Assembly (NCBI GenBank): GCA_015272155.1
Contig: JACYME010000042.1
Span: 1 to 50,889, forward strand
Reading direction: 5' to 3'
Source of the DNA: Leptolyngbyaceae cyanobacterium T60_A2020_046
GTDB lineage: Bacteria > Cyanobacteriota > Cyanobacteriia > Phormidesmidales > Phormidesmidaceae
DNA length: 50,889 bases
Below, piece by piece: positions 1 through 50,889 of this stretch. Below the pieces are notes generated by a model. That model was not told where the DNA came from, made no database searches, and saw only the letters and a list, made by a program, of their open reading frames with translations. Position 1 is the stretch's first letter, and each line of letters opens with the position of its first letter. The translations under genes and the position numbers were made by a program.

Positions 1-240
1 GCAGATGAATCGGTCGGTATCGGCAGACAGCAGGACACCGCCCGCAGCCTCAAAATCAGTTGATTTGTACTACTTTAGGGGCAGCAACCGTGGCGGTGGT
101 GGCGCGATCGCGCGCTTTTGATACCCGTAGCGGTTTGCCGCAGGCATCAGACTTTGTCAGATTGCCAATCAGCACATTCTGGGATGGGGCTCAGGCGACG
201 CTCAGAAAACCTCGCCACACTGCAATCACGTTGAATTTGG

Positions 241-691
241 ATGGTCGCCATGACTTCCCTGGGTAACGTTGGGGGGCGAGTGTCCCTGGTGCGGTTTTTG
301 CTGCGGATTAGTGTCTTTTTGGTGCTGCTGATGTGGGTGTTGGACAAGGCCGTCAATCCGGCCCATGCCATCAAAGTGTTCGGGTCATTCTATGGACTGA
401 GTGGGGTCGGCACGGCCTTGGTCTATGGCCTGGGTGTGATTCAGTTCGTGATTGTGCTGGGCGTTGTGATGGGGGTGCTGAAGCCGTGGACCTACGGCGC
501 AGTGCTGGTGATGCACGGGGTTTCCACGCTGGCGAGTTTCGGCAATACCTGGATCCGTTTACGGGGCCGAATCTGCTGTTTTTTGCCGCATGGCCGATGT
601 TGGCGGCCTGTTTTGCGTGTTTTACCTGCGGGATCTTAACACGCTATGGGTGCTGGGCAAGCCACCAGCGGGTCGCAAGCTCAACACCTGA
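241..691 (+). pseudogene. Frameshifted DoxX-like membrane protein
   Basis: The reading frame starts at ATG 241 and encodes a hydrophobic protein with about four membrane segments, of the size and style of DoxX-like small membrane proteins. The sequence is continuous only if two frame changes are allowed. After STLASFG, near 539-546, the message continues in another frame as QYLDPFTGPNLLFF. After AACFA, near 614-620, it moves to the third frame as FYLRDLNTLWVLGKPPAGRK and stops at TGA 689-691. Each break is repaired by restoring one base: a C in GGCAATAC, and a G in GCGTG. The gene is therefore either a recent pseudogene or intact with two base-call deletions. The DoxX-like label rests on length and hydropathy, so the function is not secure. 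Confidence 0.55.
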
Positions 692-813
692 GGAGGGGGA
701 TGGGACTGATCTTGGACGGTGGACGCGATCGCCCTTTCCGGCAAGTTTGGGAACGCCCAGTTTTTTGTAGGATCACAGAAAATTGGGCGTAACAGGAGCG
801 CTACAGTGACGGC

Positions 814-1665
814 ATGAGTTATCCCACTTCTCCCCCGGCGCGACGACGACCCAAGCTCGCGATCGCCCTCAAACCCGTGCTGCGCGTCCTGACCATCACG
901 CGGGTCATGCTGTCGGTGTACTACGCCTACATGGTGGAATATCGCGCCGAGCTGCTGTTTTGGGTTTTGTCGGGCACCTTTCCGCTGATTTTCATGGGCA
1001 TTTGGGCGCAGGCAGCCCAAAGCGGCCAGTTCGCCTTTGATAGCGTCACCGTCGTGCGCTACTTTCTCTCGGTGTTTCTGGTGCGCCAGTTCACTGTGGT
1101 GTGGGTGGTGTGGGAATTTGAGCGCGAGGTGGTGGAGGGCAAGCTGTCGCCCTATTTGTTGCAGCCCGTCGATCCGGTGTGGCGACACTTTTTTAGCCAC
1201 GTGTCCGAGCGGTTTGCCCGTCTGCCCTTTATTGTGCTGCTGGTGGCACTGTTTTTTGCCCTGTATCCCCAAGCCTTTTGGGTGCCGTCCTGGGGGGATG
1301 CGGTGCTGAGCGCGATCGCGATTTCCCTCGCCTTTTGCCTCCGGTTTTTGATGCAATACACCTTTGCGCTGCTTTCCTTTTGGACGGAGCGCGCCACGGC
1401 GGTCGAGCAGTTTTGGTATCTGATTTACACCTTTCTGTCGGGCATGATTGCCCCCATCACGGTCTTTCCCGAAACGATGCAGGCTATTGTGCTGTGGACG
1501 CCGTTTCCGTACCTGATTTACTTTCCCGCCACGCTGTTAATTGGTGAGCCGACGGATATTGTGAAGGGGATTCTGGCGATCGCGGGCTGGAGCCTGATCT
1601 TCCTCGCGCTGAACCGCTGGCTGTGGCGGCAGGGACTCAAACAATATTCGGGAATGGGGGCATGA
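814..1665 (+). CDS. ABC-2 type transporter permease, first subunit
   Basis: This 283-residue integral membrane protein has about six hydrophobic segments after a short basic N-terminus. The run beginning MLSVYYAYMVEYRAELLFW is typical of the paired ABC-2 permeases of the PF06182 (DUF990) type. It would form one half of the membrane channel of an ABC exporter whose substrate is unknown. The stop codon overlaps the start of the next permease in ATGA, so the two are translationally coupled and probably make a heterodimer. An AGGAG-like sequence lies about 15 bases before the ATG. No gene for the matching ATP-binding subunit is adjacent; the only ABC ATPase nearby is a convergent fused exporter of a different family. 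The family call is good; the substrate cannot be inferred. Confidence 0.85.
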   Translation: MSYPTSPPARRRPKLAIALKPVLRVLTITRVMLSVYYAYMVEYRAELLFWVLSGTFPLIFMGIWAQAAQSGQFAFDSVTVVRYFLSVFLVRQFTVVWVVWEFEREVVEGKLSPYLLQPVDPVWRHFFSHVSERFARLPFIVLLVALFFALYPQAFWVPSWGDAVLSAIAISLAFCLRFLMQYTFALLSFWTERATAVEQFWYLIYTFLSGMIAPITVFPETMQAIVLWTPFPYLIYFPATLLIGEPTDIVKGILAIAGWSLIFLALNRWLWRQGLKQYSGMGA

Positions 1666-2447
1666 TGGCACGCTATTGGGCCGTGTTGCGGCTATTTTGG
1701 GGCACCGCGATCGCCGCCGAGCTGGAATATCGCCTCAACTTTCTCATCTCCACCCTCAGCAGCCTGGGTAGCCTCATCGGTAGCCTGTTTGGGCTGTTTC
1801 TCTTCTATGGCAGCGGCTACCAGTTTCAAGACTGGAGCTGGGAAGAATCGCTGGTGGTGTTGGGCATTTTCACGCTGTTTCAGGGCTTTTCGGCCACGGT
1901 GCTGGCCCCCAACCTCAACAAAATCGTCACCCAAGTCCAGGAAGGCACCCTAGATTTTGTGCTGCTCAAGCCCATTAGCTCGCAGTTTTGGCTGTCGGCC
2001 CGCATCCTGTCACCCTGGGGATTCCCCGACCTGCTGTTTGGCACCATCATGGTTCTCTACGCCGGGTTACAACTGGGGCTGAGCCCGTGGGCCTACCTGT
2101 CAGGGGTGCCGACGCTGCTGTTTGGGTTTCTCAGCCTCTATAGCCTGTGGTTTATCTTGGGCGCGACGAGCATCTGGTTCGTCAAAATCTACAACGTGAC
2201 GGAGGTGCTGCGGGGGCTGTTAGATGCGGGGCGGTTTCCGATCGCGGCCTATCCCATGGCCTATCGCATCTTTTTCACCTTCGTGATCCCCGTCGCCTTT
2301 CTCACCACCATTCCGGCGCAGGTGGTGTTGGGTCAGGGGCAGGTGGCGTGGTGGATTGGGTCGGCGGGGCTGGCGATCGCGCTGCTGCAAATCTCCCACC
2401 TGTTTTGGCGGTTTGCGCTGCGGTTTTACACCAGTGCCTCTAGCTAA
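1662..2447 (+). CDS. ABC-2 type transporter permease, second subunit
   Basis: This protein of 261 residues is the partner of the preceding permease. I place the start at ATG 1662, inside the ATGA overlap with the upstream stop. An in-frame upstream extension to 1623 exists but would overlap the upstream gene needlessly. The N-terminus MMARYWAVLRLFWGTAIAAELEYRLNFLIS and six hydrophobic stretches are typical of the DUF990/ABC-2 membrane family. In related genomes two such permeases serve one separate ATPase; here the ATPase must be encoded elsewhere or beyond the left edge. The downstream neighbour is convergent, so the transcription unit ends here. Confidence 0.85.
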   Translation: MMARYWAVLRLFWGTAIAAELEYRLNFLISTLSSLGSLIGSLFGLFLFYGSGYQFQDWSWEESLVVLGIFTLFQGFSATVLAPNLNKIVTQVQEGTLDFVLLKPISSQFWLSARILSPWGFPDLLFGTIMVLYAGLQLGLSPWAYLSGVPTLLFGFLSLYSLWFILGATSIWFVKIYNVTEVLRGLLDAGRFPIAAYPMAYRIFFTFVIPVAFLTTIPAQVVLGQGQVAWWIGSAGLAIALLQISHLFWRFALRFYTSASS

Positions 2448-2673
2448 GGGCCGCGATCGAGAACCCGATCGCCATTGTTCGGAAAATCGCGCCTCCAGAT
2501 CCCTAGTTTCTCGATCATGACCCGCTAGCCAATGCATGACCCGGCAAACGGGATCCGACCGTGGGTTGCGCTTCCCAGAGCAAATCCCGAATTTGCGGGA
2601 CGCCGATGTCCGTGAGTCTGGGCCGACAAGCCCGACGGAACGCGGCCCGGAGACCCCGCTCCGCCTCACTGGA

Positions 2674-4491
2674 TTAGGCCAACAGATCCCCGGTTTCTTG
2701 GAGCGTGTGGAGGCGATGATACAGACCGCCCTGGCGCAGCAGAGCTTCGTGGCTACCCATTTCCAGAATGCGGCCCTGGTCGAGCACCACAATCAAATCG
2801 GCATCGCGAACGGTGCTCAAGCGGTGGGCAATGATGATTGTCGTGCGCGTCCCTAAGATGCTGCCCATCGCCCGTTGAATCGCTCGCTCCGATTCATAGT
2901 CCAAGCTAGAGGTAGCTTCATCAAACACCAGCACATCCGGCTCCACCAGCAGCGCCCGAGCAATGCCGAGGCGCTGGCGCTGTCCCCCAGAGAGGCGCAC
3001 CCCGCGCTCACCGACGATTGTGGCATAGCCGTCGGGCATTTGCCGGATAAATTCGTCGGCGCGGGCAATGCGACAGGCCGCTTCTACCTGGTCGCGGGTG
3101 GCGGTGGGGTTGCCATAGAGCAGGTTGTCCATCAACGTGCCGTTAAAGACATCCACCTCCTGATGCACGATCGCGAGTCGGCGGCGATAGCCCGTAATAT
3201 CCAGCTTACGAATTTCTTCGCCGTCGATCAAAATTCGACCCGACTGCGGATCAAAATAACGGAACAGCAGCTTCACTAGGGTGGATTTCCCAGATCCTGA
3301 TCGCCCCACGAGGGCCACCGTCTGGCGCGGCTCGATTAACAGATTGATGTCTTGTAGTACGGGCCGATCGCGATCGTAGCCAAAAGTGAGGTGGTCAAAA
3401 TGCACCTTCCCTGAAAACTGGTAGTGCGCGATCGCCTCCGGGTCTGCTGCCACGCTCTGCGCCTCAATGCTGGTCGGCAACTGCAAAAACTCGTGAAACC
3501 GCAGCATCGACGCATAACGACGGGTAAAAATCTCCGCCAGGTTGCTGATCGGCTCTAGCTCCGCATAGGCCATGCTTGACACCGTCAGCGTGGTGATGAA
3601 GTGCCCTAGGGAAATGTTGCCGCGCAGGGTACTGATCAACGTCAGCACCAACACCCCAAACACGCAGCTTTGAATCATCAACTCTTGCCACGCGATCAGC
3701 ACCACATAGCTGCGGTGAATGCCCTGATCTACCATCGTCAGCTCCCGCTGGAACCGCCGCCGCTGACGGCTCAACTCCTGGTTTTCTGCTGCAAACGCTT
3801 TCACCGTTTTGATGTTGGTGATGATTTCTGAGGTGCGGCTTTCCGTAGTTTCCATATAGCGATCGAGGGCTTGCTCCTTGCGATTAATGCGCACCAAATT
3901 TCGCAAACTGACGCTCAAAATCACCACAAAGGACAGCAGAAAGATCGTCGCAATCTGCCACTGAATCACCCAAATCACGCAGAAAATCCCAAACACGCGC
4001 ACCAGCTTAGGAATCAACTGCCCCGCAATGTCGGGATAGGTCCACGTATGATTCGACAACCCCCGCGCCACCCGACCCGCAATCCGTCCGGGGTTGTGCT
4101 CGTCATAGAACCCCAACGGCAAACTCAGCAGCTTGCGCACCACGCTTTCCGCATGGTCGCGGCGAGATTTGAGGGCAATACCCCAGTGAAACCAAACCCC
4201 CAGCCACGGCTCAATGGGCGCGCGCACCACCGTCACCGCACAAATCAGCCCCAGCAACAGGCCAATGGTGAGCGATCGCGTTGGGGCCAAGCCAGACACC
4301 AGCGCCAGCCCACCCACCAAACCCTGCGCCAATTGGTCTACAGGCTGATTCGACAACACATTTAGCAACTGCCCCATCGAGTAGGGCACCACCAGGTCGA
4401 TCAGCTCAAACACGCTGCTCGCCACAATGCTGAACACCGCGATCGCCCGGTAGTTCTTGTAATAGCCAACAATGTCCGCAAACTTAGCCAT
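2674..4491 (-). CDS. ABC exporter, fused membrane and ATPase domains
   Basis: A 605-residue half-transporter of the multidrug/lipid exporter type, expected to act as a homodimer in the inner membrane. Residues 1-310 form the transmembrane domain with about six helices and the intracellular loop region around ESRTSEIITNIKTVKAFAAE. The ATPase domain follows, with Walker A GRSGSGKST near residue 396, the signature LSGGQRQRLGIARA near 499, Walker B DVLVFDEATSS near 519 and the switch histidine in IIIAHRLSTV near 553. All catalytic elements are intact. It is convergent with the ABC-2 permease pair and has no obvious co-transcribed partner, so the substrate (drug, lipid or peptide) is unknown. Confidence 0.93.
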   Translation of the reverse strand: MAKFADIVGYYKNYRAIAVFSIVASSVFELIDLVVPYSMGQLLNVLSNQPVDQLAQGLVGGLALVSGLAPTRSLTIGLLLGLICAVTVVRAPIEPWLGVWFHWGIALKSRRDHAESVVRKLLSLPLGFYDEHNPGRIAGRVARGLSNHTWTYPDIAGQLIPKLVRVFGIFCVIWVIQWQIATIFLLSFVVILSVSLRNLVRINRKEQALDRYMETTESRTSEIITNIKTVKAFAAENQELSRQRRRFQRELTMVDQGIHRSYVVLIAWQELMIQSCVFGVLVLTLISTLRGNISLGHFITTLTVSSMAYAELEPISNLAEIFTRRYASMLRFHEFLQLPTSIEAQSVAADPEAIAHYQFSGKVHFDHLTFGYDRDRPVLQDINLLIEPRQTVALVGRSGSGKSTLVKLLFRYFDPQSGRILIDGEEIRKLDITGYRRRLAIVHQEVDVFNGTLMDNLLYGNPTATRDQVEAACRIARADEFIRQMPDGYATIVGERGVRLSGGQRQRLGIARALLVEPDVLVFDEATSSLDYESERAIQRAMGSILGTRTTIIIAHRLSTVRDADLIVVLDQGRILEMGSHEALLRQGGLYHRLHTLQETGDLLA

Positions 4492-5380
4492 TGCACTCTA
4501 TCCCAGCGCCCATTCACGCCTATCAATCCAAGAAACGGCGCGCCAAACTCGCACCCTTTCCTAGGTTATACTACACATACTACAATTACCACTCAACCCT
4601 CCTGTCCCAACCCCCATCGTCGCTGATCGGGGCTAACCGCCTACCAATTCACCTCCACTTGCACACAGGAGCCGATCTGTTTATCCCCGATCATCAGAGC
4701 AGTGGCTTGGGCAAAAGTCACGAAAAAAGCCTGCAAAGCTAGGGCACGTCCTCAATTGATCTTGAAAGACGAGATCACCGCGCCCGCCCTCACAACAATG
4801 CTAAGGGCGGTACCCAGCCGTGGCAGGGCCTCTAGATTGAATGGAAATGGATACAGCCCCTAGCGTCGCCGAGATTCACGCCACCGCTTTGCAGTACAGA
4901 GACTCATCCCCCTCACCGAATTCATCCGGTTTAGGGAACACAGATCTCTATGGCGCATGCCAGACATTCGCAGGGTGCGCCTGGGGCTGAAATCTGCCCT
5001 AATCCCTGCACCCTATTTCTCAAAATTGGCAAACAGGTTGGGCCTTGTGGCAGGAACCGAACCCTTGATTCAACAAGGATCGTGCTTTGAAAACACCTCT
5101 TAAAAAGCTCTGTTTTAACCCGGGTGCTGCAGCCCCATATTCCAGGTGTTAAGGTGCGGTTTCAGGCAAGGGGTCAACCGTGGACTGTGAAGCGTACCGC
5201 CCCGTCAAAATTTATCCCAACTCACCGCCAAGACTTCATCCCCCATCAGACACAGATTGACTGAGCCCCAATGGAACGAAGCATCAGCATAGCCACTGTC
5301 AAAGATCGCTAGGGCACAGGATGCAAGGGTTGCGATTCAAGGGGGTGTCCTGCAACAGAGTAGGGAGACTTCCGCCACTC
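4492..5380. other. Long intergenic region with stem-loops, no convincing gene
   Basis: About 890 bases lie between the start of the ABC exporter and the end of hmpF. Short open frames here lack ribosome sites and recognisable protein features. A nested inverted repeat spans 4972-5014: AGGGTGC pairs with GCACCCT, and a GGGC/GCCC stem lies inside. A second pairing, CCTTGT at 5043-5048 with ACAAGG at 5073-5078, follows. This could hold a structured small RNA, but I recognise no known family: the conserved parts of RNase P RNA, tmRNA and SRP RNA are not visible. Confidence 0.5.
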
Positions 5381-7138
5381 CTAAGATGCCGCCACGGTGC
5401 GGGAGGTGCCCCCCGGCAGGCTGGCAATCGTTTGCCGAAGTTCTGCGATCGCCTGAAGCTGATAGTCACTGGCTTCCTGAAACTTCGAGATAGACTCAGC
5501 CGTCTCACTCAGCTTTTGACGCAGCCCCTCAATGCCTTCTTGCAAAGGCCCAACCAACGCTTCAAAGAGGCTGGCCTTGCTCTCTAGTGCTGCAACCGCA
5601 GCCTTCTGCTCAGCAATCCGAGCTTCCAAGTTTTGAATCTCAGCCTGAGCCATAACCTGTTCAGCCGCTTTTTGCTCCACCTCTTGCTTCAGCCCATCAA
5701 TCTTGCCTTGAATGTCTTTCACCTCTTGCTCGATCGCCTTGAGGTCTTCTGAGGTCTGCGTCCGTAGCGCATCAATTTGCTTCAACACAGGTTCCAAATC
5801 CACTGCGCTGACAGGCGTTTCCTCTGCGGCTATGCCCTGGCGACGACGGAGCACCGCCTGATGTTGACTCAAAATCTCTTCCCGTTCGAGCAAATTACGA
5901 CGCTGCCCCACTAGGGTTTCGTTTAACATGCGATAGCGATCTTGCTCATCGGCCAATTCGGTTTCAAGTTGCAGCCGATCGAAATCATTTGCCTCGCTGA
6001 TTTTTTGCTTGATTTCGTCGATCGCCTGCTGCTCTAGGTTCAGCTCTTCTTCCTGATCGCTGACAAAACGAGAAACCTTTTCCAAATCCTTCTCAAGATC
6101 CTCAACTAAAGTTTGCAGCGCGTTGATATCCATACTTTCCAGTGCAGCGACATCGACCTTGTCACTCAATCGCACCTTGTCAGAGGTGTTGAGAAGTTCA
6201 TACACCTGCTGATAGAGGTTGCTCTGAGACTGTAGGCGCTGGGAAACCTGCTGAATTTGCTCTTGCTTGAGTGCCAGCAACTGCTGCTGAAACTTAAGAT
6301 CGCTCCGTCGTCCAGTCAAAACGGCTTCCGCATCTTGCCAATTTTTTCTACGCTCAGCGATCGCAGACTCATCCTGTTGAATCTGCTGATACTTTGACTC
6401 AAGCTCGGCTTTTTGCCCCTCAAGGGTCGTCTGATGATCCGTCAGCCCAGACTGCTGCTGATCCACCAAGCTAAAGGCCAAGTTCAGTTGCTCGCGCACC
6501 CCCTCCGTCGGCGTGACCGCACTCATCAGGCGATCTAGGGCCTCCTGAATCTGCTGAACCTGCTCCTCATCCAACCCGGCAACCTGGCTCGCCTCTTCCT
6601 GACGTTCTTCAAACCGCCGAATTTCGCCATTGAGATGCGCCCAAGCTCCCTCCAGTTCCTGATTCTTGCGCTCTAGTTCTTGGCGGAGTTCTTCCAGAGC
6701 CTGCTGTGCTGTTTCGACCTCTTGACGCTGACTTTCAAGCTGTTCTAAATCCGCCTCCGCTTGTTCGACCTGCTCTTGGCGAGTCTCGAGCTCCATCTCC
6801 CGACGGTTAAGTTCCTGGCTCTGGAACGTCAGTGACTGCTTCCACTGCTCAATTTCGTCCTCTTGAGCCTTGAATTTTTTGCTCTGGTTAGAAAAGTTTT
6901 GCAGGATGCCAACTAAAGGACGACCCGCATCATAGTGGCGCTGGATCTGTTTATTGCCTCCCATCTCAACCATAACGAGGGCACCCGCGTTGTAAGTCGC
7001 GTCATCAGGGGCGGTGACCAATTCCTCACCCGGTACCGGCGTCCACGCCTCACCCCGCTGACAGGCAATCAACTTAAACTCTGCCTTACCACTGCCGATG
7101 AAGCCGCTCTTTTTTTGAACCTCAGCCAGATAAAGCAC
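5381..7138 (-). CDS. hmpF: Pilus motility protein HmpF
   Basis: This protein of about 585 residues has a short globular N-terminus (MLYLAEVQKKSGFIGSGKAE... to about residue 95) followed by almost continuous coiled coil rich in Glu, Gln and Leu. This is the architecture of HmpF, a cyanobacterium-specific protein required for type IV pilus-driven motility and localised at pilus poles or septa. I place the start at GTG 7138. It gives the family N-terminus MLYLAEVQKK and is preceded by AGAGGA at good spacing. A longer frame reaches 7183 but adds residues absent from homologues. It lies divergent to hmpA-E, the arrangement I recall from Nostoc punctiforme, which strongly supports the assignment. 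Confidence 0.92.
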   Translation of the reverse strand: MLYLAEVQKKSGFIGSGKAEFKLIACQRGEAWTPVPGEELVTAPDDATYNAGALVMVEMGGNKQIQRHYDAGRPLVGILQNFSNQSKKFKAQEDEIEQWKQSLTFQSQELNRREMELETRQEQVEQAEADLEQLESQRQEVETAQQALEELRQELERKNQELEGAWAHLNGEIRRFEERQEEASQVAGLDEEQVQQIQEALDRLMSAVTPTEGVREQLNLAFSLVDQQQSGLTDHQTTLEGQKAELESKYQQIQQDESAIAERRKNWQDAEAVLTGRRSDLKFQQQLLALKQEQIQQVSQRLQSQSNLYQQVYELLNTSDKVRLSDKVDVAALESMDINALQTLVEDLEKDLEKVSRFVSDQEEELNLEQQAIDEIKQKISEANDFDRLQLETELADEQDRYRMLNETLVGQRRNLLEREEILSQHQAVLRRRQGIAAEETPVSAVDLEPVLKQIDALRTQTSEDLKAIEQEVKDIQGKIDGLKQEVEQKAAEQVMAQAEIQNLEARIAEQKAAVAALESKASLFEALVGPLQEGIEGLRQKLSETAESISKFQEASDYQLQAIAELRQTIASLPGGTSRTVAAS

Positions 7139-7715
7139 GCCGGTCGTCCTCTTTCCATTGCGATGGGCAACCCGAGCCCCCAAACATCCTGCGAACTCGG
7201 CTCCAAGCTGTGACCCGAGAGAGCAAGGCCCCGTTCACCTTGGGCAGAGTGGATGCGCTAGACGCAAGGGCACGAAACCCCAGACTTTAAACATGATGCC
7301 CTTAACCTAGCGCATGCGTTCAAAAGATGACTGAATTTCGCAGAGGGCTTAGATTGCTCCCAATTGTAATGGGTTCAGCTTCGGGAAACATGGTTGCAAG
7401 TTGTTCTTTATCGCGAATTTTCCCACGATCGCGATCGGATAGCTGCCCATTGGGACAGGATAAGCCATCGTCGCCTAGAGACAGGCATCTGCGAATATAC
7501 TGTTGACAGCGTTGACAACTCAACCTGACTGATTGCCTCACGTCCCAGCCCCGTTCACCGTGGAACCTCAGACTGGGAGAATGCCCAGAACCGGAACTGG
7601 CGCATTGCAATGAGGGAATGTCTGCATGTCTGCCGCAGCTCGGGCTAGTTAAGATTAAGATGTTACGTTGAGGATTCTGTCGGGACGGATGACCACCGAG
7701 GGATAGCTGACGAAT
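7139..7715. promoter_or_regulatory. Divergent hmpF/hmpA control region
   Basis: This 577-base region separates two divergently transcribed motility units and must hold both promoters. A direct repeat GTTGACA occurs at 7502-7508 and 7511-7517. The second copy is part of an inverted repeat, GTTGA-N4-TCAAC, at 7511-7524, which could be a regulator site or overlapping -35 elements. TAAGAT near 7650 is a possible -10 for hmpA. None of this is proven. A frame of 146 codons on the minus strand (7320-7760) overlaps the start of hmpA and looks spurious. Confidence 0.4.
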
Positions 7716-8981
7716 ATGCAGGGGCGACTGGTTGAGATCGATATTCGCAGCATTCTCCAACTGATTGAGTTGGGTCAGCGTACCGGTGAGCTGTATGTTG
7801 AAGCCTACCCGACATGGACACCCATCGCGATGGGCGATCGCGCCGAAGAAGCACCCTCTCCCCAGTCGTGGCTCGTCTTTCTATTTAATGGGCAGATTGT
7901 GTACGCAGGCACCACCGATGGTCGCCTCAACCGTCTGCGGGATCACCTGCATCGCTACGGTCTTGATGATGCCCTAGCGAAAGCCAACGTTGATTTATCC
8001 GCCATCTCAACCTTCAACTCCCCAGAGTATGGCTATCTGTGGGCATTGCTCGAAACCCATGTGCTTACCCCCGAGCAGGGACGCACGATTCTCAATGGCA
8101 TGGTTCATGAAACCCTGTTTGATCTGTTGAGCCTGCACCACGGATCCTTTGTCTTTAAGCTCGGCTCTGGGTTAAGCCCCCGCCTCAAAACCTTTGAGAT
8201 TGGCCCCTTAGTGACGAGCATTACCCAGCAAATCCAAGAGTGGAAGCAGTTTCATCCTCATATTCAGTCACCTCACCAGTGCCCAACCTTAGCAGATACC
8301 AAGCGGATAGACGAATCAGATTCCCTCCAGGGCAATCGCCTGTTGCAGTGGATGGATGGCAAAACCTCGGTGCAGCAAATGGCGCGCTATCTCAACCGTA
8401 GTGTTGTGGCTGTCGCAAAGGGTCTCTATCCCTACGTGCGCCGGGGAGTCATTCAGTTTCCCCAAGCGATCGTGTTTGAGCCCCTAGCGTCGGATTTAGA
8501 AGAATGGGATGCGGCGCGGGTGCCTCGGGTGGTGTGTGTGGATGATGGCCTCACCATTCGCCAAACGGTGGAGCAGATTTTGGACGAGCATGGCTACGAA
8601 GCAACGTCGATTGGCAATCCACTGCGGGCACTGAGCTTACTGTTTCAGCTCAAGCCCGATCTGATTTTGTGCGACATTGCCATGCCAGAGCTAGAGGGCT
8701 ACGAGTTGTGTGCTATGTTGCGCCAATCCACAGCGTTTCGCCAGACGCCCATTGTGATGTTGACTGGGAAAGATGGCTTCATCGATCGCGTCAAGGCCCG
8801 CATGGCCGGGGCGACGGACTATCTCACTAAACCCTTTGGGGCTCAAGAACTACTGACCCTAGTGGAGAAGTATGTCGGGTTGGGCAACCCACAGCGCCCC
8901 GAGCCGGATAGCCTGCTGGCAGCGGCGATCAAGGATGATCCTGAACTGGATGTTGGCCCGATGCCTCCTCTGGGACGATAG
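7716..8981 (+). CDS. hmpA: PATAN/DUF4388 response regulator HmpA (PilG/PatA-like)
   Basis: A 421-residue regulator. Residues 1 to about 240 are the cyanobacterial N-terminal effector domain (MQGRLVEIDIRSILQLIELGQ..., DUF4388/PATAN type) found in PatA, PixG and PilG. Residues about 265-385 are a receiver domain with the acidic pocket VCVDD, the phospho-acceptor Asp in LCDIAMPELEG, and the conserved Thr and Lys in VMLTGK and TKPF. It would be phosphorylated by the CheA-type kinase HmpE and pass the signal to pilus motors. It is the first gene of the five-gene plus-strand cluster. A 306-base gap before hmpB may hold a second promoter or processing site. Confidence 0.88.
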   Translation: MQGRLVEIDIRSILQLIELGQRTGELYVEAYPTWTPIAMGDRAEEAPSPQSWLVFLFNGQIVYAGTTDGRLNRLRDHLHRYGLDDALAKANVDLSAISTFNSPEYGYLWALLETHVLTPEQGRTILNGMVHETLFDLLSLHHGSFVFKLGSGLSPRLKTFEIGPLVTSITQQIQEWKQFHPHIQSPHQCPTLADTKRIDESDSLQGNRLLQWMDGKTSVQQMARYLNRSVVAVAKGLYPYVRRGVIQFPQAIVFEPLASDLEEWDAARVPRVVCVDDGLTIRQTVEQILDEHGYEATSIGNPLRALSLLFQLKPDLILCDIAMPELEGYELCAMLRQSTAFRQTPIVMLTGKDGFIDRVKARMAGATDYLTKPFGAQELLTLVEKYVGLGNPQRPEPDSLLAAAIKDDPELDVGPMPPLGR

Positions 8982-9287
8982 GGGTGGTTGGGGAACTCAG
9001 GCGCGGTTGGATTCTGACGCGGCGTTTGGCGATCGCCCACAGCGTGCAGCGCCCAACTCGTAAGGATTGGGAGTGCTGAACAGGACATCTCAGCTAAAAT
9101 TGTCAGGCGGCAGCTTTCTCGCACATCAATTTCTTCGATCCTTCAAGGATTTCCTGAATTTAGGGGTACTTTAATGGTCACAGGAACAGTGCTTGAAGCC
9201 GTTTCACGCTGTCACCGTCACCGGCAAGCACAGTGGGATTCTTGAACCTATGTTTCAGGGGAGCCAATTGGTGAGTTATTGAATACT
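8982..9287. other. Intergenic region hmpA-hmpB
   Basis: About 306 bases without a gene. I see one HIP1-like site near 9028 and no clear terminator. Overlapping open frames are out-of-frame extensions from hmpA. An internal promoter for hmpB is possible but not identifiable by eye. Confidence 0.4.
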
Positions 9288-9656
9288 ATGAGCATGGTTT
9301 TAGTGGTGGAAGACAGCGTTCCCCAACGGGAAATGATTACCGATCTGCTTCGGGGGAGTGGATTGCAGGTGACAGTGGCTGGCGACGGTGTTGAGGCTCT
9401 GGAGCATATTCAATCGGGGCAGCCGCCCGATTTAGTGGTTCTTGACATCGTCATGCCCCGCATGAATGGGTACGAGCTGTGTCGTCGGCTCAAGGCTGAT
9501 CCATCCACCCAAAATGTTCCCATCGTGATGTGTTCGTCAAAGGGCGAAGAATTTGATCGCTATTGGGGCATGAAACAGGGTGCGGATGCTTACATTGCTA
9601 AGCCATTCCAGCCTAATGAGTTGGTGGGCACCGTTAAGCAACTCCTTCGGGGGTAG
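9288..9656 (+). CDS. hmpB: CheY-like response regulator HmpB (PilH-like)
   Basis: A single receiver domain of 122 residues with no output domain. The acidic pair is in VVEDS, the phospho-acceptor Asp in VVLDIVMPRMNG, followed by VMCSSKG and the conserved Lys in IAKPFQP. Such stand-alone receivers act as the diffusible CheY/PilH partner of a CheA kinase. The frame opens at TTG 9279, but ATG 9288 (MSMVLVVEDS) fits the family start better; ATG 9294 is also possible. It lies 20 bases before hmpC and is surely co-transcribed with it. Confidence 0.9.
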   Translation: MSMVLVVEDSVPQREMITDLLRGSGLQVTVAGDGVEALEHIQSGQPPDLVVLDIVMPRMNGYELCRRLKADPSTQNVPIVMCSSKGEEFDRYWGMKQGADAYIAKPFQPNELVGTVKQLLRG

Positions 9657-9676
9657 CACTTGAGAGGACTATTGGC

Positions 9677-10207
9677 ATGGTAGGAAACCCAGACTTTCTC
9701 ACCGGAACGGGGCAAGACCAGGGGCCAGAGCTGCAGGAATTAGAGACGCCAGAGGGTGAATTATACCTGCGATTCTTTGTCACATCTGGGGACGAGTTTG
9801 CCCTGCCAGCAACGGGGATTCGCCGAATTATTGAACACACCCCCGACCGAATTACGCCCGTGCCGAACGTATCTCCATTACTATTAGGTACCCTTAACGA
9901 ACAGGGGCGCGTGATTTGGGTTGCTGACCTCGGGCAGTTTTTGGGGTACCCCACACAGCTCAACACAGATCGACCTGAAATTCCCGTCATTGCGGTTGAG
10001 GATCAGGGAACTATGTTAGGCTTAGCCGTTAATCAGATTGTGGGTACTGATTGGATGGATGTTGAGGAGTTACAGATCTCCCGCAGTACACCAGATTCGA
10101 TGGCTCCCTTCTTGAAGGGGGAGTGGACGCTAGACGCAAGCTCTGGTCGTTCCCTTCGCCTACTCGATCACGTTGCTGTCCTACGTTCAGCTCGATGGGC
10201 CGCCTAA
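9677..10207 (+). CDS. hmpC: CheW-like adaptor HmpC (PilI-like)
   Basis: A 176-residue single-domain CheW protein that would bridge the methyl-accepting protein HmpD and the kinase HmpE in a signalling array. The core fold runs from YLRFFVTSGDEFALPATGIRRII through GTLNEQGRVIWVADLGQFLG to GLAVNQIVGTDWMDVEEL. About 35 residues of Glu/Gly-rich sequence precede it. GAGAGGA lies eight bases before the ATG. It is 20 bases after hmpB and 45 before hmpD, consistent with one operon. Confidence 0.9.
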   Translation: MVGNPDFLTGTGQDQGPELQELETPEGELYLRFFVTSGDEFALPATGIRRIIEHTPDRITPVPNVSPLLLGTLNEQGRVIWVADLGQFLGYPTQLNTDRPEIPVIAVEDQGTMLGLAVNQIVGTDWMDVEELQISRSTPDSMAPFLKGEWTLDASSGRSLRLLDHVAVLRSARWAA

Positions 10208-10252
10208 TCAGCTGAAGTTGCTTTAGACCGCTTAACCGGCAGGAGATAGGAA

Positions 10253-13006
10253 ATGGCGTCAAGTACTGATTACTCTCAAGCATACCAGAAAGCTGAGAGA
10301 GCCTATATGCAGGGGAGCTATGAAGAAGCTGCCACTGTCATTGATCAGCTCGCCGCCGAGTATCCCACCGACCCGAGTGTGCTCTTGCTGCGGGGGCATA
10401 TCTATTGTTATGGCCTCCAGCAATATGCTGAGGCGCAGGATCAATATCGGGCTGTTCTTAATATCACGACGGATCCTGAGTTTGTAGATTTTGCCAATAA
10501 TGGGTTGGCCTATGCCAGTCAGTTTGTCGCCGCCGAAGAAGAGACGGGCATGAGTACGGGGAATACAAATGCCACCCTGGCGGATGTTAACTCGGATGAA
10601 TTTCGGGCGTGGGCTCAGCCTGAGGCCGGTGATGTTACCGACATGGGCGGGGAAAAGGCGTTTAACTTTGACGATCTGGGGCTAGGTGATATTGACTCTG
10701 GAGAAATGGCGAGTGTCAATTCTCCCGGGGATGAGTTTGCAGCCTCTCCCTTTGGAGGGGGGGCGATCGCCGATGACCCTGAAACCCAAATGTTCGCTAC
10801 CGATCCCTTTGCTGAGGATCCCTTTTCCCCTTCTAACGGGGAAGCGGTCGAAGCAGGGGGCGATTTAGGTGAGGACGACAACAATCCTTTTGCAGATGCC
10901 AACAATCCTTTTGCAGATGCCGGGTTGGCAGCCATTGAGCAAGATGCATCCGCCGATGACTTTGGGGCAGGCGATCCCTTTGCGGATTTTGAAAACTTTG
11001 CGACCGCTGAAACTGAACCCATTGACTTTGACAATGTGGACAGTTTTGAGAATGGGGACTTTGCCAGTGCCTACACCTCGGATGACGCCACCTTTGGGGC
11101 CGTGGGGCATTATCCGGCTCCTGAGGATCAGACGCTCTTTATGCCAGAGCCAGGCTACTCTGCTGATACCCATGAGCAAGATAGTGGGAATGTGTCCGGT
11201 GCAGCTCCAGCTACCGATGACTATGGCACCTATGATTATGCCGAGAATGGGGCCGCGATCGCGGACAGCAGCTCTAGCCCTAGCAACGTAGATTTTTTAG
11301 ATGAGTTTGACGAGTTTGACGACCTCGGTAGCCTGCCCGACTTTGAACTCACCGACAGTTCTGCCGGATTCACTAGCCCCTCCGTCGGCACCTCTGGACT
11401 CGGCTCCACCGACGATGGGAGTAGCATGAGTGACTCAGGCTTCACCCTCAGCGGGGTCGGTGAGTCGGCCATTGATAACGAGGAGATTTTTAGCATCTCG
11501 GGGACGGCGGAACAACTGCCGGCCTTCGCACAGGTCGATGATGGGGGCGAGCAGGTACAGGTCGAGCAGGGCTGGCTGGCCCCCCTCGAAAATTCCTCCA
11601 TCGACGCTAAGCAGATGATCGTTGCAGGGGCCGCAGGGGTAATGTCGGCGGTGGCAGTGGCGGTAGTCAACTTTGTGGCCTCAACGATGGCTCCGCCGGA
11701 GCAAAATCTGCCCCGGGGGCTGCACGCGGTAATGGCCGGGGCTGCGGGCTTAGTCGGGTTTGGCACCGCAGCTGGGGTGGGCGCGATCGCCAACCGCCGC
11801 ACCAAGCAAACCGTAGAAAACCTGCAAGAGCAGTTCAACGTGGTGTCCCAGGGCAACCTCAACGCCCGTGCCACGGTTCTCGTCGATAACGAATTTGGTC
11901 GCTTGTCCTCGAGCTTCAACCAAATGGCCCGCGTCATCCTCACCACCACAAGTGAAGCTCAGCGCAAAGCCCAAGAACAAGAACAGGCCAAGGAAGATTT
12001 GCAGCGCCAGGTGATTCGTCTGCTGGATGATGTGGAAGGTGCAGCCCGAGGCGACCTGACGGTGCAAGCGGAAGTCACCGCCGACGTATTAGGAGCCGTT
12101 GCCGACTCCTTTAACCTCACCATTCAAAACCTCCGGGAGATTGTGCAGCAGGTGAGTGTGGCAGCTCGTCAGGTGAGTAAAGCCTCGACGGAAAACGAGA
12201 TGTTTGCCCGCAGCCTCTCCGCAGATGCCCTGCGCCAGGCTGAGGAACTCGCCGTCACGCTGAACTCTGTGCAGGTGATGACTGACTCCATTCAGCGGGT
12301 GGCAGAGAGCGCCCGCGAAGCAGAGGAAGTGGCCCGTTCTGCATCGGCAACAGCCTTGCGTGGCGGTGAGTCGGTGGAACGCACGGTGGCTGGCATCCTC
12401 GAAATCCGTGAGACCGTGGCCGAGACGACCCGAAAGGTGAAGCGCTTGGCAGAATCCTCTCAGGAAATTTCCAAGATTGTCGCGCTGATTTCTTCGATCG
12501 CTTCCCGAACGAACCTGCTGGCTCTGAACGCAAGTATTGAGGCTGCGCGGGCGGGCGAAGCCGGACGAGGCTTTGCAATCGTGGCAGATGAAGTACGTCA
12601 GTTGGCCGACCGAGCTGCCAAAGCCTCAAAGGAAATTGAGCAAATCGTCTTACAGATTCAAAGTGAAACCAGCGGTGTGATGACTGCGATGGAGGAAGGC
12701 ACCCAACAGGTGATTGAGGGGACGCGCCTCGCAGAACAAGCGAAGCGATCGCTCGAAGACATCATCCAGGTATCAAACCGCATTGACGTATTGGTGCGAT
12801 CCATCACCGCAGACACCGTAGAACAAACGGAAACCTCCCGGGCTGTCGCCCAAGTGATGCAGTCTGTGGAATTGACAGCCCAAGAAACCTCCCAAGAGTC
12901 CCAGCGAGTGTCAGCATCGCTGCAAAACCTAGTGGGAGTTGCCCGCGACCTGCTCACCTCCGTCGAACGATTTAAGGTTGATAGGGGCGAGGGCAAAGGG
13001 CGATGA
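10253..13006 (+). CDS. hmpD: Methyl-accepting chemotaxis-like protein HmpD (PilJ-like)
   Basis: 917 residues. Residues 1-100 resemble TPR-type helical repeats ([18 protein letters not shown]). Residues about 105-445 are an acidic, low-complexity linker that includes a perfect tandem [14 protein letters not shown]. Two Ala/Gly/Val-rich hydrophobic segments at about 451-479 and 489-516 could be membrane helices with only about ten residues between them, so there is no periplasmic sensor. Two HAMP-like units follow (about 520-565 and 586-632), then the signalling domain with the conserved tip [20 protein letters not shown] near residues 750-770. It should relay a cytoplasmic signal to HmpC and HmpE. 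AGGAG precedes the ATG. Confidence 0.9.
10880..10921 (+). repeat. Perfect 21-base tandem duplication inside hmpD
   Basis: Two adjacent identical 21-base units encode NNPFADA twice in the acidic linker. The exact identity, including synonymous positions, implies a recent slippage duplication and suggests that linker length varies between strains. Confidence 0.8.
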
Positions 13007-13192
13007 GCGATCGCCGCTATCCACCCAGCACAGTCGTTACACTGGAAAAAATCACCACAGCGCGAGTCACCATCGGGATGCAAGCAGCGTCAGGTGTCGG
13101 AAGACTAGCCCTTTACCCGAGTTTAGAACCGCGCCCCAGGCCGCAAACCGTCTATAGGCACCACCACCGAGCACGAGGGGGAACTATCCGCC

Positions 13193-16100
13193 ATGATGCC
13201 TGAACAGCAGCAGAGAATCCTGGGATACTTCATCGAAGAAGCGAAGGATCATCTCAATACCATTGAGCAGGGCCTGCTGAACCTCCAGGCCACCATCGAA
13301 GATCACGAGATGGTGAATGAAGTCTTTCGGGCCGCGCACTCCGTCAAAGGCGGAGCAGCCATGCTGGGAATCGAAAGCGTCCAGCAAACCTCCCACCGAC
13401 TCGAAGATTATTTCAAGATTCTAAAAGAATCACCCGTCCAGACCGATCGCACCCTGGAATCGATGTTTCTCCAGGTCTTTGACGGGTTACAGTCCCTCAT
13501 TGAAGAACTCCAAGGCCCCTTTGGCCTAACTGACGACAAAGCCCAAGAAGTCATGGCCGACATTGAGCCAGTTTTTGGGCAGCTTGAGCAACACTTGAAT
13601 ACGCTAGTTGCCCAATCGGCGGGTGCACCCGCCGCACCGCCACCCCTTGCCGCCGCACCCCGCGCGTCCAGCCGCCCCCACAGCGAAGAAAGCGCCCTCA
13701 AACTTGTCTTTCGCAGCGATGTCCCCGCTCACCTGCGAGACATGCTGAGCCTCTTCAAGCAGGCTGACACCCCCGAAAGTCGCCAGACTTTACAAGAATC
13801 CTGTGAGGCATTGCTGCGCATTGGCGAGCAGTTTGAACTCAGTGCTTGGTGTTTGCTGCTCCAAGCGGCACGGGCTGCGGTTGGGAATCCTCAACAAACC
13901 TATCGCGCCCTAGCTCCAATTGTGATCAAGGACTTGAAGCAAGCCCAAGAGTTGGTGCTCTCTGGGCAAGAGCCTCAGGTTTTGGTGTCTGATGCGTTGC
14001 AGGCGATGGTGCCCGAGCCCGTGGCGATCGCGGCGGATACCAGCGACGACATTGACGCCTTGTTAGATGACGCACTCTCAGCCACCGAAGAACCTGACTT
14101 TGAGGAATTGCTCACCAGCAGCATGACCGAGGCTCAGCTCACGGGCAGCGGCGATCTCGACCTGGATTGGCTCGCCCCCCCCGCCACAGAGTCAAGGGCT
14201 GAGGAATCAGTCAATCTTGGCCTTGATTTAGGCGCGGCATTGGAGGCAACGAGCCAACCCGGACTAGGGGATGAGTTTCCGCCCCAAGAGCCGGAAGTGG
14301 GCACCGCTGAGCTCAATAGCTTAGCGGATCTGTTTGAAGGAGAAATGTCGAGCCTTTCGACCCCGTGGCAAGATGCGGAACAGTCCGATGGTGAAAATGA
14401 CGCAGGATTATTAGACATTGAGATTTCTGATGACTTCTCCGACCTCTTGGCGGAAGAGGGGGGGACGGATCAGGGAGACGATCGCACCCAAGCTGATCTC
14501 GTTGGGTTATTCGGGGATATGGGGATTGACACCGACATGACGGCCCCAGAGACGAACCCTGCGGCTGCAAGCAATGACGACTTTGCCGACTTGTTTGATG
14601 TTGCCAGTGATGCCCCCAGTCACGAGAGCAGCAGTGATGCAGACCTGGATGCGCTGCTCGATAGCGTCCCTGCCGCCGAGGCAACGCCCCCGATTAACTC
14701 AGCATCGGAGGATGCCTCTGAATCTGTCGTAGAAGCGGGCATCTTGAACGATTTGGGTGATCTGTTTGGGGATAGTGAAGAAGCAGACGCTTCCGCTGAG
14801 TTAGGCACAGATCTGGATCTTGCTTCGGATCTCGCATTCCTGGATCAGGGTGCCGCTGAATCAGAGGATCTAGACGACCTCAACTTTAATTCAGATGAAG
14901 CCATTGCCCCTGAGGCTGATTTTGACCTGGGGTTTGACCTAGAGATGGGCGACGCTGAAGAGTCCGTTGATCTCGACCTCGGGTTCTCAACGGATGTTGA
15001 TGCGGCGGCGGCAAATACCGACTCACGCCTCACAGAGGAGGTGTCCTTTGAGGCGGCGATCGCCGATGACAGCGCCATTACACCAGAGGGCAATGCCGAC
15101 TTTGATGATCTCTTTGGGGGTTCTGAAGATACCGCAGAGCACGAAGGCGACGGAGATCTGGACTTGGGGCTTGTCTTTGAGTCAGACGAGGCTTTGGATT
15201 TCAGCGCCACCGACCTGGAAGCCAGCGCCACCCAAGACGATGATTTAGACTTTGGCGACCTGGATCTGGAGGGTAGCCTTGAGGAAAGCCCCACAGAGGT
15301 CAATGATGATCTCGATCTAAGTCTAGGAACTGACCCGAGCCCCGCGATCGCCGCCGATGAGTTGCTAGATGACCTCTGGAATGAGGGGACGATGGCCACT
15401 TCTCCCGCGATCGCCGCTGCCACAGAACCCGCTGCCCTCCCAGATTTAGATGACCCCTGGGAGGAAGAAGCCGTCGGCAGCGATGAGGATGCGCTCAGCG
15501 CCCTCGACAGTCTCTGGGATGGGCAGCCGGAATCTGGAGAGGATGCTGCCACTGCGGATGCAGACGACGAATTTGGAGATTTTGAGGCCCTCGACTTTTC
15601 CGAAACAGACGCTGCGACGCCTGAATCCGCGATCGCCACAACATCGGAAGAGGCCGACCTCTTTGATGCTGATCCGATTGGCCAATCCAGCACAGAAACC
15701 AGCCCATCTGCGGATCTTGACGATCTCTTTGGGGACGATCCCCTCAGTGACAACGCCGCTCCGGGGAACACAGCCCAAACTGACGATCTCGACACCGATG
15801 ACTTTTTTAACCTGGAATCCCCTGACTCCCCCAGCGCCGTGGCGGAAGTCGAGGATCTGGATGAATTAGCAGATGAAGCGGTGACCGCTTCATCTGCTCC
15901 AGCAGCGGCTGCACCGGAGTGGAGTGAGACATCCGCCGAGGCTGAGGATCTCGATCTGGGCGATCTCTTGCTCGATGCTGAACCGGAACAGGCTTCGTCC
16001 TCCGATCTGGGTTTTGAGGGGCTGGATATGGATATCGACACCGCTGAACCCGAGATGGCAACATCAGAGTTCGACGCCCTGCATTTAGACGTGCCCGAAG

Positions 16101-18844
16101 CGGTGACCCCTGAGGCATCGGTATTCGATGATTTACACCTTGATGCAGACAGCACAGAGCCTGTCTCCGTGGAGATGGGTGACCTAGGTGAACTCGACTT
16201 TGACGCCTTGGGCCTTATTGATGACTCGGTAGAGGCTAGTGCAGAGGGTGAGGATCTGGACTTTGATGGCTTGGGCCTGAGTGACGACGAAGTCGTCGAG
16301 TCGGGTTCTCCAGGGGAGGCGATCGCCGCCTTTGGCGAAGACCTAGACGAACTGCTTGCCGACACAACGGGCAGTGACGACATCGCGGCATCCATGGGCG
16401 ATCTCCTTGAGGAATCCCCAGCCAGTTCTGAAGATGATGCCGCAGCCTTTGACGATCTCGATGCACTGCTGACGGACGAAGGTGCGGATGTCACACCTGA
16501 GGCAACCGCCGATAACGATGAAAGCGACTTTGACGATCTCGATGCCCTCCTGACAGATGACCGTGCAGAGGACTCCGGTGACGAGGAGGATGGTGGCTTT
16601 GATGACCTCGATGCCTTGTTGGCAGAGCCCGAATCAGCGGCGGCGATCGCGACTCCCTCCCCCGAAGCTGGGGTTGATTTCGACGAACTCGACGCTCTGC
16701 TGGAAGACGAAGCCTCAGAGGTGGATGCTGAAGCGTCTGATATGAGCAGCGGTGAGTTTGATGATCTCGAACGCTTGCTCGAAGAAGCGGATCAGACCCT
16801 CGGCGGTTCTTCTCCCACGATTCGGGCGGGGAGTGGCAGCACGCGATCGACACGACGGGTCAGCGCAATGGTCGATCAAACCATGCGCGTTTCCGTGAAA
16901 CATCTCGATACCCTGAGCAACTTAGTCGGGGAGCTTGTAGTTAACCGAAACTCGCTGGAGCAAGACCAAGAGCGGCTGCGCCAGTTCCTCGATAACCTGT
17001 TGTTCCAAGTGCAGCAGTTGAACGATGTGGGTCAGCGAATGCGCGATCTCTACGAGCGATCGCTCCTTGAAAGCTCCCTCATCTCCAGCCGACAGGCCTT
17101 CCACGGGTCTGGTATGGCCCGCAGCGGCGAAGGCAACGGCGGCAGTTCCCACGCCACTGGAGCAACCTTCGACGCCTTGGAAATGGATCGCTTCACCGGC
17201 TTCCATACCCTATCCCAGGAAATGATCGAGCTGATCGTCCGAGTGCGTGAGTCCGCCTCCGATATCGGCTACACCGTTGACTCCTCCGAGAACATTACCC
17301 GCCAATTCCGGCAGGTCACCACCCAACTCCAAGAGGGCCTGAACAAAGCCCGCATGGTGCCCTTTGCCCAGACCGTTGATCGACTGCCGCGCGCCGTGCG
17401 CGACATTTCGCTCAAGTGTGGCAAGGAAGCGCGCCTCGTGGTCGAAGGGCGTGACACCCTCATCGATAAGATGATCCTAGAGCGTCTGTTTGACCCCATG
17501 ACGCATCTGGTCAACAACGCCATCACCCACGGCGTGGAAACGCCCGAAGAGCGTGTGGCCTCGGGCAAGCCCCGCGAAGGCACGATTACGGTGCGGGCCT
17601 TCTATCAGGGCAACCAAACCGTGATTTACATCGCTGATGACGGGGCCGGCATCAACCCCGATCTGGTCAAGCAAAAGGCCATCAAGAAGGGGCTGATTAC
17701 CCAAGCGGAAGCGCGATCGATGACGGTGCTCGACACCTACGAATTACTCTTCCGGCCTGGGTTTAGTACCCGAGACAAGGCTGACGACTTCGCCGGACGC
17801 GGCGTCGGTATGGATGTGGTGCGCACAGCCCTGTCTGAAATTCGGGGCAGTATCACCATCGACTCTGAGATGGGCCGGGGCACAAGCTTCACGATTCGCC
17901 TACCCCTGACCCTGAGTATTTCCAAGGCGCTGAGCTGTCTCAATAACCAAGCCCGCATCGCTTTCCCGATGGATGGGGTTGAAGACATGTTTGACGTACC
18001 CAAGGATCGGGTACAAGTAGACAACGCCGGCCATATGAGCATTGTGTGGCGCGACTCGATGCTGCCCTTCCAGCCGTTGTCAGACCTGCTACAGTTCAAC
18101 CGCACCTTGGGCCGAGGGCGCGTCTATGGCGGCAGCCAAGACGAAGATATGGTGTCGATTGTGGTGCTGCGCAGTGCCAACACCCATATTGGCGTGCAGG
18201 TCGATCGCGTGTTGGGCGAGCAAGAAATCGTGATCAAACAGCTCGAAGGCCCGGTGCCCAAACCGATTGGGATTGCTGGGGCTACAGTGCTCGGGGATGG
18301 CCGGGTGATGCCCATTGCCGACGTACTCGAACTGATTGACATTGCTCAAGGTCGGGTGCGGCGCGAGGGTGGAGCCTCGCTCTGGAGCCAAACCGAGGAG
18401 CCTCCAGTCGAAACGGCTGCCCCCATCAAGACCGAGCCGACGGTACTGATTGTGGACGACTCGATTACGGTACGCGAACTGTTGTCAATGAGCTTCAACA
18501 AGGTGGGCTACCGAGTCGAGCAGGCTCGGGATGGTCAGGAAGCTTGGGAAAAACTGCGATCGGGCCTGCCTTGCGACTTGGTGTTCTGCGACATTGAGAT
18601 GCCGCGCATGGATGGCCTAGAGCTGCTGTCTCGGATGCAGAAAGATGGCACGCTGAAGAAAATTCCCATCGCGATGCTCACCTCGCGGGGGGCAGATCGC
18701 CACCGTCAAATGGCCCTAGACTTGGGGGCCAGTGGTTACTTTACCAAGCCTTATCTCGAAGAAGCTCTGTTGGATGCAGCGCAACGGATGCTCGGAGGAG
18801 AGGTGTTGCTGACGAAGGCAGGCGGCGCATCGGACAACGATTAA
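13193..18844 (+). CDS. hmpE: Giant CheA hybrid histidine kinase HmpE (PilL-like)
   Basis: 1,883 residues, far longer than a standard CheA of about 650-700. Residues 1-140 are the phosphotransfer domain, with the phospho-acceptor His49 in AAHSVKGGAAMLG. Residues about 290-1,215 are an acidic linker dominated by Asp, Glu, Ala, Leu and Ser with recurring DLDDLF-like motifs, ending in five FDDLDALL-like repeats at about residues 1,085-1,195. Then come the dimerisation domain (VKHLDTLSNLVGELVVNR), the ATPase domain (LVNNAITHGVE, DDGAGI, GRGVGMDVV), a CheW-like domain, and a C-terminal receiver with the acceptor Asp in FCDIEMPRMDG and Lys in TKPYLEE. It is predicted to phosphorylate HmpA, HmpB and its own receiver. 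GGGGGA precedes ATG 13193. Confidence 0.92.
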   Translation: MMPEQQQRILGYFIEEAKDHLNTIEQGLLNLQATIEDHEMVNEVFRAAHSVKGGAAMLGIESVQQTSHRLEDYFKILKESPVQTDRTLESMFLQVFDGLQSLIEELQGPFGLTDDKAQEVMADIEPVFGQLEQHLNTLVAQSAGAPAAPPPLAAAPRASSRPHSEESALKLVFRSDVPAHLRDMLSLFKQADTPESRQTLQESCEALLRIGEQFELSAWCLLLQAARAAVGNPQQTYRALAPIVIKDLKQAQELVLSGQEPQVLVSDALQAMVPEPVAIAADTSDDIDALLDDALSATEEPDFEELLTSSMTEAQLTGSGDLDLDWLAPPATESRAEESVNLGLDLGAALEATSQPGLGDEFPPQEPEVGTAELNSLADLFEGEMSSLSTPWQDAEQSDGENDAGLLDIEISDDFSDLLAEEGGTDQGDDRTQADLVGLFGDMGIDTDMTAPETNPAAASNDDFADLFDVASDAPSHESSSDADLDALLDSVPAAEATPPINSASEDASESVVEAGILNDLGDLFGDSEEADASAELGTDLDLASDLAFLDQGAAESEDLDDLNFNSDEAIAPEADFDLGFDLEMGDAEESVDLDLGFSTDVDAAAANTDSRLTEEVSFEAAIADDSAITPEGNADFDDLFGGSEDTAEHEGDGDLDLGLVFESDEALDFSATDLEASATQDDDLDFGDLDLEGSLEESPTEVNDDLDLSLGTDPSPAIAADELLDDLWNEGTMATSPAIAAATEPAALPDLDDPWEEEAVGSDEDALSALDSLWDGQPESGEDAATADADDEFGDFEALDFSETDAATPESAIATTSEEADLFDADPIGQSSTETSPSADLDDLFGDDPLSDNAAPGNTAQTDDLDTDDFFNLESPDSPSAVAEVEDLDELADEAVTASSAPAAAAPEWSETSAEAEDLDLGDLLLDAEPEQASSSDLGFEGLDMDIDTAEPEMATSEFDALHLDVPEAVTPEASVFDDLHLDADSTEPVSVEMGDLGELDFDALGLIDDSVEASAEGEDLDFDGLGLSDDEVVESGSPGEAIAAFGEDLDELLADTTGSDDIAASMGDLLEESPASSEDDAAAFDDLDALLTDEGADVTPEATADNDESDFDDLDALLTDDRAEDSGDEEDGGFDDLDALLAEPESAAAIATPSPEAGVDFDELDALLEDEASEVDAEASDMSSGEFDDLERLLEEADQTLGGSSPTIRAGSGSTRSTRRVSAMVDQTMRVSVKHLDTLSNLVGELVVNRNSLEQDQERLRQFLDNLLFQVQQLNDVGQRMRDLYERSLLESSLISSRQAFHGSGMARSGEGNGGSSHATGATFDALEMDRFTGFHTLSQEMIELIVRVRESASDIGYTVDSSENITRQFRQVTTQLQEGLNKARMVPFAQTVDRLPRAVRDISLKCGKEARLVVEGRDTLIDKMILERLFDPMTHLVNNAITHGVETPEERVASGKPREGTITVRAFYQGNQTVIYIADDGAGINPDLVKQKAIKKGLITQAEARSMTVLDTYELLFRPGFSTRDKADDFAGRGVGMDVVRTALSEIRGSITIDSEMGRGTSFTIRLPLTLSISKALSCLNNQARIAFPMDGVEDMFDVPKDRVQVDNAGHMSIVWRDSMLPFQPLSDLLQFNRTLGRGRVYGGSQDEDMVSIVVLRSANTHIGVQVDRVLGEQEIVIKQLEGPVPKPIGIAGATVLGDGRVMPIADVLELIDIAQGRVRREGGASLWSQTEEPPVETAAPIKTEPTVLIVDDSITVRELLSMSFNKVGYRVEQARDGQEAWEKLRSGLPCDLVFCDIEMPRMDGLELLSRMQKDGTLKKIPIAMLTSRGADRHRQMALDLGASGYFTKPYLEEALLDAAQRMLGGEVLLTKAGGASDND

Positions 18845-19281
18845 CTCAGAGCCGCAATGCGTCGGTCAACTGTGCACCAAAGCCGGGGTCAAGTCAGCCT
18901 AGGGGGGTGTGGCCGTAACAGGCGTGATGGGTGGAACGAGGCGATCGACCGGATTGATTCAGGTGTTGCCTAAGTGATGGGGCTAAAGTCAGCCCTCTGC
19001 GATCGCCCGAAAGCCGTCGCGCTGTAGGGTGCTGCCCACGCGATTCTCAACTCAAGGACTTTTGGCTTCTAAGATCGCTTTTGGGGTGGGGGGGTGCTCT
19101 ACTGTCCACCGTCATGCGTGGATGCTGACTGCCTGACACTGCGCAATAATGGGTGGAACGGTTACTTCTGATACAGACGCTGATACAAACGCCGGGCCGG
19201 GTTTTGGGCGTGCTGCTGAACCAAGTGTTTCTATCAGATGTGCGATCGCGCGCTAGATCTTGTCCCTCATCAAACCTTGCC
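18845..19281. other. Intergenic region hmpE-rca
   Basis: About 437 bases. I see HIP1 octamers, no clear terminator hairpin after hmpE, and no credible small gene. An in-frame extension of rca up to 19153 is open but does not resemble the conserved activase N-terminus, so this stretch probably holds the rca promoter and leader. Confidence 0.4.
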
Positions 19282-20586
19282 ATGACCTACTACATTGCCC
19301 CTCGGTTTCTTGAAAAGCTTGCGGTTCACATCACCAAAAACTACCTCAAGCTGCCTGATGTGCGGGTACCGCTGATTTTGGGCATTCATGGGCGCAAAGG
19401 CGAGGGCAAGACCTTCCAGTGCGAACTGGTTTACGAACGTATGGGCGTTGAGGTGGTTCACATCTCCGGTGGCGAACTGGAAAGCCCCGATGCTGGGGAT
19501 CCGGCACGGCTGATCCGACTACGCTATCGCGAAGCCGCAGAATTAGTGCGCGTGCGTGGCGTGATGGCCGTCCTGATGATCAACGACCTCGACGCCGGAG
19601 CCGGGCGCTTTGATGCCCAAACCCAGTACACGGTGAATACCCAACTGGTGAACAACACGTTGATGAATATTGCGGATAACCCAACCAACGTGCAGCTTCC
19701 CGGCAGCTATGACGACAAGCCGATTCAGCGCGTCCCCATTTTGGTCACGGGGAATGATTTTTCGACCCTATATGAGCCGTTGGTTCGCGATGGCCGCATG
19801 GAGAAGTTTTATTGGCAGCCCGATCGCGCTGATCGCATTGGTATTGTGGGCGGTATTTTTGCGCCTGATCATCTGGGGACGGCGGCGATCGAAAAGCTGG
19901 TCGATACCTTTTCTGAACAGTCGATCGACTTTTTTGGGGCGCTGCGATCGCGCATCTATGACGAACAAATTCGCGACTTCATCCAAGACATCGGCATTGA
20001 AAACGTGTCTCGCCGGGTTGTGAATAGCGAAGTGCCGCCCGTTTTTCAGAAACCCAACTTTCAGCTTGAGCACCTGCTCGCGGTGGGGCACGACATGGTG
20101 TTAGAACAACGCCATCTGCAAGACATGCGCCTGGCGGATCAGTACAACCGTGCCCTGCGTGAACGGCGTGTTGGCGCTGCACCGCGTCCTACGGCTGACG
20201 AAGGGCCAAGCTTTTATCGGGCCTATCGTCAGGAGGCGAGTGAAACAACTCATCCGGCGACTGCACCCACCGAACCAGCGACACCGCCACCCACCCCGCC
20301 CCAAAGCTCGGGTGCTAGCGTCTCCTTGGGGGATGAGGCGGCCCAACACGTCCGCAACCTGTTGCAGCAGGGATACCGCATCACGATGGAGCATGTCGAT
20401 CGCCGTCGCTTCCAGACGAATTCCTGGAAAAGCTGCACAACCCTGGATACGCAGGATCCGGCGGCAGCAACCACGCTACTGAGTCAGTGTATGGCGAACT
20501 TTCCCAACGAATATGTGAGGCTGGTTGGGTTTGATCCAAAAACAAAGCAGCGCGTCTTAGAGCATATGATTCAGCGCCCTGCCTAG
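19282..20586 (+). CDS. rca: Rubisco activase with C-terminal small-subunit-like domain
   Basis: A 434-residue AAA+ protein. It starts at MTYYIAPRFLEKLAVHITKN, the conserved activase beginning. Walker A is GRKGEGKT near residues 38-45 and Walker B VLMINDLD near 97. The AAA+ core ends near residue 300, followed by a Pro/Thr/Ala-rich linker. Residues about 352-434 are a Rubisco small-subunit-like (SSUL) domain (VRNLLQQGYRITMEHVDRRR), as in CcmM and in Rca of several filamentous cyanobacteria. The AAA+ part removes inhibitory sugar phosphates from Rubisco, and the SSUL domain recruits Rca into carboxysomes. Cys385 and Cys403 are 18 residues apart, matching the redox-active pair known in a CcmM SSUL domain. 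Confidence 0.95.
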   Translation: MTYYIAPRFLEKLAVHITKNYLKLPDVRVPLILGIHGRKGEGKTFQCELVYERMGVEVVHISGGELESPDAGDPARLIRLRYREAAELVRVRGVMAVLMINDLDAGAGRFDAQTQYTVNTQLVNNTLMNIADNPTNVQLPGSYDDKPIQRVPILVTGNDFSTLYEPLVRDGRMEKFYWQPDRADRIGIVGGIFAPDHLGTAAIEKLVDTFSEQSIDFFGALRSRIYDEQIRDFIQDIGIENVSRRVVNSEVPPVFQKPNFQLEHLLAVGHDMVLEQRHLQDMRLADQYNRALRERRVGAAPRPTADEGPSFYRAYRQEASETTHPATAPTEPATPPPTPPQSSGASVSLGDEAAQHVRNLLQQGYRITMEHVDRRRFQTNSWKSCTTLDTQDPAAATTLLSQCMANFPNEYVRLVGFDPKTKQRVLEHMIQRPA

Positions 20587-21738
20587 GTCTGCCACAGCAA
20601 GAAAACTTGGTGGATAAACGGTGCATTGCCCTTCGCGTCTGACAGGAATCGGGGATGAACCGGGGTGAGGTTCTGGTGCAACGTGTTTGCCTGCCGGGGC
20701 GATCGCTGCGGTTGGTGACCCCTCAATGGCAAGGGCAACGCCCAGAAAGCACAGCAAGGAAGACGCCTGAACTTCTCGGAAAAGCGTTTAGAGCCTGTGT
20801 TCATCGACTTTCTTAGAGGTGTGCCTGAAGTCCTGGCGGGAATCTTTCTCGGCTGGTAGAACGCCACATGTTTTGCCAATTCCTCGTCTCCAGCATGCGG
20901 CATCCGGGCCACCAGCAAGGTCTGTCATCAAGAAAAATGATACTTTCAAAATGCGCAGATGCGTCAATTTTTCTCCCGAACGAGGACGGGGTTTTCAGCA
21001 CTCCGCAGGACTGTGATCCCGGCGCTAATTTTTTGCGCAAAATTTCTGTGATCTTTTTCCAAAGCCGACATATCATGACGGCGATCAAGTGAGGGATTTA
21101 CCGAGTCTTGCGATCGCGGTTGCACCAGCATCCCCGATCCAGTCCACGGTGTTCCAAGGATTCCAAAGGAGTATTGGAGCTGTGTAACGTTTCTTATCTT
21201 TTTCCGGGATCCCTGAAAGTTTGTAAAAACTTTTGGAAGACTTGACCCTTGTGTATCGAAGCACCTGTGTGAGCGATCGCGTTTCCGGTAACATCTGTCA
21301 ACTTAAATGCATGGATCTTGCAACCTTGGTCGGCCTGAAGCGTTGCTCCCATCGGTGTCCGGGATCTTCATCCCTCTGTGGATTCACGGAAAACTTCTGT
21401 AAAAACACTGAGATTTTTCGCGTAGGGTTTTCGCATAATCGTCAGTTGTTTCGTTCCCAGGCTGAGACACCTTGCTGAGCATCTGTATCCTTTCGTTCAG
21501 TCAAAGACGCGTCATTTCCCAATCCAGGGATCATTTCCCCCTTGAGGGCTGCCGTCATTGGTGGCATGGGGTGCGTCATCGCTGAGTCCTGCCGTTCAGG
21601 AATCCAAATCAGCGCACGGTCTAATCCGGGTTGCCGTCTTGAGTGACCCGCAGTGTTCTGGGAAGAACGCCTGCAACTCCATCCTTTGCTATCTGGCCGT
21701 TGTGTGCCACCGCATTGACCGTTAGAGGTTTATCTGTC
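20587..21738. other. Long intergenic region upstream of first adhesin
   Basis: About 1.15 kb with only short, unconvincing open frames. A 21-base block at 21075-21095 recurs with three mismatches at 26965-26985, at a similar distance before the second adhesin. Two stretches near 21200-21236 and 21358-21410 both contain CCGGGATC and TGTAAAAAC. CATAAT near 21434 could be a -10 box. The stretch is AT-richer than the coding DNA and probably acts as a long regulatory leader. Confidence 0.4.
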
Positions 21739-24700
21739 ATGCCTACTGTTTTTGACAACATTGATTCTTTTGAGGCGTTGAGAACGGCCATCCTTGAGGC
21801 CAATGAATCCGATGGGCCTGACGTAATCAACATCACAGGCAACATCGTGCTCACTGAGGCGCTGCCCATTGTGAATGACACGGCTGACGACAGCATCACA
21901 TTCAACGGCTTTAACGGTGCCACGATCAGCGGTGATGCTGACCTCAGCGGGACAAACACCAGCGGTGATGTACGCCTCTTCTTCATCAATGCGGGCACAG
22001 TGGAGTTCAACGGCCTCACCTTTTTGGGCGGGCGAGCTGAGGGCTCTGCGCCGGGCGGTGGCGGCGGTGCAGGGATGGGCGGTGCGCTGTTCATTAACAC
22101 TGCTGATGTCACGGTCAATAACTCCCTCTTTATCAACAACCAAGCGATCGGCGGTGCGGGCCTAGTTGGGTATGGCGCAGGGGGCGGCATTGGCCTCGGC
22201 TTTCTGGACAACAATGGTGCCAATGGGGCGACCTCTGGCGCTGCCGGAGAGGACGGCGGCTTTGGGGGCGCGGGCGGCTTTGGCAGCAGCGGTGCCAGTG
22301 CCAGTGGCAGCAGCCCTAATGGCCAAGATGCGGGCGATGGCGGTGCGGGCGGCTTTGGGGGCGGTGGCGGCGGCGGCGGCATCGGCGGCAGCGGCTTTGT
22401 CAATGGCGGCATGGGTGGCGATGGCGGTGCGGGCGGCTTTGGCGGCGGCGGCGGCGATGCGGGCTTTGGCGGCGGCGGCTTAGTGGCTGGCGGCGCAGGC
22501 GGCAACGGCGGCCTCGGTGGCTTTGGCGGTGGCGGTGGGACGGGGGGCAGCGGCAGTGGGACGGCCCCTGATGGCTTGGACGGCCTGGGAGGGTTTGGGG
22601 GTGGTAATGCCGGTGCTGTGGGCAGTGGCGGCGGCGCAGGCATGGGCGGCGCAATTTTTGTGCGCGAGGGATCGCTGACCCTGAATCAAGTCACCTTTGA
22701 GGACAACAGCACAACGGGTGGACTGGGGGCTAATAGTGGGCAGGGCCTAGGCGGCGCTATTTTTGCGCTCGATTTTACGAGCACGACCTATGCCCAGGCG
22801 GGCTTTGAAAATGGATCTGGGTTGCCGGATGAATTGCCCAATGTGTTCTTGAACCGCGTGGTGTTTGAGGGCAATAACGCCAGCAGTGCAAACGGCTTCT
22901 TGGCAGAGGGCTTGGTGACGAGCGGGACGCCCTATAACAACAACGACATCTATGGCTCGACCCATAGCGGCATTGTGGGGCCACCGCCGACGGTGAGTTT
23001 GTCGGTGAGTGACACGGTGGAAGGGACGCCGACGTCTTTTGTGGTGACCCGCAGTGATTTCTTTGGTGAGCTGGCGGTGGCGATCGCGATCGGCGGTACT
23101 GCCACTTACGATGAGGATTACGTTTTCAGCACCGGGGTCTTTGAGGATGGCATTCTCACCGTCACCTTGCCGGAAAATACACTCTCCCTAGTCATCGAGA
23201 TCGACAGCGTAGACGACGTTGAGGTTGAACCCGACGAAACCATCACCCTAGAAGTCTTAGCAAATCCGGGCTATTTGGTTGATCCCGTCTTGGGCGAAGG
23301 GACGGTCACCCTACTCAACAACGACTTTGAGATTGTTGAAAACGCCCCCGCCGGAACGGTCGTCGGCACCGTACCCAGCACCCTCAGCGGCACCCTGATC
23401 TACACCTTGGTCGGCGGCAACATTGACGATGCCTTTGCCGTGAACGCAACAACGGGCGAAATTACGGTCAATAACTCTGCCGCGCTCGATTTTGAAACCG
23501 TGGCGCTGTTTACGCTGACAGTGCAAGTCAGCAACGGCAGCGAGACGCGCAGCAAGACCGTCAGCATTCAATTGCTGGACGTGAATGAGCCGCCCATCAT
23601 TGAAGACCAAGTGTTGAGCGTCCCTGAAAATAGCCCGTTAGATACGGTGGTGGGCACGGTTTCGGTCTCTGACCCAGATGCCGGGCAAACCCTGACCTAT
23701 GAAATTATCAGCGGCAATGAAAGCGGTGCGTTTGCCATTGATCCAGCCACGGGCGAAATCACCGTCGCCAATAGTGCGCTGCTTGATTTTGAAACCCAGG
23801 ACACCTTTACCCTTGAGATTCAGGTGACGGACGACGCGGATGAGCCCCTAAGCAGCACCGCAACGGTCACCATTGAGATCCTGGATGGGAATGAAGCGCC
23901 CATAATTCGCGACCAAGCGCTAGCAGTTCCCGAAAATTCTCCCCTGGGCACCTCAGTCGGCTTTGTAGAGGCGGCGGATCCCGATTTTGGTCAGACGCTG
24001 ACCTACGAAATTACGGGCGGGAATGAGGATGGAGTGTTTGCGATCGATCCGGCTACGGGCGAAATCACGATCGCCGATTCAACCCTGCTGGACTTTGAAA
24101 CCATCAACGCTTTTGAGCTAGAAGTCACCGTTACCGATGATGGAGAAGGAAACCTGAGCCGCTCGGCGACGGTGATCATTCAGGTTTTGAATGTGAATGA
24201 AGCGCCCGTCGTGGCCGACCAGGGCTTTGAAGTCGCCGAGGATGCGGAAGTTGGCGCGGTGGTCGGTCTTGTAGCTGCTGAGGATGAAGACTTTGGCCAA
24301 ACCCTGACCTATGCGATCGCATCTGGCAATGACGACGGCATTTTCCAAATCGATCCGCTGACTGGGGAAATCACCATCGCGGATGTAACCCAACTCGACT
24401 TTGAAACCCAGGCTCAATACATCCTTGAGGTTTCCGTCACCGACGATGGAGAACCCAGCCTGACCACAACGGCCACCGTCACCATCGATATTCTGAATGT
24501 TAACGAGCCGCCCGTCGTTGAGGATCAAACCTTTGACATTGCCGAAAACTCACCCCTCGGCACCGTGATTGGCACAATCCTTGCCGAGGATCAGGACTTT
24601 GGGCAAACCCTGACCTACGAAATCCTCTCGGGGAATGAGTCTGGAGCATTTGCGATCGACCCTGCAACAGGGGAACTCACCATTGCTGACCCGAGCCTCT

Positions 24701-26733
24701 TTAACTTCGAGGTGCAGTCTGAGTATGTGTTGACGGTGCAGGTCACCGACGACGGGGAAGGTAATCTCAGTGATATTGCGACGATTACCATCAACGTCAC
24801 CGATGTGAACGAAGCCCCGGTTTTTGAGGACATTGCGGTCTTTGAGGTCTTTGAAAATAGCGACAACGGCACGGTCGTCGGCATCGTCACCGCCACCGAT
24901 GAAGACTTTGGCCAAACCCTGACCTACGAAATTATCGGTGGCAATGAGTCCGGCGCGTTTGCCATCGACCCGGTGACGGGAGAGATTACCGTTGCCGACG
25001 GCACCGTGCTCGACTTTGAAACCATCAACCGCTTTGATCTGACCATCCGCGCCACCGACAACGGTGACCCCAGCCTCAGCACCGACATCGTGGTTCCCAT
25101 CGATATTCTGGATGTCAACGAAGCGCCGGTGTTGGCAGATCGCACCTTCAGCCTGAACGAAAATTCTCCTGTAGATACTGTAGTGGGTCAGTTGATGGCG
25201 GTTGATTCCGACCTTGGACAAACCCTCACTTACAGCATTACGGCGGGGAATGAGTCTGGTGCGTTCGCGATCGATCCGGCCACAGGCATCATCACAGTCG
25301 CCGACAGCGCGCCCCTAGATTTTGAAACCACCACCACCTTCCAGCTCACGATTTCCGTGACTGACGACGGTGAACCACCCCTAAGCGACACAGCAGACGT
25401 GGTGATCAACATCCTGGATGTGAACGAGCCACCCGTCATCAATGACCAAGCCTTTGACATCGACGAAAACTCACCCCAAGGTACGGTGGTGGGTACGCTT
25501 ACTGCCTTCGATCCCGATGCCGGGCAGTCGATTTTCTTCGACATTCTAGGCGGCAACACCAATGGTGCCTTTGCCATCAATTCCGCAACGGGTGAGATTT
25601 CGATCGCCAATCCTGCCGCGATCGACTTTGAGCGCAATTCAAGCTTTACGCTCACCGTGCGCGCCCGCGACAACGGCCCTGGCATCCTCAGCGACACGGC
25701 CCAGGTCACCATCACCATCAACGACCTGAACGAAGCGCCCGCGATCGCTAACCAGCAGTTTGTATTACGCACAGGCACGGCCCCCGGCACTTCCTTAGGG
25801 ACAGTAGTCGCTACCGATGAAGATCTCGGACAAACCCTGTCCTACTTCTTGACGACAGGCAATGAAACAGGACCCTTCACCATCGATGAAAATGGTCAGC
25901 TCATTTTGCTGGCGGATGAAGTCCAGCTTGGGCTCCTGACAGATAACCCCCTAGTGTTTACGGTACAGGTCACCGACAGCGGTACCCCTCCCTTATCCGA
26001 CACGGCAGAAATTCGGGTTTTCCGGCAGACCAACTTGACCATCATTGGCGACGACACTTCCGAAACCCTACGCGGTACGCCCAATAACGACATCATTTTT
26101 GCTCTCGGCGGCAACGATCGCGTCTTTGACAAAGGCGGTAACGACACCCTCTACTTGGGCGACGGCAATGACTTTGGCAACGGTGGCCCGGGCAACGACA
26201 TCATCTTTGGCGAAGCCGGAGATGACAAGCTGTTGGGTGGCCGCGGCAACGACCAGCTCTATGGTGGCCTGGGCGACGATTTGCTGAAGGATGGACGCGG
26301 GGCCGATCTCCTCGTCGGGGGTGAAGGCAACGATCGCCTACAAGGCGGTCGAGGTGCGGATGTTTTGATTGGGGTTAACCCCGACACCACGCGAGGCCGA
26401 GGTGAAATTGACGTACTCACTGGGGGGGGCGGATCTGATCTGTTCGTCCTTGGGGATGCCAACGGAGTCTTCTATGACGATGGTGATTTGACAAGCCCCG
26501 GCACGAACGACTTTGCCCGCATTACCGACTTTGCGCGGGGTACCGATCTCATTCACCTAAGTGGTGCTGCCAGCGACTACGAACTACGGGTTCGGGGTAG
26601 CGGTAGTAACCGCAGCACTGAAATTATTTGGTTGGGTGATGGTAGCCCAACGGGCGAAATGATCGGGTTGATTGTGGGTGTCCGTCCCGGACAGTTGAAC
26701 TTGAATAACACAAATCAATTCGTCTTTGTCTAG
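21739..26733 (+). CDS. Giant cadherin-like/RTX surface protein, 9 repeats
   Basis: 1,664 residues from ATG 21739, which has AGAGG upstream; an upstream in-frame ATG at 21643 adds residues unlike the paralogue. The N-terminus (FEALRTAILEANESDG, GATISGDADLSG) resembles right-handed beta-helix proteins. It is interrupted at about 105-304 by a Gly-rich insert, and helix-like rungs resume at GGGAGMGGAIF. A Calx-beta domain (about 418-530) is followed by about nine cadherin-like repeats, each near 100 residues and ending in variants of DVNEAP; the first and last are degenerate. RTX nonapeptides (GGNDTLYLGDGND) lie at about 1,434-1,545, then a C-terminal module with GVFYDDGD. There is no N-terminal signal peptide, as expected for type I secretion. 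Likely role: calcium-dependent adhesion or extracellular matrix. Confidence 0.88.
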   Translation: MPTVFDNIDSFEALRTAILEANESDGPDVINITGNIVLTEALPIVNDTADDSITFNGFNGATISGDADLSGTNTSGDVRLFFINAGTVEFNGLTFLGGRAEGSAPGGGGGAGMGGALFINTADVTVNNSLFINNQAIGGAGLVGYGAGGGIGLGFLDNNGANGATSGAAGEDGGFGGAGGFGSSGASASGSSPNGQDAGDGGAGGFGGGGGGGGIGGSGFVNGGMGGDGGAGGFGGGGGDAGFGGGGLVAGGAGGNGGLGGFGGGGGTGGSGSGTAPDGLDGLGGFGGGNAGAVGSGGGAGMGGAIFVREGSLTLNQVTFEDNSTTGGLGANSGQGLGGAIFALDFTSTTYAQAGFENGSGLPDELPNVFLNRVVFEGNNASSANGFLAEGLVTSGTPYNNNDIYGSTHSGIVGPPPTVSLSVSDTVEGTPTSFVVTRSDFFGELAVAIAIGGTATYDEDYVFSTGVFEDGILTVTLPENTLSLVIEIDSVDDVEVEPDETITLEVLANPGYLVDPVLGEGTVTLLNNDFEIVENAPAGTVVGTVPSTLSGTLIYTLVGGNIDDAFAVNATTGEITVNNSAALDFETVALFTLTVQVSNGSETRSKTVSIQLLDVNEPPIIEDQVLSVPENSPLDTVVGTVSVSDPDAGQTLTYEIISGNESGAFAIDPATGEITVANSALLDFETQDTFTLEIQVTDDADEPLSSTATVTIEILDGNEAPIIRDQALAVPENSPLGTSVGFVEAADPDFGQTLTYEITGGNEDGVFAIDPATGEITIADSTLLDFETINAFELEVTVTDDGEGNLSRSATVIIQVLNVNEAPVVADQGFEVAEDAEVGAVVGLVAAEDEDFGQTLTYAIASGNDDGIFQIDPLTGEITIADVTQLDFETQAQYILEVSVTDDGEPSLTTTATVTIDILNVNEPPVVEDQTFDIAENSPLGTVIGTILAEDQDFGQTLTYEILSGNESGAFAIDPATGELTIADPSLFNFEVQSEYVLTVQVTDDGEGNLSDIATITINVTDVNEAPVFEDIAVFEVFENSDNGTVVGIVTATDEDFGQTLTYEIIGGNESGAFAIDPVTGEITVADGTVLDFETINRFDLTIRATDNGDPSLSTDIVVPIDILDVNEAPVLADRTFSLNENSPVDTVVGQLMAVDSDLGQTLTYSITAGNESGAFAIDPATGIITVADSAPLDFETTTTFQLTISVTDDGEPPLSDTADVVINILDVNEPPVINDQAFDIDENSPQGTVVGTLTAFDPDAGQSIFFDILGGNTNGAFAINSATGEISIANPAAIDFERNSSFTLTVRARDNGPGILSDTAQVTITINDLNEAPAIANQQFVLRTGTAPGTSLGTVVATDEDLGQTLSYFLTTGNETGPFTIDENGQLILLADEVQLGLLTDNPLVFTVQVTDSGTPPLSDTAEIRVFRQTNLTIIGDDTSETLRGTPNNDIIFALGGNDRVFDKGGNDTLYLGDGNDFGNGGPGNDIIFGEAGDDKLLGGRGNDQLYGGLGDDLLKDGRGADLLVGGEGNDRLQGGRGADVLIGVNPDTTRGRGEIDVLTGGGGSDLFVLGDANGVFYDDGDLTSPGTNDFARITDFARGTDLIHLSGAASDYELRVRGSGSNRSTEIIWLGDGSPTGEMIGLIVGVRPGQLNLNNTNQFVFV

Positions 26734-27664
26734 GAGGAAAACCACGCTAAAAATTTTCAGGCATCACATCAATGGGAGGAGGGGAATGGTGACGACATCT
26801 TTCCCCTCGGTTTCCACAATGTTTTGGGGATTTACTGACCGATAGGGGTTTTGCTTGCAATTTGCCCGGGGCATGTCGCAACCGGGCAAGGCGATCGCAA
26901 TTTTTTCCAAGGATTAGAGGTGTTGAAGTCGGCTAGATTATTTCAGGTTTTCCAATTCAGGATAATGATGGCGATTAAGTCAGGGCGCGATCGCAATGGG
27001 TCACAGCCCTAGCCTTGACAACTCGGGCTCAATGAACCACACAATCGCCCCAGCCCCTAGCTTTTAGCCATTTCTTACACCCGCCTACAAGAACACATCC
27101 TCCCAAAAGAGGAACTACGGAGCATCAATTCAGCAATCTCCAATGGAATGAAGCCAGCCTTGAGAGCTATGCCGATTGAAATTGCAATCCCGTCAGCAAG
27201 ATGGGAAAATGCAGCTCTGCCTTTGGCAGTGCAGATCCAAGGGAGCTATTTTTACAGACATTTTGCGGGCAGTTTTAACCCTAAATGACTTGACAGAGGC
27301 TGGATCTGATGCATCTCAATGGATGTTTAAAATAACCCACTCCAAGACTCAGCCGTCGCCGTTTCGTGATTGGAGATGACGCGATCGCAAAATCTTTCCT
27401 GGTTTCCCAACTGTTATCGAAAAATTTATCAACTCTAGGGCGCTAATCGAAATTTTCGTGAATCAAAAGGGCAATCTTCATATATATGTGAAGGTGATCG
27501 CACAAATTTCATAACTCTTGTATAAATTGAGCCATTACCTTCACCATGGCAAGCCATCGGACGCAACGCTGCTGGGGCAGCACCCAGCGTTTGTGCCTGG
27601 CTAATGGAACCCACCCCGAAGCGCTGCTGTATCCACTCTATCGCTCTGTTTGAGGCATACCCCC
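26734..27664. other. Intergenic region between the two adhesins
   Basis: About 930 bases without a credible gene; one 67-codon frame at 27176-27379 lacks a ribosome site. It carries the second copy of the 21-base block (26965-26985). Near the 3' end are an imperfect palindrome CTTCATATATATGTGAAG at 27477-27494 and an inverted pair GTGAAGGT/ACCTTCAC at 27488-27495 and 27537-27544. These flank an AT-rich segment with TATAAA at 27521-27526. I see no strong terminator after the first adhesin. Confidence 0.45.
27477..27544 (+). promoter_or_regulatory. Candidate promoter/operator of second adhesin
   Basis: TATAAA at 27521-27526 is a plausible -10 box about 140 bases before the start codon, although no good -35 is seen at standard spacing. 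It is bracketed by the 8-base inverted repeat GTGAAGGT/ACCTTCAC, which overlaps an AT-rich palindrome. This could be a regulator site, but it is only a sequence-pattern prediction. Confidence 0.25.
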
Positions 27665-30600
27665 ATGGCAACTTTTGAAGTCTTTTCCTACGCCGACTTG
27701 GTTACCGCCATCCAATCCGCCAATACCAACGGCCAGGAGGATGTCATTGAGGTTCGCAGTAACATCCGGCTGCTGGGAGATCTCCCCTTCATCAACGAGG
27801 ATCTTGCTCTCCTGATCAACGGGAATGGCTTCACCATCAGCGGCGACGCCAACAATAACAACATCAATGACGACGGTGACGTGCGCCTGTTTTTCGTCGA
27901 AGACGGCACCGTGACCTTCAATAACCTGGTGTTAGCCGGGGGGCGAGCAGAAGGAACCAGCCCCGGTGGCGGCGGCGGCGCGGGCATGGGGGGTGCCCTC
28001 TTCGTCAACAACGGTACCGTCACAATCGCGAACACGACCTTTACCCTCAACCAAGCGATCGGCGGCGATGGCCTGGCGGGGTATGGGCCTGGCGGCGGCC
28101 TTGGCATTGACCTCGGCAACGATGGTGCCGATGGTGTTCAGGGCAATCCGGGCACCAACGGTGGAGATGGCGGCTTTGGCGGCACCGGCGGGTCAGGCGG
28201 CAACGGCACTGGGGGCGTCGGCCAGAACCCCGGCGGGGATGGTGGCTTTGGTGGAGATGGCGGCTTTGGCGGCGGCGGTGGTGTCGGCGGCAACGGCGGT
28301 GCAGGCGTCATCGGGGGCGACGGAGGCTTTGGTGGCGACGGGGGCTTCGGCGGCGGTGGCGGGGATGGCGGTTTTGGCAGTGTCATCGGTGGCACTGGCG
28401 GATCCGGCGGTGATGGCGGCTTTGGCGGCGGCGGCGGCGGCGGCGCGATTGGGGATGGCTTCAACGGTATTGGGGGTGATGGCGGTTTTGGCGGTGGCGC
28501 GGGCAGCGTGCTGGGCAGCGGCGGCGGCGCAGGCATGGGTGGCGCGATCTTCATTCGCGAAGGCTCGCTGCTGCTGACCAACGTCATCTTTGAAGGCAAT
28601 TCCACCACGGGTGGAGCAGGCTTTGAGAATGGGCTTGGCCTGGGCGGCGCAATCTTTGCAGTCGATCGCACCGCCGCCGACTACGCTGCCGACGGCTTCA
28701 ACGCCGCGGGCATGCCCACGGCGTTGCCAAACGTCTTCTTAAACCGCGTCCTCTTTGACGGCAACGACTCAGGTGACGCCTTTGGCACCACGCCCCTTGG
28801 CCCGATCGCGAACAACAGCTTCTTTGACAACGACGATCTCTACGGCTTCTACAACGGCATCGTTGGCGATCCGCTAGTGGTGGGCGTTTCCGTGACCGGA
28901 GCCGTCGAAGGTAGGCAGGGCTCCATTGTGGTGACCCGCAGCGATGCCTTTGGGGATGTCGATGTGGTGCTGACCTTTGGCGGTACAGCCACCCTCGGCG
29001 ACGACTATAGCTTCCTGGGCTCTGGCTTTAGTGTGGCGGGCAACGAGATCACCGTTTCCTTTGCCGATGGGCAAGACACTGCGGTCATTACCCTCAACAC
29101 CTTTGATGATGACAACGTCGCAGCCCTAGGCAATGCGACGAGTACCTCCGTCGTCGAAGGAGACGAGACAGTCACCGTGCAGTTGGTGGCCAGCACCGAC
29201 TATCTGATTGATACGGCGAATCGTCAGGGCACCGCCACCATCTTCAACAATGACTTTGAGGTGTCTGAAACCCGCTTGGTGGGCTTTGGCCTCGGGAATG
29301 TGCCCACCGCACTAGCGGGGCCAGCCGGCACCCTCAGCTACACCATTGTGGGCGGCAATCTGGGAAATGCCTTTGCGGTGAACCCCACGACGGGACGCAT
29401 TACCATCGATAATCCCCTCGATTTTGAGACAGTCTCGACCTATAACCTCCAGGTCGAGATCAGCAATGGGTTTGACACCGCGATCGAAACCGTCATCATT
29501 AACGTGCTGGATGAGAGCGAAGCCCCGCGCATCACTAGCGATGTCTTTGTCTTTGATGTGGATGAGAACAGCGCCAACGGCACCTTTGTGGGGCAAGTGC
29601 TGGCGGAAGATGACGAGGACGGCTTTAACCTCGACTATTCCATCGTTGCTGGGGATCCGAACGGGGTGTTTGCGATCGGGCCGAATGGTCAGATCACCGT
29701 TGCCGACAATACCAACCTGAACTTTGAGGCGCGGCAGCAGTTCCAACTCACGATCGCCGTTGAAGACAGCGACGGTGAAATTACCACCCAGCCAATCACC
29801 GTCAACGTCAACGACATCAACGAAGCACCGTTCTTCCTGACGCCAAGCCCCACCTTCGGCATTAACGAAAACACCGCCTTCGGCACCTTTGTGGGAGTCA
29901 TGCAGGCCGATGACAAAGACTTCGACCAAAGCCTCACCTACGCCATTGTGGGCGGCAACGCGGGCGGTGCATTCCAGATCAACGCCACCGGCATCATCAC
30001 CGTGGCGGGGCCACTCGATTTTGAAACCCGTAATGAGTATGTGCTCACTGTTCTAGTGCAGGATGACGGATTCCCGCAGCTTTCTGTCACCGATCAGGTC
30101 ACCATTACCATCAACGATGTCAATGAGCGGCCTGAGGTCATTAGCGATGTCTTTGACTTTGCAGTGGATGAAAATTCTCCCAATGGTACGGTGGTCGGCG
30201 CGATCAATGCGGTGGATGAAGATGGCCACGCCCTGACCTTCACCATCCAAACCGGGAACACGGGCGGCGTATTCGCCGTTGACAACAATGGCGTCATCAC
30301 CGTTGCCGATACCACCCGCCTGAACTTTGAAGATACGGACTCCTATTCCTTGGTGATTCGTATTGACGACGGGAATGGTGGCGTCATTACGCAAAACGTG
30401 ACAGTCACCGTCAACGATGTGAATGAAGCGCCCATTATTGCCAACGATGGAGCGACCTTCTCCATCAATGAAAATCGCGAAGTGGGAGCGCTGGTGGGTC
30501 GCGTGATTGCGACGGATCCTGACTTTGGTCAAACCCTGAGCTACGCGATCGTCGATGGCGATGATGATGGGGTCTTTACCATTGGCTCCGACGGGCGGAT

Positions 30601-33600
30601 TCGGGTGGCAGACTCGACCCTGCTCAACTTTGAAACCCAGAATCAATACGTGCTCACGGTGGAAGTCAGCGATGATGGCTTCCCGCCGTTGGTGACCCAA
30701 GCCACCATCACCATTGATGTGCTGGATGTGAATGAGGCTCCCACTGTAACGGATGGCCAGGTCTTTACCGTGAGTGAAGATGCGGTCAACAATACCATCT
30801 TTGGCACAGTGGCAGCGTTTGATCCGGATACGGGTGACACGCTGACCTACAGCATTACTAGCGGCAACACTGGGAGCGTTTTTGCCATCAATCCCACCAC
30901 GGGCGAACTCCGGGTGAATAACGAAAACCGCCTCGACTTCGAGACGACCAGCAGCTACACGCTCACGATTCGTGTGCAGGACGCAGCAGGGTTGGTGGAT
31001 ACGACCCAAGTCACGGTCAATGTGCTGAATGTGAATGAAGCGCCCGTCGCCAATGATGCCACCTTTACTATTGATGAAAACTTGGCCGCTGGTTCCTTTG
31101 TGGGTACGGCGATCGCGACGGATGAGGACTTTGGCGACACCCTCACCTACAGCATCATCGCAGGCAATGACAACGGAGCCTTCGCGATCGATCCGGCAAC
31201 TGGGGACATCACCGTCGCCAATAGTGCCGCCCTCGACTTTGAAACCACACCAACCTTTGCCCTCACGGTGCGCGTGCGCGACAACGGCAACCCCCGCCTC
31301 GAAGATACGGCCACCATCACCATTAATCTCAACGACCTCAATGAGGCTCCCGTTATTCAAGGCACGCCCATCGTGGTGTCTCTGGATGAAAACCTGCCCA
31401 ATGGCACCACAGTGTTTGATGTGGAGGCGATCGACGAAGATGGCGATACCTTGAGCTATCGCATCATTGGTGGCAATGAAGACGGCGTCTTTGACATCGA
31501 TGAAGGTACGGGGGTTATCACCGTCGTTAACGAGGCTCTACTCGACTATGAGCGAGTCCAGCAGTACGTTTTGACGGTTGAGGTGTCGGACAACAATGGA
31601 ATCAACTCGTCGTTTGATACAACCGACATCATCATCAACATCAACGACCTCAACGAAGATCCCATCACCGAAGACTTTGAGTTCTCGATTGATGAAAATT
31701 CGCCCAATGGCACAGCGATCGGGACGGTGACCGCCACCGATGAGGACTTTAACCAGACGTTGACCTTCATCGGCGGTGACCCCAACGGCGTGTTTGAAAT
31801 TGACGCGCTGACGGGTGAAATTCGCGTGGCGGACAGCACCCAGCTTGATTTTGAAACCCAGTCGCTCTTTACGCTCACGGTTGAGGTGAGTGATGGAGCA
31901 GGGGGCACGGCCCAGTCCACGGTCACGATCAACGTCAATGACCTGAACGAAGCGCCGGTGATTCAGAACCCCACACCGATTGTCTTTGAGGTGGATGAAA
32001 ACAGCCCTGGTGGTGTGTTTGTCGGTGATATCGACGCCATTGACGATGACGGCGACACGCTGACCTACAGCATTGTGGGCGGGAATGACGCGGGCTTCTT
32101 TGTGATTAACCCCGCCACGGGTGTCATCACGGTGGCCGATGGGGCAGAACTCGACTTTGAGACGCTGAACCAATACGTGCTGACGATTGAGGTGAGCGAT
32201 GGCGAGTTCATCGATACGACCGAAGTCACTGTCAACATTGGGGATTTGAATGAAGCCCCCGTCGTCGGTGATTTTGAGTTCGCGATTGATGAAACTGCGT
32301 CGACCGGCACCATTGTTGGCACGGTCACGGCCACGGACGAGGATGGCGACACGCTGACCTTTGATCTCCTTGACCCCAGCGGCACCTTTGAGATTGATCC
32401 GGTGACGGGCATTATCCGGGTGGCCGATGGATCGCTGTTGGACTTTGAGACGACCGAGTCTTACACGCTGACGGTGCAGGTTGATGATGGGCTGCTGATC
32501 TCGACCGGGACAGTTGTCATCAATATCAACAACATCAATGAGACGCCAATTATTTCGCCGCCGTTTACCTTCACGGTGGATGAAAACCTGCCCAATGGGG
32601 CGATCGTGGCGGATCTGGATGTGGTGGATCTGGATGGCGATAATCTGACCTTTGAGTTTGTCAGTGGCAATGGCGAGGGAGTCTTTGCCTTTGATGATCA
32701 GGGGCGCATTGTGGTGGCGAATAGCAGCTTGCTCGACTTTGAGCGGCGGGCGAGCTATACCCTCACGGTGCGGGTGACGGATGATGGGGTGCCGCCGTTG
32801 ACGACGACGCAGCAGATTGTGATTAATGTCAATGACATCAATGAAGCGCCAGTGGCGGGCGATCGCACCTTCAGCATCAATGAAAATTCGCCCAACGGCA
32901 GCTTTGTAGGCCAAGTCCTAGCCACCGACCCCGATGGCGATGCGCTGACCTACGCGATCGTCGATGGCGACATTGACGGCGTCTTCCAGATCAACCCCAC
33001 GACGGGTCTCATCACCGTTGCGAATAGCGCCCTGCTCAACTTTGAAACCAGCGAAGCCTTTGTGCTGACGGTTGAGGTGAGTGATGGCACACTCACCGAC
33101 ACGGCGGAAGTCATCATTAACGTCAATAACGTGAACGAGCGTCCGGTCTTTGCACCGGGTACCTTCGCCTTCACGATCGCGGAAGACAGTCCCGATGGGC
33201 TCTTGGTCGGGACGGTGCCTACAACGGATCCCGATGGGGATGCCTTAACCTACAGCATTGTGGGCGGTAACTCCGATGGGGCTTTCGCGATTGACGACAG
33301 TGGCAACATCACGATCGCAGACAGCGGCGCGATTAACTTTGAAACACGCAGTACCTACCTGCTGACGCTACAGGTGTCTGACGGCAGCCTGACAGCGGTG
33401 AAGCAGATTTCCATCGCGATCGAAGACGTAAACGAAGCGCCGATCTTGGGGGATGCCACCTTCAGCGTGGATGAGCGCCCTGCGGACGGCACCATCGTGG
33501 GCGTGCTAGAGGCCATTGACCCCGACCTTGGCCAAACCCTGACCTACGAGATTGTGGATGGGGACATCAACGGCATTTTTGCCATCAACGATGATGGTGA

Positions 33601-34930
33601 AATCTCAGTGCCCGATGGTACGGCCCTTGACTTCAACTTGAGTGAGATTTATATCCTGACAGTGCGGGTAACGGATAACGGCACACCGCCGCTCTTTACC
33701 GAAGCGCAGATCACGATTAACGTCAACGAGGTGAATGAAGCGCCCGAGATCGATCCCGGAAGCCTAAACTTCGATGTGGATGAAAACACAGCGAACAATA
33801 CCTTGGTGGGGACGGTGCTGGCGACAGATCCCGATGGCGATACGCTTTCCTACGCGATCGTCGGGGGCAATGTGGACAGTGCCTTCTCGATTGATAATCA
33901 GGGGCGTATTCGGGTCGCAAATTCTGCCGCGCTGGATTTTGAAACGCGCACTGAGTTTAATCTGACGGTGCAAGTGACCGACGATGGGCTCGGAAACCTG
34001 AGTGACACCGCGACCGTGACGATTACGCTCAATGGTGTCAACGAAGCCCCCGTGGTTGACGATCAACTCTTTACCGTCACAGCGGGCGCAACAAACGGCT
34101 CACTGGTGGGCACGATCGCAGCAACCGATCCAGAAAATGATCCCATCAGCTTTACCCTGACGGGGGGGAATGGTGTGGGAGCCTTTACCGTTGACCCCAA
34201 TGGCAACATCGTTGTCGCGGATGCAAATCGCTTGTCTGCGGGCATCGGCACCCAGTTCAATCTCAATGTCACGGGTTCTGATGGGGCTCTGAGCGATGCT
34301 GGGCTGATCACGGTGCTGATTGCACCGCCCTTCCAGCGCACCTTCTTGGGGACTCCAGGGAATGACTCGATTTCTGCCTCCCCGCAGGCGGATCTGATTT
34401 TGGGTGGTGTGGGCAATGATAATCTGCGCGGCGGTCGGGGCGGTGACACTATTCTTGGTCAGGAAGGCAATGATAATCTGCGCGGCGATCGGGGCATAGA
34501 TCTCTTGATTGGCGGCGAAGGCAGCGATCGCCTCCTGGGCGGAGCGGGGGCCGATACCCTAATTGGGGTCGATCCCAACACCAGCCGAGGTCAAGGAGCA
34601 GTGGATGTGCTGGTGGGTGGCGGTGGCCGCGACACCTTTGTCTTGGGTGATCTCTCTGGGGTCTTCTACGATGATGGCGATACGGCGAGCCGCGGCTTGG
34701 ATGACTATGCCCGCATCAATGGCTTTAAGCGCGGCACCGATATCATTCAACTCTTTGGCGACGCCGGACAATACGCCCTAGAGCGGATCTCGATCGGCAA
34801 TACCAACGGCACCGGCATTTTCTGGACCGGCGGCGGTAACACCGATGGCGAGCTGATTGGCTTTGTTGCAGGGGTTGGAGTGAATCGACTCAACCTCAAT
34901 AATGGCAATCAGTTTACCTATGTGAGCTAG
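27665..34930 (+). CDS. Giant cadherin-like/RTX surface protein, 17 repeats
   Basis: 2,421 residues, a longer paralogue of the preceding gene with the same domain order. The beta-helix-like N-terminus (MATFEVFSYADLVTAIQSAN) is interrupted at about 100-295 by a GGDGGFGG-rich insert flanked by GAGMGGALF and GAGMGGAIF. A Calx-beta domain lies at about 402-530, about 17 cadherin-like repeats at 533-2,224, short RTX repeats (GGVGNDNLRGGRGGD) near 2,225-2,300, and the same C-terminal module with GVFYDDGD. Asp/Asn-rich DVNEAP and DPDGD motifs imply heavy calcium binding between repeats. GAGG lies about eight bases before ATG 27665. No signal peptide is seen, consistent with type I secretion, but no secretion genes lie nearby. 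Confidence 0.9.
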   Translation: MATFEVFSYADLVTAIQSANTNGQEDVIEVRSNIRLLGDLPFINEDLALLINGNGFTISGDANNNNINDDGDVRLFFVEDGTVTFNNLVLAGGRAEGTSPGGGGGAGMGGALFVNNGTVTIANTTFTLNQAIGGDGLAGYGPGGGLGIDLGNDGADGVQGNPGTNGGDGGFGGTGGSGGNGTGGVGQNPGGDGGFGGDGGFGGGGGVGGNGGAGVIGGDGGFGGDGGFGGGGGDGGFGSVIGGTGGSGGDGGFGGGGGGGAIGDGFNGIGGDGGFGGGAGSVLGSGGGAGMGGAIFIREGSLLLTNVIFEGNSTTGGAGFENGLGLGGAIFAVDRTAADYAADGFNAAGMPTALPNVFLNRVLFDGNDSGDAFGTTPLGPIANNSFFDNDDLYGFYNGIVGDPLVVGVSVTGAVEGRQGSIVVTRSDAFGDVDVVLTFGGTATLGDDYSFLGSGFSVAGNEITVSFADGQDTAVITLNTFDDDNVAALGNATSTSVVEGDETVTVQLVASTDYLIDTANRQGTATIFNNDFEVSETRLVGFGLGNVPTALAGPAGTLSYTIVGGNLGNAFAVNPTTGRITIDNPLDFETVSTYNLQVEISNGFDTAIETVIINVLDESEAPRITSDVFVFDVDENSANGTFVGQVLAEDDEDGFNLDYSIVAGDPNGVFAIGPNGQITVADNTNLNFEARQQFQLTIAVEDSDGEITTQPITVNVNDINEAPFFLTPSPTFGINENTAFGTFVGVMQADDKDFDQSLTYAIVGGNAGGAFQINATGIITVAGPLDFETRNEYVLTVLVQDDGFPQLSVTDQVTITINDVNERPEVISDVFDFAVDENSPNGTVVGAINAVDEDGHALTFTIQTGNTGGVFAVDNNGVITVADTTRLNFEDTDSYSLVIRIDDGNGGVITQNVTVTVNDVNEAPIIANDGATFSINENREVGALVGRVIATDPDFGQTLSYAIVDGDDDGVFTIGSDGRIRVADSTLLNFETQNQYVLTVEVSDDGFPPLVTQATITIDVLDVNEAPTVTDGQVFTVSEDAVNNTIFGTVAAFDPDTGDTLTYSITSGNTGSVFAINPTTGELRVNNENRLDFETTSSYTLTIRVQDAAGLVDTTQVTVNVLNVNEAPVANDATFTIDENLAAGSFVGTAIATDEDFGDTLTYSIIAGNDNGAFAIDPATGDITVANSAALDFETTPTFALTVRVRDNGNPRLEDTATITINLNDLNEAPVIQGTPIVVSLDENLPNGTTVFDVEAIDEDGDTLSYRIIGGNEDGVFDIDEGTGVITVVNEALLDYERVQQYVLTVEVSDNNGINSSFDTTDIIININDLNEDPITEDFEFSIDENSPNGTAIGTVTATDEDFNQTLTFIGGDPNGVFEIDALTGEIRVADSTQLDFETQSLFTLTVEVSDGAGGTAQSTVTINVNDLNEAPVIQNPTPIVFEVDENSPGGVFVGDIDAIDDDGDTLTYSIVGGNDAGFFVINPATGVITVADGAELDFETLNQYVLTIEVSDGEFIDTTEVTVNIGDLNEAPVVGDFEFAIDETASTGTIVGTVTATDEDGDTLTFDLLDPSGTFEIDPVTGIIRVADGSLLDFETTESYTLTVQVDDGLLISTGTVVININNINETPIISPPFTFTVDENLPNGAIVADLDVVDLDGDNLTFEFVSGNGEGVFAFDDQGRIVVANSSLLDFERRASYTLTVRVTDDGVPPLTTTQQIVINVNDINEAPVAGDRTFSINENSPNGSFVGQVLATDPDGDALTYAIVDGDIDGVFQINPTTGLITVANSALLNFETSEAFVLTVEVSDGTLTDTAEVIINVNNVNERPVFAPGTFAFTIAEDSPDGLLVGTVPTTDPDGDALTYSIVGGNSDGAFAIDDSGNITIADSGAINFETRSTYLLTLQVSDGSLTAVKQISIAIEDVNEAPILGDATFSVDERPADGTIVGVLEAIDPDLGQTLTYEIVDGDINGIFAINDDGEISVPDGTALDFNLSEIYILTVRVTDNGTPPLFTEAQITINVNEVNEAPEIDPGSLNFDVDENTANNTLVGTVLATDPDGDTLSYAIVGGNVDSAFSIDNQGRIRVANSAALDFETRTEFNLTVQVTDDGLGNLSDTATVTITLNGVNEAPVVDDQLFTVTAGATNGSLVGTIAATDPENDPISFTLTGGNGVGAFTVDPNGNIVVADANRLSAGIGTQFNLNVTGSDGALSDAGLITVLIAPPFQRTFLGTPGNDSISASPQADLILGGVGNDNLRGGRGGDTILGQEGNDNLRGDRGIDLLIGGEGSDRLLGGAGADTLIGVDPNTSRGQGAVDVLVGGGGRDTFVLGDLSGVFYDDGDTASRGLDDYARINGFKRGTDIIQLFGDAGQYALERISIGNTNGTGIFWTGGGNTDGELIGFVAGVGVNRLNLNNGNQFTYVS

Positions 34931-34969
34931 GGCTCATCAGGGCGGAACTCTGGGGAGTTACCGCAAAGC

Positions 34970-35014
34970 AAAACCCCACGGGAAGCGCGATATCGCTCCC
35001 CGTGGGGTTTTTCA
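34970..35014 (+). terminator. Strong intrinsic terminator
   Basis: AAACCCCACGGG pairs with CCCCGTGGGGTTT around a GCGATATCGC centre, giving a near-perfect hairpin of about 17 base pairs followed by a T tract. It lies 40 bases after the second adhesin stop and should end that transcript. The A-rich 5' flank means it could also work in the reverse direction for the Rieske gene. Confidence 0.9.
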
Positions 35015-35038
35015 TCATCCCAAGCGACACAGCAAAGG

Positions 35039-35080
35039 CCCTCTCCCAAGCTTGGGAGAGAGGGGTTTGGGGTGAGGGCA
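35039..35080. repeat. Palindromic dispersed repeat copy
   Basis: A perfect 20-base palindrome at 35041-35060 (CTCTCCCAAG and its complement) is followed by AGGGGTTTGGGGTGAGGGC. The last 16 bases recur inverted at 39855-39870, and the GCCCTCACCC end recurs in the larger element at 47551-47650. This matches a family of palindromic repeats common between genes in cyanobacteria. Confidence 0.65.
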
Positions 35081-35105
35081 AACGTTAGCCAACAAAGACT
35101 TGATA

Positions 35106-35582
35106 TCAGCCCTGTGGACTTTCAGCGGGGGGCTCGTTGCTCAGCAAAATTTGTTCGTCGGTGGTAATGACACTCACCAGCCCCAGGGGTTCCGTAGCGG
35201 GGCCTTGGGCAACTGCGCCCGTGGTGTCAAACCGAGAATCATGGCAGGGGCAAACAAACTGTTGCGCAGCGGCATCCCAATCTACCACACACTGCCGATG
35301 GGAGCACACCGCACTCAGGCCGTAGCCCGCCACGGCTGGCCCTTCGGTAATGACCAGGAAAACGGGTTCTGCCAACCCCTGGGCAGGCACAAAATCTCCC
35401 GGTGCGTTTGCGCCCAAAACGGCTTCAGCGGTCAAGGGCGTTCCCGCTTCATCCCGCGCGGGGGTGGGTTGCCCACTGTCTACCGACTCACCCTGACACC
35501 CGGCCAACCACCCCAGGGCAACGGTGCCGATCGCACTGCCCGCGCTGTATTTCAAAAAAGTACGCCGATTCCAGCTCGACAT
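35106..35582 (-). CDS. Tat-exported Rieske iron-sulfur lipoprotein
   Basis: 158 residues from ATG 35582, with an excellent GAGGAG eight bases upstream; a longer frame to 35696 is unlikely. The N-terminus carries a twin-arginine motif (NRRTFLK), a hydrophobic segment and a lipobox-like LAGC, suggesting export in folded form and lipid anchoring. The Rieske cluster boxes are CSHRQC and CPCHDS, giving two Cys and two His ligands plus two Cys for the usual disulfide. It is shorter than cytochrome b6f PetC and lacks its membrane-anchor style, so it is probably one of the small auxiliary Rieske proteins. The electron partner is unknown. It lies 120 bases downstream of dnaE on the same strand. Confidence 0.85.
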   Translation of the reverse strand: MSSWNRRTFLKYSAGSAIGTVALGWLAGCQGESVDSGQPTPARDEAGTPLTAEAVLGANAPGDFVPAQGLAEPVFLVITEGPAVAGYGLSAVCSHRQCVVDWDAAAQQFVCPCHDSRFDTTGAVAQGPATEPLGLVSVITTDEQILLSNEPPAESPQG

Positions 35583-35702
35583 CACGCAATCTCCTCGAAG
35601 AACAATGCTAACCCACTCGCGGATTAGACTTCTAGAGGATAGACGGTGAGTCGCGGAATGACATACGCCAAAGGTTAGGGACGCGATCGCCCCCAAGGCG
35701 TG

Positions 35703-38700
35703 CTATGTCGTGGGCAACAGCGGTGTACTGCGGGCCTTAAAGTCTGCCTTGACCAAGGCATTGACCGTCGCCTCGGGGTCGCGCACCCGAAACTGTGCGC
35801 CCAAGCGCACCATCTGGCGCTGGTGTTGCGCGCCGATGATCGCCACCACGGGCACACGGGCAAAGGCCGGATCCTCACCTTGGCTGGTTTTCAGCACGTT
35901 GCGGAGGCGGTGCTGTTGCTCAATGTCGGCGGCGATGCGAGGATCCAGCTCTACCATCACCATCCGCACCGATTCAATGGGTTCGGCATCATCGACGATG
36001 AACTGCACCTGATCGTCGCGGCGATCGCACTTGCCCCACACCATCAGCCGCGCATCGGGCTGAATGTGGTGCCCAATGCGTTCGTAGGAGCGGGGGAACA
36101 CCACCCCTTCCACGCTGCCCGTCAAATCCTCCAGCACCACGATCGCCATGCGATCGCCCTTCTTTGTGATCACAGGCTTCACATTGGCGAGCATTGCGAT
36201 CGCGCTCAGGGTCACATTATCCGGCTGATTCTCCATCTCCCCGAGGTTAATGGGGGCCAGAATGCGCGCCGATCGCTGCACCGCCTTCAGGGGATGGTCG
36301 GAAATATAGAAGCCCAGCAGTTCCTTCTCTTGCTTCAGTTTTTCCTGGGGGTCAAAATCTGGCACGGTGGGTGCTTTGGGCGCGCTTTCAAAGCCGCCGC
36401 TCGGCGCGGCTGCATCGCCCCCACCGCCCAGCATATCCAGCAAGTTTCCTTGCCCAATGGCGCGATCCTTGGCGCGGCTTTGGGCCCAGTCCAGCACCAG
36501 TTCCAGATCCTGCATCAACTGGTTGCGGTTGGGCTCCAGGGGATCAAACGCCCCAGAAAGGATCAACGCTTCCAAGGCGCGACGGTTGACGGCGTGGAGA
36601 TCGACGCGATCGCACAAATCCGCCAGCGATCGAAACGGCCCATGGTCATCCCGCTCCTGCAAAATGCACTCGATCGCCCCCTGCCCCACATTGCGCACCG
36701 CCGACAGGCCAAACAAAATCTTCTTGCCCTCCGGCGTGAAGTCCACCCGCGACTTATTCACATCCGGCGGCAACACCTCAATCCCCATGCTGACGCAGTT
36801 GGCAATGTGCATCTGCACCTTGTCTTGGTCGCCGCTGTTGGCCGTCAGCAGCGCCGCCATGTACTCCACGGGATAGTTGGCCTTGAGGTAGGCCGTCTGG
36901 AACGTAACAAACCCATAGGCCGTCGAGTGGGATTTGTTAAAGCAATACTCGGCGAACTTGACCATCTGATCCCAGAGGTCTTCCGCCACCTTTTTCGGCA
37001 CGCCCTTCTGAATCGAGCCCTCTACGAACTGGCCCTTGTGCTTCTCCATTTCTGAGACTTTCTTTTTGCCCATGGCCCGCCGCAGCAGGTCGGCTTGCCC
37101 TAGGGAATAGCCCGCCATATCCTGGGCAATTTTCATGATCTGCTCTTGGTAGACCATGATCCCGTAGGTTTCGGTGAGAATGGGCCGAAGGATTTCGTGG
37201 GCGAAGTCGATTTTTTCGCGCCCGTGTTTGCGGTCGATGAATTTGGGGATCAGCCCTGCATCGAGGGGGCCAGGGCGATAGAGCGCCAGCACGGAAGAAA
37301 TATCCTCTAGCCCAGAGGGTTTGAGGTCGCGCACGATTTGCCGCATGCCCGATGATTCAAGCTGGAAGATGCCGCCGAGGTCGCCCCGCTCTAACAGTTT
37401 GAAGGTGGCGGGGTCGTCCGTGGGCAAGCGATCGAGGTCGATGGTTTCGCCCTTGCCCGCCGCAATCAGATCCACCGCCTTTTGGATCATGGTGAGGTTT
37501 TTTAGCCCCAGGAAGTCCATTTTCAGCAGACCCATGGCCTCGATTTCTTCCATCGAGTATTGGGTGACGACGCCGTCGTTATCTTTGCTGAGCTGGAGGG
37601 GCACGATTTCGTCGAGGGGCTGGGCGGAGATGACGACCCCTGCCGCGTGGATGCCGACGCTTTTGTTCATGCCTTCGATGCGCATCGCCATGTCGATCCA
37701 GCGGCGATAGGTGACTTGGGTGCCGGGGACGATGCCGCCGTCGTCGTACTTGGCTTTGAATTCGGGGTCGGGGGTTTCGTCCGAAATCATGACCTTGAGC
37801 TTGGCGGGTTTGCCGCGCAGCACGGGGATGCGCTTGGTCATGCTGTCGGATTCGCCGTAGGGAATGTCGAGCACGCGGGCCACGTCTTTGAGGACGGCGC
37901 GGGAGGTCATGCGGTTGTAGGTGATGATTTGGGCGACCCGTTCCCGCCCATACTTTTCGGTGACGTATTGAATGACTTCGTCGCGGCGATCGATGCAGAA
38001 GTCGGTATCAATATCCGGCATGGACTTCCGTTCGGGATTGAGGAAGCGCTCGAACAGGAGGCCGTGGTGGACGGGATCGATATTGGTGATGCCCATGGCG
38101 TAGGCGACGAGGGATCCGGCGGCGGAACCCCGACCGGGGCCGACGGGGATGCCGTTGTCGCGGGCAAAGCGGATGTAGTCCCACACGACGAGGAAGTAGG
38201 TGGGAAAGCCCATCTGGATCATCATCTCGATTTCGTATTCGAGGCGACCGCGATAGTCTTGGGCGATCGCCCCATAATCAGCGACCTTGAAGCGTTGCAT
38301 GAGTCCTTTGCGGGCCACATCGGCCATGTATTCTGCCGCATCGGCAAAGCCCTCGGGGATAGGGAAGTCGGGAATGCGCGGTTGTCCCAAAATGCCCGTG
38401 TACTCTTCGACCTTGTCGGCGACTTCAAGGGTGGTTTGAATGGCTTCCTCAATCACGTCGTCGGGCAGGTGATCGCGGAATAACAGCCGCATTTCGTCGG
38501 CGGACTTGAGATATTCGGTGCCGCTGTAGCGCAGGCGTTTGTCTTCGGTGAGGAGTTTGCCCGTTTGGATGCAGAGCAGGGCGTCGTGGGCCTCTACGTC
38601 GTTGCAGGAAATGAAGTGGGAATCGTTGGTGCAGATGAGTTTGATGTCGAGCTCCCGCGCGATTTTGACGATTTCCACATTCACGATGCGGTCTTCGGGG

Positions 38701-39239
38701 GAGCCGTGGTCTTGAATTTCGAGGTAATAGTCGTCGCCAAAGCGGTCTTTGTACCACTGGGCGACTTTGCGGGCGATTTCGGGGCGCTTTTGCAGAATGG
38801 CCTGGGGCACTTCGCCGCCGAGGCAGGCGCTGGTGACGATTAGCCCTTCGTGGTATTGCTCCAGAAGCTCTTTGTTGATGCAGGGACGCGAGAAAATACC
38901 CTTGCCTTGGACGCCCTTGAGGTGGGAGAGGGTGGTGAGTTTGACGAGGTTTTTGTAGCCCTGGGTGTTTTTGGCAAGGACAACTTGGTGATAGCGGGGA
39001 CGGCGCTGTTGTTTTTCAATGTCGCCGTTGATGATGTACATCTCGTTGCCGATGATGGGTTTGATCTCGGCGGCTTTGCACACTTTGATGAGTTCGATCG
39101 CGCCGTACATGACGCCGTGATCGGTAAGGGCGATCGCGGGCATGCCCAGATCTTTGGCGCGATCGACAAGCTGGGGCAGTTGGCTAGCTCCGTCGAGGAG
39201 GCTGTAGTCGCTGTGAATGTGTAAGCCAACAAAACCCAT
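35703..39239 (-). CDS. dnaE: DNA polymerase III alpha subunit, unsplit
   Basis: The replicative polymerase, 1,178 residues from ATG 39239 ([17 protein letters not shown]). The open frame continues to 39377 but the added residues are not conserved. The order is a PHP domain ([15 protein letters not shown]), the palm with the catalytic Asp pair in PDIDTDF, the conserved [18 protein letters not shown] region, and a C-terminal OB fold ([15 protein letters not shown]). In many cyanobacteria this protein is made from two genes joined by a split intein inserted between KFAEY and CFNKSHS. Here [12 protein letters not shown] is continuous (near 36944), so the gene is intact and intein-free. Confidence 0.97.
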
Positions 39240-39453
39240 TGCATCCACCCCTATGCCTAGTACAAATTTATCAACTTTGTTACTGAAGTAGGGCTGTCTG
39301 ACGATGCGATCGCGATCGCGAAGTCCTGCCCCTTTTTGCAGCAAGATGCCCATAGGGTAGCGGATTCGCAGCGCCATATCTAGCCTTGCAACAGGATTTC
39401 TGTATCGATTGCCCCTAGATGTGGCGCGATCGCGGCATATCCCACCCGGCTCA

Positions 39454-39825
39454 TCAGCCTGGGATCACTGCCTGACTAGGGTAGGAACACTCCAGCACCA
39501 AGCTAGGCTTCCTCGGCGCGAAAGGGGCCGTAAATTTCCCCCGGTGGACGGCTGGCGTCGTGCCCAGCTTCGAGCCATTGGTCAAAGGCGGCATCATAGA
39601 GCTGCCCGGAGATGATGTACACCGCTTCGGGATAGTCGTGGCATTTGGGGCCAGCGGCGGTGGTGTCTGCCCCGGCGTGGAAGCGGGTGAGGCGGGTGTC
39701 GTCGCCCGTGGTTTCGTCCATTGCCAGGGTGATTCGCTCAATCGTGCTGTTGTTTTCGCCATCCCCATCCCTCGCTGAATGACCATCCAAATTTTGCCAG
39801 AGGGGGTCAGGCTTCGGGATGTCAT
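39454..39825 (-). pseudogene. Frameshifted cupin-domain protein
   Basis: The sequence begins MTSRSLTPSGKIWMVIQR at ATG 39825. Near 39772 it must change frame to continue as GDGENNSTIERITLAMDE. It runs through RLTRFHAGADTTAAGPKCHDYPEAVYIISGQLYD and FDQWLEAGHDASRPPGEIYGPFRAEEA, then needs a second frame change near 39510 to read LVLECSYPSQAV and stop at 39454. The middle carries cupin features, with metal-ligand-like His and Glu in RFHAGADT and CHDYPEAVYI. The first break is repaired by one G in a G-run. It is a decayed gene or one with base-call errors. The cupin has no assignable substrate. Confidence 0.6.
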
Positions 39826-39854
39826 ATCAATCCTGTGTTTTTGCCGCTGTGTTT

Positions 39855-39870
39855 GCCCTCACCCCAAACC
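39855..39870 (-). repeat. Partial copy of dispersed repeat
   Basis: Sixteen bases (GCCCTCACCCCAAACC) are the exact inverse complement of 35064-35079. No palindromic arm follows, so this is a truncated copy of the repeat family. Confidence 0.45.
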
Positions 39871-39980
39871 TGGATTTCCTCAGTGGACTACAGCACGTGG
39901 GAATCTTGCCCGTAACGATGCCTAACATACGGCAGCCTTGGGAGTGGATTGATACAATTTGAGCCATTCCCTGCATCTCC

Positions 39981-40820
39981 GTGGAACCCACCGTGTTGGA
40001 GCGTTTACAAACCGTCCCCAGTTGGGCTTTGCTGTCCCTTGCGATGAATGGGCTGCTGTTTTTGGCGGTGCTGTTTGGGCTGCGAGGGGCAGAGTCGCCG
40101 TCCCATGAGGGGGGCTCGGTCTTGCCCCAGGCTAGTGCTTCGGTGGCAGATGCGAATCGCCCAACGCCCTTGGTGCCGCAGTTGGGCGATCGCCAATATC
40201 TTAACTATCAGCAATGGGTGGCACTACTGCGTCAGGAGGCGGCAGCGGCCAAAGATGCCCCACGGTTGACCGTGCTGCTAGGCGACTCGATTAGCCTGTG
40301 GTTTCCGCGCGAGCTGCTGCCCGGTCGGCGCACTTGGCTGAATCAGGGCATCTCGGGCGAACATTCCGACGGGCTGTTGCAGCGGCTGGATGCCCTCGAC
40401 GACGCTCAGGTGGAAACGATTTTTGTGATGATCGGCATCAATGACCTGATTGCCGGAAGGTCTGAGGCCGAGGTGGCGGAAAATGTCGATCGCGCGATCG
40501 TCTACCTGCGATCGCAACATCCCAATGCCGAAATTGTGGTGCAGTCCATTCTGCCCCACGGGGCCGAAGCTGCCACCTGGGAAGGGCGCGATCGCCTGCT
40601 GCTGCTACCCAACACGCGCATTCAATCCGTGAATGCCACCCTGGCGCAACTGGCCCGCGACAACGGCGTATATTACCTTGACCTGTATCCCCTCTTTGCC
40701 CGTGGAGACGGCGCGCTCAGGCCCGACCTGAGTACCGATGGCCTCCACCTCAATGAGCGGGGCTACCTCGTTTGGCGAACGGCGATCGCCATGTTCTTTC
40801 GTACCGAATTTGACGAATAA
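39981..40820 (+). CDS. SGNH/GDSL-family hydrolase, membrane-anchored
   Basis: 279 residues from GTG 39981; GTG 39993 is an alternative start. One hydrophobic segment near residues 14-35 (SWALLSLAMNGLLFLAVLFGL) looks like a signal anchor, placing the enzyme outside the inner membrane. The SGNH blocks are clear: the nucleophile Ser in LLGDSISLW near residue 101, the Gly in NQGISGEHS, the Asn in MIGINDLIAG and the catalytic Asp/His in STDGLHLNERGY. The family cleaves acyl or acetyl esters on lipids or polysaccharides; the actual substrate is not evident. It sits alone between the broken cupin gene and ispH. Confidence 0.88.
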   Translation: MEPTVLERLQTVPSWALLSLAMNGLLFLAVLFGLRGAESPSHEGGSVLPQASASVADANRPTPLVPQLGDRQYLNYQQWVALLRQEAAAAKDAPRLTVLLGDSISLWFPRELLPGRRTWLNQGISGEHSDGLLQRLDALDDAQVETIFVMIGINDLIAGRSEAEVAENVDRAIVYLRSQHPNAEIVVQSILPHGAEAATWEGRDRLLLLPNTRIQSVNATLAQLARDNGVYYLDLYPLFARGDGALRPDLSTDGLHLNERGYLVWRTAIAMFFRTEFDE

Positions 40821-41043
40821 TCCTCCGCCTTCGGCCTGCCATCTTCAGCGGTGAGGCACGGCTGATCCGGCGCGCCACTGGGAAAACCGCCTGTAACTCA
40901 GGCCCACGCCGTACCGTCTCCGCACCAGTTCCGGCCTATCGCCCAGACTATCCCCAATCGTTGCCCTAGACTCAGCGAGGGATGGCGCGATCGCTGCGGG
41001 CGTTATTCTAGGTAAGAGCACCGTTGGCATGTTGAGGAGACCC

Positions 41044-42279
41044 ATGGATACCAAAGCATTTAAGCGATCGCTACATCAATCTGACAAATACTTTCGCAAG
41101 GGCTTTGGTCACGATGCTGCCGTGGCCGACCAAATGCAGACGGAATATCAGAGCAGCTTGATCCAGACCATCCGCGATAATCACTACTCCCTCACCCGAG
41201 GACACGCCACCATCAAGCTGGCTAAGGCGTTTGGGTTTTGCTGGGGGGTTGAGCGCGCAGTCGCCATGGCCTACGAAACCCGCCAACACTTCCCCACCCA
41301 GCGCATCTGGATCACCAACGAAATCATCCACAATCCAGGGGTGAACCAGCGCCTGCGCGAGATGGATGTTCACTTTATTGAAGTGGTGAATGGGCAAAAA
41401 GATTTCTCTGGTGTTGCCGATGGCGATGTCGTCATCCTGCCTGCCTTTGGGGCCAGCGTCCAAGAGATGAAGTTTCTCAGCGATCGCGGCTGCACCATTG
41501 TAGACACCACCTGTCCGTGGGTGTCCAAGGTTTGGAACACCGTCGAGAAACATAAGAAAAAAGAATTCACCTCGATTATTCACGGCAAATATAAGCACGA
41601 AGAAACCGTCGCCACCAGCTCCTTTGCCCAGACCTACTTGGTCGTGCTGAACTTGGCTGAAGCGGAATATGTTGCCAATTACATTCTGAATCGCGGCGAT
41701 TCTCCCGAGGAGAGGCAACGCCAACGCGAGGCCTTTCTCACCAAATTTAAGAATGCCTATTCTGAAGGCTTTGACCCCGATCGCGACCTCGCCCACATCG
41801 GCATTGCCAACCAAACCACCATGCTCAAGGGCGAAACCGAAGCGATCGGCAAATTGTTTGAGCGCACCATGATTCAGAAATACGGCCCCCAAGCCCTCAA
41901 CGACCACTTCCTCGCCTTCAACACCATCTGCGACGCCACCCAAGAGCGCCAAGATGCCATGTTTGAACTCGTGGACGAAACGGTAGATCTGATGCTGGTG
42001 ATCGGGGGGTACAACTCCTCGAATACCACCCACCTGCAAGAGATCGCGATCGAGCGCAATATTCCCTCCTACCACATCGACGGCCCAGACTGCATCGGCC
42101 CCGGCAACCGCATCGCCCACAAGCCCTTAGATGGCGGCATTGTAATCACCGAGCCCTGGCTCCCCGACGGCCACATCACCGTGGGCGTTACCTCTGGAGC
42201 CTCGACTCCCGATCGCGCCGTTGAAGCTGCGATCAAGCGGATTTTTGAACTCAAAGCGATCGTCCCAGCACTGAGCTAA
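41044..42279 (+). CDS. ispH: 4-hydroxy-3-methylbut-2-enyl diphosphate reductase
   Basis: 411 residues from ATG 41044, with GAGGAG eight bases upstream. IspH carries out the last step of the methylerythritol phosphate pathway, reducing HMBPP to IPP and DMAPP with an iron-sulfur cluster. The three cluster cysteines are visible in [21 protein letters not shown] and [13 protein letters not shown]. His in [10 protein letters not shown] and the Ser/Asn in GGYNSSNT fit the active site. The extra N-terminal residues and the insert of about 60 residues after YVANYIL are typical of the cyanobacterial and plastid form, which takes electrons from ferredoxin. A terminator follows the gene. Confidence 0.96.
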
Positions 42280-42308
42280 TCCAACAGGCTCTAAAAATCT
42301 TGCCCTTA

Positions 42309-42337
42309 CCCTTCTGGCCTGTGTCAGAAGGGTTTTT
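42309..42337 (+). terminator. Intrinsic terminator of ispH
   Basis: CCCTTCTG and CAGAAGGG form a perfect 8-base-pair stem with an 8-base loop, followed by five T. It is 30 bases after the ispH stop codon. Confidence 0.9.
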
Positions 42338-42528
42338 GGCGGTTTGCCCCCCTCTTTCAAGAGACCCAGCACTAGGGGAACCCAACCATGCAACATCCGC
42401 AACTGACTGCCTGACACAAGTGCCTCAAAGCATTGATATTCAGTTGTTTCACATCTGGAGCTGGAATCTCGAACTCTAGGGCTGAAAGCCTTGGGTTAAA
42501 GTCCTTTTGCGTATAGACTCTCAACGAA

Positions 42529-42556
42529 AAATCTAGGATTTCAAATCTAGGATTTC
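42529..42556. repeat. Perfect tandem 14-base duplication
   Basis: AAATCTAGGATTTC occurs twice without interruption. AAATC and GATTT inside each unit are complementary, so each copy can also fold. This is a minor slippage repeat. Confidence 0.7.
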
Positions 42557-42617
42557 CAGAGATGTGTCAGGCAACCAGCACCCGCAAAACATCACAGCCG
42601 AAATAAAAAGCCTGTTT

Positions 42618-44162
42618 CTATCGGACGTAGAGGGTTTCAAGCTGCTGAATTACCTTATCTTTAAGGTTATTATTTAGCTCGGCCTTCAGCATTTCTTTGC
42701 TAATGCTGGGGCTACCAACGGAAATCTGATTTCGCGCCGTCATGACCCACTCTTGCAGCAGCTTACGCTGAGGGGCCGCAATATTGCAGGTTACAACATG
42801 GGCGCATTGTTGAGGATTTTCAAGAGCAAAGAAGAGGATTTTGTACTGTCCTGCTTGCCCGAGTAGAAATCCCATTTCTTGACCGCTTTGAGTCTTGAGG
42901 TCAAGGTAGCAGGGCAGCCATCGCGGGCCGTGCTCACCGCTGTATAGCACAGTTAACCATAACGCCATTGGATGCGGCGACATAGTACAGATAAAGTTGT
43001 TGTAGCGGGTGCTGAGAAGCCGCTTCTCAATCTCGACTTTTGGCATCATGACCCACAGGGTCGGCCAGTTTTGGGTGCTGGTTTGTAATGCGTAGGGAAA
43101 GACAATCTCTGCGATGGGCTTATTGCGCGGCCAAGAAGTGAGGCGGCAAACATCCGTGTTGCTTGAGGGCGCAGTTGGAGGTTCTTTTCGGGTGGCTTCT
43201 GTCGTGGGTTTTTTAACGACGGGTAGACGAGAAAGGGTTGCACCAATGCGCTGCCCGATGCGGAAGCCGGTGCCAAATCGTTGTTCTAAGGGCTCTAGGG
43301 ATTTGAGGATTTCACCCACGCTTTGGGGGCGATTTTCGGGCTGCTTTTCTAAGCAGCTCATCACAATAGTTTCTAGGAGCTTTGGGATTTTGAGCTCTGC
43401 TGAAACTTCACTAAGGGGTTGAGGAATTTGCTCGTGGTGAACTTTGTACCATCCGCCAAAGGTGTGGCTCTGGGCGCGGAGGGGCAGCTTGCCGCTCAGC
43501 ATTTGAAACATCATGACGCCCAAGCTGTAGATGTCGGAGCGGCTGTCGAGTTCGCGGCCTTCCATTTGTTCTGGAGAGGCGTAGGCGAGGGTTCCCATGA
43601 AGGAACTGGTTTGGTCGCTGTCGGCCTGAATCAGTTTCGCGATGCCAAAGTCGAGGATTTTCGCGAGTTCTCCGAGGGAGTTGTCTTGGGTGACAAGAAT
43701 GTTGCTGGGTTTGATGTCGCGATGGATGATGGCGACAGGCTTTGGATAACCTTTGACGCGAATGCCGTCATGGGCTGACTTAAGGCCTAGACAAATCTGG
43801 CGAGTGAGGCCCAAGAATCGCGGCACGGGTAAGGGAGATTGATTGATCAGGGCGCTGAGGCTGTCCCCCTGTAGGTATTCCATGACGTAGAAGGGGACTT
43901 CGTCTTCGCTGACGCCATAGTCGGTGACGCGGACGACGTGGATACTTTTTTGGCCGAGTTGGGCGCAGGTAGTGGCTTCTTGAACGAAGCGATCGCGCAT
44001 CTTATCGTTCAAAAGTGTTTGCGACAAAAATTTGACGGCAACCGTTACCCCGCCCAAGAGGGTATCTTCTGCCTTGTAGACCCGCCCCATAGCCCCCTGC
44101 CCGATGAGTTCGATTAACTCATAGCGGTTCGTCAGTTTTTTCCCGATGTTTGGATCTGACAT
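42618..44162 (-). CDS. Serine/threonine protein kinase
   Basis: 514 residues, a Hanks-type kinase. The catalytic domain (about residues 12-285) has the Gly loop IGQGAMGRVYKAED, the ATP-binding Lys in VAVKFLS, the catalytic loop HRDIKPSNIL near residue 145, DFGIAKL near 170, and the activation segment FMGTLAYASPEQMEG. All key residues are present, so it should be active. The C-terminal 200 residues are mostly soluble, with no clear membrane helix and no PASTA or WD repeats. They include a conserved-looking unit (YNNFICTMSPHPMALWLTVLY) of unknown function that may bind the signal or substrate. It is convergent with ispH and stands alone, so its targets are unknown. Confidence 0.92.
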   Translation of the reverse strand: MSDPNIGKKLTNRYELIELIGQGAMGRVYKAEDTLLGGVTVAVKFLSQTLLNDKMRDRFVQEATTCAQLGQKSIHVVRVTDYGVSEDEVPFYVMEYLQGDSLSALINQSPLPVPRFLGLTRQICLGLKSAHDGIRVKGYPKPVAIIHRDIKPSNILVTQDNSLGELAKILDFGIAKLIQADSDQTSSFMGTLAYASPEQMEGRELDSRSDIYSLGVMMFQMLSGKLPLRAQSHTFGGWYKVHHEQIPQPLSEVSAELKIPKLLETIVMSCLEKQPENRPQSVGEILKSLEPLEQRFGTGFRIGQRIGATLSRLPVVKKPTTEATRKEPPTAPSSNTDVCRLTSWPRNKPIAEIVFPYALQTSTQNWPTLWVMMPKVEIEKRLLSTRYNNFICTMSPHPMALWLTVLYSGEHGPRWLPCYLDLKTQSGQEMGFLLGQAGQYKILFFALENPQQCAHVVTCNIAAPQRKLLQEWVMTARNQISVGSPSISKEMLKAELNNNLKDKVIQQLETLYVR

Positions 44163-44871
44163 TAGTGTGAGTCTGGGGCGATTAACACAATAAAAGCACG
44201 GATAGAGTGTCCCTCAAGCTCACAAAAACCCATTACGGAGAGCTTGGGGAAAAGGCTGTTTTGACCGCTGTGGTCACGTCATTCGTGGCTGACCTGGGCT
44301 GACCTGACGCACTTAAACGATGGTCTGATGATGTCAGACTGAGCCGTAACGATACCCCTGAGGTGCTGAAGTGAGATGCAGACTTTGTGAAGTCACGGAC
44401 GAGCAGACAAGCTGCGGCTTCATGAAGTAACTGTATTGTAGCCATATCTCTGCCCTCCAGAGTGACGCACGTGAATCCAAGGACACTGCACCAGAAATGC
44501 CAGAGGGGTTTCAAGGGGCTAGTTTCAGCATTCCCAGTGGACTCATGTTGGTATTCCAGGCTTGATGATCTGCGCTCGAATCTGGTAAAGGATTCCTGCG
44601 ATCGCGAGGGCTGAGTTTATGGGACGTCTGCGATCGCGTTAAGTGCCTTGATCGCGTTAAGTGCCTTTTTGGTTGACAGTCCTGGGAGGCGTAACCACCG
44701 GCATGATGGGTTTGAGATCACCTGGATGCAATCAGGTGGGTGGCCCGAGCGCCCTTCGGGGATTTTGTACAACCACGGTGCAATGCCGCTGTGCGGAGGA
44801 AGTTATGGATGGCACTGGAAAATTGCGGTGGACGATCGCCCCACTGTGATGGGAAAAGCTGGGTGGCACTG
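44163..44871. other. Intergenic region upstream of kinase
   Basis: About 700 bases separate the divergent end of the hypothetical gene and the kinase start. I see short direct repeats (GGCTGACCT twice near 44287) and a perfect 18-base tandem duplication at 44632-44667. The small open frames overlap in several frames and show no protein-like composition. Confidence 0.45.
44632..44667. repeat. Perfect tandem 18-base duplication with HIP1 core
   Basis: GATCGCGTTAAGTGCCTT is repeated head to tail without change. The first copy completes a CGATCGCG palindrome with the preceding base, so the duplication started at a HIP1 site. Confidence 0.75.
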
Positions 44872-45318
44872 CTAGGCTTGGCGCTCCAGGGTAGCTTCCA
44901 TCGCCGTGGTGAGGTAATGACCCGCCATCGTGCCGCTAGAGAGGTGATAGCGTTTGCTATCTAGCCGATAGAGGGTTTCAAACCCTGTGCGGCGCTGGCG
45001 ATCGCCCAAGGCCCAATATCTCTGCACCACAGAATCAGGCGCGACCCAGCCTTCTCCCTCAACTCGTCCCAGCAGGCTGTGCTGGAGCACAAAGGTATAT
45101 TGGCGATCGCCGCTGGTCAGACGGCCACGATATTGCAGGGCAATCTCAGACATGTTTTCAGCGCCGGGAAACATGAGTTTCATGACCATGGTGAACCAGT
45201 CATCTCGACTCCAGGCAATGAGAATCGCGCCGCGCACACTCAGGGGCAGCTTATCGCGCTCTAGCCAGTTGCCTTGCAGCGTCCAGCGACCTGGTTCGAT
45301 GAGAAAGGTATGCTCCAC
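44872..45318 (-). CDS. Conserved hypothetical protein, 148 residues
   Basis: I do not recognise this protein with confidence. It starts at GTG 45318, with GGGAG six bases upstream. The sequence (MEHTFLIEPGRWTLQGNWLERDKLP) alternates polar and hydrophobic residues in a way typical of beta strands. It contains QYRGRLTSGDRQYTFVLQHSLLGRVEGEGWV, suggesting a small soluble beta-barrel or lipocalin-like fold. There is no signal peptide, membrane helix or Cys cluster. The downstream part (SVVQRYWALGDRQRRTGFETLYRL) looks like a conserved motif. It lies 178 bases downstream of anmK on the same strand and may be co-transcribed with it. The fold suggestion is inference only. Confidence 0.75.
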   Translation of the reverse strand: MEHTFLIEPGRWTLQGNWLERDKLPLSVRGAILIAWSRDDWFTMVMKLMFPGAENMSEIALQYRGRLTSGDRQYTFVLQHSLLGRVEGEGWVAPDSVVQRYWALGDRQRRTGFETLYRLDSKRYHLSSGTMAGHYLTTAMEATLERQA

Positions 45319-45496
45319 TCGTTACTCCCTGATGCCCTTGGCAAACCCGTGCCGATGCCCAATCACACCGCGTTATTGCCGACTTTATTCTCCCGTTGCG
45401 ATCGCAGCACCTTGGGTCACAGAATGCGGTCGAACACAATCGCATCGCTTTCATTACAGCATACGCAGGGGGGGACGACCGTGTTTTTGTGGTGGA

Positions 45497-46633
45497 TTAC
45501 GGCCAGTGAAGGTCGCCGAGACAGACGGCCTGCCGTGCTCCGGTGACGCTGGGCAAGTTGCCGGGCAGGTTGTGATAGCGCCAGTAGGCCAGCACCGCAA
45601 AGGCGATCGCTTCCTTTAGGTCAGCGGGCACTCCTGCCTCGTCAGTGGTGGTGATGGTGGTGTCCGGCAGGTGGGCCTGAATCCGCGATCGTAGATAGGC
45701 ATTGCGGCTGCCCCCGCCGCACAGCAGCACCTCATTGGGAAGCCGGGGCAAAAATCGCCGATATTCTGACGCGATCGACACCGCCGTGAATTCTGTCAGC
45801 GTCGCCAACATATCTGCCGCAGATAGGGCGTAGGGCTCGGCATCGCGCAAGCATCGGGCAAAAAAGTCCCAGCCAAACAGTTCGCGCCCTGTAGATTTGG
45901 GGGGCGTTTGTTCAAAGTAGGGGTGGGTCATCCAGGTTTCAACAAGCGGCAGACAAGGTGAGCCCTGGGCTGCCCATTCGCCATTGTGATCATAGGATTG
46001 GGTGCCGTCCGAAAAGTGCTGCACCGCAAGATCGATGAGGCTATTGCTGGGGCCAGTATCCCAGCCTCGAATAGGCTGATCGCGATCGCGGGCGGGCAAG
46101 ACCGTGACGTTGCCAATGCCGCCTAGGTTTTGCACACAGCGATCGCGGGTCGGATGCCGCAGCAGCACCCCGTCCACCGGCGGCACCAGGGGGGCTCCTT
46201 CGCCTCCGGCGGCAATATCCGCCGCCCGAAAGTTGCTCGCCGTGGTGCATCCCGTCAGCCGGGCAATCACCTCACCGCGCCCCAGTTGCAGGCTATAGCC
46301 TAGCCCCCCAACCCGGCCATTGGGCGGACGATGGAACACCGTTTGCCCGTGGGAGCCAATCAAGTCTACGGCACCGTAGGTGGTGGTAAGGGTGTGGGCA
46401 GCGGCGGCAAAGGTTGCGGCGATCGCGTCATCCAACGCGGCCAACTCTGGCAAGGTCAGGGGATGTCCCGCACAGGCCGCCAGCACCCGCTCGCGCAGGG
46501 TCGGATCATAGGCCACCGTGGTACCGCCGAGCACCGTCACGCGCAAATCCGTCGCTGTAGTGCCCTCAATGTCTGCGATCGCGGCATCAATACCATCCAC
46601 CGATGTTCCGCTAATTAACCCAATCACCCGCAT
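45497..46633 (-). CDS. anmK: Anhydro-N-acetylmuramic acid kinase
   Basis: 378 residues, the usual length for AnmK. It phosphorylates and opens 1,6-anhydro-N-acetylmuramic acid released from peptidoglycan, feeding cell-wall recycling. The N-terminal phosphate-binding loop is [15 protein letters not shown]. Further family blocks are [40 protein letters not shown] and the C-terminal nucleotide-site segment [18 protein letters not shown]. It starts at [11 protein letters not shown]. No other wall-recycling gene is adjacent; the downstream same-strand gene is the unrecognised 148-residue protein. Confidence 0.95.
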
Positions 46634-46765
46634 TACCGTCCTCCGCCTCCAGTTACACTGCTATGTCTTGCACATCTGACTCCCTTGTCCAGATGCTTTT
46701 CGCCCTAAACACTGCCCCAACCGTCGCCTTGCCCAGCCCAGGACGACTGCCGTTAGAAGCTCTCG

Positions 46766-47479
46766 TCATTCGCGATCGATGGGGAGGCGGTCAATGCCGC
46801 GGTTACTCCCGACGACGACCATGACTGCCCCCTTCCGTAAGCGCGTGATGGGGCTCGGGTTCACCTCAAACTTTTCATCGTTATCGGGCTGGCTCAACGC
46901 CAAAAGGGTCACCCCAAAGGTGTTTCGCAAATCCAGTTCGACGATGGTTTTTTGGTCAAAATCTTCGGGCACCCGCAGTTCGACGATGCTATTTTCAGGA
47001 TCTAGCTCGAAGCGATCGAGAATGCCGGGACGGGTCAGCGATCGCGCCAATGCACAGCCCATCTCATGCTCTGGGAAGACAACATGATCAGCCCCCACCC
47101 GGCGCAGCAGCTTGCCATGAATCTCGGTAGATGCCTTCGCTACCACATGGCTCACCCCCAGTTCTTTTACATTGAGGGTGGTGATGACGCTTTCTTCAAC
47201 GTAATTGCCGATCGCCACAATCACCGTATCAAAATCTGGAATTCCAGCCTCTTTCAGCGCGATCGGCTGCGTTGAGTCAAGCTGCACCGCATGGGCCGCA
47301 ATTTCATCCTTGAGCGCCTGGGCAACCCGCTGCTCATCCGTATCGATTCCCAGCACCTCGTAACCCAAACTGTTGAGTGTCGTACACACCGCCCGCCCAA
47401 ATCGCCCCAACCCAATCACAGCAAACTGACGATTATGCGTCCGCAAGTTGCGGAAAAATCCCAGCGACGACAGGTTCAC
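46766..47479 (-). CDS. ktrA: Potassium uptake regulatory subunit KtrA
   Basis: 237 residues with two RCK domains. The N-terminal Rossmann fold has GLGRFGRAV near residues 23-31 and an acidic residue at the end of strand two (VLGIDTDEQRV), typical of NAD(H)/ATP-binding KtrA. The C-terminal RCK_C domain runs from about residue 145 (SIVELRVPEDFDQKTIVELDL) to the end. It closely follows the cyanobacterial KtrA pattern starting MNLSSLGFFRNLR. KtrA rings gate the KtrB potassium channel; ktrB and ktrE are not adjacent here. It is divergent from guaB3 across a repeat-bearing region. Confidence 0.93.
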   Translation of the reverse strand: MNLSSLGFFRNLRTHNRQFAVIGLGRFGRAVCTTLNSLGYEVLGIDTDEQRVAQALKDEIAAHAVQLDSTQPIALKEAGIPDFDTVIVAIGNYVEESVITTLNVKELGVSHVVAKASTEIHGKLLRRVGADHVVFPEHEMGCALARSLTRPGILDRFELDPENSIVELRVPEDFDQKTIVELDLRNTFGVTLLALSQPDNDEKFEVNPSPITRLRKGAVMVVVGSNRGIDRLPIDRE

Positions 47480-47845
47480 AAAACGGCTCCTTCTCCAAAT
47501 AATTCAAGTGACAGGGGTGACACCACCCGGGGAGCATGTCTAGGGTTGTAGCCCTCACCCTTAATCCCGCTCCCAGAACAGGGAAAGACGTTGAATTCGG
47601 CTCCCCTGCCCCCCCTCGCTTTGGAAGAAGGGGCTGGGGGAGGAGGGGCAACTTGCCGAGATGCCATATTCCCAAAAACCCATCTTTCAACTTAGGGCGA
47701 AAGGGAAGTACTGCGCCGGGTCGAGAAGAATCTTTGAACAGCCTGAAACCCGTTGCCCACCCTCAATCGCCCCCTCGGGGCTCTAGGGCTGGATAGAACA
47801 GTGAAATGTTAGTCTAGCTAAATGGTTTTGGGGTTAGAGAGAGAC
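47480..47845. other. Divergent intergenic region ktrA / guaB3
   Basis: 366 bases dominated by the palindromic repeat at 47551-47650. Three overlapping open frames (two minus, one plus) run through the repeat and are not credible genes. Promoters for ktrA and guaB3 must lie on either side of the repeat. Confidence 0.5.
47551..47650. repeat. MITE-like palindromic intergenic repeat
   Basis: About 100 bases begin GCCCTCACCCTTAATCCC and end GGGGCTGGGGGAGGAGGGGC, so the ends are near inverted repeats. Inside are CTCCCAGAACAGGGA and AATTCGGCTCCCC, which I recall as the interior of a widespread cyanobacterial intergenic repeat. It has no coding capacity. It lies between ktrA and guaB3 and may affect transcript ends or stability. 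Confidence 0.65.
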
Positions 47846-49009
47846 GTGAATATTCAACTCGGTCGCGGCAAAACTGCCCGCAGAGCATACGGATTTGACG
47901 AAATTGCGCTGGTTCCTGGCCAGCGAACTTTAGATCCAGACCTCGCCGACACGAGCTGGACGATTGGGGGCGTTGAGCGCGAAATTCCCATCATTGCCAG
48001 TGCAATGGATGGGGTCGTAGACGTGGGCATGGCCGTCGCCCTCTCAAAAATGGGAGCCTTAGGTGTGCTGAACCTAGAGGGGATTCAAACTCGATACGAA
48101 GACCCCAACCCGGTGCTAGATGAAATCGCATCGGTCGGAAAGGACGAGTTTGTCACCCTAATGCAGCGGCTCTATTCCGAGCCCGTCCGCGCTGATTTGA
48201 TCCAGACCCGCATCCGCGAAATCAAGGCACAGGGTGGCATTGCGGCGGTGAGCATTACCCCTGCCGGGGCAGCCAAGTTTGGCAGCGCGATCGCAGAAGC
48301 TGGCCCCGACCTTATCTTTGTACAGGCCACGGTGGTCTCCACCGCGCACCTCTCGCCCGAATCTATCGCCCCCCTCGACCTGGCAGAGTTCTGTCAATCC
48401 ATGACCGCCCCGGTCATTTTGGGCAACTGCGTGACCTACGAAGTTGCGCTCAATTTGATGAAGGCGGGCGCAGCAGGCATTCTTGTGGGCATTGGCCCCG
48501 GTGCGGCCTGTACGTCGCGCGGCGTATTGGGGGTTGGGGTGCCCCAGGCAACCGCCGTAGCTGACTGTGCCGCCGCTCGCGACGACTATCAGCAAACCTC
48601 GGGGCGCTCTGTACCCATCATTGCCGATGGCGGCCTGGTGACCGGCGGCGACATCTGTAAGTGCATTGCCTCTGGTGCCGATGGTGTCATGATCGGCTCG
48701 CCCTTTGCCCGCGCCGCAGAAGCGCCAGGGCGGGGCTATCACTGGGGCATGGCTACCCCGAGCCCAGTGCTGCCCCGAGGCACCCGGATTCGCGTTGGCA
48801 CCACGGGCACCCTGGAGGAAATCCTGCGCGGGCCGGCCAAGCTCGACGATGGCACCCACAACCTTTTGGGCGCGCTCAAAACTAGCATGGGGACTCTGGG
48901 CGCGAAGAATCTTAAGGAAATGCAGCAGGTTGAGGTGGTTATCGCGCCGTCGCTGTTGACGGAGGGCAAGGTTTACCAAAAGGCTCAACAGCTTGGCATG
49001 GGCAAGTAA
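47846..49009 (+). CDS. guaB3: IMP dehydrogenase-related protein GuaB3
   Basis: 387 residues from GTG 47846 ([16 protein letters not shown]), which fits the conserved family start; ATG 47822 would add eight residues without a better ribosome site. It is a (beta/alpha)8 barrel of the IMPDH family without the CBS domains of classical GuaB. The substrate loop with the catalytic Cys is [17 protein letters not shown]. Barrel phosphate-binding segments are [13 protein letters not shown] and [11 protein letters not shown]. GuaB3 is the IMP dehydrogenase-like enzyme of actinobacteria and cyanobacteria, expected to act in guanine nucleotide synthesis. The yfr1 and trxA genes follow. Confidence 0.93.
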
Positions 49010-49135
49010 CGACGGCGAATGGAAGGGGGGTACGGTTGGGGCGATCGCGGCATGACCGACTGACCTTGACCGTACCGCTAAAAAAACTCACAAGAAACCC
49101 CCATTTAAGGGTGGCAGAAGGTGAACTGTCACACG

Positions 49136-49141
49136 TAGAAT
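49136..49141 (+). promoter_or_regulatory. Candidate -10 box of yfr1
   Basis: TAGAAT lies ten bases before the first stem of Yfr1, the right distance for a -10 element. No clear -35 is visible at 17-base spacing. Confidence 0.45.
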
Positions 49142-49150
49142 AGAAGTAGC

Positions 49151-49223
49151 GGAGACGAAAGTTTCCGTTCACTCCTCACACCACACTCCGCCTGGAAGTT
49201 TTTTCCAGGCGGTTCCTCTTTTT
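49151..49223 (+). ncRNA. yfr1: Cyanobacterial small RNA Yfr1
   Basis: All parts of Yfr1 are present. A 5' stem-loop GGAGAC-GAAA-GTTTCC lies at 49151-49166. The conserved single-stranded segment with the core ACTCCTCACAC is at 49171-49181. A terminator stem, CCGCCTGGA with TCCAGGCGG, at 49188-49212 is followed by TTCCTCTTTTT. Yfr1 is a trans-acting antisense RNA that in Prochlorococcus represses outer-membrane protein mRNAs through this core. Its place between guaB and trxA is conserved in many cyanobacteria, and the same order is seen here. Confidence 0.95.
49188..49223 (+). terminator. Intrinsic terminator of yfr1
   Basis: A nine-base-pair GC-rich stem (49188-49196 with 49204-49212) and a T-rich tail form the 3' end of Yfr1. 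Confidence 0.9.
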
Positions 49224-49606
49224 ATAGGGGGGAAAGGCCGCACTCTGCAAGCATTGAAACGCTTTTCTCACCCACAATAGAAGCGGTGAAAGTGTCAGTA
49301 TTCCAGGGTTTCGGGATCTTCTCGGTGCGATCGCATCCCCTACAGCATCCCCCTTCCAGCGACACTCACCATCCCCCCCAATGGGCTTATCGGATCCTTC
49401 TGGGCGAGAGAGACCAAACCCGCGCAGTTTAATTCCACCGTTTTATAAAGGGCTCGAAAAAGTGCAAACCGAGCGGATTCTCATTATTGAAGTTTCGTTG
49501 CCAAATTTCGTGCAAATGTGTCTGAATGCAAACCTCAGCGCCACCGGCCTTTGGGGTTGGCTATGGTAAGATTCTGGTGAACAGAAAGGTAAGGATATCA
49601 ATAGGC
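49224..49606. other. Leader region yfr1-trxA
   Basis: About 380 bases with HIP1-related sites and an open extension of the trxA frame from 49526 that lacks thioredoxin similarity. It most likely holds the trxA promoter and 5' untranslated region. Confidence 0.45.
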
Positions 49607-49927
49607 ATGGCAGCCGCACAAGTTACAGACTCTACCTTTAAGCAAGAGGTACTTGAGAGCGAGGTTCCCGTTCTGGTCGATTTTTGGGCTCCCTGGTGTG
49701 GTCCTTGCCGGATGGTTGCACCGGTAGTTGACGAGATTTCAGAACAATACGACGGCCAAGTGAAGGTCGTTAAGGTCAATACCGATGAAAATCCTAGCGT
49801 TGCTAGCCAATACGGCATCCGCAGCATCCCCACGCTGATGATTTTTAAGGGTGGGCAGCGCGTTGACATGGTCGTCGGTGCAGTGCCCAAAACGACCCTG
49901 GCCAACACCCTCGAAAAGTATCTCTAA
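49607..49927 (+). CDS. trxA: Thioredoxin TrxA (m-type)
   Basis: 106 residues from ATG 49607, the standard length. The active site WCGPC is at about residues 30-34 within [18 protein letters not shown], and the cis-Pro lies in [13 protein letters not shown]. It is the general cytosolic protein-disulfide reductase, reduced by ferredoxin- or NADPH-dependent thioredoxin reductase, controlling Calvin-cycle and other enzymes. An upstream in-frame extension is open but not thioredoxin-like. A terminator follows the gene. Confidence 0.96.
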
Positions 49928-49980
49928 AGGACTAGCCCTGGTCGCGATCGCGACCTTTCCCCTAGGTGTCCCTCCACGAT

Positions 49981-50015
49981 CCCCAGGCAGTTTTGTCTGG
50001 GGTTCCTTGTTCTCT
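49981..50015 (+). terminator. Intrinsic terminator of trxA
   Basis: CCCCAGGCA pairs with TGTCTGGGG (one G-T pair) around a short T-rich loop, followed by TTCCTTGTTCTCTTT. It lies 55 bases after the trxA stop codon. Confidence 0.75.
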
Positions 50016-50154
50016 TTGTGTTGCCCTCAGAGTGCTCTTTCATAGTGTTTTCATTCAAGGCAAGCCATAATTCCTCGTGTTGCTCTGATCCCCATCGATT
50101 GAGCGCACTGGCTACAATAGGGAGTTACCGAGAGTTTTGTGAGGCATAGACCCA

Positions 50155-50847
50155 ATGGTCGCCCTCCCTTCCGATTTGCCAGACACCCTCCATGCAGATC
50201 TTGAAGCGGTGCTGGAACACCTGCCCACCATCAAACACGGCAAGCTCATTCGGCAGGTGCTCGAAACCATTGTGCGGATGATGGGGCGCGAAGCCGATCG
50301 CCTCGATTGGAAAATCCTCAACTCCGCTCTGCAAGATATGGAGCGAGGTTTCGAGACCTTTTATCCTTATCGCCACATTCGCAAAATCACGATCTTTGGC
50401 TCGGCGCGATTGGCTCCCCACACGGCGGAATACCAGATGGCAGCAGAGTTTGCCCGTCAAATTACCCACCGAGGCTTCATGGTCATGACTGGGGCTGGTG
50501 GTGGCATCATGCAGGCGGGTAATGAGGGTGCTGGGGCACACCAATCCTTTGGGCTCAATATTCAACTGCCCTTTGAGCAGGGAGCCAATCCAGTGATTGG
50601 GGATGACCCGAAGCTGATTTATTTCAAGTACTTTTTCACCCGCAAACTGTTCTTTTTGCGAGAAAGCGACGCTCTGGCACTGTTCCCCGGCGGGTTTGGG
50701 ACTCTGGACGAGGGCTTTGAGTCGCTCACGCTCATCCAAACGGGCAAGGCTGACCCCATTCCCTTGGTGCTGGTCGATCGCCCCGGTGGCGACTATTGGC
50801 ATACGTGGGATGGTTATAGCGATTTTCATAATTACGAGACACAGTAG
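50155..50847 (+). pseudogene. LOG-family protein, C-terminus truncated
   Basis: 230 codons matching the cyanobacterial long LOG-family (TIGR00730-like) protein, with HGKLIRQVLETIVRMM near the start, IFGSARLAPHTAEYQMA, GAGGGIMQAGNEGAG and the catalytic PGGFGTLDEGFE. Family members hydrolyse nucleoside 5'-monophosphates such as cytokinin precursors. The match stops abruptly after DRPGGDYWHTWD near 50812. Relatives continue for about 100 residues, but here an unrelated GYSDFHNYETQ and a stop follow. The DNA after the break is AT-richer and opens a new short frame, so the gene appears interrupted by an inserted element or rearrangement. Whether the fragment works is unknown. Confidence 0.75.
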
Positions 50848-50852
50848 CAGCA

Positions 50853-50889
50853 ATGAATAAACCAGTTTTTGATGTCAGTTTCAGAAGCC
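50853..50889 (+). CDS. Partial open frame at window edge
   Basis: ATG 50853 opens a frame (MNKPVFDVSFRS) that runs off the window. It follows the point where the LOG gene loses its family sequence and is AT-richer than the surroundings. It could be the first codons of a mobile-element gene, but 12 residues are too few to identify it. Confidence 0.25.
   Translation, partial: MNKPVFDVSFRS

Follow-up and report, generated by a model that had tools for sequence, protein, structure and literature searches.

How does a pilus-controlling CheA that carries no P2 domain find and hold two receivers, and how does the Hmp system localize HmpF? These questions are raised by a kinase gene on contig JACYME010000042.1 of Leptolyngbyaceae cyanobacterium T60_A2020_046 (GCA_015272155.1), of which a stretch of 50,889 nt, hereafter the window, was analyzed. 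Pfam identified in the kinase, HmpE, an Hpt domain (aa 9-106), H-kinase_dim (aa 1229-1284), HATPase_c, CheW, and a C-terminal receiver, and the locus consists of a divergent hmpF-like gene followed by hmpA, B, C, D, and E; domain content and gene order both place HmpE among the cyanobacterial Tfp-class CheAs (HmpE/PilL class). The hmp names used here are based on domain content and synteny, and the name HmpF on synteny and coiled-coil hits. The Hmp system of Nostoc punctiforme has the same gene order and strands, according to the locus tags given in an excerpt of PMC10581220 (R5959 for hmpF, F5960-F5964 for hmpA-E). This system and Tax3 (PilG-PilL) of Synechocystis are the closest known counterparts, the likeness being judged from the N. 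punctiforme locus order. HmpE was the single CheA found in the 4.2-Mb, 250-contig assembly. Shortly 3' of hmpE, positions 19153-20586 encode a rubisco activase-like AAA protein with a C-terminal RuBisCO_small-like domain.

The Hpt and dimerization domains are separated by a region in which 28% of the residues are acidic and L, A, and S are abundant (Table 1). A preliminary description of this DNA had reported a highly acidic linker of approximately 1,000 residues that closes with five FDDLDALL-type units. The acidity and the five units were confirmed; the length was also right, except that aa 165-265 are better conserved and possibly folded. The first two unit positions given there were exact, but the last three were 1-2 bases off and are in fact nt 16598, 16679, and 16757, the last being the start of FDDLERLL at aa 1189, 43 residues N-terminal of the dimerization-domain anchor RVSVKHLD. 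The starts of the five units are 27, 23, 27, and 26 aa apart.

Table 1. Features of the hmp locus considered in this study (positions in the window; residues of the respective protein in brackets)
Feature	Position (nt)	Strand	Basis
HmpF-like coiled-coil gene, divergent, beside hmpA	5381-7183	-	coiled-coil hits only, synteny
HmpA, DUF4388 and receiver; candidate partner	7716..8981	+	Pfam
HmpB, single CheY-like receiver; preferred candidate partner	9279..9656	+	Pfam
HmpC, CheW protein	start 9677		locus order, Pfam
HmpD, receptor	start 10253		locus order, domain content
HmpD TPR-like N-terminal domain (aa 1-98), conserved	10253-10546		TPR hits below Pfam cut-offs
HmpD linker, conserved acidic/aromatic motif (aa 346-373)	11288..11371	+	pattern, alignment
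HmpE/PilL-type CheA kinase, 1883 aa	13193..18844	+	ORF, Pfam
HmpE Hpt-to-dimerization inter-domain region (aa 107-1228), 1122 residues, D+E 312, K+R 22	13511..16876	+	composition count
HmpE second conserved linker island EVGTAELNSLADLFEGEMSSLSTPW (aa 368-392)	14294..14368	+	column conservation
HmpE motif copy 1, FDDLDALL (aa 1086-1093)	16448..16471	+	pattern
HmpE motif copy 2, FDDLDALL (aa 1113-1120)	16529..16552	+	pattern
HmpE motif copy 3, FDDLDALL (aa 1136-1143)	16598..16621	+	pattern
HmpE motif copy 4, FDELDALL (aa 1163-1170)	16679..16702	+	pattern
HmpE copy 5, widely conserved terminal form GEFDDLERLLEEADQTL (aa 1187-1203)	16751..16801	+	pattern, orthologue alignment
HmpE C-terminal receiver (aa 1745-1870), candidate cis partner	18425..18802	+	Pfam

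A linker of such composition may be viewed as an acidic spacer, or a former of condensates, that is shaped by composition alone, with the FDDLDALL units as chance products of low complexity; its many acids, L, A, and S, and its variable length (688 to 1373 aa in 40 complete proteins, window included) are consistent with this view. We therefore compared aa 280-1213 of HmpE (934 residues) with 20,000 composition-preserving shuffles of the same segment. The pattern F[DE][DE]L[DE].LL occurred five times in HmpE against a shuffled mean of 0.0019, and no shuffle contained more than one unit. Composition alone was thus rejected as the source of the five units. The terminal copy is moreover conserved in a sequence-specific manner, which largely refutes the spacer reading for this copy, and identical copies differ synonymously in their codons. 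We consider the spacer reading highly improbable. The "many" DLDDLF-like motifs of the preliminary description proved a generous wording, with four sites besides the five units (aa 302, 636, 841, and 1050), but the pattern is enriched, with eight overlapping matches where the shuffles gave 0.36 on average and 6 at most.

At the DNA level, Tandem Repeats Finder detected no tandem repeat at the motif region. The three identical FDDLDALL copies differ pairwise in 2, 4, and 5 of 8 codons, and every change is synonymous. Because no tandem DNA repeat is present and identical units differ synonymously, the peptide rather than the DNA has been retained; a recent tandem duplication was rejected on the same grounds, no near-identical DNA units being present. 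A serine-rich open frame of 549 aa (14845-16494, minus strand) lies antisense to the acidic linker and most probably results from the codon usage of the latter.

To examine conservation, we assembled 53 loci from named genomes and 60 regions hand-picked among the matches listed in a search of phylum genomes, which had yielded a match in 210 of 386 genomes. An overlapping copy of the window (L001) was left out, and some regions overlap loci (L084 and L090 are one gene). After greedy removal of near-identical entries, 71 HmpE-class proteins were left of 113, and 30 other CheAs remained, one of them (L051) a fragment of an HmpE reading in two frames. Column conservation was computed over 40 proteins in which a single ORF holds both the Hpt and the core (the window protein and 39 from the 53 loci). 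An alignment of 38 HmpE sequences combined the window protein with 37 of the 49 orthologues that were eligible. The core F-x-[DE]-L-[DE]-x-[LM]-[LIM] was found anywhere in the protein in 61 of the 71 HmpE/PilL-class sequences and in 1 of the 30 other CheAs (L074, residue 654 of 786). A looser pattern, drafted after inspection of the orthologues, matched anywhere in the ORF in 69/71 and 9/30, respectively. Within the 80 residues preceding the dimerization anchor, the looser motif occurred in 64/71 HmpE-class proteins (shuffled mean 0.3, maximum 2) and in 0/30 other CheAs, in 26 of which the anchor was extrapolated, so that they do not form a fair positional control; the class restriction consequently rests on the position-free count. 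Ten of the 71 proteins lack the F-core anywhere (L087, L098, L112, L113, L117-L121, and L125), and some of these carry variants such as LSELDKLL or FDDLVELL.

Among the motif copies, conservation is concentrated in the terminal one. The mean identity was 0.18 for aa 266-1075 and 0.69 for aa 1187-1206 (column conservation, 40 proteins). In the terminal motif, the 38-sequence alignment shows no variation at L118 and E119 and at least 90% conservation at F115, D117, L121, and L122. The terminal form reads D-E-F-[GDS]-D-L-E-[KR]-L-L-E-E-A-D-Q (61 instances) and the upstream form D-F-D-D-L-[ED]-A-L-L with no clearly conserved tail (117 instances), the in-pattern positions of both having been selected by the pattern. 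Motif position 5 is E in 93% of the terminal copies versus 56% of the upstream copies. Copies in the last 250 residues numbered 0, 1, 2, 3, 4, and 5 in 2, 14, 21, 15, 12, and 7 of the 71 proteins, so that the window HmpE is in the top copy-number class; the extra copies vary from none to four across the class. The spacing of 23-27 residues noted in the preliminary description is a feature of the window HmpE and not of the family, in which inter-copy spacing is loose (quartiles 26, 35, and 52). In the largest sampled family (L096-L110), the terminal EF[SG]DLEKLL was present in 9/15 proteins, and a strict [DE][DE] copy in 1/15, in contrast to five in the window HmpE. The orthologue comparison that the preliminary description had proposed therefore supported it for the sequence and place of the last copy but not for the number and spacing of the upstream copies. 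Because the place of the last copy is kept while copy number and spacing are loose, these alignments identify the terminal copy as the constrained element and the repeats as a variable elaboration. The feature is a short linear motif that is conserved, was secondarily multiplied, and probably serves docking. Closer to the Hpt, aa 165-265 (13685-13987) form a conserved, probably helical stretch without a Pfam hit (mean identity 0.59 versus 0.18 for aa 266-1075), which may be a folded domain.

The last copy, detected with the looser pattern, precedes the anchor by 37-48 residues in 56 of the 71 proteins and by 54-60 residues in 5, and 10 have none within 62 residues. This near-fixed distance would suit a motif acting in cis, that is, one that folds onto the HmpE core, its receiver, or the dimer partner and tunes kinase activity or substrate access. 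Such a role is also consistent with retention of EFKDLE[AK]LL in L090, L091, L092, L093, and L095, in which the profile detected no Hpt and which were taken for split PilL-C-like kinases, and with the basic segment following copy 5 (K+R 4, D+E 1 in 26 residues). We modeled HmpE 1075-1883 with AlphaFold2 using the 38 sequences (mean pLDDT 62.7, pTM 0.38). The predicted helices (13-20, 41-47, 63-69, 91-97, and 114-129) match the motif starts (12, 39, 62, 89, and 115); the motif blocks have a pLDDT of approximately 41-67 within low-confidence surroundings, and the helix of the terminal motif is the longest and most confident of the five (63-67). The model of this single chain, judged by its confidence values, nevertheless revealed no confident docking of the motif, its own receiver included, and a purely internal clasp would leave up to four extra copies unexplained; we regard the cis role as unlikely. 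Most of the orthologues sampled retain the units although the linker around them varies, so that they behave as a conserved short helical motif, the helices being predicted at low confidence. To this extent the preliminary description, which had read them as multivalent docking sites, is supported; receiver docking and condensation of the array would be candidate roles. The helix prediction fits folding upon binding. A sequence search of the PDB with the motif region gave a best E of 0.67.

No P2 domain was found in HmpE by Pfam, either in the whole protein (E 0.001) or in aa 1-302 and 1075-1229 (E 5). In this respect HmpE resembles the Tfp-class CheA of P. aeruginosa, which an excerpt of PMC10782961 describes as having no P2. 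In CheA, P2 is located between the Hpt and dimerization domains, as is the HmpE motif, and both would present a receiver to the Hpt; CheA P2 is, however, a folded domain, whereas HmpE has a linear motif instead.

The best known motif of such a kind in chemotaxis is EIDALL of FliM/FliY. It resembles the HmpE motif in the chemotaxis setting and in being a short acidic amphipathic segment around [DE]-[IL]-[DE]-x-L-L. Among the FliMs compared directly, from E. coli and from this phylum, those of the phylum read ILSQxEID[AS]L[LM], VLSQDEIDALL, or VLSQ[ND]QID[SV]LL. Set against the EIDALL core with E/D and I/L exchange allowed, HmpE gives a divided picture: copies 1-4 read [DE]LDALL, and the terminal copy reads DLERLL, elsewhere mostly DLE[KR]LL. 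The likeness is hence closest in the variable copies, since the conserved terminal copy has E where EIDALL has D. Further differences are that FliM has L-S-Q before the core, where HmpE has [DE]F; that the F of HmpE, which is nearly invariant and stands three positions ahead of the first L, corresponds to Q in FliM; and that the HmpE motif occurs in up to five copies in a kinase, whereas EIDALL belongs to a flagellar switch protein. No FliM hit was obtained in the own genome, and the HmpE motif does not lie in a FliM/FliY switch protein. A PDB search with the FliM N-terminus returned FliM core structures as its only sensible hits.

An HmpE-motif profile was run over 38,791 windows, with the best 30 windows per ORF ranked and with assumed background frequencies. 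The FliM sites ranked 2, 3, 4, 5, 13, 17, 38, 74-76, 173, and 253-255, so that an EIDALL-type site was within the top 17 in 6/14 FliMs and within the top 255 in 14/14. No FliM site reached the score of the weakest HmpE instance (maximum 6.8 versus 7.3). Rank 1 and ten further places in the top 17 went to unrelated windows, and the CheZ C-terminal peptide scored -5. The resemblance is real but partial, and likely reflects convergence rather than descent.

Docking is the reading of the motif that we favor, with a receiver as the putative partner, the latter being the weakest part of our proposal. A receiver is favored because DLDALL resembles FliM EIDALL, which, according to an excerpt of PMC9126983, binds the groove formed by alpha4 and alpha5 of CheY. 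In the mechanism that we prefer, although tentatively and at somewhat less than an even chance, the HmpE motif would bind the alpha4-beta5-alpha5 face of the receiver HmpB, HmpA, or both and thereby stand in for the missing P2. The acidic linker would then be a flexible string bearing the docking motif [DE]-F-x-[DE]-L-[DE]-x-L-L. Disordered alone, the motif would form one short amphipathic helix upon binding, with F, L, L, and L on one face and the acids on the other. One copy, EFxDLExLLEEAD, sits at a near-fixed place approximately 40 residues before the dimerization domain in most sampled cyanobacterial HmpE/PilL proteins, with four more upstream here. The motif would hold receivers near the Hpt and raise their local concentration at the array, and more copies would strengthen the effect.

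Such a "linear P2" would be the most economical single reading because of the likeness to FliM, the lack of a P2 hit, and the invariance of HmpB alpha4-beta5: identity to the window protein was 0.996 in alpha4, 1.00 in beta5, and 0.89 in alpha5 of HmpB and 0.79, 0.67, and 0.82 in alpha1-alpha3 (39 sequences, window included). The conservation of alpha4-beta5 would nonetheless follow from any output partner. Lysine 119 of CheY is a FliM contact; it is not kept, and L, T, and A align with it in HmpA, HmpB, and the HmpE receiver. This substitution, the Q of FliM in place of the HmpE F, and the lack of confident docking by AlphaFold2 argue against receiver capture, as does the finding that no further protein of the genome was seen with the pattern in a linker. 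Owing to the E of the terminal copy, our estimate for receiver capture was lowered slightly, and that for a scaffold partner, considered below, was raised slightly.

The distribution of the motif outside HmpE was analyzed in the own genome and in plasmid CheAs. The FDDLDALL-type pattern matched seven times in the 4.2-Mb genome, five of the matches being the HmpE units, and a reversed-pattern control matched 0 times; by reading of the ORFs, the other two lie in a methyltransferase/glycosyltransferase-like ORF and a HAD-like ORF. A general proteome occurrence was therefore rejected for this genome, with HmpE and two enzyme-like ORFs as the only carriers. In a small sample of six plasmid CheAs (three Deinococcus, two Pseudomonas, and one Allocoleopsis; core start extrapolated in L177 and L178), the looser motif was found before the core in none. 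The Pseudomonas plasmid CheAs (1962 and 1881 aa) are thus unlike HmpE, although the ChpA-type (Tfp-class) CheA of Pseudomonas shares with HmpE a receiver at the C-terminus and an extended N-terminal portion. In P. aeruginosa, polar localization of PilH requires ChpA, and that of PilG partly does, according to an excerpt of PMC10519157. All six plasmid proteins act with or next to receivers. Receiver capture alone therefore leaves the class restriction unexplained, because these motif-less CheAs also work with receivers. The motif is real, conserved, and largely class-specific, and no published description of it was found in the literature searched.

The restriction to HmpE/PilL proteins fits a class-specific partner. 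The motif might dock the kinase to an Hmp-specific scaffold or polar hub, most plausibly HmpF or another protein of the pilus base; the linker would then tether the array at the pole or cluster it there. The hmpA gene of the window has an HmpF-like neighbor, and such a gene was found in 28 of 52 loci, with flanks incomplete in many. An excerpt of PMC12288463 describes control of HmpF localization by the hmp system and interaction of HmpF with Hfq and PilT. In the HmpF-like protein, the N-terminal 100 residues have a slight basic excess (K+R 12, D+E 9), but the whole protein is acidic (K+R 70, D+E 111), its name derives from synteny and coiled-coil hits, and neither sequence nor structure linked the motif to it. 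We consider a scaffold partner doubtful, but a serious candidate.

HmpD has a conserved acidic motif of its own, as if both proteins bound one hub. Its F..FDDL-type pattern was present in 36 of 39 sequences (window included) within a poorly conserved N-terminal linker, and the HmpD alignment comprised 32 of 37 sequences plus the window; this motif might serve the same hub as that of HmpE. Residues 3-98 of HmpD were predicted to adopt a TPR-like helical fold (AlphaFold2 of HmpD 1-446, pLDDT mostly 96-98). Foldseek returned generic TPRs, the list being headed by peptide-binding ones (Tah1, STUB1/CHIP, and HOP in the first ten, one match with E <0.001), and the stretch is conserved. These findings raise the question of whether the HmpE motif docks to this domain. 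The stretch is, however, acidic (K+R 4, D+E 15 in 98 residues) and a poor match for an acidic peptide, and the HmpD motif was not confidently docked onto the same chain in the HmpD 1-446 model (pLDDT 50-60). Docking to the HmpD TPR-like domain is thus very unlikely. Several DPF/NPF tripeptides, some at conserved columns, occur in the HmpD linker at approximately 10748-10990.

On a broader view, cyanobacterial pilus kinases may have replaced a folded P2 by a multi-copy FliM-like motif whose number sets receiver capture by avidity; together with the second motif in HmpD, this would give a layer at the pilus pole that holds receivers or HmpF and can be tuned. This combined proposal is rather doubtful. 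Eight conserved residues at a near-fixed place offer a precise handle for peptide or mutant work, and a long "featureless" CheA linker can contain conserved sites invisible to Pfam.

The column conservation of the 40 proteins revealed a second peak in the HmpE linker, EVGTAELNSLADLFEGE (aa 368-384), with the consensus EVGxAELNSLADLFEGE and a hydrophobic rhythm, L..L..LF, as in the FDDLDALL-type motif. By alignment, two or more kinds of conserved motif are thus present in the linker amid poorly conserved sequence. LxxLADLF was present in 33 of the 43 HmpE-class proteins with >900 residues before the core and in 0/30 other CheAs. The LADLF pattern is not specific at the DNA level, with three genome matches versus three for the reversed control, and two of its matches lie in ORFs that look enzyme-like by reading.
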